A stretch of DNA of 64,000 bases from Candidatus Acidiferrales bacterium (GTDB lineage Bacteria; Acidobacteriota; Terriglobia; Acidiferrales; UBA7541): positions 124,001 through 188,000 of the forward strand of contig DASYYH010000027.1 in assembly GCA_035934015.1 (NCBI GenBank), in the 5' to 3' direction. The first letter of the stretch is position 1. Each line of letters begins with the position of its first letter. The notes beneath the pieces are model-generated. The model had not been told where the DNA came from. It searched no databases and saw only the letters and a program-made list of their open reading frames with translations. Shown one piece after another: positions 1 through 64,000 of the stretch. The position numbers and the translations under genes were made by a program.

Positions 1-500
1 TGATTTCCCGTTCCGATTGGCCGCGGCGCGCTCACGCCGGCAACATCCGAGCCGAGCCCGAGCTTCTGCAAGCTCAGCGCATCAAGCTTGCCGGTTGGAG
101 GCAGCCCATTCGCGTCCTGGAAACGGCGCAGCGCAGCCTGTGTGTTCGCGTCCCATTTGCGGCTGGGATCTCCGGAGTAATATCCGCCGCGCTCGAGCGC
201 CGATTGAATTTCATCCGTGCGGTCCGCGGAAGGTGCCTTCGGAAGCGTCACATGGTGGCGCCGCACCCTGCGATAGCGGCGGCGCCTTGTCGGCGTCTTG
301 GAAAGGCTGCGCAGACTTGCGTTGCGCAGACTCCCTTTGCTTGACTTCATTTCCTTCGCGGAATTACGCCCCGAAGCGGACTTGGAAGGATGCGCCGCGC
401 TCGCTTGGGATGGCGCGAAGCAAAAGGCGAATGCAAGCAAGGCAATTCCTGCGACGCCATGCATCGCCCACTTTCGCCAGGTTTGCCACGGGACTGTCAT
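1..500 (-). CDS. Exported peptidoglycan-binding-domain protein (C-terminus outside window)
   Basis: Reading the minus strand from the ATG at 500 gives an open frame of 166 codons that runs off the window edge without a stop. The N-terminus is a signal peptide (MTVPWQTWRKW, then a hydrophobic stretch ending in SQASAA at about residue 35). A basic, Ser/Arg-rich linker follows to about residue 88. Residues 95-150 look like a PG_binding_1 repeat (DEIQSALERGGYYSG, then TQAALRRFQDANGLPPTG and LQKLGLG). Such domains anchor exported enzymes or structural proteins to the cell wall; the catalytic part, if there is one, is not visible. The start lacks a strong Shine-Dalgarno sequence. The gene lies 47 bases downstream of degP on the same strand and could share its transcript. 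Confidence 0.75.
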   Translation of the reverse strand, partial: MTVPWQTWRKWAMHGVAGIALLAFAFCFAPSQASAAHPSKSASGRNSAKEMKSSKGSLRNASLRSLSKTPTRRRRYRRVRRHHVTLPKAPSADRTDEIQSALERGGYYSGDPSRKWDANTQAALRRFQDANGLPPTGKLDALSLQKLGLGSDVAGVSAPRPIGTGN

Positions 501-547
501 TATTTTGGCCCGATTTTCCGTCACAATTTCGTTTTTCGCTTCAACCT

Positions 548-2125
548 CTACTGGCCCGGCTGAGGAATTTTTCCGGCATGGAACAGAGTGTAAACCGGCC
601 CGGTACCGTCGCCATAAATCACTTTGAAAAGGACATCTTCGCCGGGCTTCAATTTTCCGATGGCCTGTTTGTAATCCTGAATTGTATTGATAGCCACATG
701 GTTGATTTCGACGATCACTTCGCCGCGATGGAAGCCCAGGTCTTCGGCGAAACTCGTCGGGTCGGGTTCGCTCGTGACGATCACCCCTGATTGCGCCGAC
801 TTCATGCCCAGGTGGCGCGCCACATCGGGCGTCAGCGCCTCGACGTGAAGCCCAAAGGTCGTCGGTCCCTGCTCGACATCGGCATCCGCCGGAGTCGAAT
901 CGTCGCCGGTATCGTCGGGGAAAATCTTATTCATGTCCGCAACATCCACGGACACATTTGCGGACCTCCCATTGCGGTAGTACGTGAGACTGACGGCACG
1001 CCCGATGGGCGTATCCACGACGGGATCAATCAAGTCGGATCCGGCGTGCACCTCATGGCCGTTGATCGCGGAAATCACGTCGCCGGGCTGAAGGCCCACC
1101 TTCGCCGCCGGGCCGCCGGGCGTCACATACTGGACCACAACGCCATAGGGCGCGGCGAGTTCTTTGTGCAGGAGCGCGTCTTGCGTCTGGTCGTCTTGGA
1201 ATTTGATTCCGATCGATCCGCGCGTCACATGGCCTTGCGTCACAAGCTGGTTGTAGACGCCCACAACTGTATTCGACGGCAATGCGAAACCCACGCCTTC
1301 GAATCCCCGGCTGCCGGTGTAAATCGCCGTGTTGATTCCGATGACTTCGCCCGCGAGATTGACCAGCGGCCCGCCCGAATTCCCGGGATTAATCGCTGCG
1401 TCGGTCTGAATGAAATTCTGGAATTGCTGCCCGATGTGTTGCCGGTTCTTGGCGCTGACGATTCCGGCGGTCACCGTGCCATTCAGCGAGAACGGGCTGC
1501 CGAACGCCAGCACCCAATCGCCGACCTTCACGCCATCGGAATTTCCCATGTGCGCCACGGGCAAGGAACGGTCCGTATCAATCTTGATCACCGCGAGATC
1601 GGTCATCTTATCGACGCCGACCACCTTCGCCGTGTAGTGCGTGTCATCACCGTCGACGGCGACTTGAATCTTCGTCGCTCCATCAATCACGTGGTCGTTC
1701 GTCAGGATGTAGCCTCTTTTGTCGACAACCACGCCGGATCCCAGGCTTCTTTCCGCTTGCTCGGTCTGGCCTGCGTCCGGGTTTTGCTTGAAAAACTTAT
1801 TGAAGAAATCCTGGAAGGAATCCTGGCCTTTTTGGCCCGGGCTCAATTTGCCTTTAGGCGTCTCGAAGACTTGCGTCGTCGAAATATTCACAATGGCGGG
1901 CTCGACGTGCGATACCACAGTGGCGAAACCATTCGAGAGATTGACGGGATCCGGAATCGTGAGCAGGGCGGGGGAAATCGGACTCACCGAGCGCGTCGCG
2001 GCCGCATGTCCGGGAATCAGAGTCCCAATGATAATCCCGATCCCCAGCGTCAAAACCAGCAGGATGCTGGCAAAGGCTTTCCGCTTGTTTATCCACGCGA
2101 CCAACTCACGAATTTGAATGCCCAT
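548..2125 (-). CDS. degP: DegP/HtrA-family periplasmic serine protease
   Basis: Periplasmic protease/chaperone that degrades misfolded envelope proteins. The chosen start is the ATG at 2125, preceded by a GGGAG-type ribosome site, giving 525 residues; an in-frame GTG at 2149 is possible. A single N-terminal membrane segment (about residues 18-36) could be an anchor or uncleaved signal. The trypsin-like domain carries the full triad: His in TNDHVID (about residue 145), Asp in MTDLAVIKI (about 176) and Ser in NPGNSGGP (about 250). Two PDZ domains follow, the first around GVVVQYVTPGGPAAKVGLQPGD and the second near the C-terminus around LGFHRGEVIVEINH. Domain order and length match the DegP/DegQ/MucD family. 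An extended -10 promoter lies just upstream. Confidence 0.95.
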   Translation of the reverse strand: MGIQIRELVAWINKRKAFASILLVLTLGIGIIIGTLIPGHAAATRSVSPISPALLTIPDPVNLSNGFATVVSHVEPAIVNISTTQVFETPKGKLSPGQKGQDSFQDFFNKFFKQNPDAGQTEQAERSLGSGVVVDKRGYILTNDHVIDGATKIQVAVDGDDTHYTAKVVGVDKMTDLAVIKIDTDRSLPVAHMGNSDGVKVGDWVLAFGSPFSLNGTVTAGIVSAKNRQHIGQQFQNFIQTDAAINPGNSGGPLVNLAGEVIGINTAIYTGSRGFEGVGFALPSNTVVGVYNQLVTQGHVTRGSIGIKFQDDQTQDALLHKELAAPYGVVVQYVTPGGPAAKVGLQPGDVISAINGHEVHAGSDLIDPVVDTPIGRAVSLTYYRNGRSANVSVDVADMNKIFPDDTGDDSTPADADVEQGPTTFGLHVEALTPDVARHLGMKSAQSGVIVTSEPDPTSFAEDLGFHRGEVIVEINHVAINTIQDYKQAIGKLKPGEDVLFKVIYGDGTGPVYTLFHAGKIPQPGQ

Positions 2126-2187
2126 TCTCCCGCTCCCTTCAACATCCACTGCCGCTCAATGCTCTCAATAGGCTTGGTTAAATTATG

Positions 2188-2196
2188 ATTATAACA
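2188..2196 (-). promoter_or_regulatory. Extended -10 promoter element for degP
   Basis: On the minus strand these bases read TGTTATAAT, a perfect extended -10 hexamer. It would start transcription about 55 bases ahead of the degP ATG. No convincing -35 box lies 16-18 bases upstream, which is tolerated for extended -10 promoters. Start site inferred, not mapped. Confidence 0.45.
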
Positions 2197-2427
2197 CCGC
2201 TCCGCGCGTTGCTTCTGTCCTCATCCGTATTTTCGAGCGCTTGCTGATTTGGCGTCACCTGTTCGAGCGGCCAGCCTTCCGTAACTGCCCGCAGGCACAG
2301 GACATGCCGGCGACGGACTCACTTCGTACCTGACATTGGGCAAGCGCCACCCCGCGAGATTCCGGTAAGCTAGCGCAAACATTAGAAATTGACAACCTCC
2401 GGCATCGAGGCATAGCCTCGCGATTGG

Positions 2428-3933
2428 ATGTCTTCGGAACTAAACACCGGCCCCTTCCAATCCCGCCCTCACCCACACCTCTACGAAATTAACACCTGGG
2501 CGTGGCTCGAGGAACTTAGCGCAAGATTCAATCGCCACATCACACTTCGCGACGTGCCGGACTCCGAATGGAACTCGCTCGCCAGCCTCGGTTTCGATTT
2601 CCTCTGGTTGATGGGTGTTTGGGAACGTAGTCCTGCGGGGCGAAGGTATTTTCAAACCGATCCCGGCAGTTTTCCGAGTTTCGACGAGGCGCTTCCCGAA
2701 TGGAAACTGAGCCAAATCGTCGGCTCGCCTTACTCCATTCGCCGGTATCAGCCAGACCCGCGCATCGGTTCCTGGGCGGACATTGACCAGGTTCGCGCGA
2801 AGCTCCGCGCTCGCGGCATCGGCTTGATTTTGGATTTTGTGCCGAATCACACGGCTCCGGATCACGAATGGACGACCGCGCATCCGGAATACTATATCCG
2901 CGGCACGCAGAGCAATTTTCGAAAAGACCCTTCCGCGTTTTATTTACAGCAAACTTCTGGCGAGCCGCAGCTCTTCGCCCACGCGCGCGATCCATATTTT
3001 CCGCCGTGGCGCGACGTCCTTCAGATCAATTATTTTGAGCCTGCCGCGCGCGCCGCTCTTCTCGCGGAGCTGCGGCAAATCGCCGGCCATTGCGATGGCG
3101 TGCGCTGCGACATGGCCATGCTTGTCTTGAACGATATTTTCGTCCGTACCTGGGCGCCTTTTCTCTCCGGCTATAGAGTTCCCGCGACCGAATTTTGGAG
3201 CGAAGCGACGGCCGCGGTTCCCGGATTTGTGTGGCTCGGCGAAGTCTACTGGAATTGCGAAGGCCCGATTCAGCAGCTAGGCTTTCAGTTCACTTACGAC
3301 AAGGGACTCTACGACGCTCTGCACGACGGCGACATCAACGACGTTCACTCCCGCCTCGCGGCGGATTTTTCAAGCCAGTCCCATGCCGCGCGTTTCCTGG
3401 AAAATCACGACGAAGCGCGCGCCGCCGCAGCCTTTGGTTCGGCGAAGCTTGAAGCTGTGGGCACGCTCATCGCCACGCTGCCCGGTATGCGCTTCTATCA
3501 TCACGGCCAGCTCGACGGCCGGAAAATTCATCTGCCCATGCCGCTGGCCGCCGCGGCGGCGGAAAAACCCGATCCCGCAACGCGCGCTTTTTACGAACGC
3601 ATTCTGAGACTCTCGAACGATCCGGTTTTTCACTCCGGCCAATGGAATTTCCTGGAGCTCAGCTCCGCGGGCGACGACACGTTCCGCAATGTCGTCGCAT
3701 ATCAATGGCTGTCAGCGAACGCGCGAAAAGTTGCCGTCGTGAATCTCGGCGGCGTGACGTCGCAGGGCCGCGTGCCGTTTCCCAGGGGAATTTCGCCTTC
3801 CCAGGAATACAAATTCCTCGACCAGCTCCACGATGTGGCGTATCCGCGCGCCGGCGCGGAAATCGCCGAATCCGGCCTCTACGTCCGTCTCGACGCTTAT
3901 CGCGCTCACCTTTTCGACGTCACCCCGCTCTAA
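2428..3933 (+). CDS. GH13 alpha-amylase-family glycoside hydrolase
   Basis: 501-residue protein with the (beta/alpha)8 alpha-amylase catalytic signature. Region I is DFVPNHT. Region II is DGVRCDMAM with the nucleophile Asp at residue 228. Region III is LGEVYW with the acid/base Glu at residue 272. Region IV is FLENHDEA with Asp 328. All three catalytic carboxylates are present, so it should be active on alpha-glucosidic bonds. There is no signal peptide, so it probably acts in the cytoplasm on maltodextrin, glycogen or trehalose-type substrates. The short C-terminal part (about residues 420-501) fits a beta-sandwich domain C. The exact substrate cannot be read from sequence. It stands alone, convergent with the downstream decarboxylase gene. 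Confidence 0.85.
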   Translation: MSSELNTGPFQSRPHPHLYEINTWAWLEELSARFNRHITLRDVPDSEWNSLASLGFDFLWLMGVWERSPAGRRYFQTDPGSFPSFDEALPEWKLSQIVGSPYSIRRYQPDPRIGSWADIDQVRAKLRARGIGLILDFVPNHTAPDHEWTTAHPEYYIRGTQSNFRKDPSAFYLQQTSGEPQLFAHARDPYFPPWRDVLQINYFEPAARAALLAELRQIAGHCDGVRCDMAMLVLNDIFVRTWAPFLSGYRVPATEFWSEATAAVPGFVWLGEVYWNCEGPIQQLGFQFTYDKGLYDALHDGDINDVHSRLAADFSSQSHAARFLENHDEARAAAAFGSAKLEAVGTLIATLPGMRFYHHGQLDGRKIHLPMPLAAAAAEKPDPATRAFYERILRLSNDPVFHSGQWNFLELSSAGDDTFRNVVAYQWLSANARKVAVVNLGGVTSQGRVPFPRGISPSQEYKFLDQLHDVAYPRAGAEIAESGLYVRLDAYRAHLFDVTPL

Positions 3934-3965
3934 GATCCATTTTGCAATTGCCGGACTATCCAGCT

Positions 3966-5360
3966 CTATTGTGTGTGCCCTTGCGCCGCGCGCAGCATCG
4001 CTGCAATGCTCTGTTCGACATCTTCATCCGTCGTCGACCAGTTGCTTACGCTGATGCGCATCGCCGTCTTTCCCTGCCACACGGTTCCTCCGCACCAGCA
4101 CGTGCCATCCTCCTGAATTGCGGCGATGGTCCGTTGCGTCTGCTCTGCGGTGCCGAAGGAAACCAGCACCTGATTCAGCACCACATCATTGAGCACTTCA
4201 TATCCAGCGGTGCGCAGCGCATCGGCGAATCGCCGCGCCTGGCGGCAATTGCGCTCGATCAATTCCGCGTAACCCTCGCGTCCTAGCGACCGCAGGGCCG
4301 CGTAAACTGGCACAGCCCTCGCGCGCCGCGACTCTTCCGGCACAAATTCGTGCGGGTCGCGCTCACTTTCCGTTGCCACAATGTACGCCGCCGCGAGAGA
4401 CATCGCGCCGCGGTGCGCAGCCTCATCCGCGCAAAAAGCAACTCCGCAGTCGTAAGGAACGTTGAGCCATTTGTGCGCGTCTGTGGCGATTGAATCGGCC
4501 TTTTCGGCGCCGCGCACCAGCGCCGCATATTTGGGCGACGCCGCAGCCCACAGACCGAACGCCCCATCGACGTGCAGCCACGCGCCGCGCTCCTTCGCGC
4601 ATTCCGCGATTTCGTTGATCGGATCGAATGCGCCCGTGTTCACGTTTCCTGCCTGCGCGCAGACGATGCACGGCCCTTTGCCTCCGCGCAACGTCGCAGC
4701 CAGCGCGTCCGCGCGCATCCGGCCTTGATTGTCTGTGGGGATTTTGCGAACGCGGTTCGCTCCCAGCCCCAATAACCGCAGCGCCGTCGAAATCGTATAA
4801 TGCGCTTCTTCGCTGACGATCACTTCGATTGGCGGCGCTCCGAAAAGACCGTCCGCTTCGGTGTCCCATCCGGCATTGCGCAAGACGCGATGCCGCGCGG
4901 CGGCGAGCGCCGTGAAATTCGCCATGTGGCAGCCGGTGACAAATCCAAAACTCATTTTCGAGGGGAGCCCGGCGAGTTCGCGCAGCCATTCTCCTGTGAT
5001 CTGCTCAATCACGGAAACCATCGGCGACATAATGTAGAGCCCGGCATTCTGATCCCACGCCGAAACCAGCCAGTCCGCGGCGAGCGCGGCCGGAAAACTT
5101 CCTCCGATCACGAATCCAAAGTATCTCGGCCCTGCCATGGCGACTGTCCCTTTCGTTCCCGCAGAGGCAAGCGCTTCCACCACTTTCTCCGGCGCTTCTC
5201 CTTTCTTCGGAGACGCGCCACCCAGTTCTTGCCGCAATTCATCAGCCGATGCCGTCGCGCGCACCGGTCGTTTGTCGAGTAACGCAAACCACGTCGTCGC
5301 ATGCCGCTGCACACTGGCGAGCAAATTCGGAACATCCTCGCGCATTTCTGCAACCTTCAT
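3966..5360 (-). CDS. PLP-dependent group II amino-acid decarboxylase
   Basis: 464 residues, preceded by a good GGAGG site 9 bases before the ATG. The fold-type I PLP lysine is in DAHKWLN (Lys 297), the signature of group II decarboxylases (aromatic-L-amino-acid, glutamate, tyrosine and related). HVDGAFGLW holds the Asp that contacts the pyridine nitrogen, and [10 protein letters not shown] the His that stacks on the cofactor. The family makes amines such as tryptamine, tyramine or beta-alanine from the corresponding amino acid. The substrate cannot be assigned here. No transporter or partner gene is adjacent; the downstream neighbour is the convergent GH13 gene. Confidence 0.85.
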
Positions 5361-5671
5361 TTTTGCATCCTCCGCCGCACACGGATCGCGATTTCTTCCC
5401 TTTCATGCTGCCAGACTTCATCGGCGCGAGTCTAAATCCGATTCGTTATTTTCTGCCGTCGCCAAAGACATTTTGGCTGGTGATGGACATCAAACAAACA
5501 AAGTTTGTCATTCCGCCTGGCCTGAGTGCAGTAGCGAAGGGAACCCGGCCGCTTGCCTTTGACGGACGGTGTGAGGAATCTGCCTTTGCCTTTCCAGCCA
5601 CTTCGCTCTCTCGACGCGAGGCGCTCTGTATGGCAAACTTTCTACTAGCCACTCAGCACGGGGAGCAGACA
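5361..5671. other. Spacer upstream of msrA, holding one dispersed repeat
   Basis: No gene is supported in these 311 bases. The open frame that runs through them into msrA has no ribosome site and no family resemblance in its N-terminal part. The only recognisable content is a reverse-orientation copy of the family A dispersed repeat at 5504-5590. Confidence 0.6.
5504..5590 (-). repeat. Dispersed repeat family A, copy 1
   Basis: On the minus strand it begins with GCAGATTCCTCAC and ends with CGGAATGACAAA, the conserved ends of family A. This is the only copy in the window in the opposite orientation to the others. Confidence 0.7.
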
Positions 5672-6142
5672 ATGGCAAAGGCCACATTTGCCGCAGGATG
5701 TTTTTGGGGCGTCGAAGAAGCGTTCCGCCAAATCAAGGGCGTCACTGCAACGACTGTCGGCTACACCGGCGGCACGACGAAAAATCCGTCCTACAAAGAC
5801 GTTTGCACTGGCGCGACCGGCCACGCCGAAGCCGTCGAAGTCGAATTCGATCCCGCGCAGGTTTCCTATCGCGAACTTCTCGCTGCGTTTTTTCAGAATC
5901 ACAATCCCACGACGCTCAATCGCCAGGGCCCCGATTTCGGCACGCAGTATCGTTCCGCAATTTTTTATCACGACGCCGAACAGGAAGCGGCCGCGCGCGA
6001 AGCCGTCGCCGCGCTCGAAAAATCCAGCGTCTTCAAGCGTCCCATCGTCACGGAAATCAAGCCCGCGTCGGAGTTTTACCGCGCCGAGGAATACCATCAG
6101 CAGTATCTCGCCAAACGCGGCGCCGCCTCCTGCCACTACTGA
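5672..6142 (+). CDS. msrA: Peptide-methionine (S)-S-oxide reductase MsrA
   Basis: Repairs oxidised proteins by reducing methionine-S-sulfoxide. The ATG at 5672 follows GGGGAG and gives 156 residues, the usual size of a stand-alone MsrA; upstream in-frame starts lack a ribosome site. The catalytic motif GCFWG (Cys 10) sits near the N-terminus. It is followed by the family blocks [19 protein letters not shown] and [13 protein letters not shown]. The C-terminal Cys in AASCHY probably serves as the resolving cysteine. No MsrB is fused or adjacent. Cytoplasmic, probably regenerated by thioredoxin. Confidence 0.95.
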
Positions 6143-6200
6143 GTCTTATGGTGGCTCATCCCTGGCGTAGGCCGTGGCTGTGCTGCTACTCCAAGCGCTC

Positions 6201-6428
6201 TTAACGCGCTTTCAGGAAGCTCTCAACACTGATCCCAGCTTCGCGCAAAATCGCTCGGAGCGTTCCTTCTGCCATGTCGCCTGAGTGATGTGGGATCGTA
6301 GCTTTCCGCCCTGTCTCCGCATGACGCTAAACTTCATGACTTCCAGCTCCAGAGCGATCGAAGCGAAAACCGAACACACGGAGACGCTGGACGACTTCGC
6401 GATAACGGAATCCTGATAGACGACCCAT
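6201..6428 (-). pseudogene. hicA: hicA toxin gene interrupted by an in-frame amber codon
   Basis: Read from the ATG at 6428, which overlaps the hicB stop codon as TGATG, the frame encodes a full HicA-like protein of 75 residues except that codon 34 is TAG (bases 6329-6327). Before it come GFRYREVVQRLRVFGF and the catalytic-His motif GSHEV; after it come RHAETGRKATIPHHSGD and AEGTLRAILREAGIS, ending in TAA at 6203-6201. HicA proteins usually carry Trp at this place (GSHEIW), so a single TGG to TAG change explains the stop. HicA is an mRNA interferase with a dsRBD-like fold; a 33-residue fragment should be inactive. A sequencing error or suppression of the stop cannot be excluded. Confidence 0.8.
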
Positions 6429-6700
6429 CAGGGCATTGGCACAGGCACGAGAAATTCGCGGGTCTTCTTGCGGTCTTTTGAGAATACAGCAGGGAGAGGA
6501 TCCCCATGCTCACGGCACGATTCGACAATTTTGCGAGCGAGATCTTGTGCAATCTCGATCGTCTCGGCGATGCTGCGGCCTTCGGCTATGAGGCCCGGAA
6601 TATCGGGACTCGTTCCGAGGTAGCGCCCCTCTTTGAGCGCCTCGATTCGGATGCGAATCGCTGCCTCTTCAACTTCTGTGACATGCTCTTGCCGCTTCAT
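6428..6700 (-). CDS. hicB: HicB-family antitoxin
   Basis: 90-residue protein with the HicB partial RNase H-like signature (IRIRIEALKEGRYLGTSPDI, then PGLIAEGRSIAETIEIAQDL). In intact systems it binds and neutralises the HicA toxin. A GAGG site lies 5 bases before the ATG. There is no obvious C-terminal HTH or ribbon-helix-helix domain, so it is a short HicB that may not autoregulate through DNA binding. The stop overlaps the start of hicA (TGATG), the normal coupling for hicBA pairs with antitoxin first. Its partner hicA carries an amber stop, so the antitoxin is now probably an orphan. Confidence 0.8.
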   Translation of the reverse strand: MKRQEHVTEVEEAAIRIRIEALKEGRYLGTSPDIPGLIAEGRSIAETIEIAQDLARKIVESCREHGDPLPAVFSKDRKKTREFLVPVPMP

Positions 6701-6798
6701 GCTCGCCTCTTTCGTTTCATCCTACCACAGTGCGCATTGAAACTCGTTGAATTGCAGCGCGCGGTTCACTATCATGCCGCTCTTCGCACCGCGCGAAA

Positions 6799-8178
6799 AT
6801 GCCCACCGCGAACGGCACTTCCAAAACGCCGGTTGCTCTTGCAAGCGGAGTTTTTCGCCAAATCGGTTTCCTTCCGCTGCTCGCTGTTTTTTTCGGCTAC
6901 ACCTGCGGCGGGCCATTCGGCTACGAAGAAATTTTCAAGGACTCCGGCCCGGGCATGGCCATTGTGTTTCTCGCGCTCGTGCCGTTTTTCTGGAGTATTC
7001 CGATTTCGCTCGCGTCCGCCGAGCTGAACAGCATCATGCCCGTGCAGGGCGGCTTCTATCGCTGGACGCGCGCGGCGTTCGGCGACTTCTGGGGATTTCA
7101 GTGCGGATGGTGGAACTGGACGGGAACGTTTCTGCTGAACAGCGCATACGGCGCGCAGTTGATGGATTATGTGAAGAACTACTATCCGCAACTCACCGAC
7201 AACGAACGATGGCTCGGCGCGTGCGCGATTCTGATTCTTCTCGCCATCGTGAATGCGCGCGGAATCAAAGTCGCGGGCTGGTTAGCGGTCGTGTTGCAAA
7301 CCGCGGTCTTCATTCCGGTGATCTGGCTGTGCGTGGTTGCGCTTTTCCACTGGCACCACAATCCGATGCTTCCGTTTTCTCCGCCGGGAAAACAATTCGT
7401 CGGAGTTTTCGGTTCCGGCCTCGCGATCGCCATGTGGAATTATGCCGGCTACGAACAACTTTCCAGCGTCACGCAGGAAATGAAAGATCCGCAGCGCACG
7501 TTCACGCGGCTGATTGCGTGGAACACGCCGCTCTGCGTCATCACCTACATTTTGCCCGCGGCGCTGGCGCTCGCCGTGCTCGGCAACTGGCACGACTGGA
7601 TCACCGGCTACATCGTGGATGCTTCGCGGCTCGTCGGCGGAGAAACGCTCGGCGCGGCGATGCTCGTCGCATCCATCATCGGGACGCTCGCGCTTTCGAA
7701 CAGCACGATTCTTTACACCACGCGAATCCCCGCGACGATGGCAGAAGATGGATTTCTGTCCGCGTGGCTCGGCAAGATTCACGCACGATGGGGCACGCCG
7801 GCGCGTGCGATCGCGGTCTCGGCGATCATCTATTGCGTCCTCGCAAAGTTCGATGTTGTCCCGCTGGTGGACATTTATATCTGGACGCGCATCGCAACTT
7901 CGATGTTGACGCTGCTTTCGGCGTGGCGCATGCGGCGAAAAGCTCCCAACGCGCCGCGGCGTTTTCGTGTGCCCGCCGGAAAAATCGGCATGGCGTATGT
8001 TGTGATTGTGCCGGCGATTTTGTGTGCGATAAAAATCGCGTACAGCGAGCCGTTCGTGATGCGCTATTCGCCGTTGCTGCTCGCCACCGGCCCCGTCGCG
8101 TATTTAATTTTGCGCTTCGTCTTCCGAATAACCCCGCGGCCGACCATCGAACCGGTTGGAAGTGCTGCCCCGGAATAA
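6799..8178 (+). CDS. APC-superfamily amino acid/polyamine permease
   Basis: 459 residues with about 12 hydrophobic segments, in the inner membrane. The first helix carries the APC substrate-binding glycine motif (FGYTCGGPFGYEEIF). The segment SAELNSIMPVQGGFYRW is typical of amino acid permeases, and the sixth helix contains AMWNYAGYEQLS. The overall pattern resembles the polyamine/amino-acid uptake branch (PuuP/PUT-like), but the substrate is not certain. It is convergent with and only 5 bases from pruA, so an amino-acid catabolic link is possible but not shown. The start has no strong ribosome site. Confidence 0.85.
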   Translation: MPTANGTSKTPVALASGVFRQIGFLPLLAVFFGYTCGGPFGYEEIFKDSGPGMAIVFLALVPFFWSIPISLASAELNSIMPVQGGFYRWTRAAFGDFWGFQCGWWNWTGTFLLNSAYGAQLMDYVKNYYPQLTDNERWLGACAILILLAIVNARGIKVAGWLAVVLQTAVFIPVIWLCVVALFHWHHNPMLPFSPPGKQFVGVFGSGLAIAMWNYAGYEQLSSVTQEMKDPQRTFTRLIAWNTPLCVITYILPAALALAVLGNWHDWITGYIVDASRLVGGETLGAAMLVASIIGTLALSNSTILYTTRIPATMAEDGFLSAWLGKIHARWGTPARAIAVSAIIYCVLAKFDVVPLVDIYIWTRIATSMLTLLSAWRMRRKAPNAPRRFRVPAGKIGMAYVVIVPAILCAIKIAYSEPFVMRYSPLLLATGPVAYLILRFVFRITPRPTIEPVGSAAPE

Positions 8179-8183
8179 TTCTG

Positions 8184-9764
8184 TCACTTCGCGGGGAGTT
8201 TTTCGGCGACGACTTTGGCCTGCAGGAAAAGGAGCAAATAATCCTGGCCGCCGGCTTTGGAATCCGTGCCGGACATATTGAAGCCGCCGAAGGGATGGAC
8301 GCCAACTTTTGCGCCGGTGCACTTGCGGTTCAGATACAAATTGCCGACGTGAAATTCCTTGGAAGCGCGCGCGAGTTTCTTTTTGTTTTTCGTGTAGACG
8401 GCGCCAGTAAGGCCGTATTCGGTGCCATTGGCGATATCGAGCGCGTCGTCGAAATCCTTGGCGGGCATGATGGCGAGGACAGGGCCGAAAATTTCTTCCT
8501 GTGCGATTTTCGCGCCGGGTTTGATATCGGCGATGACGGTCGGTTCGATGAAATAGCCGTCGCCCGCGGCTTTCGCGCCGCCCGCGAGCAAGCGGCCTTC
8601 TTTTTTGCCTGCGTCGATGTAATCGAGAATCGTTTTCATCGCGGATTTGTTGATGACCGGGCCCATGTAGTTGTCGGGATTTTCAGACGGGCCGACTTTG
8701 AGCTTCTTCACCTGCGGAAGCAGCTTCTCGATGAATTTGTCATAGACTTTTTCGGCGACGATGGCGCGCGAGCAGGCGGAGCATTTCTGTCCCTGAAAAC
8801 CGAAGGCCGATTGCGCGACGCCTTCGGCCGCGGAATCGAGATCGGCTTCGTCATCGACGATGATGGCGTCCTTGCCGCCCATTTCGAGGACGGTACGCTT
8901 GATCCAGATTTGCCCCGGCTGCTTTTTGGCGGAGAGTTCGCCGATGCGGAGACCAGCTTCTTTCGAACCAGTGAAGGCGATGAAGCGCGTCTTGGGATGC
9001 GCGACGAGCGCTTCGCCGGCGGTGGCGCCCGGGCCGGTGAAGAAATTCACGACGCCATTCGGAACGCCCGCTTCGCGCATGATTTCCATGAAAAACGCTG
9101 CGACGGTTGGCGAGTCGCTTGAAGGCTTCAGGACGACCGTGTTCCCAGTGACGATGGCGGCCATGGCCATGCCGCCCATAATGGCCGCGGCGAAATTCCA
9201 CGGCGGAATGACGATGCCGACGCCGAGCGGGATGTATTTCAAATAATTCTGCTCACCCGCGTTGGGGATGAGTTTTTGCGGGCCGGCGAGGCGGAGCATT
9301 TCGCGGCCATAGAATTCGCAAAAGTCGATGAGCTCAGCGGTGTCGGCGTCGGCTTCGGGCCAAGTCTTTCCGGTTTCGTAGCAGAGCCAGGCGTTCATTT
9401 CGAAGCGGCGCTTGCGCAGGATTTTCGCGGCGCTGAAGCAGCATTCGGCGCGCTCGTCGGCGGGTACCCATTGCCAGGAAGCGAATTCCTTGTGAGCGGC
9501 TTCGACGGCCTGATTGGCCATCTCGACAGTTCCCTTCTGAAAAATTCCGACTACCTGATCGGGATGCGAAGGATTGGTGGAGTGCGTTTTTTCCGCGGTA
9601 AAGATTTCTTCGCCGCCGATGAGGATGGGATACTCGCGGCCGAGTTCGCCGGAGACTTTTTTCAGAGCCGCTTCCATGGCCTTGCGATTTTCGGATTTGG
9701 AAAAATCCTTGATCGGCTCATTTTTGAATTCGCCGCGACCGAGGGACCGTGCCGGGGATGTCAT
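8184..9764 (-). CDS. pruA: 1-pyrroline-5-carboxylate (L-glutamate gamma-semialdehyde) dehydrogenase
   Basis: Oxidises glutamate semialdehyde to glutamate with NAD+, the second step of proline degradation. The ATG at 9764 follows a near-perfect AAGGAGG. The 526 residues match stand-alone RocA/PruA length. Seen: the Rossmann region (VGIVIPPWNFAAAIMGG, VLKPSSDSP, FTGSKEAGLRI), the general-base Glu in LEMGGKDA, the catalytic Cys 328 in GQKCSACS, and the C-terminal block EEIFGPVLAI. The family-specific C-terminus HPFGGFNMSGTDSKAGG supports P5C dehydrogenase over other aldehyde dehydrogenases. Proline dehydrogenase (putA/fadM type) is not in the window. Confidence 0.93.
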   Translation of the reverse strand: MTSPARSLGRGEFKNEPIKDFSKSENRKAMEAALKKVSGELGREYPILIGGEEIFTAEKTHSTNPSHPDQVVGIFQKGTVEMANQAVEAAHKEFASWQWVPADERAECCFSAAKILRKRRFEMNAWLCYETGKTWPEADADTAELIDFCEFYGREMLRLAGPQKLIPNAGEQNYLKYIPLGVGIVIPPWNFAAAIMGGMAMAAIVTGNTVVLKPSSDSPTVAAFFMEIMREAGVPNGVVNFFTGPGATAGEALVAHPKTRFIAFTGSKEAGLRIGELSAKKQPGQIWIKRTVLEMGGKDAIIVDDEADLDSAAEGVAQSAFGFQGQKCSACSRAIVAEKVYDKFIEKLLPQVKKLKVGPSENPDNYMGPVINKSAMKTILDYIDAGKKEGRLLAGGAKAAGDGYFIEPTVIADIKPGAKIAQEEIFGPVLAIMPAKDFDDALDIANGTEYGLTGAVYTKNKKKLARASKEFHVGNLYLNRKCTGAKVGVHPFGGFNMSGTDSKAGGQDYLLLFLQAKVVAEKLPAK

Positions 9765-9979
9765 GCCAATGCCTCCTTAGGATTGCGCTGCGCAAGAATT
9801 GTGAAACGACAATTATAGCGCAGGAAGGCAGTGGCGAGCGGCCCTTCGGGTTGCCTCAGGGCAAGCGAGTGACAAGTGGCCAGTGACGAGGAGGCAAAAT
9901 GCAAGGAGCGATGAATCTGCCGGGCGCAAAATGCTCCAGCCCGGAAGCGGAGAGAATCGACGGCGAAAAGTGCGTATCT
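9765..9979. other. Intergenic spacer without recognisable content
   Basis: Leader side of pruA. A 141-codon minus-strand frame crosses this stretch and the repeat array beside it, but has no family resemblance or ribosome site. Nothing else was seen. Confidence 0.5.
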
Positions 9980-10217
9980 CTGTCGATTAGAAACGGACCC
10001 GAGCGTTTGTTTTGTGTGAGTTACGCGAGTTTCTAATAAATCATAGGTCTGTCGATTAGAAACGGAGCGGCGAGCTGTCACTGAGCGTGGGAGAGCGGAA
10101 ATCCTAATCGAGTTAATTCCGAAAAAATTGCAGAAATACTCGATTAGAAGTGACCTGGATCCTTTGTTTTCAGTGAGTTGGCTCAATTTCTAATTCCCCG
10201 TATTTCCTCGATTAGAC
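9980..10217. repeat. Tandem array of TCGATTAGAA / TTTCTAAT units
   Basis: The box TCGATTAG occurs four times in the same direction, at 9983, 10052, 10140 and 10208. In units 1 and 3 the ten-base box TCGATTAGAA is followed by TTTCTAAT starting exactly 47 bases later (10030 and 10187), with the shared internal stretches TTTGTTTT and GTGAGTT. In unit 2 TCGATTAG pairs with a perfect inverse CTAATCGA at 10104-10111. Box spacing alternates 69, 88 and 68 bases, so the block looks like two diverged copies of a roughly 157-base unit. It could be a repeat element, an array of protein-binding sites or a structured RNA; a strong hairpin terminator follows 23 bases on. Confidence 0.7.
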
Positions 10218-10239
10218 TCCTAAAAGCGCATGAAAAGCG

Positions 10240-10268
10240 AAAGGCCGCCGATGAGGCGGCCTTTTGCA
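10240..10268 (+). terminator. Strong Rho-independent terminator
   Basis: A perfect 10-bp stem (AAAGGCCGCC 10240-10249, GGCGGCCTTT 10255-10264) closes a GATGA loop and runs into a short T tract. It could work in either direction. No protein gene ends just upstream on the plus strand; the preceding feature is the TCGATTAGAA array, so an unannotated transcript may end here. Confidence 0.75.
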
Positions 10269-10370
10269 CGGGCGAATTGCCCGCGCGAAGACATGTTTAC
10301 CACTTTAGAACTAAATTGTCAAGGCAGATATGGGGAACGCCAGAGGCGAGTTGAATCGTCGAGAGTAAAA

Positions 10371-10426
10371 GCGACAGCAGATTCCTCGTCGGATGCTGGT
10401 CGCATCCTCGCTCGGAATGACAAATG
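10371..10426 (+). repeat. Dispersed repeat family A, copy 2
   Basis: Starts with AGCAGATTCCTCGTC, contains a GGATGC/GCATCC hairpin and ends CGGAATGACAAATGG. It is nearly identical to copy 8 at 16790-16846, including the hairpin sequence. Confidence 0.8.
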
Positions 10427-10560
10427 GCGCTGGTGGCGCGAGTTGGAATTAGGGCAAGCGACCGTGTGCGGTCAAAAGTAGACAAATAGGGTCAGAAATA
10501 CACAGGCTGATAGCCCGTGCCACGCGAGCGGGCAACCGTTCGGAATCGTGAGAATGGGCG

Positions 10561-10639
10561 GCAAAGCGGCGTCGAGTTCCGGTTGCGTGTACGGATCGCA
10601 ACCGGAATCCGCGTAGCGGACCGCCGCACTCCGAAAAAG
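10561..10639 (+). repeat. Dispersed repeat family B, copy 1
   Basis: Begins GCAAAGCGGCGTCGAG and ends GCGGACCGCCGCACTCC followed by an A run. The centre holds inverted CCGG arms and a TCCGCG/CGGA hairpin. It shares ends with the copy at 12640-12725 and, like that copy, is followed at once by family A-like sequence. Confidence 0.7.
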
Positions 10640-10721
10640 GCAAAAGCAGATCCCTGCCTGCGGCAGGCAGGCCTCACACCGCTCGCAAACAACACGAGCG
10701 AGTTCGGGATAACAAATTGGG
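10640..10721 (+). repeat. Dispersed repeat family A, copy 3
   Basis: Begins GCAAAAGCAGATCCCTGCC and ends TTCGGGATAACAAATTGGG, with a CTGCCTGC/GCAGGCAG hairpin inside. It stops just before the stop codon of the downstream minus-strand oxidoreductase gene. Confidence 0.7.
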
Positions 10722-10723
10722 AG

Positions 10724-12493
10724 TCATGGGCGAGGTTGGCGCCGGAGGGCGCGGAGGATTTCGCGGGAGGAGTTGAGGGCGGAGGCGGCGGCGAGGGCGA
10801 CGCCGGGATGAGTCCCGGAGCCGCAGAGAAAGAGATTGCGGATGGGAGTGCGATAGCGCGCGAAGCCGAGAAGCGGACGCATGGTGAAGAGCTGGTCGAG
10901 AGCGAGTTCGCCGTGGGAGATGTGGCCGCCGGTGAGGCCGTAGTCGATTTCGAGATCGAGCGGCGTGATGACGCGGCGGGCGAGGATTTTCGAAGGGAGA
11001 TCGGGAGCGTATTCCGCGAGAGTTTTGATGACGGCGTCGGCGAGAGCGTCGCGGAGTGCGGGCCAATTTTTGGGAGAGGCAGCAGAACCAAAAGCAGGTT
11101 CCTCACCGCCGTTCGCCAGCCGCGGGCGACCGGGTTCGGAATGACAATTTGGGGAGGCTTCGCGAGAAGCCGTGCTCGGCGGCTTCACTTTGTAAGGCGC
11201 GTATTGCATGGAGATGGCCATGACGTGCCGCGCCTTCGCGGGCGAAGCTGCTTCGGCGGGCGAGCTTGCCTGAACCAATGATGGATCGAGGAGCGAAGGA
11301 ATGGAGGCATCGAGATACGGCGCGGCGGAGAAATTGCCGTACTTCGAGGCGTCGAAGGCGCGCTCGAGATAATCGATCTCCGGGCCGATGTGGATGCGGC
11401 CGGAGAGCGCGGCGACGGCCTCGGCGGGAGATGAATTTTTGAGCGCAGTGAAATTCGGGAGCGCGTCGAGAGCAAGAAAAACGCGCGCGACAGTTCCCTG
11501 TGCGCGATAGTGCTGCATCTTTACGAGGAAGCTCGGTGCGAGGTGCACGGGCTCGAGCAATTGGAGGAAAGTGCGCTTGGGATCGGCGCCAGAGACGACG
11601 GCGCTGGCGGCGATCTCTTCGCCGTTTTTGAGCAGGACTCCCGCCACCGCGTCATTCTTGACGAGGATGCGAGCGACTTCGGCGTTGGTGCGGATTTCGG
11701 CGCCGGCGCGGATGGCGGCAGCGGCCAGGGCTTCGGAAAGAGCGCCCGCCTGCGCAAAAGAACCCGCCACGGCGGACAGGCCTGAGACGGCGGACGGTTT
11801 GCCATCGGGTAAACCTCCGGCGCCGAGACGCAAAAGCAGAAGCGCGGCAGTTCCCGCTGACCACGGGCCCGCGGCGGTGCCGGAAATTCCGGGCGCGGCG
11901 ATGACGGCGCGAAGAAGTTCCGTCTCGAAAAATTCGGCGGCGAAATCGGCGACGGCCATCGGTCCCCAGCGGAGCAGGCGGCGCATGTTTTTCTTGCCTA
12001 GGCCGCGGAACGTTTTCCCGGTGCGAAGCAAATCCCAAATGGCGGAGGAAGTGAGGGTGTCGACGTCGGGCGGCGTCATGAGGAGGAGATCGCGGATGAG
12101 GCCGGAGGCGCTTTCGAAGATTTGCGCGAGGTCGAGGTAGCTCGCGGCGTCGGATTTGGAGAAGGCTTCGATGTTTTTCGCGGAGCGAGCGGCGTCGGCG
12201 TAGAGGAGAAGAGAGAGCGCGTCGGGCAAGGGAGCGAAAAGGCGGGCGGCGTCGCTCGATTGACGCGCGAGCGGCTGGAGGCGCATGTCGCGGGCGATGC
12301 CGGGAGCGAGCGGACCGGGAGCGTCGAGGACGGAGGCGCGAAAGCCGGGATGAAATTCGAGCGTCGAGGTGGCGCCGCCGACGGCCGAGCGACGTTCGAG
12401 GACGAGAGGTTTGAGGCCAGCGCGGGCGAGATAGAACGCGGCGACGAGAGAATTTTGGCCGGCGCCGATGATGAGGATGTTACGCGTGTTCAT
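10724..12493 (-). CDS. COG1233-type FAD-dependent oxidoreductase (PYROXD2/CrtI-like), with embedded repeat
   Basis: 589 residues. The N-terminus holds the FAD-binding Rossmann motif (IIGAGQNSLVAAFYLARAGL, then VLERRSAVGGA), and a second dinucleotide-family block lies near the C-terminus (NLFLCGSGTHPG). The family is phytoene-dehydrogenase-related (COG1233), close to animal PYROXD2; substrate unknown. It is a diverged paralogue of the gene at 13064-14650. Relative to that paralogue it has about 35 extra residues between QYAPYK and LRDALADAV. This insert contains CHSEPGRPRLANGGEEPAF, an in-frame translation of dispersed repeat family A (bases 11090-11154). The start lacks a clear ribosome site. 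Both flanks are repeat-rich. Confidence 0.85.
   Translation of the reverse strand: MNTRNILIIGAGQNSLVAAFYLARAGLKPLVLERRSAVGGATSTLEFHPGFRASVLDAPGPLAPGIARDMRLQPLARQSSDAARLFAPLPDALSLLLYADAARSAKNIEAFSKSDAASYLDLAQIFESASGLIRDLLLMTPPDVDTLTSSAIWDLLRTGKTFRGLGKKNMRRLLRWGPMAVADFAAEFFETELLRAVIAAPGISGTAAGPWSAGTAALLLLRLGAGGLPDGKPSAVSGLSAVAGSFAQAGALSEALAAAAIRAGAEIRTNAEVARILVKNDAVAGVLLKNGEEIAASAVVSGADPKRTFLQLLEPVHLAPSFLVKMQHYRAQGTVARVFLALDALPNFTALKNSSPAEAVAALSGRIHIGPEIDYLERAFDASKYGNFSAAPYLDASIPSLLDPSLVQASSPAEAASPAKARHVMAISMQYAPYKVKPPSTASREASPNCHSEPGRPRLANGGEEPAFGSAASPKNWPALRDALADAVIKTLAEYAPDLPSKILARRVITPLDLEIDYGLTGGHISHGELALDQLFTMRPLLGFARYRTPIRNLFLCGSGTHPGVALAAASALNSSREILRALRRQPRP
11090..11154 (+). repeat. 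Dispersed repeat family A, copy 4, inside a coding sequence
   Basis: Plus strand starts AAAAGCAGGTTCCTCACC and ends TTCGGAATGACAATTTGGG, the same ends as the intergenic copies. It lies within the oxidoreductase gene on the opposite strand and encodes about residues 447-468 of that protein without breaking the frame. Confidence 0.85.
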
Positions 12494-12584
12494 AAGTAAG
12501 ACGAACCTCAGCGGCTAAAGCCGCCCCAAAAATCATTTGCGTTCTCCGCGAAGCACCGCAACAAATCAAAAACCAAATGCAGCG

Positions 12585-12626
12585 CCGTCCGATGGACGGC
12601 GACGGCCCGATGAAGTCGATCGGGCC
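12585..12626. repeat. Two consecutive perfect hairpins
   Basis: CCGTCC/GGACGG (12585-12599, 3-base loop) is followed by GGCCCGAT/ATCGGGCC (12604-12626, 7-base loop). They belong to the hairpin cluster filling 12494-13063, in which no gene was found. Function unknown. Confidence 0.6.
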
Positions 12627-12639
12627 CTACAACTGCCAA

Positions 12640-12725
12640 GGCAAAGCGGCGTCGAGCTCCGGCTTCGCCTGCCAAGGCAGGCAAGCCGGAGTCCGCGAGG
12701 CGGACCGCCACACTCCAAAAACGCA
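12640..12725 (+). repeat. Dispersed repeat family B, copy 2
   Basis: Starts GGCAAAGCGGCGTCGAGCTC and ends CGGACCGCCACACTCCAAAA. The centre carries GCCTGCC/GGCAGGC and CCGGCTT/AAGCCGG arms. Family A-like sequence (CTGCAGATTCCCGCC) and a GGGGCAAGCCCC hairpin (from about 12773) follow. Confidence 0.7.
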
Positions 12726-12795
12726 AAACCGAACTGCAGATTCCCGCCACGGCGGGCAGGCGCGGGCGGGGCAAGCCCCGCCCCTACGAGAGCGC

Positions 12796-12858
12796 AAGGC
12801 AAAAGCAGGTCCCTCACACCGTCCCGATTTAATGCATCGGGACGGGTTCGGGATGACA
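12796..12858 (+). repeat. Dispersed repeat family A, copy 5
   Basis: Begins AAGGCAAAAGCAGGTCCCTC and ends TTCGGGATGACACC. The internal hairpin is GTCCCGAT/ATCGGGAC. Confidence 0.75.
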
Positions 12859-12870
12859 CCTCTTAACGAT

Positions 12871-12932
12871 AAAGACAGATTCCTCGTCGTCGCGATAAAC
12901 GGCATCGGGACTTTTCGGAATGACAATGTGGG
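12871..12932 (+). repeat. Dispersed repeat family A, copy 6
   Basis: Begins AAAGACAGATTCCTCGTCG and ends TTCGGAATGACAATGTGGG. It follows copy 5 after 12 bases, giving a head-to-tail pair. Confidence 0.75.
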
Positions 12933-13002
12933 AGGTGGAGTCGAACAGGGCGATTGACGAAGCGTCATCGGCATGGCCGCGTTTGGCGAAAGAAAGGCCG
13001 AC

Positions 13003-13050
13003 GAGGCGAGATTCTTCGTCGCCGTGAAACGGCTCCTCAGAATGACAGCG
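13003..13050 (+). repeat. Dispersed repeat family A, copy 7
   Basis: Begins GCGAGATTCTTCGTCG and ends CTCAGAATGACAGCG, with GCCGT/ACGGC arms. It is more diverged than the other copies and stops about 15 bases before the 3' end of the next oxidoreductase gene. Confidence 0.65.
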
Positions 13051-13063
13051 CTGCGAGACGGCA

Positions 13064-14650
13064 TCAGGTAGCCCTCAGGTCGCGGAGGATTTCGAGGGCG
13101 GCGAGGCGGCCGGGCGCGCCCATGATGCCGCCGCCGGGATGAGTAGCGGAGCCGCACATATAGAGATTTTTCACCGGCGTGCGATAACGAGCCCAGCCGG
13201 CGACGGGACGCAGGAAGAAAAGCTGTTCGAGCGAGAGTTCGCCCTGAAAAATGTTTCCTTCGGTGAGGCCGATTTGATCTTCGATGTCCCACGGCGTGAG
13301 GACTTGCTTGCCGATGATTATGTTTTTCAGACTGGGCGCGTATTCGGAGATGGTGTCGATGACGGCGTTGCCGAATTCCTCGCGGCGATTTTCCCACGAG
13401 CCGTTTTTGAGTTTGTAAGGTGCGTATTGCACGAAACAGGAGAGGACGTGCTTGCCGGGAGGTGCGACGGAGGGATCGGTCAGGCTGGGAATAACCATGT
13501 CGATGTAAGGGCGATGGGAAAATTCGCCGTATTTGGCCTGATCGTAGGCGCGCTCCATGTAGTTGACGGAAGGCGAAATGGAAATCGCGCCGCGGAGATG
13601 ATGGCCCGCGCCGGGCAAACATTTGAATTCGGGAAGCGCATCGAGAGCGAGATTCACTTTGCCGGAGGAGCCGCGATATTTGTAGCGCTTCACTTCGTCG
13701 AGGAATTCGGCGGGGAGATCTTTGGAATCCATCATTTTCAGGAATGTGAGATTGGGATCGACGCTGGAGGAAACGATTTTTGCGTGGATTTCTTCGCCGG
13801 ACTGCAACACCACTCCCGAAGCGCGGCCGTTGCGCGTGAGAATTTTGGCTACGGGCGCTTCGGTGCGAATTTCGACGCCGGCTTCACGGGCGGCGTCGGC
13901 GATGGCGTTGGAGATCGCGCCGGTGCCGCCGCGGCTGAATCCCCAAGCGCGGAATGCGCCGTCGATTTCGCCCATGTAATGATGCAGGAGAACGTAAGCG
14001 GTGCCGGGAGAGCGCACGCCGAGAAACGTGCCGATGATTCCGGAGGCGGACATGGTGGCCTTGAGAACATCTGTTTCAAACCACTGATCGAGGAAATCGG
14101 CAGCGGACATGGTCATGAGCTGGACGAGATTGTATTTATCCTCGGCGGGGAGAGATTGGAAGCGGCGGGCGAGAAACATAAGTTTCTTGAGGCCTTTGGG
14201 ATTGAGCGAAGTGGGATCGGGAGGCGTCATGGCGAGAAGCGGTTTGACGAAGCGGCACATCTGAAGCATGGCTTTGCCGAATTCGTCGTAGGCTTCGGCG
14301 TCGAGGCGCGAGTGGCGGACGAGTTCGCGGCGGGTCTTGGCGTGGTCGTTGACGCGCCAGAGATGGTCGCCCGAGGGCATGGGCGTGAAAGTGCCGTCGA
14401 GCGGAAGAATTTCGAGGCCGTGGCGCGGGAGATCGAGATCGCGAATGATTTCCGGGCGCAGAAGCGAAACGACGTAAGAGCAGACGGAGAATTTGAATCC
14501 GGGGATGATTTCTTCGGTGACGGCGGCGCCGCCGAGGACGTAGCGGCGTTCGAGGACGAGGACTTTTTTGCCCGCGCAAGCGAGGTAGGCCGCGTTGGTC
14601 AGGCCGTTGTGGCCTCCGCCGATGATGATGGCGTCGTAGGATTTGGGCAT
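13064..14650 (-). CDS. COG1233-type FAD-dependent oxidoreductase (PYROXD2/CrtI-like)
   Basis: The ATG at 14650 has an AGGA site 7 bases upstream and gives 528 residues; an earlier in-frame ATG at 14665 is less likely. The N-terminal FAD motif is IIGGGHNGLTNAAYLACAG followed by VLERRYVLGGAAVTEE. The C-terminal block is NLYMCGSATHPGGGIMGAPG. No signal peptide. It belongs to the phytoene-dehydrogenase-related family (COG1233), whose PYROXD2-like members have no settled substrate. It is a paralogue of the neighbouring gene at 10724-12493, in the same orientation and separated from it only by repeats, so the two probably arose by tandem duplication. No carotenoid synthase is nearby, which argues against a carotenoid role. 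Confidence 0.88.
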   Translation of the reverse strand: MPKSYDAIIIGGGHNGLTNAAYLACAGKKVLVLERRYVLGGAAVTEEIIPGFKFSVCSYVVSLLRPEIIRDLDLPRHGLEILPLDGTFTPMPSGDHLWRVNDHAKTRRELVRHSRLDAEAYDEFGKAMLQMCRFVKPLLAMTPPDPTSLNPKGLKKLMFLARRFQSLPAEDKYNLVQLMTMSAADFLDQWFETDVLKATMSASGIIGTFLGVRSPGTAYVLLHHYMGEIDGAFRAWGFSRGGTGAISNAIADAAREAGVEIRTEAPVAKILTRNGRASGVVLQSGEEIHAKIVSSSVDPNLTFLKMMDSKDLPAEFLDEVKRYKYRGSSGKVNLALDALPEFKCLPGAGHHLRGAISISPSVNYMERAYDQAKYGEFSHRPYIDMVIPSLTDPSVAPPGKHVLSCFVQYAPYKLKNGSWENRREEFGNAVIDTISEYAPSLKNIIIGKQVLTPWDIEDQIGLTEGNIFQGELSLEQLFFLRPVAGWARYRTPVKNLYMCGSATHPGGGIMGAPGRLAALEILRDLRAT

Positions 14651-14754
14651 GGATTTCCTGTGCACGCGTCAGCGCGCGTGCGACGACGGGCCATTTTACA
14701 GGGGTAGAGTTATCCCGACAAGCGCAGTGGCAGCTACATCGAATTCGTTAATCG

Positions 14755-15087
14755 CTACTCGCGGACGAAGGAAAACACGACTCCAAGACCAAGCAAGATG
14801 AACGGCCAGAAACGAACGGGAATACCAAGCAACGAGTCTTCGAGGGATATCTTAACCTCTTGACCGGTCTCTCTCTCAATAAGTATCCGCTCCCGCCCGC
14901 AACCGAACCACGACCGGAGCGCATAAACCGACACGGCGGCGATGAAAAAACCGACCAGCTTCGGCCAGCCATGGTGTTGGTAATAGCCCTTATCAGTGAA
15001 CATCGATCGCGTCGCTAGGTCGGTCAGAATCAGGCAGCCGAACGCGATGAGCGCGACGAGAAATCCTTTTCCACGCCAGACTAGCAT
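14755..15087 (-). CDS. Small inner-membrane protein of unknown function
   Basis: 110 residues with three hydrophobic segments: GFLVALIAFGCLILTDLA near the N-terminus, LVGFFIAAVSVYAL in the middle and PFILLGLGVVFSF at the C-terminus. The last two are separated by a charged loop of about 35 residues. A GGAG site lies 10 bases before the ATG, supporting translation. I do not recognise the family. It sits between an oxidoreductase gene on the same strand and the divergent gcvT-like gene, with no clear functional link. Confidence 0.6.
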   Translation of the reverse strand: MLVWRGKGFLVALIAFGCLILTDLATRSMFTDKGYYQHHGWPKLVGFFIAAVSVYALRSWFGCGRERILIERETGQEVKISLEDSLLGIPVRFWPFILLGLGVVFSFVRE

Positions 15088-15302
15088 CGAGACAGCTCCT
15101 AATGATCGGCGGCGATTACATTAACAAGAATAAGCTTATGCCGCTAGCTCTGCTAAATGCTGCGACGAAAGTTGTACTCCTGAGCTTCAAGGCGCGGCAC
15201 CTTGATAGACTTGGAAAACGCGAATTATAATTCGCGAACAGTAGGCCGTGCAGTTTGCGGATGATAATTTGGCAAGAAACGCATGGAGAAGGGAGAAAAA
15301 CA

Positions 15303-16505
15303 TTGCCTATTGGGACGGCGGTGCATGAGAGGACGATGAAGCTGTGCGAGAGCCTGAATTACCGCGAATGGTCGGGCTACTACACGGTGAGCGCGTACGA
15401 GACGCATCACGAGCACGAATACAACGCGATACGCAACGCGGCGGCGCTGATTGACGTGACGCCGCTCTACAAATATTGGATTACGGGCGCGGATGCGACG
15501 ACGTTTGTGAACCGCGTGATTACGCGCGACGTGCGGAAAATCGCAGTGGGACAGGTGATTTACTGCTGCTGGTGCGACGAAGAAGGAAAAGTGATCGACG
15601 ACGGGACCGTGTCGCGGCTGGGCGAAAATGTGTACCGGTGGACGGCGGCGGACCCGAGCCTCCGGTGGTTCGAGCAGAATGCGCTGGGGCTGGACGTGAA
15701 GATCGAGGACATTTCCGAGCAGGTGGCGTCGCTGGCGCTGCAAGGGCCGACGTCGGCGCGCGTGCTGCGGCAGGCGAGCGATGCGGATTTGGCGAGCTTG
15801 AAATATTTTCGGGTGACGAGCGCGAAGATCGCCGGCGTGCCGGTGGATATTTCGCGCACGGGATACACGGGCGATTTGGGCTACGAAATCTGGATGCCGT
15901 GGAACGATGCGGTGAAAGTCTGGGACGAGCTTGTGGCGCGCGGGCGGCAATACGATTTGCACGCGGCGGGAATGCTGGCGCTGGACGTGGCGCGAATCGA
16001 GGCAGGGCTGCTGCTGATCGAAGTCGATTACATCAGCAGCAAAAAGGCGCTGATCGAAGCGCAGAAATATTCGCCATACGAAATTGGGCTGGGGCGGATG
16101 GTGGATTTGAACAAGGAGCATTTCGTGGGGCGCGAGGCGCTCGCGGAGGAACAGAAACGCGGGACGAAGCGGCGATTCGTGGGATTGAATATCGACTGGG
16201 ACGAAATCGAAGCGCTTTTCGACGCCGCGGGACTGGCACCGCAAGTGGCGAGCACGGCTTCGCGCGCGGCTGTGCCGGTCTTTGACGCGAGCGGAAGGCA
16301 GATCGGGAAGGCGACTTCGACGACATGGTCGCCAACGCTGAAGCGGATGATTGCGCTCGCGAGCGTGGCGGGCGAATACGCGAAGCCGGGGACGAAGCTG
16401 AAAATGGAATTCACGGTCGAGGCGGTGCGGCATCGCGTCGAGGCCACGGTGGCGGAATTGCCGTTTTTTAATCCGGCGAGAAAGACGGCGAAGCCGGTAC
16501 TCTGA
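15303..16505 (+). CDS. GcvT-family aminomethyltransferase (glycine cleavage T-like)
   Basis: Start taken as the TTG at 15303, which has GGGAG upstream and gives the family-typical opening PIGTAVHERTMKLCESLNY (400 residues); upstream in-frame starts add a tail with no family resemblance. It contains the folate-binding GcvT domain (TRDVRKIAVGQVIYCCWCDE, then RTGYTGDLGYEIW) and the C-terminal barrel domain (KRRFVGLNI to VAELPFFNPAR). Glycine-cleavage T proteins move a methylene group from the lipoyl-bound aminomethyl to tetrahydrofolate. The other gcv genes are absent here, so it may be a stand-alone relative acting on dimethylglycine, sarcosine or another methylamine. A second copy of its last 20 codons lies 200 bases downstream. 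Confidence 0.85.
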   Translation: MPIGTAVHERTMKLCESLNYREWSGYYTVSAYETHHEHEYNAIRNAAALIDVTPLYKYWITGADATTFVNRVITRDVRKIAVGQVIYCCWCDEEGKVIDDGTVSRLGENVYRWTAADPSLRWFEQNALGLDVKIEDISEQVASLALQGPTSARVLRQASDADLASLKYFRVTSAKIAGVPVDISRTGYTGDLGYEIWMPWNDAVKVWDELVARGRQYDLHAAGMLALDVARIEAGLLLIEVDYISSKKALIEAQKYSPYEIGLGRMVDLNKEHFVGREALAEEQKRGTKRRFVGLNIDWDEIEALFDAAGLAPQVASTASRAAVPVFDASGRQIGKATSTTWSPTLKRMIALASVAGEYAKPGTKLKMEFTVEAVRHRVEATVAELPFFNPARKTAKPVL

Positions 16506-16631
16506 CGCTGCGCTGAATGAGTTAGGACGAGCCGTTCGGAACACCGCAGAGATTCTTAGCGAGAGAGTTCCCGGCAGAGATTTGCGCACAAAGCGGCGCA
16601 AAAAGGAAGAAATCGAAAATCACCGGTTTAT

Positions 16632-16687
16632 GCCGGAGCTGAAGCCTGCCTGCCCGCCGCAGCGAGCAGGCAGCAGGCGGCTCCGGC
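16632..16687 (+). repeat. Large hairpin repeat upstream of the gcvT remnant
   Basis: Outer arms GCCGGAGC (16632-16639) and GCTCCGGC (16680-16687) enclose inner arms GCCTGC (16648-16653) and GCAGGC (16666-16671). It resembles other hairpin repeats of this region and lies just before a good AAGGAG motif at 16693-16698. The rest of 16506-16631 shows nothing recognisable. Confidence 0.6.
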
Positions 16688-16701
16688 CCCCTAAGGAGCA
16701 C

Positions 16702-16763
16702 GTGACGGTGGCGGAATTGCCGTTTTTCAATCCGGCGCGAAAGATGGCGATGCCGACGCTGTG
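16702..16763 (+). pseudogene. 3'-terminal fragment of a second gcvT-like gene
   Basis: About 60 bases closely match the last 20 codons and stop of the intact gene at 15303-16505. In frame they read VTVAELPFFNPARKMAMPTL, against ATVAELPFFNPARKTAKPVL in the intact copy. No other part of gcvT is found upstream. The fragment probably remains from a deleted tandem paralogue or a partial duplication. By chance or design a GTG with AAGGAG precedes it, so a 20-residue peptide could be made. The tail end (GCTGTGATTTTT) recurs at about 16875, pointing to further local duplication. Confidence 0.75.
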
Positions 16764-16789
16764 ATTTTTTTCGCGGCTGAAAGAAAAGC

Positions 16790-16846
16790 GCAAAGCAGAT
16801 TCCTCGTCGGATGCTAATCGCATCCTCGCTCGGAATGACAAATTGG
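16790..16846 (+). repeat. Dispersed repeat family A, copy 8
   Basis: Begins CAAAGCAGATTCCTCGTCGG, has the GGATGC/GCATCC hairpin seen in copy 2, and ends CGGAATGACAAATTGGTGG. Confidence 0.8.
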
Positions 16847-16904
16847 TGGCTAACGGGGAAGACGACGGGCGCGGCGCTGTGATTTTTCTCAAGGCCAGAG
16901 AAAA

Positions 16905-16950
16905 AGCAACAGCAGATTCCTGCCTCGGCAGGCGATGCGCGACACCACTG
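16905..16950 (+). repeat. Dispersed repeat family A, partial copy 9
   Basis: Keeps the 5' end (CAACAGCAGATTCCTGCC) with a TGCC/GGCA hairpin. The 3' part is degraded (GACACCACTG in place of GGAATGACA). The remaining spacer to 17213 shows no gene. Confidence 0.55.
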
Positions 16951-17213
16951 TAAGCAGCCAACCTCTGAGGCTGCTCGCGGCGAGCGGCGATTTTGCGGAG
17001 ACATATTCGCTTGACTATCCTGGCGGCATGCGGTATCCGCATCTTCGCGGACGAGCGGGACGGCGGATTATCCTCATAAAATTATCCGGCCGCTCGCCAC
17101 GAGCACGACGATACACGGAATGAGCGTCAACGAACGCACGAAGAAGTAGTTTCGAGGCGGGCCTGCCATTGGGACATGAAATGCTATGGCTGTTTACAAG
17201 CGGAGGCAAACTC

Positions 17214-19268
17214 ATGCGACGTTTTCCTGAATTTGGATACCTGAGCCTTGTTGTTGCGGTGATTTTCGCGGCTCTGCCGACGCGGGCGCAGGCGCCGGTG
17301 GCAAATCGAATCACGGCAATGGATATTTTCAATCTGCAGTACGCAAGCGATCCACAGATTTCGCCGGATGGGACGAAAATCATTTATGTGCGCCGATTTG
17401 CGGACATCATGACGGACCGGCGCGACTCAAATCTCTGGATTGTGAACGCGGACGGCTCGGAGAATCGTCCGCTGACGACGGGAAGCTATTCCGATAGCTC
17501 GCCGCAGTGGTCGCCCGACGGAACGCGCATCGCGTATATCTCCGACCGCGAAGGATCGCCACAGATTTATGTGCGCTGGATGGACACAGGACAGACCGCG
17601 AAGATCACGAGCATGCAGTTTGCACCGGGAGAAATCACGTGGTCGCCGGATGGGAAGGAAATTGCGTTCGATTCTCTGGTGCCTGTGCCCGGACCGAACA
17701 TTGGAACGCTGCCGACGCCTCCGCCGGGAGCAAATTGGGCCGAGCCGCCGCACGTATATGACCGGCTGAGATACCGGTTTAACGGGATGGGCTATTTGCC
17801 GTCAGGATTCCAACAATTGTTCGTGGTGGCGGCAACGGGCGGAGCGCCGCGGCAAATTACGACAGGGGATTTCCCGCATGGGAACGGACTGACTTGGACG
17901 CCGGACGGAAAATGCCTGTTGGTGTCAGGTCATCTCTCGCCAGATTTCGAATACTACATTTATCAAACCGAGGTATACCAATTCTCCGTTGTGGACGGAA
18001 CGATGACGCAATTGACGCATCGCAAAGGGCCAAACAATTCGCCGGCCATTTCGCCCGACGGGGAACTCATCGCGTATACGGGATTCGATGATCGCTACCA
18101 GGGATACCAGGTGACACATCTCTACGTGATGAACCGCGACGGGAGCAATCCGCATGAAATGCTGGCGAGCCTGGACCGCGACATCGAACAGCCGCACTGG
18201 GCCGAAGACGGCAGCGGAGTCTATTTCCTTTACGACGACAAGGGCAACTCAAAGCTGGGATTCGTGAGCATGGACGGCACGATGAAGACGCTTGCGGAAC
18301 ACCTGGCGAGCGGCGGCTCGACGTACACGGAGGGAGAGTCGTTCAGCGTGTCGCACGGCGGCACGTTCGCGGTGACCTATGGAACGGGGAGCGATCCCGG
18401 GGACATCGCCGTGGCGAGCCTTTCGAATCCGAAAGAGAAAGTGATTACGGCGCTGAATGGCGAACTGCTGGCGCAGAAAAAACCGGGAGAAGTCGAGGAG
18501 TTCTGGTTTGATTCTTCTTTTGACAAGCGCAAGATCGAAGGATGGATCATCAAGCCGCCGGACTTCGATCCCGCGAAAAAATATCCGTTGCTTCTGGAGA
18601 TTCATGGCGGGCCGTTCGCGAATTATGGGGACCGGTTTGACATCGAGAAGCAGATTTTCGCATCCGCGGGATACGTGGTGGTGTACATCAACCCGCGCGG
18701 AAGCACGAGCTACGGCGAAGAATTCGGGAACTTGATCCACCATGCGTATCCGGGAAATGATTTCTACGATTTGAATTCCGGCGTGGACGCGGTGATTGCG
18801 AAAGGATATGTGGACACGAACAATTTGTTTGTGACGGGCGGGAGCGGAGGAGGCGTGCTGACGTGCTGGATGATCGACCGCACGAAGCGTTTCCGCGCAG
18901 CAGCGTCGCTATATCCGGTCATCAACTGGTATAGCTGGGTGCTGACGGCGGACATTCCGATCCTGGGCGGCGAATACTGGTTTCCGGGCCCACCGTGGGA
19001 ATACTCGGACCAGTACATGAAACGATCGGTGATCTCGGAGGTAGGAAACGTGGAGACGCCGACGATGCTGATGACTGGCGAAGCGGACTATCGGACGCCG
19101 ATCTCCGAAGCGGAGCAGTATTACACGGCGCTCAAATTGAGAAAGATTGAGGCAGTGCTAGTGCGCGTGCCGGGAGAGCCGCACGGGGTAAGCGTCCGGC
19201 CGAGCCACCAGATCGCGAAGACGACGTACATTCTGGATTGGTTCGACAAGCATCGGGCGAAGCAGTAA
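17214..19268 (+). CDS. Exported S9-family serine peptidase (DPP/acylaminoacyl-peptidase type)
   Basis: The ATG at 17214 follows GGAGG and gives 684 residues with a signal peptide (MRRFPEFGYLSLVVAVIFAA, cleavage near TRAQA). Residues about 35-390 form a beta-propeller with TolB/WD40-like repeats (SPDGTKIIYV, SPDGTRIAYIS, SPDGKEIAFDS). The C-terminal alpha/beta hydrolase domain has the triad Ser 544 (GGSGGG), Asp 625 (GEADYRTP) and His 657 (GEPHGV). The nucleophile elbow lacks the usual Tyr of GxSYGG. Such enzymes cleave short peptides after proline or remove N-terminal dipeptides in the periplasm. It is the first of three S9 genes in the window. Confidence 0.92.
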   Translation: MRRFPEFGYLSLVVAVIFAALPTRAQAPVANRITAMDIFNLQYASDPQISPDGTKIIYVRRFADIMTDRRDSNLWIVNADGSENRPLTTGSYSDSSPQWSPDGTRIAYISDREGSPQIYVRWMDTGQTAKITSMQFAPGEITWSPDGKEIAFDSLVPVPGPNIGTLPTPPPGANWAEPPHVYDRLRYRFNGMGYLPSGFQQLFVVAATGGAPRQITTGDFPHGNGLTWTPDGKCLLVSGHLSPDFEYYIYQTEVYQFSVVDGTMTQLTHRKGPNNSPAISPDGELIAYTGFDDRYQGYQVTHLYVMNRDGSNPHEMLASLDRDIEQPHWAEDGSGVYFLYDDKGNSKLGFVSMDGTMKTLAEHLASGGSTYTEGESFSVSHGGTFAVTYGTGSDPGDIAVASLSNPKEKVITALNGELLAQKKPGEVEEFWFDSSFDKRKIEGWIIKPPDFDPAKKYPLLLEIHGGPFANYGDRFDIEKQIFASAGYVVVYINPRGSTSYGEEFGNLIHHAYPGNDFYDLNSGVDAVIAKGYVDTNNLFVTGGSGGGVLTCWMIDRTKRFRAAASLYPVINWYSWVLTADIPILGGEYWFPGPPWEYSDQYMKRSVISEVGNVETPTMLMTGEADYRTPISEAEQYYTALKLRKIEAVLVRVPGEPHGVSVRPSHQIAKTTYILDWFDKHRAKQ

Positions 19269-19367
19269 CGGCGCGGATGGCTTAGGCTCTCTTCCGCGAA
19301 GCGCTTCGCGATCGACGATCGCGGACCGTTTCCTGAGCGGGAGGGTGCCCAGACGGCGAGGGGACGG

Positions 19368-19595
19368 ATGCGGATCCGAGCGGAAAACGTTCTGGGGATA
19401 CTGCTGGCGCTGGTGGGAGCGGTGACATGGATTCATCCGGCGTTCAGCTATCGCGTCAGCCAGAATACGGAACAGGTTGCCGGCGCCAGGACGATTCTTG
19501 AAGTGCGGCGAGTGATTCACTTTCCGCTTTGGTTCAGCATCGCGATGGTGACGATCGGCGTGGCGCTGTTTATCATCGGCCTTCGGCAGGATTGA
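19368..19595 (+). CDS. Small two-helix membrane protein
   Basis: 75 residues: a short basic start (MRIRAEN), a hydrophobic segment VLGILLALVGAVTWIHPAF, a polar middle, and a second hydrophobic segment FSIAMVTIGVALFIIGL at the C-terminus. A purine-rich site (GAGGGGACGG) precedes the ATG. The pattern is that of small inner-membrane proteins of unknown role common between larger genes. It lies 99 bases after an S9 peptidase and about 210 before another on the same strand, so it may be co-transcribed with them. Confidence 0.55.
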   Translation: MRIRAENVLGILLALVGAVTWIHPAFSYRVSQNTEQVAGARTILEVRRVIHFPLWFSIAMVTIGVALFIIGLRQD

Positions 19596-19807
19596 TGCGT
19601 GGCGACGCGCCAAGACGAATTCCCTTCTGAAGAAAAATCCAACTCGTAATGGTCTTCGCTGGAGACGTTCACTTTGCCTGCGAAGGCAGAAACACGATGA
19701 TGACGACCAGACTCGCGACGGCGGCAGCGACTTGGCATGAGAAACACAAAGTGACATTATTTCTGCGGCATTTCCGTGTGTGATATTCGATGCGAGGAGG
19801 CTTAGCG

Positions 19808-21862
19808 ATGGGTTCGGCGAGACGCCTGGCGTGGGTCGTGAGCATTTGTCTTTCTTGCTGCGCCGCGGTGCGCGGGCAGACGCAGAAGCACGCGATCCAG
19901 TTTGACGACATGATCGCGATGCATCGCGTGAGCGATCCGCAGATATCTCCCGACGGGAAATGGGTGGCATACGTGGTTTCGACGCCAGATGTGGAGGCGA
20001 ACCATTCAGTGAGCGACCTTTGGATTGTCCCGGCAACAGGCGGGGCGGAGCGCGAATTGACGCGCGGCGGGAGCGATTCACGTCCGAGATGGTCGCCGGA
20101 CAGCAAACAAATTGCGTTTCTCTCTTCGCGCGACGGAACGGCGGAGGTGTATACGATTTCGCTTTATGGCGGAGAGGCGTCGCGACTGACGTTTCTTTCG
20201 ACGGATGTTGATAACGAAGTGTGGTCGCCGGATGGAAATTGGGTGGCGTTCACGTCGCGCGTTTATCCGGGCTGCGCCGACGATGCGTGCAACAAAGAGC
20301 GAGATGAAGCGGCGGAAAAGAGCAAAGTGAAGGCGCATATCGCCGAGCAACTGCTCTATCGGCACTGGACGGACTGGGCGGACGGAAAGCGCAGCCATTT
20401 ATTTGCTATGGCCGTGAAGCAGGGAGCGCCACGCGACCTGACTCCGGGAGCGAATTACGACATTCCGCCATTCAATCTGGGCGCGCCGGAAGCGATTGCC
20501 TTTTCGCCGGACAGCCGGGAGATTTGCTTTACCGCGGACACGCAAAAAGACGAGGCGCTCAGCACAAATGGCGATCTTTTCACGGTACCTATTTCGGGCG
20601 AAACGTCGCCAAAGCGCATCACGACAAATTTGGGAGACGATTGGGGCCCGCAATACTCGCCAGATGGGAAATGGATCGCCTACCGCGCGCAGATGACTCC
20701 GGGATATGAGAGCGACCGGTGGCAATTGATGCTTTACAGCCGCGCGACGGGAGAACACACGGACATCACCACGAATTTTGACCGCAATGTGGAATCGTAC
20801 CTGTGGTCAGCGGACAGCCAGACGATTTATTTTCAGGCGGAAAATCACGCGGAAATGCCGATCTATAGCCTCGCCGCCGCGCCGGGAAATATGCCGAAGA
20901 CCATTGTGCGGGACGGTTTCAACGGCGAATTTTCATTGAGCGCAGATGGAAAGCGGATGGTGTTTTCGCGTTCGAGCATCGCGTACCCGGCGGAATTGTT
21001 TTCGGCGAACGCAGACGGAAGCGATATCCGGCAAATCACGCACCAGAACGAATCCATAGTCGCGAGACTGGAATTGCCCGCAGCAGAGCCGTTCTGGTTC
21101 AAGGCCGCGAATGGAACAAATGTCGAAGGGCTGATGGTGAAGCCGCCGCATTTCGATGCCGCGCAAAAATACCCGATGCTATTGCTCGTCCACGGCGGGC
21201 CGCAGGGCGCATGGGACGACGAGTGGGGCTATCGGTGGAATCCCGAAGTTATGGCCACGCCGGGGTACGTGGTGGTGATGATCAATCCGCGCGGCTCGAC
21301 GGGCTACGGTCAAAAATTCACAGACGAAATTCAAAACGATTGGGGCGGAAAGCCGTACGTGGATTTGATGGATGGCGTCGATTACGCGCTGGCGCATTAT
21401 CCATTCATTGATGGCTCGAAACTTGCCGAGGCAGGCGGGTCCTACGGCGGCTACATGACGGATTGGATCGCGACGCACACGGGCCGGTTCCGTTGCCTGA
21501 TTAGCCATGCGGGACCGTATGATCTGGTGAGCATGTATGGCGCGACGGAAGAGTTGTGGTTCGTCGAGCATGATTTGAACGGGACGCCCTGGACGAATCC
21601 GGCGAGTTACGAAAAGTGGTCGCCATCGACTTACGCGGCGGAACTCGGAAAATTGCGCACGCCGATGCTCGTGATCGACGGCGAGCTGGATTTTCGCGTG
21701 CCCTATACGCAGGATCTGGAGCTTTTCACGGCTCTGCAACGGCAGGGCGTGCCCTCAAAGCTGATTATTTTCCCGGACGAAGGGCATTGGGTGCTGAAGC
21801 CACAGAACAGCAAGCTGTGGTATCAGCAATTTCTGAACTGGCTGGCGGCTTATTTGAAATAA
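19808..21862 (+). CDS. Exported S9-family serine peptidase (acylaminoacyl-peptidase type)
   Basis: The ATG at 19808 lies 9 bases after GGAGG; an ATG at 19790 precedes that site and is unlikely. 684 residues with a signal peptide (RLAWVVSICLSCCAAVRGQ). An N-terminal beta-propeller (SPDGKWVAYV, SPDSKQIAFLS, SPDGNWVAFTS) regulates access to the C-terminal hydrolase. The triad is Ser 545 (GGSYGGY), Asp 628 (GELDFRVP) and His 660 (DEGHWV). The substrate gate motif RGSTGYG is present. The protein has an unusual Cys pair (GCADDAC) in the propeller. It probably degrades peptides in the periplasm for nutrition; paralogues are at 17214 and 57592. Confidence 0.92.
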   Translation: MGSARRLAWVVSICLSCCAAVRGQTQKHAIQFDDMIAMHRVSDPQISPDGKWVAYVVSTPDVEANHSVSDLWIVPATGGAERELTRGGSDSRPRWSPDSKQIAFLSSRDGTAEVYTISLYGGEASRLTFLSTDVDNEVWSPDGNWVAFTSRVYPGCADDACNKERDEAAEKSKVKAHIAEQLLYRHWTDWADGKRSHLFAMAVKQGAPRDLTPGANYDIPPFNLGAPEAIAFSPDSREICFTADTQKDEALSTNGDLFTVPISGETSPKRITTNLGDDWGPQYSPDGKWIAYRAQMTPGYESDRWQLMLYSRATGEHTDITTNFDRNVESYLWSADSQTIYFQAENHAEMPIYSLAAAPGNMPKTIVRDGFNGEFSLSADGKRMVFSRSSIAYPAELFSANADGSDIRQITHQNESIVARLELPAAEPFWFKAANGTNVEGLMVKPPHFDAAQKYPMLLLVHGGPQGAWDDEWGYRWNPEVMATPGYVVVMINPRGSTGYGQKFTDEIQNDWGGKPYVDLMDGVDYALAHYPFIDGSKLAEAGGSYGGYMTDWIATHTGRFRCLISHAGPYDLVSMYGATEELWFVEHDLNGTPWTNPASYEKWSPSTYAAELGKLRTPMLVIDGELDFRVPYTQDLELFTALQRQGVPSKLIIFPDEGHWVLKPQNSKLWYQQFLNWLAAYLK

Positions 21863-22003
21863 CGCGCAGAACGAGCGGCACTGGGTATTGGGCCCGTCTG
21901 AATTTGGCTCCTCGTGCCACGATCGAAAAAACCCAAACTGACCCATCATCAACACTGGCAAGGAATTGAATCCAGCGGTCTTTCCGGTACCATTGGAAAG
22001 CCA

Positions 22004-23341
22004 ATGGCGACTGCGACGCTGCCCCCGGGACCTAGAGGAGTTTTTCTTCCCGGGCCGCTTTACCGCTTCACACACAATCCTCTCCAATTCATCATTCGCA
22101 CAGCGCGCGCGTACGGCGATGCCGCGCGATTCCGGTTCATCAAATTCCCGGTCTACTTTTTTAACCGCCCGGACTTGATCGAAGAAGTGCTCATCACGCA
22201 AGGCGCGAAATTTATCAAGAGCGCGGACCTGCGCGAGGGCGGGAGCGTGCTCGGGAACGGGCTGCTGACCAGCGAAGGCGAATTCTGGCGGCGGCAACGG
22301 CGACTGGCGCGGCCGGCGTTCCATCGCGAGCGCATCATGGCATACGCACCCGTAATCATCGAATACGCGGAAGAAATGCTGAGGACATGGAAGAACGATG
22401 AGACGCGCGAAATTCGCGCGGAGATGATGCGGCTGACGCTGAAAATCGCGGCGAAGACGCTCTTTGGAGCAGATCTGCGCCCGGAAACCGTGGAGATCAT
22501 TGGAGAATCACTCGCGGCGGCGATCCGGCAATACGATGCGCGAGTTAAAACGGGATTTCTGCTGAAAGCGAAATGGTCGACGCCGGGAAATGTGCGCGCG
22601 CGAAAGGCGGTACAGAGGCTCGACGCCGTTTTGTACGAGATCATCAATCATCGCCGCCAAACACCAAAAGAAACCGACGATCTGCTTTCGATGTTGCTGG
22701 AAGCGCGCGACGAAAACGGCGAAGGAATGAATGAGAAACAGCTTCGCGACGAAGTGATGACGCTGCTGCTCGCCGGACATGAAACCACGGCCAGCGCCCT
22801 GACATGGACATTCTATTTATTGGCGCAGAATCCACAGGCCGAGGCGGAACTCATCGATGAATTGCGGAGCGTTTTGCGGGAGCGCATGCCGGCCTATGAG
22901 GATTTGCCGCAATTAAGATTCACCGAGAACGTCGTGCGCGAGTCGCTGCGGCTTTACCCGCCGGCGTGGGCGATGGGACGCCAATGCGTCGAAGACTGCG
23001 TGATTGGCGGCTACGACGTTCCGCGAAGTACGACGATTTACATGAGCCAGTGGGTGGTGCATCACGACGCGCGCTACTTCGAGCAACCTGAGGAATTCCG
23101 GCCGAGCCGCTGGAGCGACGAATTTCAAAGGAAGCTGCCAAAGTTCGCGTACTTCCCTTTCGGCGGCGGGCCGAGGGTTTGCATCGGAGCTTCGTTTGCG
23201 ATGATGGAAGCGACGCTGCTGCTTGCAGCGATTCTGTCGCGATTTCGTCTGGCGCTCGCGCCGGGACAGCGGGTGAAGCTATGGCCTTCGATTACGCTTC
23301 GGCCAAAGCCAGGAATTCAATTTTTGCTGACCCGGCGCTGA
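22004..23341 (+). CDS. Cytochrome P450 monooxygenase
   Basis: The start is set at the ATG at 22004, giving 445 residues and the typical N-terminus LPPGPRGVFLPGPLYRF; a GTG at 21914 adds a tail without family resemblance. Seen: the I-helix oxygen-binding motif AGHETTAS, the K-helix ExxR motif in ESLRLYPPAW, and the heme loop FGGGPRVCIGASFA with the thiolate ligand at Cys 393. There is no N-terminal membrane anchor, so it is a soluble bacterial class. The sequence style resembles bacterial relatives of CYP4/CYP102-like fatty-acid or terpenoid hydroxylases. No ferredoxin or reductase gene is adjacent, and the substrate is unknown. Confidence 0.93.
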   Translation: MATATLPPGPRGVFLPGPLYRFTHNPLQFIIRTARAYGDAARFRFIKFPVYFFNRPDLIEEVLITQGAKFIKSADLREGGSVLGNGLLTSEGEFWRRQRRLARPAFHRERIMAYAPVIIEYAEEMLRTWKNDETREIRAEMMRLTLKIAAKTLFGADLRPETVEIIGESLAAAIRQYDARVKTGFLLKAKWSTPGNVRARKAVQRLDAVLYEIINHRRQTPKETDDLLSMLLEARDENGEGMNEKQLRDEVMTLLLAGHETTASALTWTFYLLAQNPQAEAELIDELRSVLRERMPAYEDLPQLRFTENVVRESLRLYPPAWAMGRQCVEDCVIGGYDVPRSTTIYMSQWVVHHDARYFEQPEEFRPSRWSDEFQRKLPKFAYFPFGGGPRVCIGASFAMMEATLLLAAILSRFRLALAPGQRVKLWPSITLRPKPGIQFLLTRR

Positions 23342-23418
23342 GCGATGATGCGGACATCAGGCTGTTGATGCCCACAGAGGACGAGGTTGCATGATCGCTG
23401 CGTACTGAAATGGCGGCG

Positions 23419-23751
23419 TTAGTCAACCTCAAGGGCCCGATTTTCGCCGGCGAACTGCAGCTCATAAATGTGTGCGCCGTTCAATACGACGCCATCTTGC
23501 TTTGACCTGTGACTGAGCGTTACTTCCCTCGCAGGAATGGTGGCAATCGTCTGACCGTCCCGCTCGACGAGAACCTGGTTCGCGCCGAAGTTGGCCACGA
23601 ATCTATACTGACCAGGCTGCAAAAGCGTGTGGCCGATTGCCACGGGGTTCCCAAATGCCATGGGCGTCGTTGAACCTCCACTCGCCCAGACGGGGCACGA
23701 GAGCACGGAAACGGCAAGTACAGCGAGAAATGGAGAGACACGTATCCGCAT
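23419..23751 (-). CDS. Small secreted protein, tandem paralogue 2
   Basis: 110 residues from the second of two close ATGs, which has better spacing from GGAGG. Signal peptide MRIRVSPFLAVLAVSVLSCP with cleavage near VWA. The mature part is beta-rich (VAIGHTLLQPGQYRFVANFG, then VLVERDGQTIATIPAREVTL) and ends YELQFAGENRALEVD. It is clearly homologous along its length to the product of 24002-24331, with a similar 5' leader, so the pair arose from a tandem duplication of about 580 bases. Similar small exported proteins of unknown function occur in acidobacteria; no enzymatic motif is visible. Confidence 0.75.
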   Translation of the reverse strand: MRIRVSPFLAVLAVSVLSCPVWASGGSTTPMAFGNPVAIGHTLLQPGQYRFVANFGANQVLVERDGQTIATIPAREVTLSHRSKQDGVVLNGAHIYELQFAGENRALEVD

Positions 23752-23800
23752 ACACATTTCCTCCTGATTTTGAATTTGACTGTTTCCCTCGGCGCCGTCT

Positions 23801-23825
23801 TACTGGGCCTGTAAGCCGCTGAAGG
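23801..23825 (-). promoter_or_regulatory. Conserved leader element before the secreted-protein gene (copy 2)
   Basis: 25 bases that are 24/25 identical to 24379-24403 and lie the same distance (about 50 bases) upstream of the start codon. It can form a small GGC/GCC hairpin. In one frame it also encodes the C-terminus FSGLQAQ of a short upstream frame followed by a stop; the single difference is synonymous in that frame. Confidence 0.5.
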
Positions 23826-24001
23826 TGAGCGCAGGAGACGGTGACGCGCTCATGATGAGTTCTGATGCGAAAAGAAAAACGGAGGTTGCCGGAGATCTCG
23901 TCGCGTGCAAAAAGTTCTGTAATTTTTTTGCCGATGTACGGACATGAGAATCGTTCCTCCGGCAACAACCGCCATCTAGCTGCATCATCTCGGAACAAAA
24001 G

Positions 24002-24331
24002 TTAGTTGAGCTTGAGCGCTTCGGTTTTTCCGGTGAACTGAATTTCGGAGATACGCCGACCGTTAAATACAATGGCCGTCTCCTCGGATTTGGTCTGGAG
24101 CGTAACGGGCTTGCCAGCAAATGTCCCAATCACCTTCCCTTTGCGTTCCACACGAACTTGACCCGCACTGAGATTAGCAATAAGGCGATATTGACCCGGC
24201 TTTAAGGTTGTGTTCCCAATGGTCGCGGGCTGCGAGAGATACAACGGAGTGGATTCGGAATTCGCCCAAACAGGGCAAGACAGGAAAAGAACGGCCAAAA
24301 ATGCAAAAGGTAAAGCGACACGTATCCTCAT
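24002..24331 (-). CDS. Small secreted protein, tandem paralogue 1
   Basis: The ATG at 24331 follows GGAGGG and gives 109 residues. Signal peptide MRIRVALPFAFLAVLFLSCP, cleavage near VWANS. The mature region (ATIGNTTLKPGQYRLIANLS, then VRVERKGKVIGTFAGKPVTL) is predicted to be mostly beta strands and ends SEIQFTGKTEALKLN. It is a homologue of the neighbouring product of 23419-23751 and lies upstream of it on the same strand. No known function; envelope or matrix role inferred from export only. Confidence 0.78.
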   Translation of the reverse strand: MRIRVALPFAFLAVLFLSCPVWANSESTPLYLSQPATIGNTTLKPGQYRLIANLSAGQVRVERKGKVIGTFAGKPVTLQTKSEETAIVFNGRRISEIQFTGKTEALKLN

Positions 24332-24378
24332 GATAATTCCCTCCCCATTTATGAAAGCAATTTTCCTCGGCGCTGCAC

Positions 24379-24403
24379 TACTGGGCCTGTAGGCCGCTGA
24401 AGG
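24379..24403 (-). promoter_or_regulatory. Conserved leader element before the secreted-protein gene (copy 1)
   Basis: Counterpart of the element at 23801-23825. Here the inverted repeat is perfect (GGCCTACAGGCC). The upstream frame again ends FSGLQAQ and stops about 50 bases before the start codon of the secreted protein. Confidence 0.5.
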
Positions 24404-24544
24404 CAAGCACAGAAGATCCGAAAAACGTTGACAACAATTTGGATGTTTGGAGGAAGACAGAGGTTGTCGAGAATTTCAAAAAACAAACACTTTTGCGGGA
24501 ATCATTTTCACAGCGCGCAAGACTTTTCGACAAGAATCGACGGC

Positions 24545-25519
24545 TCATTTTTCTTGCGGCGGACATTTGTCAGGCAGGCCCCAGCTTGCGGGACGGGCGA
24601 GCGCGTGCCACGCGGCGATGCGCCAGTAGCCGCGCGACTTGGCGCGGAGATTTTTGACCGTGAAGAGCGTGAGGATACAGGCCAGAGAATTGGCAAGTGC
24701 ATTGATAAAAGCCTTTGCCGGCAGAAGCACGGATATGAACCAATACACCGAGCGAGCGCGATTGTTTTTGAAATAGATCAGTTTCGAGCGCTGGAATTCG
24801 ATCCGCGCATCGCTGCGAAAACGATTCGCGGTGTGGCCTTGTACATGAATCGCCTGCGCGGCGGGAATATAATAAACCTCGAGTCCCAGGCGATGAGCGC
24901 GCCGACACCAATCTGTTTCTTCCATGAAGAAAAAATAATCCTCGCCCATCGGCCCCAGTTTCTCTAATGCACTGCGGCGTACGCAGAGACAAGCGCCGAT
25001 GACGCTCTCGACGGCGATGGGAGCGCTGGCATCGGATTTACCTCGAAAACGGCGAGGAAACATCCACTGCAGCAGCGCGCGCGGAATGATTTCGGCCGCA
25101 AGAGTAGGAAACGGAGCGATAGCATTTTGCAAGCGACCATCGGAATGCCGCAACTGACCTCCCGCGATGGCCAGCTTCGGAATTCGATCGAATGCCTCGG
25201 CGAACGCGTGCAGGGCGCCGGGCTGCAGTTGGGCGTCGTTGTTAAGCAGCAAAACGAAATCCGCGGAGGATTGCGCGAGACCTTGATTCACGGCGCGAGC
25301 GAAGCCAGCGTTGCAGGAGTTGTGGATGATTTTGACGCCAGGGACGCCGCGCTCGAGCTGCAATACGGAATCGTCGCGACTGCCATTGTCAACAACGATG
25401 ATTTGCGCGGCAGGGACATTTTCGCGCACAACAGATTGAACGCAATCAGTGAGCAAGGCGCCGCCGTTGTAGTTGACGATGACAACGGAAAAGCGCGCGC
25501 CAGTATTGTCAACGCTCAC
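24545..25519 (-). CDS. Family 2 glycosyltransferase (rhamnosyltransferase-like)
   Basis: 324 residues with a GT-A fold: FSVVIVNYNGGALLTDCVQS at the N-terminus, nucleotide-binding VVDNGSRDDS, then NAGFARAVNQGL and the metal-binding DxD-like LLLNNDAQL (about residues 91-99). The acceptor region has IGACLCVRRSALEKLGPMGE and the catalytic EETDWCRRAHRLG. The C-terminal 60 residues are hydrophobic (WFISVLLPAKAFINALANSL) and may attach it to the inner membrane. It resembles enzymes that add rhamnose or similar sugars to lipopolysaccharide or exopolysaccharide. No other glycan genes are adjacent, so the product is not predictable. Confidence 0.88.
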   Translation of the reverse strand: MSVDNTGARFSVVIVNYNGGALLTDCVQSVVRENVPAAQIIVVDNGSRDDSVLQLERGVPGVKIIHNSCNAGFARAVNQGLAQSSADFVLLLNNDAQLQPGALHAFAEAFDRIPKLAIAGGQLRHSDGRLQNAIAPFPTLAAEIIPRALLQWMFPRRFRGKSDASAPIAVESVIGACLCVRRSALEKLGPMGEDYFFFMEETDWCRRAHRLGLEVYYIPAAQAIHVQGHTANRFRSDARIEFQRSKLIYFKNNRARSVYWFISVLLPAKAFINALANSLACILTLFTVKNLRAKSRGYWRIAAWHALARPASWGLPDKCPPQEK

Positions 25520-25695
25520 GGGACATCCTCAACGAAGTGCAACGATGCGGAGGTTTCATCGGCAAGATAGTGTAAGCCACTACGGAGCGAGCGCGAAATC
25601 TTGCCAATCGTAAAGCGAGGCGGCTGGCGGCCATTGTTTCCTAATTGACTACTCATCGGGTAAGTGCCATGCTAGCCATCCTTGGGAGGCTCCCG

Positions 25696-26985
25696 ATGAA
25701 GCTGCGGCGGGCCGCAATTCTTATCGGCGTTCTTTTCATTCTTACTGCGCACTTTGCTTTTTTGCCGAGAATTCTTCGCGCGGATACGCTCACGATCACC
25801 AGCACGCCGTCGGGCGCGACGGTGGAAATGAATGGCGTGAGTGTGGGCAAGACTCCTTACACCGTAAACATGCCGGGAGCTTATTTTCACAAACCGCACA
25901 CGTCGTTCGGGGCACGGCTCGAACATCCGGTTGTGGTGAGGATTTCGCTCGATGGTTACACGAGTGCGCAACTGACCATCACGGAAGGACCCTATGCCTG
26001 GCACTCATTGCTGGGGAGGGCGGCGGGGGATTACTTTTTGTTGAAGACGAACCATTTCGACGTGACGCTGGAATCGACGGCAAAGATTTTCACAGGCGCT
26101 CCGGACATTCGCGCGGCAAGCACGGCTGCGGCCGCGGCGCCAACATCAACGCCACTCACAGTTGAAGCCGTCGCGAGCCAGGCGAATCCGGCGATTGTGC
26201 GCATAGAAGGAGACTTAAAGCGCGGAACAGGGTTTTTCGTGACGGATACGGGACTGATCGCCACGAACAAGCACGTCGTCGGTGAGCAATCGGAGCTATA
26301 CGTTGTGACACACAGCAAGGTTCGTTTGCCAGCCAGGGTTGTTTACACAGATCCCGACGTTGATCTGGCCATCGTTAAAGTGGATGGGAACAATTTTCCG
26401 CATCTGCCGCTTGCGGCCATCGATTCTGTGCAGCGGGGAGAGACGGTCATCGCCATCGGCGACCCGGGCGGCGGATTTGCGGATACGCTGACGCGCGGAG
26501 TCGTCAGCGGAATCGGCGTGGACCGCGGCCTGGGCGATGGAACGTGGATTCAAACCGACGCGACGATTAATCCTGGAAATAGCGGCGGGCCACTACTGGA
26601 CACGTATGGGAGAGTGGTGGGAATCACGGCGCTATCGCGGATCCGCAACAATGCTGGCGAAGACGTCACAGGACTGAACTTCGCGCTGAGCGCGGAGAAT
26701 TTGATTCGAGTCTTGAGGCGGTTTTATCCCGAGACGGAAGAAGCGAAGCGGCCGGCGGACGCGGGAGGATACGGTTCCGTGAGCGTGTCGTCAGACCCAG
26801 CGGGGGCGGATATTTATCTGGACGGAAAATTTGTCGGGAACACGCCCTCGATGTTGCATCTCCCGGCAGGCGCGCACAAAATTCAGATCCAAGCGGCGAA
26901 AACAAAAACGTGGGAGCGCGATTTGGATGTGCTGAAGGACAGCGAAATCACGGTGCATGCAATGTTGGAAACACAGAAGAACTAG
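25696..26985 (+). CDS. Exported PEGA-trypsin-PEGA serine protease
   Basis: The ATG at 25696 follows GGGAGG and gives 429 residues. A signal peptide or anchor (AAILIGVLFILTAHFAFLP) is followed by a PEGA repeat (TLTITSTPSGATVEMNGVSV), an Ala-rich linker, and an HtrA-like trypsin domain. The triad is His in TNKHVVGE, Asp in DVDLAIVKV and Ser in NPGNSGGP. The C-terminus is a second PEGA repeat (SVSVSSDPAGADIYLDGKFV) and there is no PDZ domain. PEGA repeats are usually found on surface or cell-wall proteins, so this is probably an envelope protease. It is convergent with glk, 18 bases apart. Confidence 0.9.
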   Translation: MKLRRAAILIGVLFILTAHFAFLPRILRADTLTITSTPSGATVEMNGVSVGKTPYTVNMPGAYFHKPHTSFGARLEHPVVVRISLDGYTSAQLTITEGPYAWHSLLGRAAGDYFLLKTNHFDVTLESTAKIFTGAPDIRAASTAAAAAPTSTPLTVEAVASQANPAIVRIEGDLKRGTGFFVTDTGLIATNKHVVGEQSELYVVTHSKVRLPARVVYTDPDVDLAIVKVDGNNFPHLPLAAIDSVQRGETVIAIGDPGGGFADTLTRGVVSGIGVDRGLGDGTWIQTDATINPGNSGGPLLDTYGRVVGITALSRIRNNAGEDVTGLNFALSAENLIRVLRRFYPETEEAKRPADAGGYGSVSVSSDPAGADIYLDGKFVGNTPSMLHLPAGAHKIQIQAAKTKTWERDLDVLKDSEITVHAMLETQKN

Positions 26986-27003
26986 CGAGATCGCGCGCTA
27001 CGG

Positions 27004-27984
27004 CTAACGCTTGAGCATGGCGCGGCGAGCGGCACCGCGCAAAGCAGCCTGATCGTTCAAAATCACGCGAATGGGCATGGACTGAAGCACGGGCGCAAGG
27101 CGGCCTTTATCGGCAAAGGCGGCGAGAAACTCGGGCGTTTTCAACTTCGGCAGAATTTTCGGCGCAATGCCGCCGCCGATGTAAACGCCACCAATGGCGA
27201 GAAATTTCAGCGCGAGATTGCCCGCTTCGGAAGCAAGCAAGTCAACGAACAAATCGAGGGCTTGCGCGCACAGCGGAGATTTTCCGCTGAGCGCCGCTTT
27301 GGAAATTACGGGCGACGGGTCATCGACTTTGAGCTCTTCGACAAGCCAGGCTGGCTCCTCGCCGCGGCCGGTGTCGCGCAGGAATCGGTACAAATTAAAC
27401 AGGCCGGGGCCGCACACGGCGCGCTCCCAACTGACGTGCTCGCCAAATTGCGCGCGTAAATGGACGAGCAGTTCGTCCTGCAACGCGTTGCGTGGCGCGA
27501 AACTCGAATGACCTCCCTCGCTGGCTACGGGCCAATGGTGTGTGCCGTCCCAGTAAAGACCGGCTTCGCCGAGGCCCGTGCCGGGAGAGATCACTGCGGC
27601 GTTTCCGGAGGCATCTGGCGCGCCAGGCTGCAAGATTTCGAAATCGGATGAGCTGAGCGTGGCAATGCCATAGGCGTTGGCTTCCAAATCGTTGATCAGC
27701 GTGAAGGAAGAGATGCCACTGCGCTCAACGAGCCGGCGGATGTCGACGACCCAAGGGAGATTTGTAGCGCGGCAAACGCCATCGTGAATGGGGCCGGCGA
27801 TGCCGATGGTCGCGGCTTCGGCTTTCAGTTTTTGCGCGGAGACGAAATCAGCGACGATATCTTCGAGACTGGAATGACTACGGCTCGGATAGATATGCTC
27901 GACGACGACGGCGAGCTGGCCATTGCGCCGCTCGAAGAATGCGAGCCGGGTATTCGTGCCGCCGACGTCCCCGGCCAGAATCAT
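27004..27984 (-). CDS. glk: Glucokinase
   Basis: Phosphorylates glucose with ATP to glucose 6-phosphate. The ATG at 27984 overlaps the zwf stop (ATGA) and has GGAGAG upstream; 326 residues, the usual Glk length. Phosphate-binding motif [15 protein letters not shown] at the N-terminus, catalytic Asp in [14 protein letters not shown], second ATP motif [13 protein letters not shown], and [11 protein letters not shown] with the glucose-contacting Glu and His. This matches the E. coli-type (COG0837) glucokinase rather than the ROK family. It is the last gene of the pentose-phosphate cluster and feeds its substrate directly to Zwf and to the isomerase domain of the fusion protein. Confidence 0.93.
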
Positions 27985-29528
27985 TGGCCGGGCTCTCTCC
28001 ACTGGCGGCCATCGCGATCGAGGAGATCGCTGGCTTCCCACGGTCCCCAGGAACCGGCGGGATAATTCGGGAAATTGCGCGGCGGAAGAGCCTGCCAGAC
28101 ATCAAGGATGGGCTGGACGACGCTCCAGCTTGCTTCGACCATGTCCGCGCGCTGAAAAAGCGTGGCGTCGCCGATCATGCATTCATAAAGCAGGCGTTCA
28201 TAGCCCGTGCTCGGCTTCGACCCGAAATAATCGGCGTAGCGAAAATCCATATTTACGGTCCCAAGCTTCACGATAGGCCCGGGAATCTTCGCGCCAAATT
28301 GCAGCGAGATTCCTTCCTGCGGCTGAATGTGAACGATAAATTGATTGGGCGCAAGGCGCTCGACCGCCGTCTTGCGGAACAACTGGAACGGAACACTCTT
28401 GAATTGAATGACGATTTCGCTGGCGCGAACCTTCAGGCGTTTGCCCGTTCGCAAATAAAGCGGAACGCCGGCCCATCGCCAGTTGTCGATCAGAAGTTTC
28501 AGGGCAACGAACGTTTCCGTGGAGGATTTCGGATTCACGCGCGGCTCGGAGCGATACGCAGGAAGCCGCGATTTGCCATCGCTGCCCTCCCCATACTGGC
28601 CGCGGACGGTGCGCATGAGAACGTCCTGCTCGCTCAAAGGCTGCATGGCGCGAAGGACTTTGGTCTGCTCGTCGCGTACAGCATCGGCGTCGAAAGAAAC
28701 CGGCGGCTCCATGGTGACGAGGCTGATGAGCTGGAAAATGTGATTCGGAACCATATCGCGCAGCGCGCCGGATTGGTCGTAATAGCCACCGCGGGTTTCG
28801 ACGCCGACGGTCTCAGCGACGGTGATTTGCACGTGGTCAATATAGCGGCGGTTCCACACCGGCTCGAAAATGCCATTGCCGAAGCGGAAGGCTAAAATAT
28901 TCTGCACAGTCTCTTTGCCGAGATAATGATCGATGCGGTAGATCTGATTTTCGGCGAGGACTTCCTCGATTTCGTGGTTCAATGCGTGGGCGGAAGCGAG
29001 GCCGTCGCCAAATGGTTTCTCGTAAATCACGCGGCGCCAGCGTTTCTCGTTCTGCTGCGTCAGTGCAGCGGCGCCGAGCTGGCGAGTGATTTCACCGAAG
29101 AACTCGGGAGCTGTGGCAAGATAATAAAAGTAATTTCCCTCTGTGGAATGTTTCTGATCGATCTGCCGAAGGAGGTCGCCGAGCTTCTTGTACGTCTCTG
29201 GCTGCTCAAAACTGCCGACGGAGTAGTAGAGACGCTCAGTGAGCCAGTTGACGAGCGCGGGCTCGACGTCGCTGGTGGCGAATTCGTTCAGCTCCTGGGC
29301 GATCTTCTTTTGAAAATCGGTCGTGGAAGTTTCGTGGCGGCCGACGCCGACAATCGCAAAATCCTTCGGCAGAAGATTTTCCTTGGCCAAGTTGTAAAGC
29401 GCCGGGAAAAGCTTTCGCTTGGTCAGATCGCCGCCAACGCCAAAAATGACCATCACGCAGGGACCGACCGCGCGGCCTGCTTCGCTCGCGGGCCGATTTT
29501 GTGGAACCGTCTGCGTCATTTCACCCAT
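27981..29528 (-). CDS. zwf: Glucose-6-phosphate 1-dehydrogenase
   Basis: First oxidative step of the pentose phosphate pathway (glucose 6-phosphate to 6-phosphogluconolactone, NADP+). The start at 29528 has GAGG 8 bases upstream and gives 515 residues; an ATG at 29543 and a TTG at 29564 are in frame alternatives. Cofactor motif [19 protein letters not shown], catalytic [13 protein letters not shown], and substrate-binding [18 protein letters not shown] and YLRTGKRL are all present. It follows gnd after 46 bases and overlaps glk by 4 bases, implying translational coupling. The gene for the next enzyme, 6-phosphogluconolactonase, is not in the cluster. Confidence 0.95.
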
Positions 29529-29574
29529 GCCGTCTTGCCTCATGGTCAGAGATTTCGAGCTCAATCATTGGATG

Positions 29575-30597
29575 TCACTTACCCGCCGCACGTTCCACGT
29601 GTCCACCAAACTGGTAGCGCATGGCAGACAACAACTTGGCGGCGAATTCGGCTTCGCCCCGGGAAGAAAAGCGTTCGTAGAGCGCCGCGCTGAGAACCGG
29701 CGCCGGTGAGCCTTCGTCGACGGCGGCGAGAATCGTCCAGCGCCCTTCGCCGGAATCGGAAACGCGACCTGAAAAGGAGGCTAAGTCGGGCTGCTCGAAA
29801 AGCGCGATGGCCGTCAAATCCAAAAGCCACGAAGCGATGACGCTGCCGCGCCGCCACACTTCAGCGACATCGGCGAGGTTAAAATCATACTGATAATGCT
29901 CGGGATTTCGCAGTGGAGTGGTTTCGGCGTCGGCAGCGTGCGTGCCCTTTCCGACATTGGCGTGCTTCAGGATATTCAAGCCTTCGGCATAGGCGGCCAT
30001 GAGGCCGTATTCGATGCCGTTGTGGACCATTTTGACGAAATGGCCGGCGCCGGACGGACCGCAATAGAGGTAGCCCTCTTCCGCCGTGCCACCGGAGGAT
30101 TTCTCGCGTCCCGGCGTGCGCGAGAGATTTCCGCGGCCCGGGGCGAGCGTCTTGAAAATTGGATCGAGGCGCTTTGCGGCTTCGCTGGGCCCGCCGATCA
30201 TCATGCAATATCCGCGCTCGAGGCCCCAAACGCCGCCGCTGGTACCGACATCCATATACTGGATGCCCTTGGGATCGAGGTCTTTTGCGCGGCGAATGTC
30301 GTCGATGTAATAGGAATTGCCGCCGTCAATGACAATATCGCCGCGGCCAAGAAGCGGAACCAGTTGGCTCAGCGTGGAGTCCACGACTGCGGCAGGAACC
30401 ATGAGCCAGACGGCGCGCGGGGTTTTCAATTTCTGGACGAAATCGGCGAGCGAGGCAGAACCGGTGGCGCCTTCGCTTGCCAACTGCTGAACGCTCTTCG
30501 CGCTCATATCAAAAACAACGCATTCGTGCCCGCCGCGCATAAGACGCCGAACCATGTTGGCGCCCATGCGCCCGAGCCCCACCATACCCATCTGCAT
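29575..30597 (-). CDS. gnd: 6-phosphogluconate dehydrogenase (decarboxylating), short form
   Basis: Converts 6-phosphogluconate to ribulose 5-phosphate and CO2. 340 residues, the short YqeC/GntZ-type rather than the 470-residue form. N-terminal cofactor motif [19 protein letters not shown]. The second strand ends in an acidic residue (VVFDMSAKS), which in this superfamily usually favours NAD+ over NADP+ (inference). Substrate motifs [26 protein letters not shown] and the catalytic-Lys block [16 protein letters not shown] are present. Located between the tal/pgi fusion (103-base gap) and zwf (46-base gap) in the pentose-phosphate cluster. Confidence 0.93.
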
Positions 30598-30700
30598 CGG
30601 ATGACTCCTTTAGAAGCCGCTGTGATTGAGAACGATTCGGTTGCGCGAAGTACCCCCGCGAATGGGAAGTCCACGCACTATTAAAACAAGCACATGCTGT

Positions 30701-33598
30701 TCAGGCCAGAGCTCCTCGCGTGGCTGCGCCGATTGCGGCAAGGCCCGCGCGAACGTCCTTGCCCAAATGAATTCGCAAAATTCGCCGATTGCGCTCCGCG
30801 AGTACGGCAAAATCGCCGCGCGCCTGCGCTGCTTTTACGATGCCAAAAGTATATTTCTGTCCTGGAACAGGAAGATCCATGGCATCGTCGCACGTGACCT
30901 GCACGAAAACACCAGTGTTCGGACCGCCCTTATAAGCCTGGCCTGTGGAATGCTGGAATCTCGGGCCGAAGCCGAGGCACGTGGCGACACGCTTCTTGTC
31001 CCGCACGGCGTGGCGAATAGATTGCAAGGCCGCTTCGTTCGCATCGTTCATTTCGACGTAGGCAAGCGTAGCGAAATAGTCGCCTGCTTTCAGCCGGCCG
31101 TAATGCGCGCGCAAATACGCAACGAGCGACTTGCTTGCACCGACAGCCTGATTCAGCGCGGCAGCGTTTTTCTCGTCGGTGAAAAGTTTGATGCCCTTCT
31201 CTTCGAAAAGAGGTTGTTCGGCTGGAAGAGCGCCGGTTTTTTCATACTGATCGGTCAGGCTGCGCGTGACGATTTTGCTGGCCTCGACATCGGGCTGATC
31301 GAAAGGATTGATGCCAATGACTGAGCCGGCAACGGCTGTGGCGATTTCCCAACGGAAGAAAGATTGCCCCAGATCATACGCATCGCGCAGAGACATGCGA
31401 ACCACGGGCTGGCCGGCTTTTTCGAGCGCGGCGACTTTGGCGTCCTGAGCGGCGTCAGGAGCGGAATCGAGGCGGACATACGCAAAGATGCGGTCGTTGC
31501 CGTAGACTTCCGGCGCGCCAAGCGCTTCGCGATCGACGGGGATTAATCCCTTGCCCTGCTTGCCTGTGGATTCAGCGAGCAATTGCTCGAGCCACGCGCC
31601 GAGATCACCGATGGCCGGCGAAGTGATGAGCGTGACTTTGTCGCGGCCATTTTTCGCCAGCACGCCGAGAATAATGCCGAGTACAGCGCCAGGATTTTCA
31701 TTCAACGGAACGGAGGGCGCGCAGGCGTGGACCATCTCTTCCGTGCGGTCGAGGAATTTCTTGATATCCAAACCCATCACCGCGCCGGGGACAAGGCCGA
31801 AATCGGAAAGAGCGGAATACCGGCCGCCGATGCTTGGGACGCCATAGAAAATGCGGCGGAAATTGTCGCGCTGGGCTACTCCTTCCATTTTCGAGCCTGG
31901 GTCCGTGATGGCGATGAATTGCTTCCCCGCATTTAGAGCGTTAGAGGCTTGCTTCACTTTTTCAAAGAAATATTGTTTGAAGATATTCGGCTCGAGCGTG
32001 CTGCCGGATTTGCTGGACACGATAAAAAGGCTTCGCTCCAGATCGATTTTGGATTCTATGGATTTGATTTGTGCCGGGTCCGTGGAGTCGAGAACGTGGA
32101 ATTCGGGAAAGCCGGCGGATTTGCCGAAAGTTTTGCTCAAAACCTCAGGACAAAGGCTCGAGCCGCCCATTCCGAGGAGCAGAGCAGAAGGAATGTTTTC
32201 CTTTTTCACTTCCGCGGCGAGATCAGCGAGCTGGCCCGCGTGTTGCTCCTGGTCATCAGTGATGCCGAGCCACCCGAGCCATTTGGCTTCGTCGGAATTC
32301 GTCCACAGGGAAGCGTCGCGAGACCAAAGGCGGCGCATCTTCCCGTTGTTTGACCAGTCTTCGACTGTGCTTTTTACGGCAGAATCGAGCGGCTGCGGAA
32401 GCGTGTACGTTTGCATGGCCGCGCGCGGAGTAGCCGCCTTGCGGATTGTCGATTGAACGGCGGCAATCAGCTTGTCGAACGCGTCGGCGAACAACTGCAC
32501 GCCTTCCACGACGAGCTGATCGGTCACTTGCTTCATGGAGATGCCGACTTTGGCAAGCATCTGCATCGTCTGGTGCGCGGCGGGTACGTCTTCGGTCAAG
32601 CTGGCGCGAACCTGGCCGTGGTCGCGGAAGGCATCGAGCGTCGCGGGCGGAATGGTGTCGACAGTGTCGCGGCCGATCAATTCCTCGACGTACATCACAT
32701 CGCGATACGCGGGATTTTTCGTGCTGGTACTGGCCCACAAGAGTCGCTGGACATGTGCGCCTTTGGCGGCGAGAGCTTCCCAGCGCGGGCCGCGGAACAG
32801 GCGCTCGTACATTTCATAGGCCATCTTCGCGTTGGCGATAGCCACTTTGCCAAGCAGGCCCTGCAACTGCGCACGTTCAGCAGAATCTGTCGCTTGCTTC
32901 AGACGCTCGCTCAATTGCTGATCGACGAGCGTGTCGATACGGCTGACGAAGAAGCTGGCGACACTGCCCATTTTGCTGACGTCGCCGTCGTTCTTCGCGT
33001 ACGCCTCGAGCGCGGCGATGTACGCCTGTGCGACTTTTTCATAGGCCTCTTGCGCGAAGAGGAGCGTGATATTGATGTTGATGCCTTCGCTCAAGAGTCG
33101 TTCGATCGCCGGTATACCCTCCACGGTCGCAGGAACTTTGATCATCACGTTTTCACGGTGGACCGTTTTCCAGAGGCGGCGCGCTTCATCGATTGTGCCC
33201 TGCGTGTCGCGAGCGAGAAGCGGGGAGACTTCCAGGCTGACGTAGCCATCGGCGCGCTTCGAGGCGTCGTAAACTGGCCGCAAAATATCGGCGGCATCCT
33301 GAATATCGCGGATGGCAAGCATTTCGTAACGTGCCTTGGCATCGAGATCGGGGCGTGAGTCGAGCGATTTCAGGAAATCGGCGTAATCCGTGCTGCCGGT
33401 GATGGCTTTTTCAAAAATTGCCGGATTCGAAGTCATGCCGCGCAGGCCATCCTCTTCAATCAGACGGCGCAGCTCGCCGCTGGTCAAAAGACTCCGGCGA
33501 ATATAATCGAGCCAGACGGATTGGCCGAATTTCGCGAGAGTCTTCAGCGGATTTTCCGTTTTCACCGCTTCGCGATTCCCTACTGCCTGCGTGGACAT
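30701..33598 (-). CDS. Bifunctional transaldolase / glucose-6-phosphate isomerase
   Basis: 965 residues from the ATG at 33598, which follows AAGGAG. The N-terminal third (about 1-370) is a transaldolase: RGMTSNPAIFEKAI, the Schiff-base Lys in ENVMIKVPAT and the ASFFVSRIDTLVD strand. The rest is a phosphoglucose isomerase with two SIS folds: LGMGGSSLCPEV, IVSSKSGSTLEPN, the signature SIGGRYSALSDFG and AYLRAHYG near the end. The fusion couples the C7/C3 exchange of the non-oxidative pathway to interconversion of fructose and glucose 6-phosphate, so the fructose 6-phosphate made by transaldolase can return to Zwf. Such fusions are known in several bacterial groups. The rpiB stop lies 4 bases upstream. 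Confidence 0.93.
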   Translation of the reverse strand: MSTQAVGNREAVKTENPLKTLAKFGQSVWLDYIRRSLLTSGELRRLIEEDGLRGMTSNPAIFEKAITGSTDYADFLKSLDSRPDLDAKARYEMLAIRDIQDAADILRPVYDASKRADGYVSLEVSPLLARDTQGTIDEARRLWKTVHRENVMIKVPATVEGIPAIERLLSEGININITLLFAQEAYEKVAQAYIAALEAYAKNDGDVSKMGSVASFFVSRIDTLVDQQLSERLKQATDSAERAQLQGLLGKVAIANAKMAYEMYERLFRGPRWEALAAKGAHVQRLLWASTSTKNPAYRDVMYVEELIGRDTVDTIPPATLDAFRDHGQVRASLTEDVPAAHQTMQMLAKVGISMKQVTDQLVVEGVQLFADAFDKLIAAVQSTIRKAATPRAAMQTYTLPQPLDSAVKSTVEDWSNNGKMRRLWSRDASLWTNSDEAKWLGWLGITDDQEQHAGQLADLAAEVKKENIPSALLLGMGGSSLCPEVLSKTFGKSAGFPEFHVLDSTDPAQIKSIESKIDLERSLFIVSSKSGSTLEPNIFKQYFFEKVKQASNALNAGKQFIAITDPGSKMEGVAQRDNFRRIFYGVPSIGGRYSALSDFGLVPGAVMGLDIKKFLDRTEEMVHACAPSVPLNENPGAVLGIILGVLAKNGRDKVTLITSPAIGDLGAWLEQLLAESTGKQGKGLIPVDREALGAPEVYGNDRIFAYVRLDSAPDAAQDAKVAALEKAGQPVVRMSLRDAYDLGQSFFRWEIATAVAGSVIGINPFDQPDVEASKIVTRSLTDQYEKTGALPAEQPLFEEKGIKLFTDEKNAAALNQAVGASKSLVAYLRAHYGRLKAGDYFATLAYVEMNDANEAALQSIRHAVRDKKRVATCLGFGPRFQHSTGQAYKGGPNTGVFVQVTCDDAMDLPVPGQKYTFGIVKAAQARGDFAVLAERNRRILRIHLGKDVRAGLAAIGAATRGALA

Positions 33599-33602
33599 GA
33601 CC

Positions 33603-34091
33603 CTACTCCTTCCCGGCCTTCGCAGCCGGCAAACTATAACGCCGTTCAATGGCAGCTATCTTATCGACTCTGCGCTGGAGGCGCTCCTGACCCTTCTGCA
33701 GGCCTTTGTAATTCGCGCCGAGGAAATTCGTCACCAATTCCTGGGCCAGCATCTGGCCAATCACGCGCGCGCCGAGGACGAGCACGTTCATGTTGTCGTG
33801 CTCGACGCCCTGATGCGCGGAATACGTATCGTGGCACATGGACGCGCGAATGCCGGGAATTTTGTTTGCGGCGATGCACGCGCCGACGCCGCTGCCGCAA
33901 ATCACGATCCCGCGCTCGACGCGCCCGGAGATTACCGCCTCGCCGACAGCCTGCGCAAAATCCGGATAATCCACCGGCGCAGGCCCGTTGGTGCCGAAAT
34001 CAACGACTTCGTGCTTTGCTTCGCGCAAGAAAGCTGCAAGCTGATCTTTCAGCAAATACCCTGCATGATCCGCGCCGATGCCGATTCGCAC
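33603..34091 (-). CDS. rpiB: Ribose-5-phosphate isomerase B
   Basis: Interconverts ribose 5-phosphate and ribulose 5-phosphate. The start is the GTG at 34091: it opens the conserved VRIGIGADHAGYLLKDQL, has GAGG 5 bases upstream and begins 2 bases after the tkt stop. A longer in-frame extension overlaps tkt and is unlikely. 162 residues, close to the RpiB norm. Motifs: ADHAG, ICGSGVGACIAANKIPGIRA (catalytic Cys) and HDTYSAHQGVEHDNMNVLVLG. The C-terminus extends about 20 residues past the core (KAGKE end). Second gene of the pentose-phosphate cluster. Confidence 0.92.
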   Translation of the reverse strand: MRIGIGADHAGYLLKDQLAAFLREAKHEVVDFGTNGPAPVDYPDFAQAVGEAVISGRVERGIVICGSGVGACIAANKIPGIRASMCHDTYSAHQGVEHDNMNVLVLGARVIGQMLAQELVTNFLGANYKGLQKGQERLQRRVDKIAAIERRYSLPAAKAGKE

Positions 34092-34093
34092 GC

Positions 34094-36178
34094 TTACCTC
34101 GCTTTCCCGAGCAGCTCTTTGGCTGTCGCGACAATACGCTCCGGCATGAAGCCGAATTTCTTTTGCAACTCTTTCAGCGGTGCGGAAGCCCCGAACGTGT
34201 GCATCCCTATCATGCGCCCCTCGAGACCGACGTAGCGCTGCCAACCCATCGTCGAAGCCTGTTCGATGGAAATGCGGGCCTTCACTGCGGGCGGAATCAC
34301 AGAATCGCGATACTCCTGCGACTGGTGATCGAAAATTTCCCACGAAGGCATGCTGATGACGCGCGCGCGGATACCCTCGGCTTTTAAGCGTTCGTAGGCT
34401 TCGATGGCGAGCGAGACTTCACTGCCCGTCGCGAGGAGCAAGACTTCGGGTTTGCCGCCATCCGCATCCGCGAGAACATAAGCGCCTTTCGCTACGCCAG
34501 CGGCGGAAACGTATTTTGTGCGATCGAGAGTGGGGAGAGCCTGCCGACTGAGAATTAGCGCAACGGGCTCATGATGAAGCTGAAGAATTACCTTCCAGGC
34601 TTCGGTGACTTCGTTGGCGTCCGCGGGACGAAGAGTAATCAGACCGGGAATCGCGCGCAGCGAAGGCAATTGTTCGATGGGCTGATGCGTCGGGCCATCT
34701 TCGCCCACGCCGATGGAGTCATGCGTAAAGATGTAAATCACCGGCAGTTCCATTACAGCGCTCAGACGAATGGGTTCGCGCATGTAGTCACTGAAAATCA
34801 GAAACGTCGAACCGTAAGGCCGGATTTTTGAAAGCGATAGCCCGTTGAGAATCGCGCCCATAGCATGTTCACGAATCCCGAAATGAAAATTGCGGCCGCC
34901 GTAGCTTGCGGCTTCGAAATCACCGGTATTGTCAAATGTGAGGCGCGTCTTGGTTGAAGGCGCGAGATCGGCGGAGCCTCCGATGAGCCAAGGGATGTTC
35001 TGCGCGACAGCGTTGAGGACTTTCGCGGAAGAATCGCGGCTGGCAATGCCCTTGGCGTCAGCGGGAAAGACAGGCAAGTTCATGTCCCAGCCGTCGGGGA
35101 GCTCGCGGTGCTGCATTTTCAAAATCTGCGCGGCCAGCTCAGGATACTTGGCCTTATAAGTGTCGAAGAGCGACATCCATGCGTCTCGCGCTTCCTTACC
35201 GCGTTTGCCGATGCCCGCGCTGAAATTTTCGCGGACGCCATCCGGCACAAGAAACCTAGCGTCTTCTGGCCAGCCGTAGTTCTCTTTCGTGAGCCGGATT
35301 TCATCTTCGCCAAGAGGTTCGCCGTGGGCAGCGCTGGTGTCTTGTTTGTGCGGCGCGCCATAAGCGATGTGGCTATCGACAATGATTAGCGTGGGCCGGT
35401 CGGTCGTTTTCAGAAAAGTCGCGTAGGCGCGGCTCAGCATTTCCATATCGTTGGCGTCGCCGACGCGAGTCACATTCCACCCGTACCCCATGAAGCGCGT
35501 GGCCACGTCTTCATCAAACGCGAGTTCCGTGTGTCCTTCGATGGTGATGTGATTGTTGTCGTAGACCCAGCAAAGATTCGAAAGTTTCAGATGTCCCGCG
35601 ACGGAAGCGGCTTCGCCGGAAATTCCCTCCATCATGTCGCCGTCGCCGCAGATGGCATAGACATTGTAATGAAACATCTCGAAGCCCGGACGATTGAAAT
35701 ATTGCGCCAACCAATTATTCGCGATGGCCATTCCGATGCTTGTCGCTACGCCCTGGCCCAGAGGGCCCGTGGTTGTTTCGACGCCGGAAGTCCAGCGATA
35801 TTCTGGATGACCAGGGCACTTGCTGTCGAGCTGGCGGAAACGCTTGATGTCTTCAATCTTTACGGAAAGCTCGCCCAGCGTTTCGTACTTGGGGTTCACA
35901 GCTTTCACACCGGCTAGATGCAGCAAAGAATAAAGCAACATCGAGGCATGGCCATTCGAGAGCACGAAGCGATCGCGATTGGGCCAGATGGGATCATTCG
36001 GATCAAAGCGAAGGAAACGCTGCCACAGCGTATAGGCAACGGGAGCGAGCGCCATGGGTGTGCCGGGGTGACCGGAGTTTGCCTGCTGAACTGCATCCAT
36101 CGAAAGAGTCCGAATGGTATTGATGCAAAGCTGATCGATTGTTTGTTTCGCAGCCGGACTCTGCGTCAGTACCCCCAT
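34094..36178 (-). CDS. tkt: Transketolase
   Basis: Thiamine-diphosphate enzyme that moves two-carbon units between sugar phosphates. The ATG at 36178 lies 10 bases after GGAGG; 694 residues. N-terminal QQANSGHPGTPMALAPVAYT, then NGHASMLLYSLLHLAG. The TPP/Mg motif runs from GDGDMMEGISGE to VYDNN. The pyrimidine-domain block NFHFGIREHAMG carries the catalytic Glu, and the transketolase signature DGPTHQPIEQL follows. The C-terminal domain begins near EVLLLATGSEV. It is the first gene of the minus-strand cluster tkt-rpiB-tal/pgi-gnd-zwf-glk. Confidence 0.95.
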   Translation of the reverse strand: MGVLTQSPAAKQTIDQLCINTIRTLSMDAVQQANSGHPGTPMALAPVAYTLWQRFLRFDPNDPIWPNRDRFVLSNGHASMLLYSLLHLAGVKAVNPKYETLGELSVKIEDIKRFRQLDSKCPGHPEYRWTSGVETTTGPLGQGVATSIGMAIANNWLAQYFNRPGFEMFHYNVYAICGDGDMMEGISGEAASVAGHLKLSNLCWVYDNNHITIEGHTELAFDEDVATRFMGYGWNVTRVGDANDMEMLSRAYATFLKTTDRPTLIIVDSHIAYGAPHKQDTSAAHGEPLGEDEIRLTKENYGWPEDARFLVPDGVRENFSAGIGKRGKEARDAWMSLFDTYKAKYPELAAQILKMQHRELPDGWDMNLPVFPADAKGIASRDSSAKVLNAVAQNIPWLIGGSADLAPSTKTRLTFDNTGDFEAASYGGRNFHFGIREHAMGAILNGLSLSKIRPYGSTFLIFSDYMREPIRLSAVMELPVIYIFTHDSIGVGEDGPTHQPIEQLPSLRAIPGLITLRPADANEVTEAWKVILQLHHEPVALILSRQALPTLDRTKYVSAAGVAKGAYVLADADGGKPEVLLLATGSEVSLAIEAYERLKAEGIRARVISMPSWEIFDHQSQEYRDSVIPPAVKARISIEQASTMGWQRYVGLEGRMIGMHTFGASAPLKELQKKFGFMPERIVATAKELLGKAR

Positions 36179-36211
36179 TAATCCCAAGCCTCCATTCCAA
36201 CAGATGCGCCG

Positions 36212-36239
36212 CGCGGCCAAGCGGGCCGCGCAAATTATA
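36212..36239 (-). promoter_or_regulatory. Putative tkt-cluster promoter (-10) and leader hairpin
   Basis: On the minus strand TATAAT (36239-36234) lies about 55 bases before the tkt start. It is followed by a perfect 7-bp inverted repeat (CGCGGCC/GGCCGCG, 36230-36212) in the presumed leader. No good -35 box was found, so the promoter is tentative. Confidence 0.35.
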
Positions 36240-36338
36240 ACCAATCAATTCTATCGCTTTGGCGCGTCTGTGGCGAATGAACTGTCTGTTACGTTTTCCG
36301 GCGGAAAAGGAAATCGCGGGAGTGAAGCAAACGGAAGT

Positions 36339-36863
36339 TCAGCTCATCAGCTTGAGCAGAAGAGCCTTGCCTTCTTTGTCCGTCAACACGCCCTTGCGCA
36401 TGAGCGTGATGATCAACTCGTTCAGGACGTAGCGAGGCTCATCGTTGGTGGTGGAATCGGGTTCCGGAGCGCGTTCCGTTTCTATCACCTTGAGCTTGGC
36501 CAGCGGTTGACCTGAAAGCTCGCCGATCCATTGATCGAGAATCCATCTCTGGTCTGGGCCGACAGAAGTGAACTCCAAGCCCATTCCCATGCCGTTTTGG
36601 GAATAGGCGACGCGAGCTTTGGCTTCGAACTTCTTTTGATCAAGAGTAAGAAAAACGGCAACAGCGGTTCCAACTGGGAACGGACTCATGGCGTCAATGA
36701 AACAGCCGCCGCGCGCCAAATCGGAACAGCGTCCCGAGACGCGAGCATTCGCCTGCGGCTCAAAAACCTCCGCAGCGGCGGAAAATGGATAGCGTGCGTG
36801 CTTCCGGCGCTCGTCCGGGCGAAGTTCAACGGCTGTCGAGGGCTTTTTGACTTCTTCGCGCAT
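36339..36863 (-). CDS. PilZ-domain protein
   Basis: 174 residues from the ATG at 36863; a TTG further upstream (36899) is also in frame. Residues about 15-115 form a PilZ domain with the cyclic-di-GMP-binding RxxxR-like stretch (ERRKHARYPF) and a DLARGGCF turn corresponding to the D/NxSxxG motif, here with Ala in place of Ser. The C-terminal tail of about 60 residues (from LSGQPLAKLKV) is charged, then helical, with no recognised domain. A cytoplasmic c-di-GMP effector is likely, but binding is uncertain because of the substituted motif. No chemotaxis or polysaccharide genes are adjacent. Confidence 0.8.
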   Translation of the reverse strand: MREEVKKPSTAVELRPDERRKHARYPFSAAAEVFEPQANARVSGRCSDLARGGCFIDAMSPFPVGTAVAVFLTLDQKKFEAKARVAYSQNGMGMGLEFTSVGPDQRWILDQWIGELSGQPLAKLKVIETERAPEPDSTTNDEPRYVLNELIITLMRKGVLTDKEGKALLLKLMS

Positions 36864-37003
36864 GCTATCCCGAATAGGAGCATGCAAACCGATGGCCAAT
36901 TCTATAATTGTGATTGCCCGTCCTTATTTATACTGCCCGAGTTGATGAAGAGAGGCAGTGCAGTGCATCGCACGGCCGATGAATTTTTGCCGTTTTGGGA
37001 TGA

Positions 37004-37765
37004 TCAGTACAAGAGCACGGCGATATGGTACTGGCTTAAACCATCTTGAGAGGGTTTCGCGCAGGCGCCAATCTGCGCGGAATGATATTGGTCAGAGTGA
37101 ACCGCACGCGTAAGAGCCTCGGGCAAAGCGCGCAAGTCGGTGGTCGAGAACTGTTCGATGAATCCGGGTTGTGCACTCTGAGGACGACCACCCTGGCAGA
37201 CGCGGCGTGCATCGCGATGGTCCGATCGAATGGTGAGTCCCGCTGCGTGAATTGATGTACTCACTACATTTTCCTGGTCGGTAAGTGAGAGCGCCGCGAG
37301 TGCGCGAGAAAAATCCTCGACAGCAAATAGATTTTGGCCGCGCTGCACGACGGCGATTCCTACAGAGTTCAACTGCGGATCGAGAAGATTGTGACGGTGA
37401 GGCGGAGAATGCATCCAGCCGGTTTGAATCGCTGCTGCGCTGGGTCCAACGGCGACATTTTCGGCGGCTTCGGACATCTTCTCGCCGGCTTGCATTTCCC
37501 GCGTGGGCACATCCGGCTCACCGGCAAATTGATGGGCCAGCGCATTTTCGTCTGCCATGCGCCGCGCATGGAAGCGAGCTGCTTTGGCCAGTGCGGAATC
37601 CCATTTCAACGGAGGGATGCCGCGCGAAGCGCGTTCGTGATTCGCTGAATTGAAGAGAACGCCTTCCGCCCCCGCGATTTTCTCCTGCGCTGATGCGATC
37701 CCGGCAACCAAGACGAACGCCAAAAACGCAACAATCGAAAACTTCATACGACGTATGGAAATCAT
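37004..37765 (-). CDS. Exported CAP-domain (SCP/PR-1-like) protein
   Basis: 253 residues if started at the ATG at 37765; the ATG at 37747 opens the signal peptide directly (MKFSIVAFLAFVLVAGIASA). The CAP domain covers about residues 30-150: LFNSANHERASRGIPPLKWD, ALAKAARFHARRMADENALA with the conserved His, then HQFAGEPD, AAENVAVGP, and WMHSPPHRHNLLDP, which matches the family HWxxSxxHRxN motif in part. The remaining 100 residues have no recognised domain. CAP proteins are secreted, of varied and mostly unknown function. It is divergent from the FecR-domain gene. Confidence 0.82.
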   Translation of the reverse strand: MISIRRMKFSIVAFLAFVLVAGIASAQEKIAGAEGVLFNSANHERASRGIPPLKWDSALAKAARFHARRMADENALAHQFAGEPDVPTREMQAGEKMSEAAENVAVGPSAAAIQTGWMHSPPHRHNLLDPQLNSVGIAVVQRGQNLFAVEDFSRALAALSLTDQENVVSTSIHAAGLTIRSDHRDARRVCQGGRPQSAQPGFIEQFSTTDLRALPEALTRAVHSDQYHSAQIGACAKPSQDGLSQYHIAVLLY

Positions 37766-38072
37766 GTCTTTGAAATTATGCAATTGGGACGGGACAAACT
37801 GCCGTAGAAACACGTTTGACGTGCGCAAAATCGCAGCGTGACGTAGGCGAAGTCACGGCGTATAGTTGTGGACAAGCGAATCATTTTTCACGCGCCAATG
37901 AAGGCAACTAGTGCCCGCAGTTCGTGTTGAATACTTGAAGGCACTGGCATTTCGGCCGCGCGCTGATTAAAGTTATAAATATTGCCTGATGCCCGACACG
38001 ACTGATAAACAGAATCGCCCCGCCAGCCCGGCTATGGTATCAAGACACAAGGTCACATGGAGAGACCATACA
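37766..38072. other. Divergent intergenic region
   Basis: Separates the CAP-domain gene (minus) and the FecR-domain gene (plus). AT-richer than its surroundings, with TATAAAT at about 37973-37979 as a possible -10 for the plus-strand gene. No matching -35, repeat or small gene was recognised. Confidence 0.4.
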
Positions 38073-39677
38073 ATGAAGAGCAAACGCTTCTTCCGCAACT
38101 TGGTTATCGTTGCAGGCACAGGCCTGCTCATGCTGGCGGCGTTTCCGTCGCGCGCCACAGCACAGGACGATCCGTCCTCGCGGGTAGCACGCCTGAACAT
38201 GGCTCAAGGGAGCGTTTCCTTTCAGCCTGCGGGCGAACAAGACTGGGTGGCGGCTGATTACAACCGCCCCTTGACCACGGGCGACGGCCTTTGGGCGGAT
38301 CAGGATTCGCGCGGCGAACTGCACATCGGCAGTACAAGCATCCGCATCTCCAGCCTGACCGGATTGACGTTCCTCAATCTCAACGATCGCACGGTGCAGA
38401 TTCAGCTGGCGCAGGGCACGATGGAGGTGACGCTTCGTGAGATCGACAATGGAGATGCGTTTGAAATTGACACGCCCAACGTCGCGTTTTCTGTATCGCA
38501 GCCAGGAAGATACCGAGTGGACGTGGACCCGCAAGGCCAAACCACGGCTATTTCGGTTCTCAGCGGACAGGGGCAAGTCACCGGAGGCGGAAATTCATAC
38601 GACCTCAGTTCCGGCCAGCGTGGCAGTTTTACGGGCACGGACACTCCCTCCTACGACATTACCAACATCAGTGCAAACGATGACTTCGACAATTGGTGCC
38701 GCTCGCGCGACGAGCAAGAGGACCAATCGGTATCCGCCCAATACGTTTCGCCCGATGTGACGGGCTACGGCGACCTGGACAACTATGGCACGTGGACGGA
38801 AGTTCCCGATTACGGCGAGGTTTGGGTGCCATCGGCTGTTCCTGCAGGGTGGGCGCCCTATCATTTCGGACATTGGGTCTGGATCGAGCCGTGGGGATGG
38901 ACATGGATAGAAGACGAGCCCTGGGGATTTGCACCTTTTCACTACGGACGCTGGGCGTATGTCGGCGTGCGATGGGTGTGGGTGCCGGGTCCGCGCGTCG
39001 TGCACCCGGTTTATGCTCCGGCTCTCGTCGTATTTGTCGGCACGGGCGTGAACATCGCCTGGTTTCCGCTGGGGCCGCGCGAAGTTTACGTTCCGGCGTA
39101 TCATTGCAGTCCGCGCTACGTGCAATACGTGAACGTGACGAACACGCGCGTCACCAACATTGAGGTCACAAACGTTTACACGCACCGAGTGGATGTAACG
39201 CGCGTCACATATATCAATCAGAATGTCCGCGGATCTGTCACAGCGGTCTCGCATGACACATTCGTGAACGCGCGGCCCGTCGCGCGCGAAGCAGTGCGTG
39301 TGGATTCCGGGCAGTTCCGCAGGTCTGCGGTGATCCCCGCGCCGCCGGTGGCTCCGCAACGGCAGAGCCTTGTACGCGAGGATGCGCGTCCCGCTCCGCA
39401 TCCGCCCGCCCGCGTAGCTTCCCGGCCTGTGGTTGCAAAACTTCCGGCGCCTCCGCCGCCCGTTCCTTTTGAGCGGCGTGAACCGGAGCTTCAACAGCAG
39501 CCGGGCCGTCCGCTGACTCCGGAGAAGGTCCAGGATTTGCGCAAGCCGGGCGAGGAATACCAGCATCCCAATGTAAAGTACGCGCCGCCGCGACCTGCGC
39601 CGAAACCACAACCGCATGTGCAACAGCCGAGGCCGCCGAAACCCAAGCCGGCCAAGCCGCACGGACGTCCGAAATAA
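38073..39677 (+). CDS. Secreted FecR-domain, Trp/Tyr-repeat, Pro-rich protein
   Basis: The ATG at 38073 follows GGAGAG; 534 residues. Signal peptide (FFRNLVIVAGTGLLMLAAFP, cleavage near RATAQ). Residues about 40-200 resemble a FecR domain (LNMAQGSVSFQPAGEQDWVA, then FEIDTPNVAFSVSQPGRYRV). Residues about 230-330 are repeats rich in Trp and Tyr (GYGDLDNYGTW, APYHFGHWVWIEPWGW, FAPFHYGRWAYVGVRWVWV). The last 120 residues are Pro/Arg-rich and probably unstructured. Similar FecR plus YXW-repeat proteins occur in several Gram-negative soil bacteria without a known role. There is no sigma factor or TonB receptor beside it, so a classical FecR signalling role is unlikely. Confidence 0.82.
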   Translation: MKSKRFFRNLVIVAGTGLLMLAAFPSRATAQDDPSSRVARLNMAQGSVSFQPAGEQDWVAADYNRPLTTGDGLWADQDSRGELHIGSTSIRISSLTGLTFLNLNDRTVQIQLAQGTMEVTLREIDNGDAFEIDTPNVAFSVSQPGRYRVDVDPQGQTTAISVLSGQGQVTGGGNSYDLSSGQRGSFTGTDTPSYDITNISANDDFDNWCRSRDEQEDQSVSAQYVSPDVTGYGDLDNYGTWTEVPDYGEVWVPSAVPAGWAPYHFGHWVWIEPWGWTWIEDEPWGFAPFHYGRWAYVGVRWVWVPGPRVVHPVYAPALVVFVGTGVNIAWFPLGPREVYVPAYHCSPRYVQYVNVTNTRVTNIEVTNVYTHRVDVTRVTYINQNVRGSVTAVSHDTFVNARPVAREAVRVDSGQFRRSAVIPAPPVAPQRQSLVREDARPAPHPPARVASRPVVAKLPAPPPPVPFERREPELQQQPGRPLTPEKVQDLRKPGEEYQHPNVKYAPPRPAPKPQPHVQQPRPPKPKPAKPHGRPK

Positions 39678-39700
39678 GGAGGGGCACTTCCAGCAGCGCC

Positions 39701-41005
39701 CTACTGCAGCGTGCCCAACTGAAAATCGAGTGTGGCAATCTGCGTTTGATAATCATAGCGGGCGCTGGTTTCCTCAATCTGCGCCTGCGTCTGATTCAAC
39801 TGGGCCTGGCTAAGTTCGACGATAGAGCTGAGGCCGAGTTTGTAGCGAGACTGCGCCAAATCCAACGCTTGATTTGCTTCATCCAAAAGCTGATTTGTGA
39901 CGGCGAGGCGCTGAAACGCGGAATTGGCGTCCAGCCAGGCCGTGCGGACATCGCGCGCGATCGTGTCTTGCATGTCCCGAAGATAGGCATCTTCTGCCCG
40001 CGCCCGAGAATTCGCCTCGGTGTGCAGAGCGCCAAAGAGATGACCGTTGAAGATCGGGATGTTGATATTGAATCCGGCCGCGGCGTAACGAGGGGAGCGC
40101 AGCGTGGAGTTATCCGGCGTTTCCGGAGTCAATCCCGCCGTTCCAGCGGCGGAGACTGTCGGAAACCACAGATCGCGCTCTGCCGTAGCATAGAGGTGAG
40201 CCGAAGTTGCGTCCCGGCGAAGGCTGATCAGCTCTGGCCGGTTCTGAAACGCTTCCTGCAATAGACTCGAAAATTCCGCGGGAGGAGTGGGCGGCAACGG
40301 CACTTCAGTTAATTGATACGTTTTCTGTTCGGAGTATCCGAGCGCGGCGGAGAGCTGGGCATAAGAAGCATCGAGGTCGTTTTGAGCCTGAATTAGCTGA
40401 AGCTGCGCCTGAGCGAGGTTGACGTTGGCAAAACTAACATCCAAGCCAGAGCGAATTTTGTTGTGCATAAGAGCGGTCACCTGATCGGAAACCAGTTGAC
40501 GCTCTTTGACCGTTTCTTGCGCCACTTTCAGCAGTGCCTGGGCCTTCAATACTCCGAAGTAGGACTGGTTCACACCGAGCAAAACATCCTCGCGCGTCGT
40601 CACAACATTTTCTTGCGCGGCCTGTGCATGCAGATTCGCGCTTTTGACCAAATTATGAGTGCGGCCAAAATCGGTGATCAACTGTGTGACCGTGAAGCCA
40701 TTGGCATACTTTTCAAAAACTGTTGGAGAATTCAACGCTCCGGCGGTAATGCGGCTGTTGTTCTCCGCATCCACGCCGGTGAGGTCTCCGTAGACCGTAG
40801 GATAATATGCCGAACTCTGCTCCGTAATCTGCGCCTTGGCCTCGAAGGCTAGGTTTATCGCTGCTTGAATCTGCGGGTGATTCTGAATGGCGATGCGCTC
40901 AGCCTGCTGAAGCGTCAACGGTTGCGGCGCGGGCTGAGGCGCGCCCTGCGCTCCCGCGAGCGGAGCGAAAAATGAAAGAAGGAACAGACAACCCCACGTT
41001 CTCAT
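39701..41005 (-). CDS. TolC-family outer-membrane efflux channel
   Basis: 434 residues with a signal peptide (LFLLSFFAPLAGAQG) and two outer-membrane-efflux repeats rich in coiled coil (LTLQQAERIAIQNHPQIQAA; ALDLAQSRYKLGLSSIVELS followed by QAQLNQTQAQ). The start ATG overlaps the RND stop codon as ATGA, so the two are translationally coupled. It should form the trimeric exit duct for the pump at 41002-44181. No lipobox is evident, unlike the OprM subgroup. Last gene of the efflux cluster. Confidence 0.92.
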   Translation of the reverse strand: MRTWGCLFLLSFFAPLAGAQGAPQPAPQPLTLQQAERIAIQNHPQIQAAINLAFEAKAQITEQSSAYYPTVYGDLTGVDAENNSRITAGALNSPTVFEKYANGFTVTQLITDFGRTHNLVKSANLHAQAAQENVVTTREDVLLGVNQSYFGVLKAQALLKVAQETVKERQLVSDQVTALMHNKIRSGLDVSFANVNLAQAQLQLIQAQNDLDASYAQLSAALGYSEQKTYQLTEVPLPPTPPAEFSSLLQEAFQNRPELISLRRDATSAHLYATAERDLWFPTVSAAGTAGLTPETPDNSTLRSPRYAAAGFNINIPIFNGHLFGALHTEANSRARAEDAYLRDMQDTIARDVRTAWLDANSAFQRLAVTNQLLDEANQALDLAQSRYKLGLSSIVELSQAQLNQTQAQIEETSARYDYQTQIATLDFQLGTLQ

Positions 41006-44000
41006 TGCGCTTCCTCCACAAGCTGTGGCGATTGCGACTGGGAACGGCGTCCGTAAATCATGAGGTAAGCCGCGGGCACCACGAAAATCGTCAGAATTAC
41101 CGACACGATCAGGCCGCCAATGATCACGCTGGCCAGAGGAGCGTAGGCCTCGCTGCCTGGTTCGAGCTTGAACGCCATGGGCAGCAAGCCAACGATGGTT
41201 GCAAGGGACGTCATCAAGATTGGCCGCAGGCGGATGCGGCAGGAGTGCGCCACGGCTTGGCGAACGCCGTGACCTTCCTGGCGAAGGCGATTGGCAAAAT
41301 CCACGATCAAAATGCTGTTGGAGACCACCATTCCGGTGAGCATAACGATGCCCATCAACGATTGAATATTGAGCGTCGTGCTGGTGAAAGCTAATGTCAG
41401 CATGACCCCGACAAGGCCGGTGGGAATAGCAAGAACGATCAGGAAGGGATCAAGAAAAGAGGAAAATTGCGCGACCAGCACAAGGAAAACGAGCAAAAAC
41501 GACAGGAGTAGCCCGATGCCAAAACTTCGGAACGACGTGAACATGGTGTTAACCAGCCCTCGAACATCGATCCGCATGTTCGAGGGGATCTTCGCGTTGG
41601 CGATGACCTTTTCCACTGCGCTTGCAGGACGGCTCAGATCCTCGCCTGAGGGCGACACGTATACGTCAATGACTCGTTCCGTCTGATAGTGATCCACTTC
41701 CGACGGACTTAGTTCCGGAACAATCGTCGCTACCTGATTCAGATAGGTTGGAAGATTCATGTGGGCGGAACGAAGCGGCATCGTGTCGAGGTCCTGAATG
41801 GATTTTGTAGAATTGTTCGGGTACTGAATAGCCAAGAAATAGTCGTTTCCCGTTTTCGGGTCGATCCAATAATTTGGCGCAATCATCACGTCCGATGTGA
41901 GCGAAGTGACGATGTTATCCACGACTTCGCGAGGATCGAGTCCCAACTCGCTGGCACGTTCGCGATTCATGTTCACTTGAAGAGTCGGATAGTCCATGTC
42001 CTGGGGGATATATACTTCGGAAACCCCTTTAATCGCTCGGAATTGACGCGCCAGGCCAAGTGCAACGTTATCATCTGCATTGAGGTCCGTTCCGCTCACT
42101 TGCACGTCAATCGGCGCAGCCTTACCCTGATTCAGCACAGAATCCACAAGTCCTCCAGATTGAAAAAACGTACGCAACTGCGGAAGCTGGTCAGCGATGG
42201 CGGTGCGCACACGATCCATGTAATCGAAACTGCTGACCTTGTGATCCTCTTTCAAAGCAACTTCAACGAAAGCCGTGTACATTCCAGCGTTCGGCGTTGT
42301 CAAAGACTCCAACCCGGAATTAATTCCGATATTCGATACGACGGTGTTCAAATCCGCCGGGTGAACTACGTGACGGATAATTCTTTCCACCTGTTTCACG
42401 TAGCCTTCGGTGTCTCCGATGCGAGTCCCGGTGGGAGCTTTCAGGTTAATCATGAACTGGCCAGCATCCGTGCGCGGGAAGAAGGCCATTCCGACACGCG
42501 GATAGAGAGCGAAGCTTAGGAGAAATACGCCGATGAATCCAAATACAACTGCCTTGGGATGATCGAGCGCCTTCTTCACAGCAACTTCATACGTACCCAG
42601 CATGGACTCAAATTTCTCATTGAAAGCGGAGTGAAACCGCGACCACCAGGAGCTGCGAGCCGACCCACCGCCCTGTTCTTTTTCGCCTCCAAGCGAACCT
42701 TCGTCATGGACCGGACTTTTCAGCAGATGCGCGCAATAAAGTGGAACGACCGAAACAGCAACAAAGTAGGAAGCAAGGAGTGCAAGGACTACGCTGATAG
42801 CGAGCGCCGTAAAAAGATACTTGCTTACACCGTAGAGAAGTGTGACCGGGAAGAACACCACAACCGTAGCGATGGTGATGGCGAGGACGGCCAACGCCAC
42901 TTCATTTGTCCCCTTTTCGGCGGCGGTCCGCGGCACTTCCCCTAACTCCACGTGACGAAAAATGTTTTCAAGGACGATCACGGAGTTGTCAATCAGCCTG
43001 GAGAAAGCCAGCGCCAATCCGCTTAAGATCATGCTGTTGATCGTCGCATTGCCGAGGTGCAGGAAAAAAAATGTCGCCATTACAGAGATAGGAATGGAGA
43101 GAAAGACCGCCGCAGTCGCACGCATGCTGCCGAGAAACAGCAGAATCATCAGCGCCGTCAGTACCAGGCCAACTCCGCCTTCGCGCAAAACCGTGGAAAT
43201 CGCCTGCCTGACGAACACCGATTGGTCGAAGACCACGCGAGCCTTCATTTGTGCGGGGATATCTCGCAGGTGCTGAATGGCCGCTTTGATGCCATCAACG
43301 ACAGAGATCGTGTTGCTGTCTCCGCCCTGTTTCTGTACCGGGACATACGTGGAACGCTGGCCATTCACGCGAACGATGTTGTATTGCAGCGCCGAGCCAT
43401 CCACAGCCTTACCCACATCCGAGACGAAGACAGATTTTTCGCCGACGGTCTTCAGTGGAACATGACCGATAGACTCTGCATTCGGCACCAACGCATTGGT
43501 GTACAGGTTGTAGTCCAGGGGGCCGATACGAACATCGCCCGCGGGCAAAATCAGGTTGGAGCTGTTGACTGCGCGCACGACGTCCATGGGGCTCAACTGA
43601 TGCGCCTGCAATTTCAACGGATCAACGTACACCATGATCTGCCGGTACTTACCGCCATATGGCGGAGGGACAGTCGCTCCCGGAACCCCCGCGATTTGGT
43701 CGCGTATTTGAAATTGGAGATAGTCGCGCAGCTGCGTTTCAGATAAGCCTTCGCCTTCCACAGTCAGAAGGCAAACCGGCAATGTAGAGGCCCCAGAGTT
43801 GACGACCACTGGAGGCAACGTGCCTGGCGGCAAACGCCGCAAATCTGCCATCGCCAAGTTAGAAACCTGCGTGACATCCGCGTTTGCATCGGTGGTGGAT
43901 TGAAAGTACACCTTAATCAGGCTCACGCCCGGCAGTGACCGTGAAGTAATGTGGTCGATTCCGGCTCCCAGTGTGAAAAAACGCTCGAATCGACCGGTGA

Positions 44001-44181
44001 TATCCGCCTCAATCTGTTCCGGCGGCATGCCGTTGTAAAAGGTGGCCACCTCAACGACAGGAAGATTGATACGAGGAAACATATCCACGGGCATTTGCAC
44101 GAGGCTAGTGACGCCCAACACACAGACAAAAAGACAAATAACGACGATGAAGTACGGATGACGCAGAGAAAATGATGACAT
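41002..44181 (-). CDS. RND-family efflux pump, HAE1/AcrB-like
   Basis: 1059 residues; inner-membrane proton-driven exporter with 12 helices and two large periplasmic loops. N-terminus FSLRHPYFIVVICLFVCVLG, then VQMPVDMFPRINLPVVEVAT. The ribosome site TAGGAG precedes the ATG. The usual helix-4 motif GxVVDDAIVVVEN is SRLIDNSVIVLEN, keeping the first relay Asp (398) but with Asn 399 for the second. The helix-10 Lys (AcrB Lys 940) is replaced by Ser 954 in MVVSNSILIVDFAN. The transport substrate is unknown; multidrug or metabolite export are both possible. Forms a tripartite system with the adaptor upstream and TolC downstream. Confidence 0.93.
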   Translation of the reverse strand: MSSFSLRHPYFIVVICLFVCVLGVTSLVQMPVDMFPRINLPVVEVATFYNGMPPEQIEADITGRFERFFTLGAGIDHITSRSLPGVSLIKVYFQSTTDANADVTQVSNLAMADLRRLPPGTLPPVVVNSGASTLPVCLLTVEGEGLSETQLRDYLQFQIRDQIAGVPGATVPPPYGGKYRQIMVYVDPLKLQAHQLSPMDVVRAVNSSNLILPAGDVRIGPLDYNLYTNALVPNAESIGHVPLKTVGEKSVFVSDVGKAVDGSALQYNIVRVNGQRSTYVPVQKQGGDSNTISVVDGIKAAIQHLRDIPAQMKARVVFDQSVFVRQAISTVLREGGVGLVLTALMILLFLGSMRATAAVFLSIPISVMATFFFLHLGNATINSMILSGLALAFSRLIDNSVIVLENIFRHVELGEVPRTAAEKGTNEVALAVLAITIATVVVFFPVTLLYGVSKYLFTALAISVVLALLASYFVAVSVVPLYCAHLLKSPVHDEGSLGGEKEQGGGSARSSWWSRFHSAFNEKFESMLGTYEVAVKKALDHPKAVVFGFIGVFLLSFALYPRVGMAFFPRTDAGQFMINLKAPTGTRIGDTEGYVKQVERIIRHVVHPADLNTVVSNIGINSGLESLTTPNAGMYTAFVEVALKEDHKVSSFDYMDRVRTAIADQLPQLRTFFQSGGLVDSVLNQGKAAPIDVQVSGTDLNADDNVALGLARQFRAIKGVSEVYIPQDMDYPTLQVNMNRERASELGLDPREVVDNIVTSLTSDVMIAPNYWIDPKTGNDYFLAIQYPNNSTKSIQDLDTMPLRSAHMNLPTYLNQVATIVPELSPSEVDHYQTERVIDVYVSPSGEDLSRPASAVEKVIANAKIPSNMRIDVRGLVNTMFTSFRSFGIGLLLSFLLVFLVLVAQFSSFLDPFLIVLAIPTGLVGVMLTLAFTSTTLNIQSLMGIVMLTGMVVSNSILIVDFANRLRQEGHGVRQAVAHSCRIRLRPILMTSLATIVGLLPMAFKLEPGSEAYAPLASVIIGGLIVSVILTIFVVPAAYLMIYGRRSQSQSPQLVEEAQ

Positions 44182-44188
44182 AGAGCTC

Positions 44189-45460
44189 CTATTCCGTTTG
44201 GGGAGGCTTCACGACCGTCGGAGTCACAAGTTCACCGTTTTTGAACTGTTGTTGCTCTCCGAACACAACACGTTCATCTGCTCTCAGGCCGGATACCACT
44301 TCCACGAGAGCGGCATCTTGAAGGCCCAAAGTCACGTTGCGCTTCTCGATGTGATTGCTGCCATTCACAATCAGGACAGTACCCTGGCCTTGGCCGGAGA
44401 ATTGAACTGACTGAATTGGCACGGTCAGAACGTTTTGTGCCGTTTGCAAAGGGATGTCGACCGTCGCATACATTCCGGGAACCAGTTCGTAACGTGAATT
44501 GGGGACGTCCACTTCGGTATGCATCGTTCGTGTTTGTGGATCGATCTCGTCGGAGAAACGAACGATCTTGCCTTGAAATTTTTTATTGAGGCCGGAAACC
44601 TTTATGGCAACCGTATCGCCAATGCGTATATCCGGAACTGCGCGCTCCGGAACCGGAATGACAAGCCGCAGCAAATCATTTTGCGAAAGATGGCAAAGAG
44701 CTGAGTTGCCAATGTTGGAAGACGTCCCGGCAGGAAGCAGAGCACCGGTATATGCGTACACTTGAGTCACGACGCCATCAAATGGCGCGGTCATGTTTGC
44801 GTATCCGAAGAGAGTTTTATCCTTGTCTAAGGCGGCCCGTGCGGCGAGCAGCGCCTGTTGTGCCGCGGAAACCGCGGCATCAGCTTCAAGGTCTTTGCCC
44901 TGGGCGACGTCGATATCTTCCTGAGAAATCAGTTCTGGCCGCACCTTCTGCACGCTGGCGAGGCGCTGGTAGGTGACATGCGCAACGGAATAGGCCGATT
45001 GCGCGCGATGCAGTTCTCCTCCCGCTTCGGCCAATGCCGCTTCATCGTGCTGAATCTGCTGCTGGAGTTCCGGGATTTCCAGAACCGCCATCAACTGTCC
45101 GGCCTGGACGTGTGTGCCCCAATCGAAATAAAGTTTCTTGATGTAGCCGGAAACTTTTGCGTAGACGTCGATCTCCTGAAAAGGCTGGAATTCGGAAGCG
45201 ATCTCAAGAGTTGTAGAGATGTTCCGCCGCGTCACCGGAACCACAGCGGCGCGCGGGATATCGGGAGCAGCGGCTGCCGCGGACTTGCTCGATGCTCCAC
45301 AACCTGCAAGAGCGCCCGCGAGAAGAAGGAACATCGGTGCGATCCAAAAACGAACCGACGAATTGGTGAGATCGCAGAGCGGCGTTACCGCTTTGAGCCG
45401 CTTCAAAGGCGAAAGAACAACTGCGATTTTGCTATTTTTCAATTTGATCATGAATGGCAC
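44189..45460 (-). CDS. RND periplasmic adaptor (membrane-fusion) lipoprotein
   Basis: 423 residues from the GTG at 45460, which has AAGGA 5 bases upstream; the ATG at 45451 is an alternative. Both starts lie inside the end of the rraA-like gene, so translation is probably coupled. A hydrophobic segment ends in the lipobox LAGC (about residue 54), suggesting a lipoprotein. Then come the barrel-sandwich/lipoyl part (VYAKVSGYIKKLYFDWGTHV, QAGQLMAVLEIPELQQQI), a long coiled-coil hairpin (HDEAALAEAGGELHRAQSA), and the beta-barrel and membrane-proximal domains (FDGVVTQVYAYTGALLPAGT, TEVDVPNSRYELVPGMYATV). It links the pump to the TolC-like channel. Confidence 0.92.
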   Translation of the reverse strand: MPFMIKLKNSKIAVVLSPLKRLKAVTPLCDLTNSSVRFWIAPMFLLLAGALAGCGASSKSAAAAAPDIPRAAVVPVTRRNISTTLEIASEFQPFQEIDVYAKVSGYIKKLYFDWGTHVQAGQLMAVLEIPELQQQIQHDEAALAEAGGELHRAQSAYSVAHVTYQRLASVQKVRPELISQEDIDVAQGKDLEADAAVSAAQQALLAARAALDKDKTLFGYANMTAPFDGVVTQVYAYTGALLPAGTSSNIGNSALCHLSQNDLLRLVIPVPERAVPDIRIGDTVAIKVSGLNKKFQGKIVRFSDEIDPQTRTMHTEVDVPNSRYELVPGMYATVDIPLQTAQNVLTVPIQSVQFSGQGQGTVLIVNGSNHIEKRNVTLGLQDAALVEVVSGLRADERVVFGEQQQFKNGELVTPTVVKPPQTE

Positions 45461-46160
45461 TCGTATCCTTTATAGCCGCTTGAAGCTTCTGCAGCGTGAA
45501 ATCTGCTGAGCGGCGGATGGCAATCAACTGCTGCCGTCGGCTCGTCACCGCACGCGCGGCGTCCGGCACTCGGGCGGCAATCTCCAGCGGAACCGTTTGT
45601 ACACCATGACAGTCCGCATGAATCAGGTCCCCGGGCGCGACTGTCAGCCTGCCCACGCAAACCTTGGAACCAAAATCAAAGAGGTGCGCGTACGCGTGAG
45701 AAACGGAAACATTGCCGGCAAACATCGAAAATTCGGTGCGGCCAACTTCCGGGACGTCTCGCACCGCGCCGTTGGTGACAACTCCCAGGCATCCGAGGCC
45801 CAGCAAGATGTTGGCGTGGACCTCTCCAATGAATGCACCTAATCCCGGCGGGTTATCGGCGTCTTCGATGACAACGATTCGAGGAACGGGAATCGTGAGA
45901 ATGTTATTCCACCAATCGGTGCGGTCATAGTAGTCAAAATGCGTGCTCCGCTCCATCGGAGGGTTGGACGTCCTGATGCGCGCTGTGACAGCGTAGCCGG
46001 CAATCGGCGCGCGGTTCGGGTAGATGCAACGGATGCTCGAATCGGCGAAGCCCGTGTTCGGCAGCCGCACCTGAAACATCTCGATTGCGCTGGCCACAAC
46101 ACACGTGCTCCATCGATGGAACTGCTCCAACTGAGCAGGTGTCAATCGCTCCGCATTCAT
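45432..46160 (-). CDS. RraA-family protein (HMG/CHA aldolase-like)
   Basis: 242 residues; AAGGAG lies 7 bases before the ATG. The RraA/HMG-aldolase core is present: VVASAIEMFQVRLPNTGFA, GYAVTARIRTSN, and GLGCLGVVTNGAVRDVPEVG, whose G...RD residues bind the metal and oxaloacetate-type substrates. VAPGDLIHADCHGVQTVPLE completes the fold. Family members are either 4-hydroxy-4-methyl-2-oxoglutarate/oxaloacetate lyases or, in enterics, inhibitors of RNase E; this one keeps catalytic-looking residues, so lyase is more likely. Its 3' end overlaps the start of the efflux adaptor by 29 bases, an unusual partnership with an RND pump. Confidence 0.85.
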   Translation of the reverse strand: MNAERLTPAQLEQFHRWSTCVVASAIEMFQVRLPNTGFADSSIRCIYPNRAPIAGYAVTARIRTSNPPMERSTHFDYYDRTDWWNNILTIPVPRIVVIEDADNPPGLGAFIGEVHANILLGLGCLGVVTNGAVRDVPEVGRTEFSMFAGNVSVSHAYAHLFDFGSKVCVGRLTVAPGDLIHADCHGVQTVPLEIAARVPDAARAVTSRRQQLIAIRRSADFTLQKLQAAIKDTSAIHDQIEK

Positions 46161-46254
46161 GCGGTCTCCTTATTAGGCATTCCGGACGGCCGTAATCGGG
46201 CCTGGCCCCAAATCCACAAACGTTCTGTCAGCTATCGAAAGAGATTTTGAGGTG

Positions 46255-46617
46255 CTAGGAAATTAGTTGCGGGGGAGAACGAAGCTGCATGGAAACGACA
46301 ACGCCAACCGATTCTATTCGCGGAGCAGCAAAATCAACAATGCGTGCGAGGCAAACGCGTGGCCTGGACTGGACTAAATCAATTACCCACTGCTGCGGTC
46401 CACGGTCGAGGACTATCGACGGTGAGACCATATCCATCTTAGTCGACAGCGAAACATGCTGCGCTGATTTCTTGTTCGGATAATATTTGCCATCCTTGGC
46501 CATCGTCGAGAGCCCAGCTACCGTGAATAGCAGCAAGGAAACGACAATGCGAACCGCCACGCGTCGCCACAGATAATTTTGCGACGGCAATATCCCGCTC
46601 TGTTTGCGAGGTTTCAT
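46255..46617 (-). CDS. Small hypothetical exported protein
   Basis: 120 residues: a basic start (MKPRKQSG, WRRVAVR), a hydrophobic stretch IVVSLLLFTVAGLSTMA consistent with a signal peptide, then a mature part of about 75 residues with a polar start (KDGKYYPNKKSAQHVSLSTK) and beta-like segments (ESVGVVVSMQLRSP). There is no ribosome site of note and no family I recognise. It lies about 95 bases downstream of the end of nothing else on its strand and upstream of the rraA-like gene; it may be a leader gene of that cluster or an unrelated small secreted protein. Confidence 0.45.
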   Translation of the reverse strand: MKPRKQSGILPSQNYLWRRVAVRIVVSLLLFTVAGLSTMAKDGKYYPNKKSAQHVSLSTKMDMVSPSIVLDRGPQQWVIDLVQSRPRVCLARIVDFAAPRIESVGVVVSMQLRSPPQLIS

Positions 46618-46799
46618 GTTGCGTCTGTGACGCTGCGACCTTCACCTGAATCGCGCCTAAATTGCAGGCTCCAAGAACGCAGAATTAATCCTACAGCCAT
46701 TGTGATGCACAAATCAAGTCACAGGCAGCTTCAGTCTGTTTCACTCTGCGAAACTTGATGAAGATGGTTTCGGCGAGCGTCTGAACTTGCAAAGTATTT

Positions 46800-46874
46800 T
46801 GGAGGCGCGGGTGGGAATCGAACCCACGTATAAAGGTTTTGCAGACCTCTCCCTTACCACTTGGGTACCGCGCC
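46800..46874 (-). tRNA. tRNA-Cys (GCA), CCA encoded
   Basis: On the minus strand the acceptor arms GGCGCGG (46874-46868) and CCGCGCC (46810-46804) pair perfectly. The anticodon loop is CTGCAAA with anticodon GCA, and the T arm contains GGTTCGATTCC. The discriminator base is T (46803), the expected identity base for tRNA-Cys, and CCA follows in the genome (46802-46800). The D arm is short (CCCAAGTGGTAAGGG). cysS is 6.7 kb away but not linked in transcription. Confidence 0.95.
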
Positions 46875-46947
46875 CGTGGCTGACTTAAGTATAGCGAAGT
46901 TTCCGCGACCCCGGCCAGCGAATTGGGATTCTCATGACGCCGCGGAA

Positions 46948-48669
46948 TCAGCGAATCGTCAAAGTGAAAGGCATCTGAACACGCACGGGTTCCGTGCGCG
47001 CCATGACCGACAAGCGATGGATCATCGATTGAACGGCTGTGTACTCGTCGGGCGGCGCGGAAACGTCGCCTTGCAAGCGATTGAAGAGCAATTCAAAGAA
47101 CGTCTCGGGTTTGGGTAGCCGCACAAGTTCGACGGACTCGCCGGCAGGAATATGAGCTAGTTGTTTGGCAATGGCGATGGCGCGATCGGTTCCGCCCAAG
47201 TAGTCCACAAGCCCCAGGCTCTTGGCTTGCTCCCCACTCCACACGCGTCCTTTGCCGATTTTATCTACTGTGCCCAGGGAAAGATTACGGCCCTTGGAAA
47301 CGCCGCGCGTGAAATTCGCATAAATGTCCTGGAGCATTTTTTGAACGGACTGCTGTTGCTCCGGCGTGAAATCGCTCTGGTCAGAGTAGAGCGTCGCATT
47401 CTCGCTGGTGGCAATATAGTCGGTGCTGATGCCGAGCAGTTGATACAAGCCCGAAAGATTCATCTTGCCGCTAAAGACGCCGATGGACGCTGTGATGGTC
47501 TCCGGGTCGGCCACGATCTTATCCGCCGACATCGAAATCCAATATCCGCCCGAAGCGGCCAAATCGGACATAGAAACAACGACAGGTTTTTCGCGCCGAG
47601 CCAATTGCACTTCGCGGCGAATGACTTCGCTGGCAACAGAGGAGCCGCCTGGCGAATCCACCCGCAAGATTATCGCGCGAATGTCGGAATCCCTCCGCGC
47701 GGAGCGAATTTCCCTGGCGATTGTGTCTCCACCCATCATCGATCCGCCTGTCGGTGTAGTTTGGGAGTCACCCGATACAATTTCTCCGGAAGCATAGATG
47801 ATGGCGATTTCCGGTCCCGATCCGTCGCTCAGGCTCTGCCGATATTGCCCAAAACCCACCGGATTCCAGTCTCCGACTCCGTGGCGGAAGAAATCCTGTA
47901 CCTGATCCCAATCCCCGAGGCGATCAACGAGCCTGTCTTGCAAAGCCTCCTTCGGCAAAAAAGGCCCTTGGGGCACGAGATTTGCAAATTGAGTGCGGTC
48001 CATGCCGCGCGCAAAAGAAACATCCGTGAGGTATTGATTGTAAACGCTTGTCAGCAGCGCCTGCACTTCCTCGCGATGCGCCGGCGTGAATTTCTTTTCC
48101 GTGTATTCATTGGGAGCTGTCTTGTACTCCGCGATATGCAAGAAGTCGGGAACAATTTTCAGTTTATCCAGGCTTCCGCGCAAGAATGTAGCTTCCGCCA
48201 TCATCCCGCGAACGCCCAATGGATTGGTGGGTTCAAGCCAAACCTGGCTGCAGCCCGTAGCAACGTAATATTCCTCGTTTTCAGCCCCGTCGTAGCCCAA
48301 GTAACAAATACTCGGCTTCCGGCTTCTGCGGAAAGCGAGAAGATGATCGTGAATTTCTTCGAGCTTCGCCCATCCGGCTTCGATAGGCGCGATACGCACG
48401 ACTAGTCCCTTTATCCGATTGTCATCCGCGGCCTGATCGATCGCGTCGTTTATCTCGTGGAGCACACTCACCTGCGACCCGAATAGCGCCGTAGAAAAAT
48501 CATTAGGCTGCTGTTCCACAACGGAACCACTTAAATTAAGCACAAGGACGGAGTCGGAAGAAATCATCTGTGTGGGGGCAAAAGTCCAGTGCGGAATAGC
48601 CCAAAGAAGCAAAATCACGCCAGCAATTACCAGCAGAATTACAAGTGTTCGCCTCTGACCCCACGTCAT
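46948..48669 (-). CDS. sppA: Signal peptide peptidase SppA, 67K long form
   Basis: 573 residues; an inner-membrane serine protease that degrades cleaved signal peptides. One N-terminal membrane segment (TLVILLVIAGVILLLWAIP). The long form has two homologous ClpP-like halves. The catalytic Lys lies in the first half (HIAEYKTAPNEYT, Lys 183) and the nucleophile Ser in the second (DLAASGGYW, Ser 373), matching Lys 209/Ser 409 of E. coli SppA. LRVDSPGGSSVASEVIRREV and PETITASIGVFSGK are family blocks. It is divergent from the HD-GYP gene with about 255 bases between. Confidence 0.94.
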   Translation of the reverse strand: MTWGQRRTLVILLVIAGVILLLWAIPHWTFAPTQMISSDSVLVLNLSGSVVEQQPNDFSTALFGSQVSVLHEINDAIDQAADDNRIKGLVVRIAPIEAGWAKLEEIHDHLLAFRRSRKPSICYLGYDGAENEEYYVATGCSQVWLEPTNPLGVRGMMAEATFLRGSLDKLKIVPDFLHIAEYKTAPNEYTEKKFTPAHREEVQALLTSVYNQYLTDVSFARGMDRTQFANLVPQGPFLPKEALQDRLVDRLGDWDQVQDFFRHGVGDWNPVGFGQYRQSLSDGSGPEIAIIYASGEIVSGDSQTTPTGGSMMGGDTIAREIRSARRDSDIRAIILRVDSPGGSSVASEVIRREVQLARREKPVVVSMSDLAASGGYWISMSADKIVADPETITASIGVFSGKMNLSGLYQLLGISTDYIATSENATLYSDQSDFTPEQQQSVQKMLQDIYANFTRGVSKGRNLSLGTVDKIGKGRVWSGEQAKSLGLVDYLGGTDRAIAIAKQLAHIPAGESVELVRLPKPETFFELLFNRLQGDVSAPPDEYTAVQSMIHRLSVMARTEPVRVQMPFTLTIR

Positions 48670-48924
48670 CAGTTTATCCTTCGCGCACCGACGTGCATTC
48701 GTCGTGACTCTCCAAAATTACCATCGGTGCCCTGAAAATTCCATTGGACGCAACATTTTCCACCTGTTCGTTCGTACAGGAGCGCGATGATAGAAGTACA
48801 GTTACACGCATTGGGCAATTCTAGTGACAAATTCCATCAAGTCACGCACCGGGTTGTTACCATTTTAGGGCGAGACGACGAAGGCTGCCGCGGGATAAAG
48901 AATATTTCTCGGGAGGGGAAGGCC

Positions 48925-49893
48925 GTGAAAAAACCGATGATGTCCCGAATCATGGAGATCAACAAAGAGCTCCTGCTGATCTTCTCGATCATAGCGTTTG
49001 CGGCGGTCATCAATTTCTTTGTGTCAGGCGAGCGGCTGGTTTTGTCGTTCTACAACCTCCCGACCCTCTTCGCGGCATACTATTTTGGCCGGTCGCGAGC
49101 CGTCCAGACTGCCTTGGCCTCGGTCCTGATCGTCTCTTGGCTGAATATCATGAATCCGGTCGCGTTCGCAGCGGGACAATCTGTAGCAGAGAGGCACCTG
49201 ATCAGCTGGGCGGATGTCGCCATTTGGGGTGGCTTCCTCCTGATAACCGCGTATGCCATGGGCACGCTTTACGAAGTCAAAGAAGAAGGGATGGTCGAAC
49301 TGCGCGAGACGTATTTCGGCGTTCTCCAGATTCTGTGCCAGGTCATTTCCAATGATAAATACACGCAGAACCATTCGTTCCGCGTATCCGTCTATTCAGC
49401 AAGACTGGCGGCGGAGATGGGACTTCCCGAGGACCAGATTGAAGACGTTCGCGCCGCCGCTTTGCTCCATGACATCGGCAAGCTCGAGGTGAGCCGCAAC
49501 ATCCTCTACAAGTCAGCGCGGCTTTCGGAAGATGAAATCGCTGAAGTGCAATCGCATTTGCCGCGCGGAGTAGAGGCGCTGCGTCCCGTGGCCGTCGGCG
49601 GGACTTTGCGCCGCGTTCTGCCAATTATTCTGGCGCATCACGACAAATTTGACGGAACGGGCTACCATCCGACGAAAGGCGAGGACATTCCCATCGAAGC
49701 TCGAATCATCACCGTGGCGGATGTCTATGACGCGCTTGTCAGCGACCGGCCATACCGCAAGGCGATGTCTCCCTTCGAAGCGCGCGACATTATCCTGAAG
49801 GGCGCCGGGGCGGATTTTGATCCCAAGGTTGTCGCCGCTTTCGAATCCGCGTTCCGCGGCGGACGGATGGAAGTTCCCGAAGTGCTGGTTTAG
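48925..49893 (+). CDS. Membrane-bound HD-GYP-domain phosphodiesterase
   Basis: Start set at the GTG at 48925, 8 bases after GGAGG (322 residues). An upstream ATG at 48787 is in frame, but the extra part shows no domain. The N-terminal half has four to five hydrophobic segments (LLLIFSIIAFAAVINFFVSG, LPTLFAAYYFG, WADVAIWGGFLLITAYAMG). The C-terminal HD-GYP domain has LLHDIGKLEV, HLPRGVEAL, LAHHDKFDGTGYH and ITVADVYDALVSDRPYR. Metal ligands are complete, but GYP reads GYH and the family HHE reads HHD. Such proteins hydrolyse cyclic di-GMP to GMP; activity is likely but not certain given these changes. Confidence 0.85.
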   Translation: MKKPMMSRIMEINKELLLIFSIIAFAAVINFFVSGERLVLSFYNLPTLFAAYYFGRSRAVQTALASVLIVSWLNIMNPVAFAAGQSVAERHLISWADVAIWGGFLLITAYAMGTLYEVKEEGMVELRETYFGVLQILCQVISNDKYTQNHSFRVSVYSARLAAEMGLPEDQIEDVRAAALLHDIGKLEVSRNILYKSARLSEDEIAEVQSHLPRGVEALRPVAVGGTLRRVLPIILAHHDKFDGTGYHPTKGEDIPIEARIITVADVYDALVSDRPYRKAMSPFEARDIILKGAGADFDPKVVAAFESAFRGGRMEVPEVLV

Positions 49894-49906
49894 TTCGCGG
49901 ACCAGA

Positions 49907-50908
49907 TCAAATCTGCGCCTCGCGCAAAAAGCGCGCTGCTTCTTCTGGTGGCGTGGGATTGATATAAAAACCGGTTCCCCATTCAAAACCAGCCACGCGC
50001 GTGAGCTTCGGCATCATTTCCACATGCCAATGATAATGATCGTTGATTTCCTCGCCGATCGGAGACGTGTGAATCACATAATTGTATGCTGGCCGGTTCA
50101 GAACGGCATCGAGACGCGCGAGGAATTCATGGAACAGTTTCGCAAGGCTGGCATAAACGGGACTCGACTGATTCTCAAATGACGAGCTGTGCTGGCGTGG
50201 CAGAATCCACGTCTCAAACGGAAAGCGCGGCGCGTAAGGCGCGAGGGCGATGAATTGATCATTGCCCAAAATCACGCGCGTGCCGGTTTCCAGCTCCTGG
50301 CGGATCATGTCGCAGAAGATACAGCGCTCCTTGACGTCAAAATACCGCCGCGAGTTATCGACTTCTTCCCGGACGCGCTTGGGAACGATGGGCAGAGCGA
50401 TGAGCTGAGAGTGCGTATGTTCAAGAGAAGCGCCCGCCGCTTCGCCGTGATTTTTGAAAAGCAAAATGTAGCGGAAGCGTCGGTCGTTTTTTAAGTCTAA
50501 GACGCGATCTCGATAGGCCCACAGAACTTCCTCGAGGCATTTCTCGGGAAGCGTCGCAAGTGTGCTCTGATGATCCGGCGTTTCGATAATGACTTCATGC
50601 GCGCCGATTCCGTTCATGCGATCAAACAGGCCTTCGCCTTCGCGATCGGCATCGCCTTCAATCCCCAGGGCAGGAAATTTGTTGGGCACGACTCGGACGG
50701 TCCAGCCGGGAGTGTCCTTTCCGCATCCATTGCGGCCATAGGCCAGAATCTCTGGGGGCGTCTTCCCTTCGTTTCCCGGGCAAAATGGGCAGAACGAACC
50801 GCCCTTCATCTGAACGGGTTCGCGAACGAAATCTGTGGGGCGCTTCCCGCGATCGCTCGAAATAATCACCCAGCGCCCCGTAATCGGATCCTTGCGTAAC
50901 TCAGGCAA
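49907..50908 (-). CDS. galT: Galactose-1-phosphate uridylyltransferase
   Basis: 333 residues of the Leloir pathway enzyme that exchanges UMP between UDP-glucose and galactose 1-phosphate. The start is a TTG with AGGAGG 8 bases upstream; the first residues MPELRKDPITGRWVIIS fit the family. Zinc cysteines in FCPFCPGN, the catalytic His in EHTHSQLIALP (HxHxQ type), and a second half with CIFCDM and FPFETWILPRQHSSSFE. The C-terminus WHVEMMPKLTRVAGFEWGTG is typical. No galK or galE nearby; it may act in glycan precursor metabolism. Convergent with the HD-GYP gene, 13 bases apart. Confidence 0.92.
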   Translation of the reverse strand: MPELRKDPITGRWVIISSDRGKRPTDFVREPVQMKGGSFCPFCPGNEGKTPPEILAYGRNGCGKDTPGWTVRVVPNKFPALGIEGDADREGEGLFDRMNGIGAHEVIIETPDHQSTLATLPEKCLEEVLWAYRDRVLDLKNDRRFRYILLFKNHGEAAGASLEHTHSQLIALPIVPKRVREEVDNSRRYFDVKERCIFCDMIRQELETGTRVILGNDQFIALAPYAPRFPFETWILPRQHSSSFENQSSPVYASLAKLFHEFLARLDAVLNRPAYNYVIHTSPIGEEINDHYHWHVEMMPKLTRVAGFEWGTGFYINPTPPEEAARFLREAQI

Positions 50909-51007
50909 TCTTGCATCCTCCTAACTCAGGATATCGCAAATCAAAACTCTATCTTACACCGCGGAGGTAATTCAGGAAGGAGACTCGGTATTCATGCGGG
51001 CTATGAA

Positions 51008-51478
51008 TCACTGGCTTCCTGCCGCAAAAGCATTCTTGTGCAAACGAACCACGGGTGGACGCCCCTCGCGGCTCTCAATCGCCACCAAATCGAATCGCCA
51101 AGGCGACTCAAGCAAGCGGCGCTCTCGGAGAAATCGCTTTGCCACGCGCTCGATGTGCTGACGCTTCTGAGAAGTCACGGCGAATTCAGGCTGCACCGAG
51201 CGCTCTTCCGTTCCAATTCGCGTCTTCACTTCGACAAAAGCAAGGACTGAGCCGTCGTAACCTACGAGATCAATTTCACCTTTGTCTTCCGGAACCCTGT
51301 AATTCCGTGCGACGAAAACATAGCCGTGGCGCCGCAGGTACCAATACGCGTATGTCTCACCGTGGATCCCAGTGCGGCGGGCGCGCTCTTTCATCGATTC
51401 GCCGATGCGCGATTCCGCCAGTCCCTTTCGGGCAGCAAATTGCATAACCCCAAATACAGCGCGCGAAAACAGCGGCAC
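51008..51478 (-). CDS. YraN/UPF0102-family nuclease-fold protein
   Basis: 156 residues from a GTG 2 bases after the stop of the methyltransferase gene; an ATG at 51394 would give 128 residues, closer to family length. The core matches UPF0102: GIHGETYAYWYLRRHGYVFV, ARNYRVPEDKGEIDLVG, and VLAFVEVKTR. The last two contain the metal-binding E...D...ExK residues of restriction-endonuclease-like (Holliday-junction resolvase type) folds. The biological role of the family is not settled. It appears to be the second gene of a two-gene unit with the methyltransferase. Confidence 0.85.
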   Translation of the reverse strand: MPLFSRAVFGVMQFAARKGLAESRIGESMKERARRTGIHGETYAYWYLRRHGYVFVARNYRVPEDKGEIDLVGYDGSVLAFVEVKTRIGTEERSVQPEFAVTSQKRQHIERVAKRFLRERRLLESPWRFDLVAIESREGRPPVVRLHKNAFAAGSQ

Positions 51479-51480
51479 GG

Positions 51481-52032
51481 CTACTTGATCACCTCCAACT
51501 CAAATTCCATTACCTTACCGCGAACAACATAACAAAGATAAAATTCCCAAAATCGCCGGAAGCGCAGGGAATGGTTCACCAGAAATTCGAACCCGAGATA
51601 CCGCCACAACTGCAACAGCCGCACGCGGAGTCGCCGCTGCCTTAGGCGCACGCGAGAATACCAGTGATCGTGGCCGTGGATTCCCTCGGAGTAAAAATAT
51701 CTAAACGAAAAACTATTCAAATGCCACTTATGGGTTGGATCGCAAAAAGAACTGAAATCCGTGTAGTGCGGCGTGATGAGGACGATCATCCCGCCCGCGC
51801 GCGTGACACGATGGAATTCCTCAACCGTCTTAATAATATTGTCGACGTGTTCGATCAGATGCGTCGCATGAACCTCGTCAAACACACTGTCGCGAAACGG
51901 CAGCGCTCCCTTATCCAAATTACACAGGACGTCGGCCGCGGTATCGGGATTCATATCGATTCCGATCGACCCTGGATACTTTGTCGGTCCACAACCGACG
52001 TCCAAAATGCGAGGCAATCTTCCTCCGTACAA
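51481..52032 (-). CDS. Class I SAM-dependent methyltransferase
   Basis: 183 residues. SAM motif I is ILDVGCGPTKYPGSIGID, the acidic residue after strand 2 is in GIDMNPDT, motif II region LPFRDSVFDEVHATHLIEHV, and post II RAGGMIVLITPHYTDF. This is the Methyltransf_11 fold. The C-terminal 60 residues are very Arg-rich (RVRLRQRRLRVRLLQL), and with the hydrophobic stretches that follow could bind membranes or nucleic acid. The substrate is unknown. It lies between the aminotransferase gene (27 bases upstream) and yraN (2 bases downstream) on the same strand. Confidence 0.82.
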   Translation of the reverse strand: MYGGRLPRILDVGCGPTKYPGSIGIDMNPDTAADVLCNLDKGALPFRDSVFDEVHATHLIEHVDNIIKTVEEFHRVTRAGGMIVLITPHYTDFSSFCDPTHKWHLNSFSFRYFYSEGIHGHDHWYSRVRLRQRRLRVRLLQLWRYLGFEFLVNHSLRFRRFWEFYLCYVVRGKVMEFELEVIK

Positions 52033-52058
52033 ATATTCGATAACGCTTTAAAAAAGCT

Positions 52059-53405
52059 CTATGCTTTCTTCTGCACCTCGGCGATGCATTCGCCAAGAAT
52101 GCGAAGAGCATGCTCCGCTTGTTCCTCGTCAATCAAGAGCGGCGGAGCGATCCGAATCGTGTTGTCACCGGCTCCAAGAATCAGCAGCCCCTTGTAAAAA
52201 GCAAGGTCAACGATTTTGTTGCGCAAATCGGGCGCCCTTTCCTTGGTCTTCTGGTCGCGCACGATTTCGACGCCGATCATCAAGCCAGGACCGCGCACAT
52301 CTCCGACGATCCTATACCGATCGCGCCAATCCGCCATCTTCGCCGTGATGAACTTGCCCACGCGGTGTGCATTCTGCATGTATTGCTTCTCGATCAGGTC
52401 AATCGTGGCGAGCGAAGCCGCAATGCAGATCGGATTGCCGCCAAATGTGGACGCGTGCGCTCCCGGAGGCCAGTTCATGATGTTCGCACTGGCAATCGTC
52501 GCGCAGAGCGGCATGCCGGAAGCGATTCCTTTCGCCACGCAAACAATATCCGGCTCGATTTGCGCATGTTCCGAAGCCCACCATTTTCCGGTGCGTCCCA
52601 TGCCGCATTGAACTTCGTCGGCAACCAGCAAAATTCCGTGCTTGCGGCAGATTCGCTGCAGCTCCTGCAAAAACTTCGCCGGAGCCGGAACGTACCCGCC
52701 CTCGCCCTGAATAGGCTCGATGAAAATCGCGGCTACGTCGGAAGGATCCGCGAGACGATGAAAGATCTGATCCTCGAGGAACTCCAGGCATTCCGCCGTT
52801 GCTGCATCGGCGCTTTCTCCGGGAGTGCGATAGGCATTGGGAAAGGGCATGTGCATCACGCCGCCGATGAGCGACCCAAATCCTTTGCGCTGGATGGATT
52901 TGCTCGACGTCAGCGAGAGCGATCCCATCGTTCGCCCGTGGAAAGAACCGTAAAAGGCGATGAATTTTTCGCGCTTCGTGTGATACCGCGCAAGTTTCAT
53001 TGCTGCTTCGAGCGCTTCCGTGCCGGAATTGCCGAAATAAACGCGTTTCGAGTCTTTCCCCGGAGCAATCGTTGCCAGTTTCTCGGCCAGCGTCACCATG
53101 TTCTCGTAATAAAAATCTGTCCCCGACATGTGGATCAATTCGCCGGCTTGCTTCTGAATCGCAGCGACCACCTCCGGATGGCAATGGCCCGTAGCGACGA
53201 CAGCTATCCCCGCGGCAAAGTCGAGAAAACGATTGCCGTCAACGTCTTCGATTACCGCGCCTCGGCCAGTCTTGGCAACGAGCGGATAACTTCGCGTGTA
53301 CGACGGGGAAACGAATTTCGCGTCCTGATTGACGAGCTTCTTTGCCTTAGGTCCCGGCAAAGAAGTGGCAAGGCAAGGCAACTTCCAATTCTCGGCTTTC
53401 TTCAT
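52059..53405 (-). CDS. Class III PLP aminotransferase (GabT/acetylornithine type)
   Basis: The start is the ATG at 53405, with GAGG 8 bases upstream (448 residues); the frame is open much further upstream but without family resemblance. PLP-binding features: FGNSGTEALEAAMKLARYH, YGSFHGRTMGSLSLTSSK, IFIEPIQGEGGY, LVADEVQCGMGRTGKW, and the Schiff-base Lys in CVAKGIASGMPL. STFGGNPICIAASLATID completes the site. It resembles the 4-aminobutyrate and related omega-aminotransferase branch; the donor is not certain. Probably the first gene of a unit with the methyltransferase and yraN. Confidence 0.88.
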   Translation of the reverse strand: MKKAENWKLPCLATSLPGPKAKKLVNQDAKFVSPSYTRSYPLVAKTGRGAVIEDVDGNRFLDFAAGIAVVATGHCHPEVVAAIQKQAGELIHMSGTDFYYENMVTLAEKLATIAPGKDSKRVYFGNSGTEALEAAMKLARYHTKREKFIAFYGSFHGRTMGSLSLTSSKSIQRKGFGSLIGGVMHMPFPNAYRTPGESADAATAECLEFLEDQIFHRLADPSDVAAIFIEPIQGEGGYVPAPAKFLQELQRICRKHGILLVADEVQCGMGRTGKWWASEHAQIEPDIVCVAKGIASGMPLCATIASANIMNWPPGAHASTFGGNPICIAASLATIDLIEKQYMQNAHRVGKFITAKMADWRDRYRIVGDVRGPGLMIGVEIVRDQKTKERAPDLRNKIVDLAFYKGLLILGAGDNTIRIAPPLLIDEEQAEHALRILGECIAEVQKKA

Positions 53406-53550
53406 AATCTTCCTCTCAAATGGATTTTGTCGCGCGGTCAAAAGCCGCTGCGCCTTTGCGTGAGGAAGGGTCGTTAGTCCACGCCGAAAAGATTGGGTCT
53501 TTGCCGAGAAGGCAAACTGTGCCAGGAGGACGGATTTTGAAATCGCAAGC

Positions 53551-54990
53551 TCACTTCTTCTTCCAGCGAATCCCGCCATCGCGGGTATCTTCCAAAAGAA
53601 TACCACGGTCCGCAAGTTCCTGGCGGATTTCATCGGCGCGCTTGAAGTTCCGCTGCTTGCGCGCCTGCTGCCGCTCTGCTACAAGCGCATCGATTTCCTC
53701 GGGCGTCATTTCCTCGCTGGCCGATTTGAAACCGAGAGAGCGTAGCTTACTTGCGTCGTTGTCTTCGAGCACGGAGAAAATCTGATCGAATTTCTTCATC
53801 GCCGTCAGAACGTACGGCGCATCCTGCTGCCGGAATTCGCCGCGATCCATGGCCGTGTTCACATCGCGCACTAAATCAAAAATCGCCGCCAGCGCGACCG
53901 CAGTGTTCAGATCATCCACAAGCCCGGCTTCGAAATTTGCAATGGCTTCCTGCGCGCGTTTCTGCATCGCCGGATGATTACCCGGCGGAAATTTGCCTTC
54001 CTGAAGCCGCGCCACGAAGTTGCGCAGCCTTTCAACCGAGCTCGCTGCCTGCTGGATGCTGTCCGCCGTAAAGTTGAGCTGCCGTCGATAAGGCACAGAC
54101 GCAAGCAGATAGCGCACTGTGGACGGTTTATTGCCTTTTTTCAGCAGGTCGCGCAGCGTATAGAAATTGCCGAGCGACTTGGACATTTTCTCGCCATCAA
54201 TAATCAAGTGCTCGGCATGCAGCCAATAGCGGACGAAGGGATGCCCAGTGGCAGCTTCGCTTTGCGCGATTTCGTTTTCGTGGTGAGGAAACGCGAGATC
54301 AACGCCGCCCGTGTGAATATCCAGCGTTTCCCCCAGATACTTCATGGCCATCGCTGAGCATTCGATATGCCAGCCGGGGCGGCCCGGGCCAATACGCGTC
54401 TCCCAAAAATGCTCGCCGGGCTTCGGTGCCTTCCACAATGCAAAATCCCGCGCATCGTCTTTCTCGTAGCGATCCGTTTCTACGCGCGCGCCGGCTTGAA
54501 TGCCGCTCAAATCAATCTTGGAGAGCTTGCCGTAGTCCGGAAATTTCGCGATGCGATAGTAAATCGAGCCGTCGCTTCGGTAGGTCATGCCCTTGGCTTC
54601 GAGTTTTTCGATCAGCGCGACCATGTCGTCGATGCAATCGGTGGCGCGAATAAGATGCTCCGGCGTCTCGCAGCTCAGTGCGTTCATATCGTCCTTGAAC
54701 GCCTGAATATACTGAGCGGTGTAATCGAAGATGCTGATTCCCTTTTCCGCGGCGTTTTGAATGATGCGGTCATCGACGTCGGTGAGGTTCATGACGTGAT
54801 TCATTCGGAAGCCGCGCGATTTCAAGAATCGCCGCAAAATATCCTGAAAGACAAAAGTTCGGTAATTTCCGATGTGCGCGTAGTCGTAGACCGTCGGGCC
54901 GCACGTGTACATGCGTACTTCGGCTGGACGAAGAGGTGTAAACGGCTCCTTTCGATTCGTCAGCGTGTTGTGGAGCAGAATTTCGCCCAT
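53551..54990 (-). CDS. cysS: Cysteinyl-tRNA synthetase
   Basis: Charges tRNA-Cys. The ATG at 54990 has GGAG upstream and gives 479 residues; the ATG at 55014 adds 8 residues without a ribosome site. Class I synthetase: zinc Cys in MYTCGPTVYDYAHIGNYR with the HIGH-type motif HIGN (about residue 39), zinc and discriminating residues in GWHIECSAMAMKYLG and HHENEIAQSEA, and KMSKS in GEKMSKSLGNF (about residue 268). The C-terminal anticodon-binding part (DALVAERQQARKQRNFKRAD) ends GGIRWKKK. Essential gene; the matching tRNA-Cys is at 46.8 kb. Confidence 0.95.
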   Translation of the reverse strand: MGEILLHNTLTNRKEPFTPLRPAEVRMYTCGPTVYDYAHIGNYRTFVFQDILRRFLKSRGFRMNHVMNLTDVDDRIIQNAAEKGISIFDYTAQYIQAFKDDMNALSCETPEHLIRATDCIDDMVALIEKLEAKGMTYRSDGSIYYRIAKFPDYGKLSKIDLSGIQAGARVETDRYEKDDARDFALWKAPKPGEHFWETRIGPGRPGWHIECSAMAMKYLGETLDIHTGGVDLAFPHHENEIAQSEAATGHPFVRYWLHAEHLIIDGEKMSKSLGNFYTLRDLLKKGNKPSTVRYLLASVPYRRQLNFTADSIQQAASSVERLRNFVARLQEGKFPPGNHPAMQKRAQEAIANFEAGLVDDLNTAVALAAIFDLVRDVNTAMDRGEFRQQDAPYVLTAMKKFDQIFSVLEDNDASKLRSLGFKSASEEMTPEEIDALVAERQQARKQRNFKRADEIRQELADRGILLEDTRDGGIRWKKK

Positions 54991-55145
54991 TCCGGCGCTC
55001 TCCGTTTCAGACATGAATGGAAAATTGGTGGTCTAGCAGCTGCACATTCCGCGCGCGAAGCAAAAATACAGAAACCGACATTCTAGCTGAGGCTTCCTGA
55101 CGTGGCAAACAGGCGTGACTGCGTGCAGCGACGCGGATCGAACCA

Positions 55146-57443
55146 TTATGGCTTCAATGTGACATGACGCGTGACCGTCACCGCATCGCCACTGTTATTT
55201 GCCACTGCGGTATCTGGCCGAGCATTTGCCAGGAACGCTCCCTGCGGCGGAAGACCATAACTCTCGTCGATGAGCAGCGCTTCGACGGGCGCTGCGCTCG
55301 GCGACGTAAACTTCATCTCTAGCCCATCCGCCGGAACGTCGACATCGCCATATAAATGCCAGCCGTGCGTGTAGCGAAGCATCCGGCTATCGAGTGGCGG
55401 AATGGAATGTCCGAAGGCAAAAACAGATTCGACATCCGCATTCGGCGGAAAACCCAAAATAATTCGCGGCGCGCCTCTCGGGGATTTCAAAAACACGTCG
55501 TATTCGTATTTACCCTGCGAGGGTGTGACGCTGCGAACCGTCAGTTCCGGCGCGGGCAAGTTCAGCAAGGGCGCGCTGGCAGCGTATGGCGTGCTCGCGT
55601 CCCACGGATAAGTCGCTGTTTTTGTGCGCGCGAATGACGCTGCTTTCCTGAAAGCCGGTGGCAAACGGCCGGAACTTGGATAGGCCAGCCACTCCGCCTG
55701 ATTTGCATCTGCGTCCAGATGATATTGCAGATTGAGTCCCTCGGGGGAAGTCGCGGAAAAATGCGGCGCGAACAAAGCGGCGATGGCTCCGATCGCCACC
55801 GCCAAAACCGTCAGCAATGGGAACTTCCAGCGATTCCCGGCGGAGATGGCTCCGGCAAATGGAGCCAGCGGCGCGGCAATTAGAGCAACGGATACTGCAA
55901 TCCCCGCCAGGAACACATTGCCCAGCGCGACGTACAAAAACCAAAGCATCCCAAAGCCCGCGATCGCCGCAACGACGGCTGGAATGATCGTGCCAACAGC
56001 GATCAACCCTCCGTTGTCGCGCCCCGCAAACAATATGGCCAATCCGAAAATTGCCGCGGTCACGGATGGCACAACAAAAAAATAACTCAAGCCAGGCGCC
56101 GAAATTCCCAGCACAAGAGCAACAATGGCCCACCAAATCCAGATGCCGCTCCAAAGTCCCCAGAATCCCGCGAGACGCGCAAACAAAACTCCCACAATCG
56201 CCGCAGCGGCGAATCCCAATGCCCAAAAGGCAACGAGGAGTGGCGCAGAATGCGCAACCCAGTTCGATGGAATCGCGCCCGCTTTGCGCAGGAACCATTG
56301 CAATACCACGCCGATCACCGCGCTGACGGCGAGAATCGATGGCCAGCCGAAAAGCCCAATCGCATAGGCTTTCATCCGCATCTTTCCGCGCCGCACGAGC
56401 ACAGCGGCTTCGATAAGCAAGAGCACAAGCGCCAAAATCGCCAGACCGGCAGTCTCGCGTGCGGGCCACCAAATGGTCTTCCACCCAAATAAACCGGCAT
56501 AAACGGCATCGGACGGCGGTCCGAAATTCAAATCCGAATTCGCAAGCGCGCGAACGGCTTCGAGTCCACTCTCTCCTTCTTCCTGAATGCTCGCGGCGCT
56601 GGCATTGTCATAGTTGTCGAGCGGCGTGTGATAGTGCGCGACGTCGTTGATAAACGCAAAATTCAGTCCCTGATAGCCCGCATGCTTGAAAATCGTGAAA
56701 TCCGTATCGTTCGGCAGGCTCTTATAGACCGTATATGAAAGCGATGTGCCATCCGCGTGGTGAACGGATTTCGCAAAGAGGCGAATCACCCATTGATTGG
56801 CATTTCCTGTCTCAAACATCGCCGTGGGCCCGGAGGTCCCGCGATTGTCCATGTTGACGTCGGCGCGAACTTCTTTCGCCCACGGATCGTCCTGAACAAA
56901 AGCAACCGCGCCGAACAAACCGGCTTCTTCGCCTTCGTCGAGGAGAAAAACGACAGGATGGCGAAGCGGCGGAGACGCCTTTAGAGCGCGTGCAATCTCG
57001 AGCACAGAAACCGTCCCAGCGCCGTCATCCGACGCTCCCGGTCCCGCGGGCACCGAATCGTAATGCGCGGAAACGAGAACAGCTCCCGGCTCGCTCCCAT
57101 CGAGACGCGCCTCCACATTCTTCACTTCGGCGCATTGACCAAATTCGCCGCAGACGAAGCTATCTTGAACGCGGGATTGATAACCCAACTGAGTTAATTG
57201 CGCGACGATGCCATCGCGCACAGTACTGTCCGCAGCGCTGCCCACGGGATGCGGCGCGCCGTTGCCAAGAAGCTGTTTCAATATGTCTTTCGCGCGCGTG
57301 GCGGAGAATGCGTTCGTCGGACCATCAGCAGGCTTTGGCGGAGGAGGCTGCGCGCGAAATGCCGCCAAACAGATCACTGCGGCATATAGCGACAGAACGA
57401 CTACAAACGTACCGCCGCGCGGGGTTTGCTCCGTGAGGTTCAC
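55146..57443 (-). CDS. M28-family zinc peptidase with C-terminal membrane domain
   Basis: Start at the GTG at 57443, 5 bases after GGAG; 765 residues. One N-terminal membrane segment (FVVVLSLYAAVICLAAF), then an M28 aminopeptidase domain on the outer face. Zinc ligands and catalytic residues: SAHYDSVPAGPGASDDGAGT, LLDEGEEAGLFGA, NMDNRGTSG and DVAHYHTPLDN. From about residue 330 to 570 come eight or nine hydrophobic helices, then a periplasmic beta-rich domain of about 180 residues. The layout resembles the Fxna/ERMP1-type M28 proteins known from eukaryotes and some bacteria. Peptide or amino-acid release in the periplasm is likely. Confidence 0.88.
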   Translation of the reverse strand: MNLTEQTPRGGTFVVVLSLYAAVICLAAFRAQPPPPKPADGPTNAFSATRAKDILKQLLGNGAPHPVGSAADSTVRDGIVAQLTQLGYQSRVQDSFVCGEFGQCAEVKNVEARLDGSEPGAVLVSAHYDSVPAGPGASDDGAGTVSVLEIARALKASPPLRHPVVFLLDEGEEAGLFGAVAFVQDDPWAKEVRADVNMDNRGTSGPTAMFETGNANQWVIRLFAKSVHHADGTSLSYTVYKSLPNDTDFTIFKHAGYQGLNFAFINDVAHYHTPLDNYDNASAASIQEEGESGLEAVRALANSDLNFGPPSDAVYAGLFGWKTIWWPARETAGLAILALVLLLIEAAVLVRRGKMRMKAYAIGLFGWPSILAVSAVIGVVLQWFLRKAGAIPSNWVAHSAPLLVAFWALGFAAAAIVGVLFARLAGFWGLWSGIWIWWAIVALVLGISAPGLSYFFVVPSVTAAIFGLAILFAGRDNGGLIAVGTIIPAVVAAIAGFGMLWFLYVALGNVFLAGIAVSVALIAAPLAPFAGAISAGNRWKFPLLTVLAVAIGAIAALFAPHFSATSPEGLNLQYHLDADANQAEWLAYPSSGRLPPAFRKAASFARTKTATYPWDASTPYAASAPLLNLPAPELTVRSVTPSQGKYEYDVFLKSPRGAPRIILGFPPNADVESVFAFGHSIPPLDSRMLRYTHGWHLYGDVDVPADGLEMKFTSPSAAPVEALLIDESYGLPPQGAFLANARPDTAVANNSGDAVTVTRHVTLKP

Positions 57444-57591
57444 AGGCTCTCCGTATCGATACCGATGATGTGCGCGACATCCTATGGCCACAACGTGGCC
57501 AAGTCAACGGGGAGAACGTAGAGAAACAAAATTTGCTCGTTGACGAATCGCCGCACCACCCCTACATTGTCGCTTCACTGAGGAGCTAGCC

Positions 57592-59547
57592 ATGAAAATT
57601 CGTTCACTTCCCATTGCAATCGCGATTCTATGCCTCGCGAGCTCCGCCGTCTTCGGCCAGGGAGGCGGCGCCAGCAACACATCGGCGAGCCAGGTCCTGA
57701 CGCCGCAGCAGGCTCTGAACATGCGTCGCATTTCGGATTTGCGATTTTCTCCGGACGGCATGCGCCTGGCATTCACGCTCGCCGAACCTCCCAAAGGCAC
57801 CGACAATCCCCACCATATCTGGATACTGGATGTGGCGACCCGGCAAATGCGTCAGTACACATTCTCGGACAAGTCCGATGATTCGCCGCGATGGTCGCCC
57901 GACGGCAAGTTTCTGGCGTTTCTTTCCAGCCGCGAAGAAAATCAGCAAATTTATCTCATGCCTTTAAGCGGTGGCGATGCGTACCCGATTACCGAAGGCA
58001 AGCGCAGCATCAGTTCGTTTGAATGGTCGGCAGATGGAAAGCAAATCGCCTTCCTCGCTCCCGACGAGCCGACAGCCGCACAACAGAAGAAAGAAAAAGA
58101 CAAAGACGATGCGATTGTCGTCGATCATCAAGACAAGAATAATCGTCTCTGGCTTCTGGATGTCGCGACAAAGAAGGCTCACGCGGTTACCGCTGCGAAT
58201 TGGGAAGTTCGGCAGTTGGAATGGACGCCTCAAGGTGAAAGCATCATCGTCTCCGCGACGGATCATCCGGAATCGGAAAACGATACCAACCGCATCTTCG
58301 CCGTCGATGTTTCGACGGGAAAAATGTCTCTGTTGTTCGCTCCCGTAGGACCGTTCGGAAACATTCTCGTTTCGCCAGACGGAAAGCAATTCCTATATGC
58401 AGGCGCGCGCGTTGATGGTCCAGAGCCACACGACATCTATGTGCGTTCGATTGACACTCCAGCTTCCGACGCGAGTCGTAATCTCACCGCCGCGGGGCTA
58501 GATCGCCCTTCGTTCGAATTTCAATGGCGGCCCGACGGCAACGTGATGGCCGTTGCCCAAACAGGGTTCAGGACAACGCTTTATTCCATCGCCATGGATG
58601 GCTCAGCGAAGCCCATCGACAATGCCGAGCCGAACCCGCACAGCTTTGCCGTTTCATCTTCCGGGGAGCTTGCATTTGTCGGTCAATCTGCCACGCAGCC
58701 GCCAGAAATCTATCTTTCCGCAAACGGCGGCGCACCGGAACGCGTCACCCATTTGAATGCAAGCTGGGATTCCATCACGCTCGCAAAACCGCAGTTTTTC
58801 CATTACAAGAGCTTCGATGGCCTCTCGATCGAAGGAGAACTTCTGCGCCCGCTCAATTCCACCGGAAATTCGCCGAAGCCTACGGTGATTCTGGTTCACG
58901 GCGGGCCGACAGGCGCATGGTCCGACAACATCGACATCTGGGGACAGTTGCTCGCGGCGCATGGCTTCGCTGTCGCTTACTTCAATATTCGCGGCTCGAC
59001 GGGCTACGGCGAGAAATTTGTGGAGATGAACCGAGCGGATTGGGGCGGCGCCGATTTCAAGGACGTAATGGCCGGCGTGGATCACTTGGTCGCGCAAGGC
59101 GTCGCCGATCCGAATCGCCTCGGCATCGGCGGATGGTCCTACGGCGGTTACATGGCGGAATGGGCCATCACGCAGACCAATCGCTTCAAGGCGTCCGTTT
59201 CCGGCGCCGGCATGGTGGACCTGATCGCCGAATTCGAAACGGAAAATGGCCCGTCGTACGATAAATGGTTCTGGGGCCTTCCCTACGATCAACAGGAAGT
59301 GATGCTGAAGCACTCACCCTATCTGTATTTGAAAAACGCGCACACGCCGATTCTGATTCTTCAAGGCATCAACGACACGACCGATCCGCTCGGCCAGAGC
59401 ACGGGCCTTTATCGCGGATTGAAATTTTACGGCGCTCCAGCAGAGCTGGTGGAATATCCGCGCGAAAATCACGGATTCCACGAAGAAAAGCACGAACTCG
59501 ACCGCCTCAACCGCATCGTCGCCTGGTACGAGGAGTATCTGAAATAG
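57592..59547 (+). CDS. Exported S9-family serine peptidase (DPP/acylaminoacyl-peptidase type)
   Basis: 651 residues with a signal peptide (MKIRSLPIAIAILCLASSAV, cleavage near FGQ). N-terminal beta-propeller (SPDGMRLAFTLA, SPDGKFLAFLSS, SADGKQIAFLA). The C-terminal hydrolase has Ser 516 (GGWSYGGY), Asp 595 (GINDTTDP) and His 627 (RENHGF). The RGSTGYG loop and GGPTGAWSD oxyanion region are intact. Periplasmic peptidase releasing dipeptides or N-acyl amino acids; third S9 member in the window, divergent from the M28 peptidase gene, which suggests an investment in peptide use. Confidence 0.92.
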   Translation: MKIRSLPIAIAILCLASSAVFGQGGGASNTSASQVLTPQQALNMRRISDLRFSPDGMRLAFTLAEPPKGTDNPHHIWILDVATRQMRQYTFSDKSDDSPRWSPDGKFLAFLSSREENQQIYLMPLSGGDAYPITEGKRSISSFEWSADGKQIAFLAPDEPTAAQQKKEKDKDDAIVVDHQDKNNRLWLLDVATKKAHAVTAANWEVRQLEWTPQGESIIVSATDHPESENDTNRIFAVDVSTGKMSLLFAPVGPFGNILVSPDGKQFLYAGARVDGPEPHDIYVRSIDTPASDASRNLTAAGLDRPSFEFQWRPDGNVMAVAQTGFRTTLYSIAMDGSAKPIDNAEPNPHSFAVSSSGELAFVGQSATQPPEIYLSANGGAPERVTHLNASWDSITLAKPQFFHYKSFDGLSIEGELLRPLNSTGNSPKPTVILVHGGPTGAWSDNIDIWGQLLAAHGFAVAYFNIRGSTGYGEKFVEMNRADWGGADFKDVMAGVDHLVAQGVADPNRLGIGGWSYGGYMAEWAITQTNRFKASVSGAGMVDLIAEFETENGPSYDKWFWGLPYDQQEVMLKHSPYLYLKNAHTPILILQGINDTTDPLGQSTGLYRGLKFYGAPAELVEYPRENHGFHEEKHELDRLNRIVAWYEEYLK

Positions 59548-59615
59548 GCCACGAGATTTCGCACTCTGGGGCTCCCTCCCCGCGTTCTCTGCTGGCACAT
59601 TTCCCGCGCAAAGGC

Positions 59616-59644
59616 TTTACACGCCTCTGGCCTCGTGCTATCGT
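59616..59644 (+). promoter_or_regulatory. Putative sigma70 promoter for smc
   Basis: TTTACA (59616-59621), a 17-base spacer and TATCGT (59639-59644) lie about 155 bases before the smc start codon. The match is moderate; no mapped transcript supports it. Confidence 0.35.
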
Positions 59645-59798
59645 CGTCCGCATCACCGCCGATCCGAAGCGCCAGGCGGCTGGGCCTGCTCCGCGCGACC
59701 CGCCACGATTTTTGTCCCTGTATTTCGCAATACGGAAGCCGAATTGCGGCCAAATCCGCGTATGATGCGGAAGCGCCAGACCGAATCCGAGGAGCGGC

Positions 59799-62700
59799 GT
59801 GCTCAAACTGCGTAAAGTCGAAATACTGGGCTTCAAATCCTTCTGCGATAAGACGCAGATCGTCTTCAGCGGCAGCGGCGTCACGTGCATTGTCGGGCCG
59901 AACGGCTGCGGCAAATCCAACGTCGTGGATGCCGTTTCCTGGGTGCTCGGTGAGCAGAGCCACAAGATGCTTCGCGCCGAGCGCATGTCGGATTGCATCT
60001 TCAATGGCACAGCCAAGCGCCCGCCGCTCGGCGTCGCCGAAGTTTCCCTGACGCTCGTTGATCCCGAGCTCACCGATGCGGTTTCGAAAGTATTGGGCGA
60101 CGGCGCGGAAAATTCTGCCGAAGCACCGGTCGAAGAAGTGGCCGCGCAGATAGAACCTGGTCCTGCTGAATCTTCCGAGACAGCGGTCGCCGCTGAGGCA
60201 GCGTCCGACGAAGGCAAGCCAGTCAAGACATTTAAAAAGCGCGGCTCCGAAAAACCAGCAATCCACATGAAGCCAGGAGAAGTTGTCGTCGGCCGCCGCC
60301 TCTACCGCTCGGGCCAGAGCGAATACCTGCTCAACGGCCGTGTCGCCCGTCTTCGCGACGTGCAGGAACTTTTCATGGGCATGGGCCTGGGGCCAGACTC
60401 ATACGCCATCATCGAGCAAGGCCGCATCGGCCAGATTCTCAACTCGCGCCCCATGGATCGTCGCGCACTCATCGAAGAGGCCGCAGGAATCACGGTTTAC
60501 AAAACGAAGCGGCGGCTCGCCGAAGCCAAGCTGGAAGCGTCGAAGGTAAATCTCGCGCGAGTCAACGACATCCTCGTCGAAGTCGAAAAACAGCTCGCCT
60601 CGCTCAAACGCCAGGCGTCCAGGGCGCGGCGATATACAGAATTGCGCGAAGAGATGCGCGGCTTGATGTGCGTTGTGCTCGCCAGCAAAGCGCGCCGCCT
60701 CGAATCCGAAGCCGAAAGGCTCGAAGCGGCCCTCGCTGAAATCATTTCTGCGGAAAGCCGCGGCATTTCGGAGATCCGCGAACTCGAGGCGGAACAAGAG
60801 CGCCTCAACGCGCGCAACTATGAACTCGAAGGCGAGCTGCGCCAGCTTCAAAATCTCTTGAATCAGTCCGCGCTGGAGCTCGACCGCGCGGAAAACCGCG
60901 TGGCATTCAATCGCGAGCAGGCCGCGCAGATCTACGCGCGTATGGGGACTCTCGCGGCGGAAATTGCGCAATCGGAAGCGCAGGCCGCGCAAGTGGAAGC
61001 GCGTCTCGCAGGCCATCGCGAAAGCGTGGCAGCGCTGCGCGAGGAATCCCTGCGCATCGAGACGCACTTGCAGGAATTCGTAAGGCAGATCGAGTCCGAT
61101 TGTGCTGAGCAAGTCGCGCTCGAGCAAAAGATCGCGAGCCTTCGCGACGCAGCTTCGCGCAGCGGCGAGGATTCCGTCCGCGCGCAAGTGGAATCTCTGC
61201 AAGCCGAAGATTTGCTGACGCGCATTTCCCTGGAACAAAGCCAGCGCCAGGAAACTTGCGCGCAGATCGAGGCACAGCGCGTGGCGCAGATTGAAAAAAA
61301 CCAGGAAGCGCACGCCCGGCACCAGCAAGCGGAACAGATCGCTCGTCAGCTTGAGCAACAGGTTCGCGCCGGGCAGGAGGCGTCAGTCGCGCTCCGTCAT
61401 TCGCACCAGGAAGCGTCGCAGCGCAACGAAAAGTTGCGCGAGGAACTGAGTGCCGCGCGTGCTCGCCGCAGCTCCCTCGAACAAATTTTGAATGACCGCG
61501 CATACACGGCCGAGGCAGTCCAGAAACTATTTTCAGCCAATGGCGGGAGCGAATCGCGCGGCTTCCGCGCTGTCGGCGTGCTCGCCGATTACGCCGAAGT
61601 CCAGGAGCAATACGAGGGAGCCGTCGAGCAATTTCTGCGCGATGAGCTGGAATATGTCGTCGTCGAGACATTTGATCATGCTCGCGCAGGCGTCAATTTG
61701 CTGCGCGATGAAATGGGCGGCCGCGCCACCTTCTTTGTCGATTCTCTGCGCCATTTGAAATACGAGCCCAAATCAGATCCGGCCATGCTTTCCTCCGCCG
61801 GAATTGTTTCTCGGCTCGATAAACTTGTTGATTTTCGCGATCCTCTCGGCCCGGCGGCGAAGCAGTTCCTCTCCAAGCTGCAGGACGCCTATCTGGTGGA
61901 GACCGCTGCGGAAGCCGAGCAGCTCGCGCACGCAGATCCCCAAAAACATTTCGTCACGCTCGATGGCACCTGCTACCACGGCCGCATGGTCACCGGCGGA
62001 CGCCCCGGCGAAGCTGGTCCGCTCGCCTTGAAGCGCGAATTGCGCATGCACGAAGCCGAAGCCGTGCGCCTCGAACGCTTGACCGCGGAAACGCATGCGG
62101 AATTGACTCGTCTCGAAGAGGAACAGCGCCGCGTCGAAGCCGATCTCGCGCAAAATCTCGTCAAGCACGTGGAAGCCGAGCGCGCTCGCGTCAGCGCGTT
62201 TCATCAGTTGGAACAAGCCCACGAAGAGCTGTCGCGATTCGAGCAACAGCTTGCCGAAGTTGAGCGTGAAGTCGCCCGGCTTGCCGGCGAAGCCGAAGAG
62301 GCGCGCGCGCGCGCCAACGATACTCGGCGTTTGAGTGAGCAGGCTCTGATGTCGCGCGCCGGCGCCGAACAGCAAGCCTCAGAAGCCACCGAGCGTTTAG
62401 CTGCCATACGCGAACAAGTGCAGATGCAACAGGGAATCCTGGCCACTCGGCGCGAGGAGCTGGCGGCCATGTCCGAGCGGCTGGCAAACGCCGAAACCCT
62501 CGAAGCGCGCTTGGCGGAGGAGTTCAATCAGGCGCGTGAACGCATGGGCGCTCTTCAGGAGCAGCATGGCGCCCTGACGCGCGAAAAATCTGAACGCGAG
62601 GCCGGCAGCGCGCAGCTCGAACAGCAAATCGAACATCATCGCAATGAGAAAAATCGGCTGCAACAGCGCCAAATGGAACTCGAATCGCAATGGAACGCGC

Positions 62701-63587
62701 TGCGCGACCGCGCCGCGAATCTCGATGACGGCCTGCGCACAAAAAGGCAGCTTTTCGAGGAGGTGCGCGCCAATCGCAACCAGAGCGAGATCGAAAAGGC
62801 CCGCAACGATTCCGATCGCGAATATCTGCGCCAGACGTGCATGGCCGAGGCCAATGCCCAGCCCGAGGAGCTGGTCGCGCAACAGGAACACTGGATCGAG
62901 GGCGAAGAGCTCGCTGCTGCGGAAGCGAGCTACGCCGAAAAGAAAGAACGCCTCGAGTCCATGGGCCCGGTCAACATGATGGCCCTCGAGGAATATCAGG
63001 AATGCGACCAGCGCAACACCTTCCTCACGCGGGAGCGTGACGACCTCGTCGAATCAATACAAAATACGCAGCAGGCCATCACGGAGCTGGACACCGTTTC
63101 GCGCCAGAAATTCGAGGAAGCCTTCACGGTCATCAATCGGAATTTCTCCGAGGCATTTCGCGTTCTATTTGGCGGCGGCTCCGGAGAAATGCGTTTGACC
63201 GAGCCGGATAGCTCAGGCGATTGCGGCATCGACATCGTCGCTCAGCCGCCCGGCAAGCGTCTTCAGAATATTATGCTTCTTTCCGGCGGCGAAAAGGCTA
63301 TGACGGCTCTCGCCCTGCTGATCGCCGTGTTCCGCTTCCAGCCGAGCCCGTTCTGCATACTCGACGAAGTTGACGCGCCGCTCGACGAAGCCAACGTTGG
63401 CCGCTTCAATCGCATGCTCCTCGATATGGGCGAGCAAACGCAATTCATCATTGTGACGCATAATCGCAAGACCATGGAGATGGGTTCCGTGCTCTATGGC
63501 GTCACGATGCAGGAACCCGGCGTCTCCAAGCTCGTCTCAGTTCGTTGGGACGAGCCCGTCGAGCGCGCGCGATCCACGGCTGCGTAG
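59799..63587 (+). CDS. smc: Chromosome segregation ATPase SMC
   Basis: 1262 residues from a GTG with AGGAG 5 bases upstream. N-terminal head with Walker A (VGPNGCGKSNVVDAV, residues about 32-46), long coiled coil, hinge at about 570-690 (AVGVLADYAEVQEQYEGAVE, then EMGGRATFFVD), a second coiled coil, and the C-terminal head with signature LLSGGEKAMTALAL and Walker B FCILDEVDAPLDEAN. It compacts and resolves chromosomes with the ScpA/ScpB kleisin partners, not seen here. Oddity: compared with typical bacterial SMC, the N-terminal head has an Ala/Glu-rich insert of about 65 residues (91-157) between strands EVSLTL and EVVVGRRLYRSG. Confidence 0.95.
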   Translation: MLKLRKVEILGFKSFCDKTQIVFSGSGVTCIVGPNGCGKSNVVDAVSWVLGEQSHKMLRAERMSDCIFNGTAKRPPLGVAEVSLTLVDPELTDAVSKVLGDGAENSAEAPVEEVAAQIEPGPAESSETAVAAEAASDEGKPVKTFKKRGSEKPAIHMKPGEVVVGRRLYRSGQSEYLLNGRVARLRDVQELFMGMGLGPDSYAIIEQGRIGQILNSRPMDRRALIEEAAGITVYKTKRRLAEAKLEASKVNLARVNDILVEVEKQLASLKRQASRARRYTELREEMRGLMCVVLASKARRLESEAERLEAALAEIISAESRGISEIRELEAEQERLNARNYELEGELRQLQNLLNQSALELDRAENRVAFNREQAAQIYARMGTLAAEIAQSEAQAAQVEARLAGHRESVAALREESLRIETHLQEFVRQIESDCAEQVALEQKIASLRDAASRSGEDSVRAQVESLQAEDLLTRISLEQSQRQETCAQIEAQRVAQIEKNQEAHARHQQAEQIARQLEQQVRAGQEASVALRHSHQEASQRNEKLREELSAARARRSSLEQILNDRAYTAEAVQKLFSANGGSESRGFRAVGVLADYAEVQEQYEGAVEQFLRDELEYVVVETFDHARAGVNLLRDEMGGRATFFVDSLRHLKYEPKSDPAMLSSAGIVSRLDKLVDFRDPLGPAAKQFLSKLQDAYLVETAAEAEQLAHADPQKHFVTLDGTCYHGRMVTGGRPGEAGPLALKRELRMHEAEAVRLERLTAETHAELTRLEEEQRRVEADLAQNLVKHVEAERARVSAFHQLEQAHEELSRFEQQLAEVEREVARLAGEAEEARARANDTRRLSEQALMSRAGAEQQASEATERLAAIREQVQMQQGILATRREELAAMSERLANAETLEARLAEEFNQARERMGALQEQHGALTREKSEREAGSAQLEQQIEHHRNEKNRLQQRQMELESQWNALRDRAANLDDGLRTKRQLFEEVRANRNQSEIEKARNDSDREYLRQTCMAEANAQPEELVAQQEHWIEGEELAAAEASYAEKKERLESMGPVNMMALEEYQECDQRNTFLTRERDDLVESIQNTQQAITELDTVSRQKFEEAFTVINRNFSEAFRVLFGGGSGEMRLTEPDSSGDCGIDIVAQPPGKRLQNIMLLSGGEKAMTALALLIAVFRFQPSPFCILDEVDAPLDEANVGRFNRMLLDMGEQTQFIIVTHNRKTMEMGSVLYGVTMQEPGVSKLVSVRWDEPVERARSTAA

Positions 63588-63595
63588 CGTGCGCC

Positions 63596-63625
63596 GCGCA
63601 GCCGGCTGCGCACTGTGAAAAAGTT
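63596..63625 (+). terminator. Possible weak terminator after smc
   Basis: A 16-base palindrome GCGCAGCCGGCTGCGC (63596-63611) lies 8 bases after the smc stop, followed by a mixed A/T stretch (GAAAAAGTTTT) rather than a clean T run. Its role as a terminator is uncertain. Confidence 0.3.
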
Positions 63626-63647
63626 TTCCTCAGGTCCACCTTATCCG

Positions 63648-63675
63648 TTGACAACGTTTCTCTCTGCGCTAGAAT
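63648..63675 (+). promoter_or_regulatory. Sigma70-type promoter for purC
   Basis: TTGACA (63648-63653), a 16-base spacer and TAGAAT (63670-63675), 30 bases ahead of the purC start codon. This is the best consensus promoter seen in the window. Confidence 0.7.
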
Positions 63676-63705
63676 TGCGTCCTCTTTTTTAACGAGGAAA
63701 AAATC

Positions 63706-64000
63706 TTGGCGACTCCAGCAAATCATCCAATTTCACAGACAGATTTTCCGGGCCTGAAGCTCATCGCGCGGGGAAAAGTTCGCGACATCTACGATCTCGG
63801 CGAGCATCTGCTAATCGTCGCAACCGATCGTCTCTCAGCGTTCGACGTCATTCTCCCCACGCCGATTCCCGATAAAGGTCGCGTGCTGACGCAGCTTTCT
63901 CTCTTCTGGTTCGATAAGCTCGCAAGCATTTGTCCGCATCATGTAATTAACGCGACGGACTTTTCTGGTTCGCTGGCAAATTATCGCAGCGAGCTGCAGG
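63706..64000 (+). CDS. purC: SAICAR synthetase PurC (C-terminus outside window)
   Basis: Phosphoribosylaminoimidazole-succinocarboxamide synthase, which joins aspartate to CAIR in purine synthesis. The visible 98 codons start at a TTG with GAGG 8 bases upstream; no ATG is available nearby. The N-terminus is typical of the longer, yeast-like Pur[21 protein letters not shown] (ATP-binding GKVRDIY), [33 protein letters not shown]. The frame is open to the window end. A consensus promoter lies just upstream, so purC is expressed independently of smc. Confidence 0.92.

Follow-up and report, generated by a model that had tools for sequence, protein, structure and literature searches.

That dispersed repeats can be read in frame within bacterial genes is known from MITEs with coding capacity and from the Rickettsia palindromic elements (RPE) (PMC2229807). 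The RPE were found in frame in unrelated conserved proteins, where they are tolerated (Ogata et al. 2000; reviewed in PMC2229807). MITEs comprise 70-300 bp and resemble degenerate ISs with terminal repeats (PMC3733652). The REPs are a further group. Intragenic REPs of the GTAG and CGTC types are known in many bacteria, the CGTC type has been reported without a dedicated transposase, RPE-4 and RPE-6 end on one side in CGTC, and RAYT-like genes of Acidobacteria are flanked by unrelated terminal repeats (PMC3733652).

We here describe a fresh case of this known phenomenon: a copy of a dispersed repeat, called family A, within the coding sequence of an oxidoreductase. The window, i.e., the whole stretch of 64,000 nucleotides that was analysed (G000:C27:124001-188000), belongs to an assembly of 3.37 Mb; positions given without a contig or locus name refer to it. 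The best overall explanation is, with a probability of about 85%, an old in-frame insertion of a REP-like repeat that persists as a tolerated loop, with small GIY-YIG genes as the best-supported source of its mobility. The insertion as such has precedents. That inverted copies of the family bracket small GIY-YIG genes is less expected.

With the RPE, family A shares that it is short, palindromic and mostly intergenic, and that it also occurs in frame in unrelated conserved proteins. It differs in phylum and sequence, in the length of its unit (about 35-90 nt versus 105-146) and in its link to GIY-YIG genes. The parallel to Rickettsia, already drawn by the sequence-only reading, holds as an analogy: two conserved proteins of the genome carry in-frame copies that are absent from orthologues, and in the AlphaFold2 prediction the fold is kept, with a loop accommodating the insert. 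With REPs, REPINs and their RAYTs (REPtrons; PMC3733652, PMC3116915, PMC8266576) family A has in common that short dispersed repeats occur singly and as inverted pairs and bracket one small gene; some copies lie inside ORFs and some supply stop codons. In contrast to REPtrons, it lacks the GTAG tag, and the bracketed gene encodes a GIY-YIG nuclease, not a Y1 (HUH) transposase: inverted copies bracket small nuclease genes, and no Y1/HUH gene of G000 is flanked by the repeat. Among 14 copies of family A, no GTAG tetranucleotide is conserved by the palindrome; the invariant ends are GCAG and TGACAA, not CGTC, and an internal CGTC is seen in one subtype only. With these tags absent, a REP of the GTAG or CGTC type is ruled out; family A works like a REP or an RPE, but is not assigned to either. 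The coding MITEs (ERIC, NEMIS and RU elements; PMC2229807) resemble it in being non-autonomous and fused in frame in genes.

The host gene (10724-12493, minus strand) encodes an FAD-dependent oxidoreductase of 589 residues. Pfam, NCBIfam and fold comparison place it in the CrtI/CrtO (phytoene desaturase / carotene ketolase) superfamily: it matches Pfam DAO/Amino_oxidase, its top family profiles are NCBIfam CrtO and CrtI, both under the curated cut-offs, and the folds nearest to its predicted model are the carotenoid desaturases 4rep and 4dgk. Its named relatives are from Acidobacteriota MAGs (Candidatus Acidiferrales and others). A paralogue (13064-14665, minus strand) is 39% identical and has a gap where the host protein carries about 36 additional residues, between QYAPYK and the next helix. 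The sequence-only reading had counted about 35, which agrees, and had placed them at 11085-11180, which is slightly too narrow; the inserted segment covers 11069-11182 (minus strand) and encodes about 38 residues, ~438-475 (PPSTASREASPNCHSEPGRPRLANGGEEPAFGSAASPK).

The DNA at the insert reads AAAAGCAGGTTCCTCACCGCCGTTCGCCAGCCGCGGGCGACCGGGTTCGGAATGACAA and contains both conserved ends of family A, as had been claimed. The copy itself occupies 11090-11147 on the plus strand (AAAAGCAGGTTCCTC...GGTTCGGAATGACAA) and is translated from the minus strand as NCHSEPGRPRLANGGEEPAF. It fits the two-end pattern and a covariance model (C27:135091-135150, 56 bits, E=1.3e-8), this copy being among those that had gone into the model. 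The reading frame was correctly seen to stay open: the ORF of 589 residues is continuous, and the frame is open in four species. The label "hairpin" is justified in part. The central stem TCGCC...GGCGA is present, yet compared with shuffled controls the coding copy shows no better folding (z 0.18 as RNA, -0.37 as DNA), and a strongly folding mRNA hairpin at the insert is ruled out. Adjoining the repeat, within the inserted segment, a small perfect hairpin, GGCTTC-GCGA-GAAGCC (11156-11171), can be read from the sequence and is paired in the RNA fold; G001, of the same genus, has a similar one. Just upstream of the insert the oxidoreductases of G000 and G003 have another local insertion in common, SSPAEAASPAKA, of about 11 residues (11230-11275, residues ~407-420), the DNA of which is rich in inverted repeats.

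The comparison of orthologues indicates what was there before. In the orthologues examined outside the genus the sequence is QxAPYxLxxGxW; their loop comprises about 5 residues, and they have no counterpart to residues 438-475. With the site empty in these relatives and in the paralogue, and the segment made of dispersed-repeat sequence, the alignments identify it as an insertion, as the sequence-only reading had proposed; a conserved segment unrelated to the repeat and common to all orthologues was not found. A search of 25 outgroup loci revealed no repeats near the oxidoreductase, so that repeats as a general trait of its neighbourhood are ruled out. Within the genus the insert is present at the same site and in frame in all four members that have the orthologue (G000, G001, G003 and G004); G002 has no close orthologue. 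As judged from these alignments, the insertion is an old one that is shared across the genus and is not peculiar to a strain. With the site occupied in four genomes that were binned separately, it is unlikely to be an artefact of assembly.

The four versions of the insert differ by several indels, all of them multiples of three and none creating a stop codon. Those of G001, G003 and G004 include another palindrome as well, repeat B, which consists of GTCGGAGCTTCAGCTCCGAC and GGGGCTTTAGCCCC and is interrupted in G003. Repeat B is itself dispersed in these genomes and is absent at this site in G000. As most orthologues of the genus hold repeat B too, the original insert may have been composite. 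The centre of the repeat reads GRPRLANGG in G000 and G003 and ARFSRS or AQFSRS in G001 and G004, a difference in sequence that suggests conversion, or else replacement by a different copy. Both flanks have diverged, so that the exact boundaries of the insertion and any target duplication are unreadable.

Family A is not confined to this gene. The two-end pattern yielded 14 copies in the 3.37 Mb genome, the reversed control pattern none. In an alignment of the 14 copies 22 columns are invariant, and each of these belongs to one of the two ends (GCAG-TTCCTC and TCGGAATGACAA), which the collecting pattern itself required; the centre is variable. A covariance model built from them gave 44 matches in G000 at E<=0.01. 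The family was detected in 44 of 61 searched genomes, with most matches in the source genus, two members of which have 82 and 86, but also across the family and the order. Its units, single or paired, are mainly intergenic. In the window, intergenic copies on the plus strand lie at 10374-10426 (subtype GGATGC...GCATCC; C27:134374-134426, 73.7 bits), 12872-12929 (C27:136872-136929, 30.7 bits) and 16792-16844 (C27:140792-140844, 73.4 bits). A relative at 12806-12858 on the same strand (CAGGTCCCTC...TCGGGATGACA) was recognized by motif scan and as an inverted repeat, an arm inverted relative to it being found at 5564-5592. Several copies and relatives cluster in the intergenic DNA around the two oxidoreductase genes (10374-13047). 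Rfam yielded no match in 10300-17000 up to E=1, which rules out that the repeat there belongs to an Rfam family.

One copy of family A supplies the last codons and the stop of a small GIY-YIG ORF (L009:1198-1527), and this led to a test of GIY-YIG loci for flanking repeats. When the top GIY-YIG match of each genome was searched with the model, no more than 2 of 30 loci had the repeat. Many ORFs in that set belonged to other GIY-YIG groups, some at tRNA 3' halves, and the test was therefore redone with a query specific to the class and with less strict repeat ends. The query, run over 151 genomes, collected 30 loci of small single-domain GIY-YIG genes in Acidobacteriota; the class was chosen after the lead had been seen. 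Facing (inverted) family ends were present on both sides of the gene in 22 of the 30 loci and in none of 2092 control windows, and a stricter inverted-repeat test gave 17/30 versus 2/675, a contrast partly inflated by the controls, which are protein-coding neighbourhoods and not matched intergenic DNA. Independent of the choice of controls are the inverted orientation, the short distances and the matched variants. The flanking copies lie at short, similar distances from the gene, both flanks of a locus share variants (L213, for instance, has ATATGC on each side), and the final codons of the ORF and its stop (ADSSLRSE*) often come from the 3' copy. The second GIY-YIG gene of G000 also has family-type sequences on both sides, with a model match directly upstream. 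The nucleases have conserved GIY-YIG-type residues and a median dN/dS of 0.25 over 11 pairs.

Inverted pairs with a short spacer, reminiscent of REPIN doublets, were seen at L238:1318-1421 (G000:C26, upstream of a GIY-YIG gene) and in L212, L217 and L219. Other small GIY-YIG ORFs end directly before a sequence resembling a tRNA 3' half, i.e., T-arm and acceptor stem (L109, L112, L117, L119, L120, L121, L122, L124, L131 and L134, among the loci with 1.5 kb flanks). In L119 the tRNA-like 3' end is found on both sides of the ORF, in inverted orientation. Perhaps these tRNA-associated ORFs represent another type of GIY-YIG element.

A search of the open-licence literature for a link of GIY-YIG genes to REPs, MITEs or dispersed repeats found nothing relevant. 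From sequence comparison, a GIY-YIG-linked, REP-like element is likely the source of the insert. Family A would act in the manner of a REP or REPtron, with mainly intergenic copies and with inverted ones around a small GIY-YIG gene, and the linkage suggests that the nuclease moves the repeat, in place of the RAYT tyrosine transposase of classical REPs. In its full form this proposal envisages a mobile element with a single-domain GIY-YIG nuclease as its sole gene and with the repeat as its non-autonomous partner, i.e., a REPtron-like system without tyrosine transposase that is common in Acidobacteriota and can add peptide loops to host proteins. We would give it even odds.

The insertion might also have occurred as described, with the repeat being spread by a RAYT/IS200-type transposase or by replication slippage and gene conversion, the GIY-YIG genes being passengers in repeat-rich intergenic DNA. 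Mobilisation of REPs by RAYTs is the known model, and Acidobacteria do have RAYT-like (TIRYT) genes (PMC3733652). The exchanged centre of the insert resembles conversion, and the linkage could mean that the nuclease gene rides on the repeat. The only Y1_Tnp gene of G000, however, has no model match at its site and no inverted repeat around it, which rules out, for G000, mobilisation by a RAYT/Y1 transposase, and plain enrichment would not be expected to yield flanks that are inverted, similarly spaced, variant-matched in each locus and often used as the end of the ORF. Spread by such other routes remains a serious candidate, if one of somewhat less than even chance.

A search for further proteins with the repeat disclosed one more case in the same genome. 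A nucleoside hydrolase (PF01156) is split by a second in-frame copy (C16:243114-243175), which is read in a different frame from that in the oxidoreductase (FVIPSESRAP...). This copy is missing at the site in G001, G002 and G004, and G003 retains its right half only. Among the 44 model matches in G000, all of which were classified, these two are inside recognisable proteins; the others are intergenic or in long frames without known domain. The subset of long frames that was scanned for Pfam domains had none; they look like spurious frames, not real proteins. Bacterial coding density is typically near 90%. If this figure applies, two of 44 means a strong depletion of the repeat from genes, and survival in frame is exceptional.

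An AlphaFold2 model of the oxidoreductase, based on 49 sequences, reached a pTM of 0.87. Only two segments have a pLDDT <50, and the larger one, residues 442-473, lies between the strand 423-430 and the helix 477-493. The insert is thus modelled as a disordered loop, with confidence high for the fold around it. The earlier proposal of a tolerated surface loop stands as far as the loop is concerned; its position at the surface is suggested by the disorder alone. Among members of the genus, dN/dS is 0.18-0.29 for the body of the protein and 0.46-0.81 for the insert, the latter from a short and uncertain alignment; by this measure the insert appears to be less constrained than the remainder of the protein. 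That the insert is translated and tolerated is suggested by the open frames, together with selection and modelling, and the model is consistent with an enzyme that would have retained its activity.

The segment could instead be an ordinary lineage-specific loop extension with a selected function of its own, e.g., in binding, its likeness to the repeat being secondary. Its retention, always in frame, by each of the four members of the genus with this gene would fit such a role. Yet its DNA matches a genome-wide repeat over the whole length, its length and centre vary between species, its constraint is relaxed compared to the body, the loop is predicted to be disordered, and the same repeat occurs in an unrelated enzyme in another frame; we consider a function of this kind improbable. 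That the gene is decaying, so that the insert marks a pseudogene and says nothing about tolerance, is hardly credible: the lack of a close orthologue in G002 and further small local insertions in the protein (at 235-244 and in the SPAEAASPAKA stretch) could be taken that way, but the frames are open in four species, the dN/dS of the body is low, the invariant residues of the family are retained and the fold is confident.

The preferred history, an old tolerated insertion, runs as follows. As the comparison shows, a CrtI/CrtO-like oxidoreductase received a REP-like repeat, in frame and at a short loop (QxAPYKLKxGDW), in the common ancestor of the genus. The segment has since been kept open while drifting, its centre apparently exchanged for that of another subtype and repeat B lying beside it in sister species, and it would be translated as a disordered loop which the fold tolerates.

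What the insert offers is a before-and-after series in an environmental (soil) bacterium: empty site, insertion, centre swap and partial erosion. It presents repeats as suppliers of new peptide to old enzymes, a process best known from the obligate intracellular Rickettsia. The linked GIY-YIG genes provide a testable answer to how REP-like families spread without a tyrosine transposase. If the linkage is causal, GIY-YIG proteins that are annotated as plain nucleases would turn into enzymes of mobile elements.
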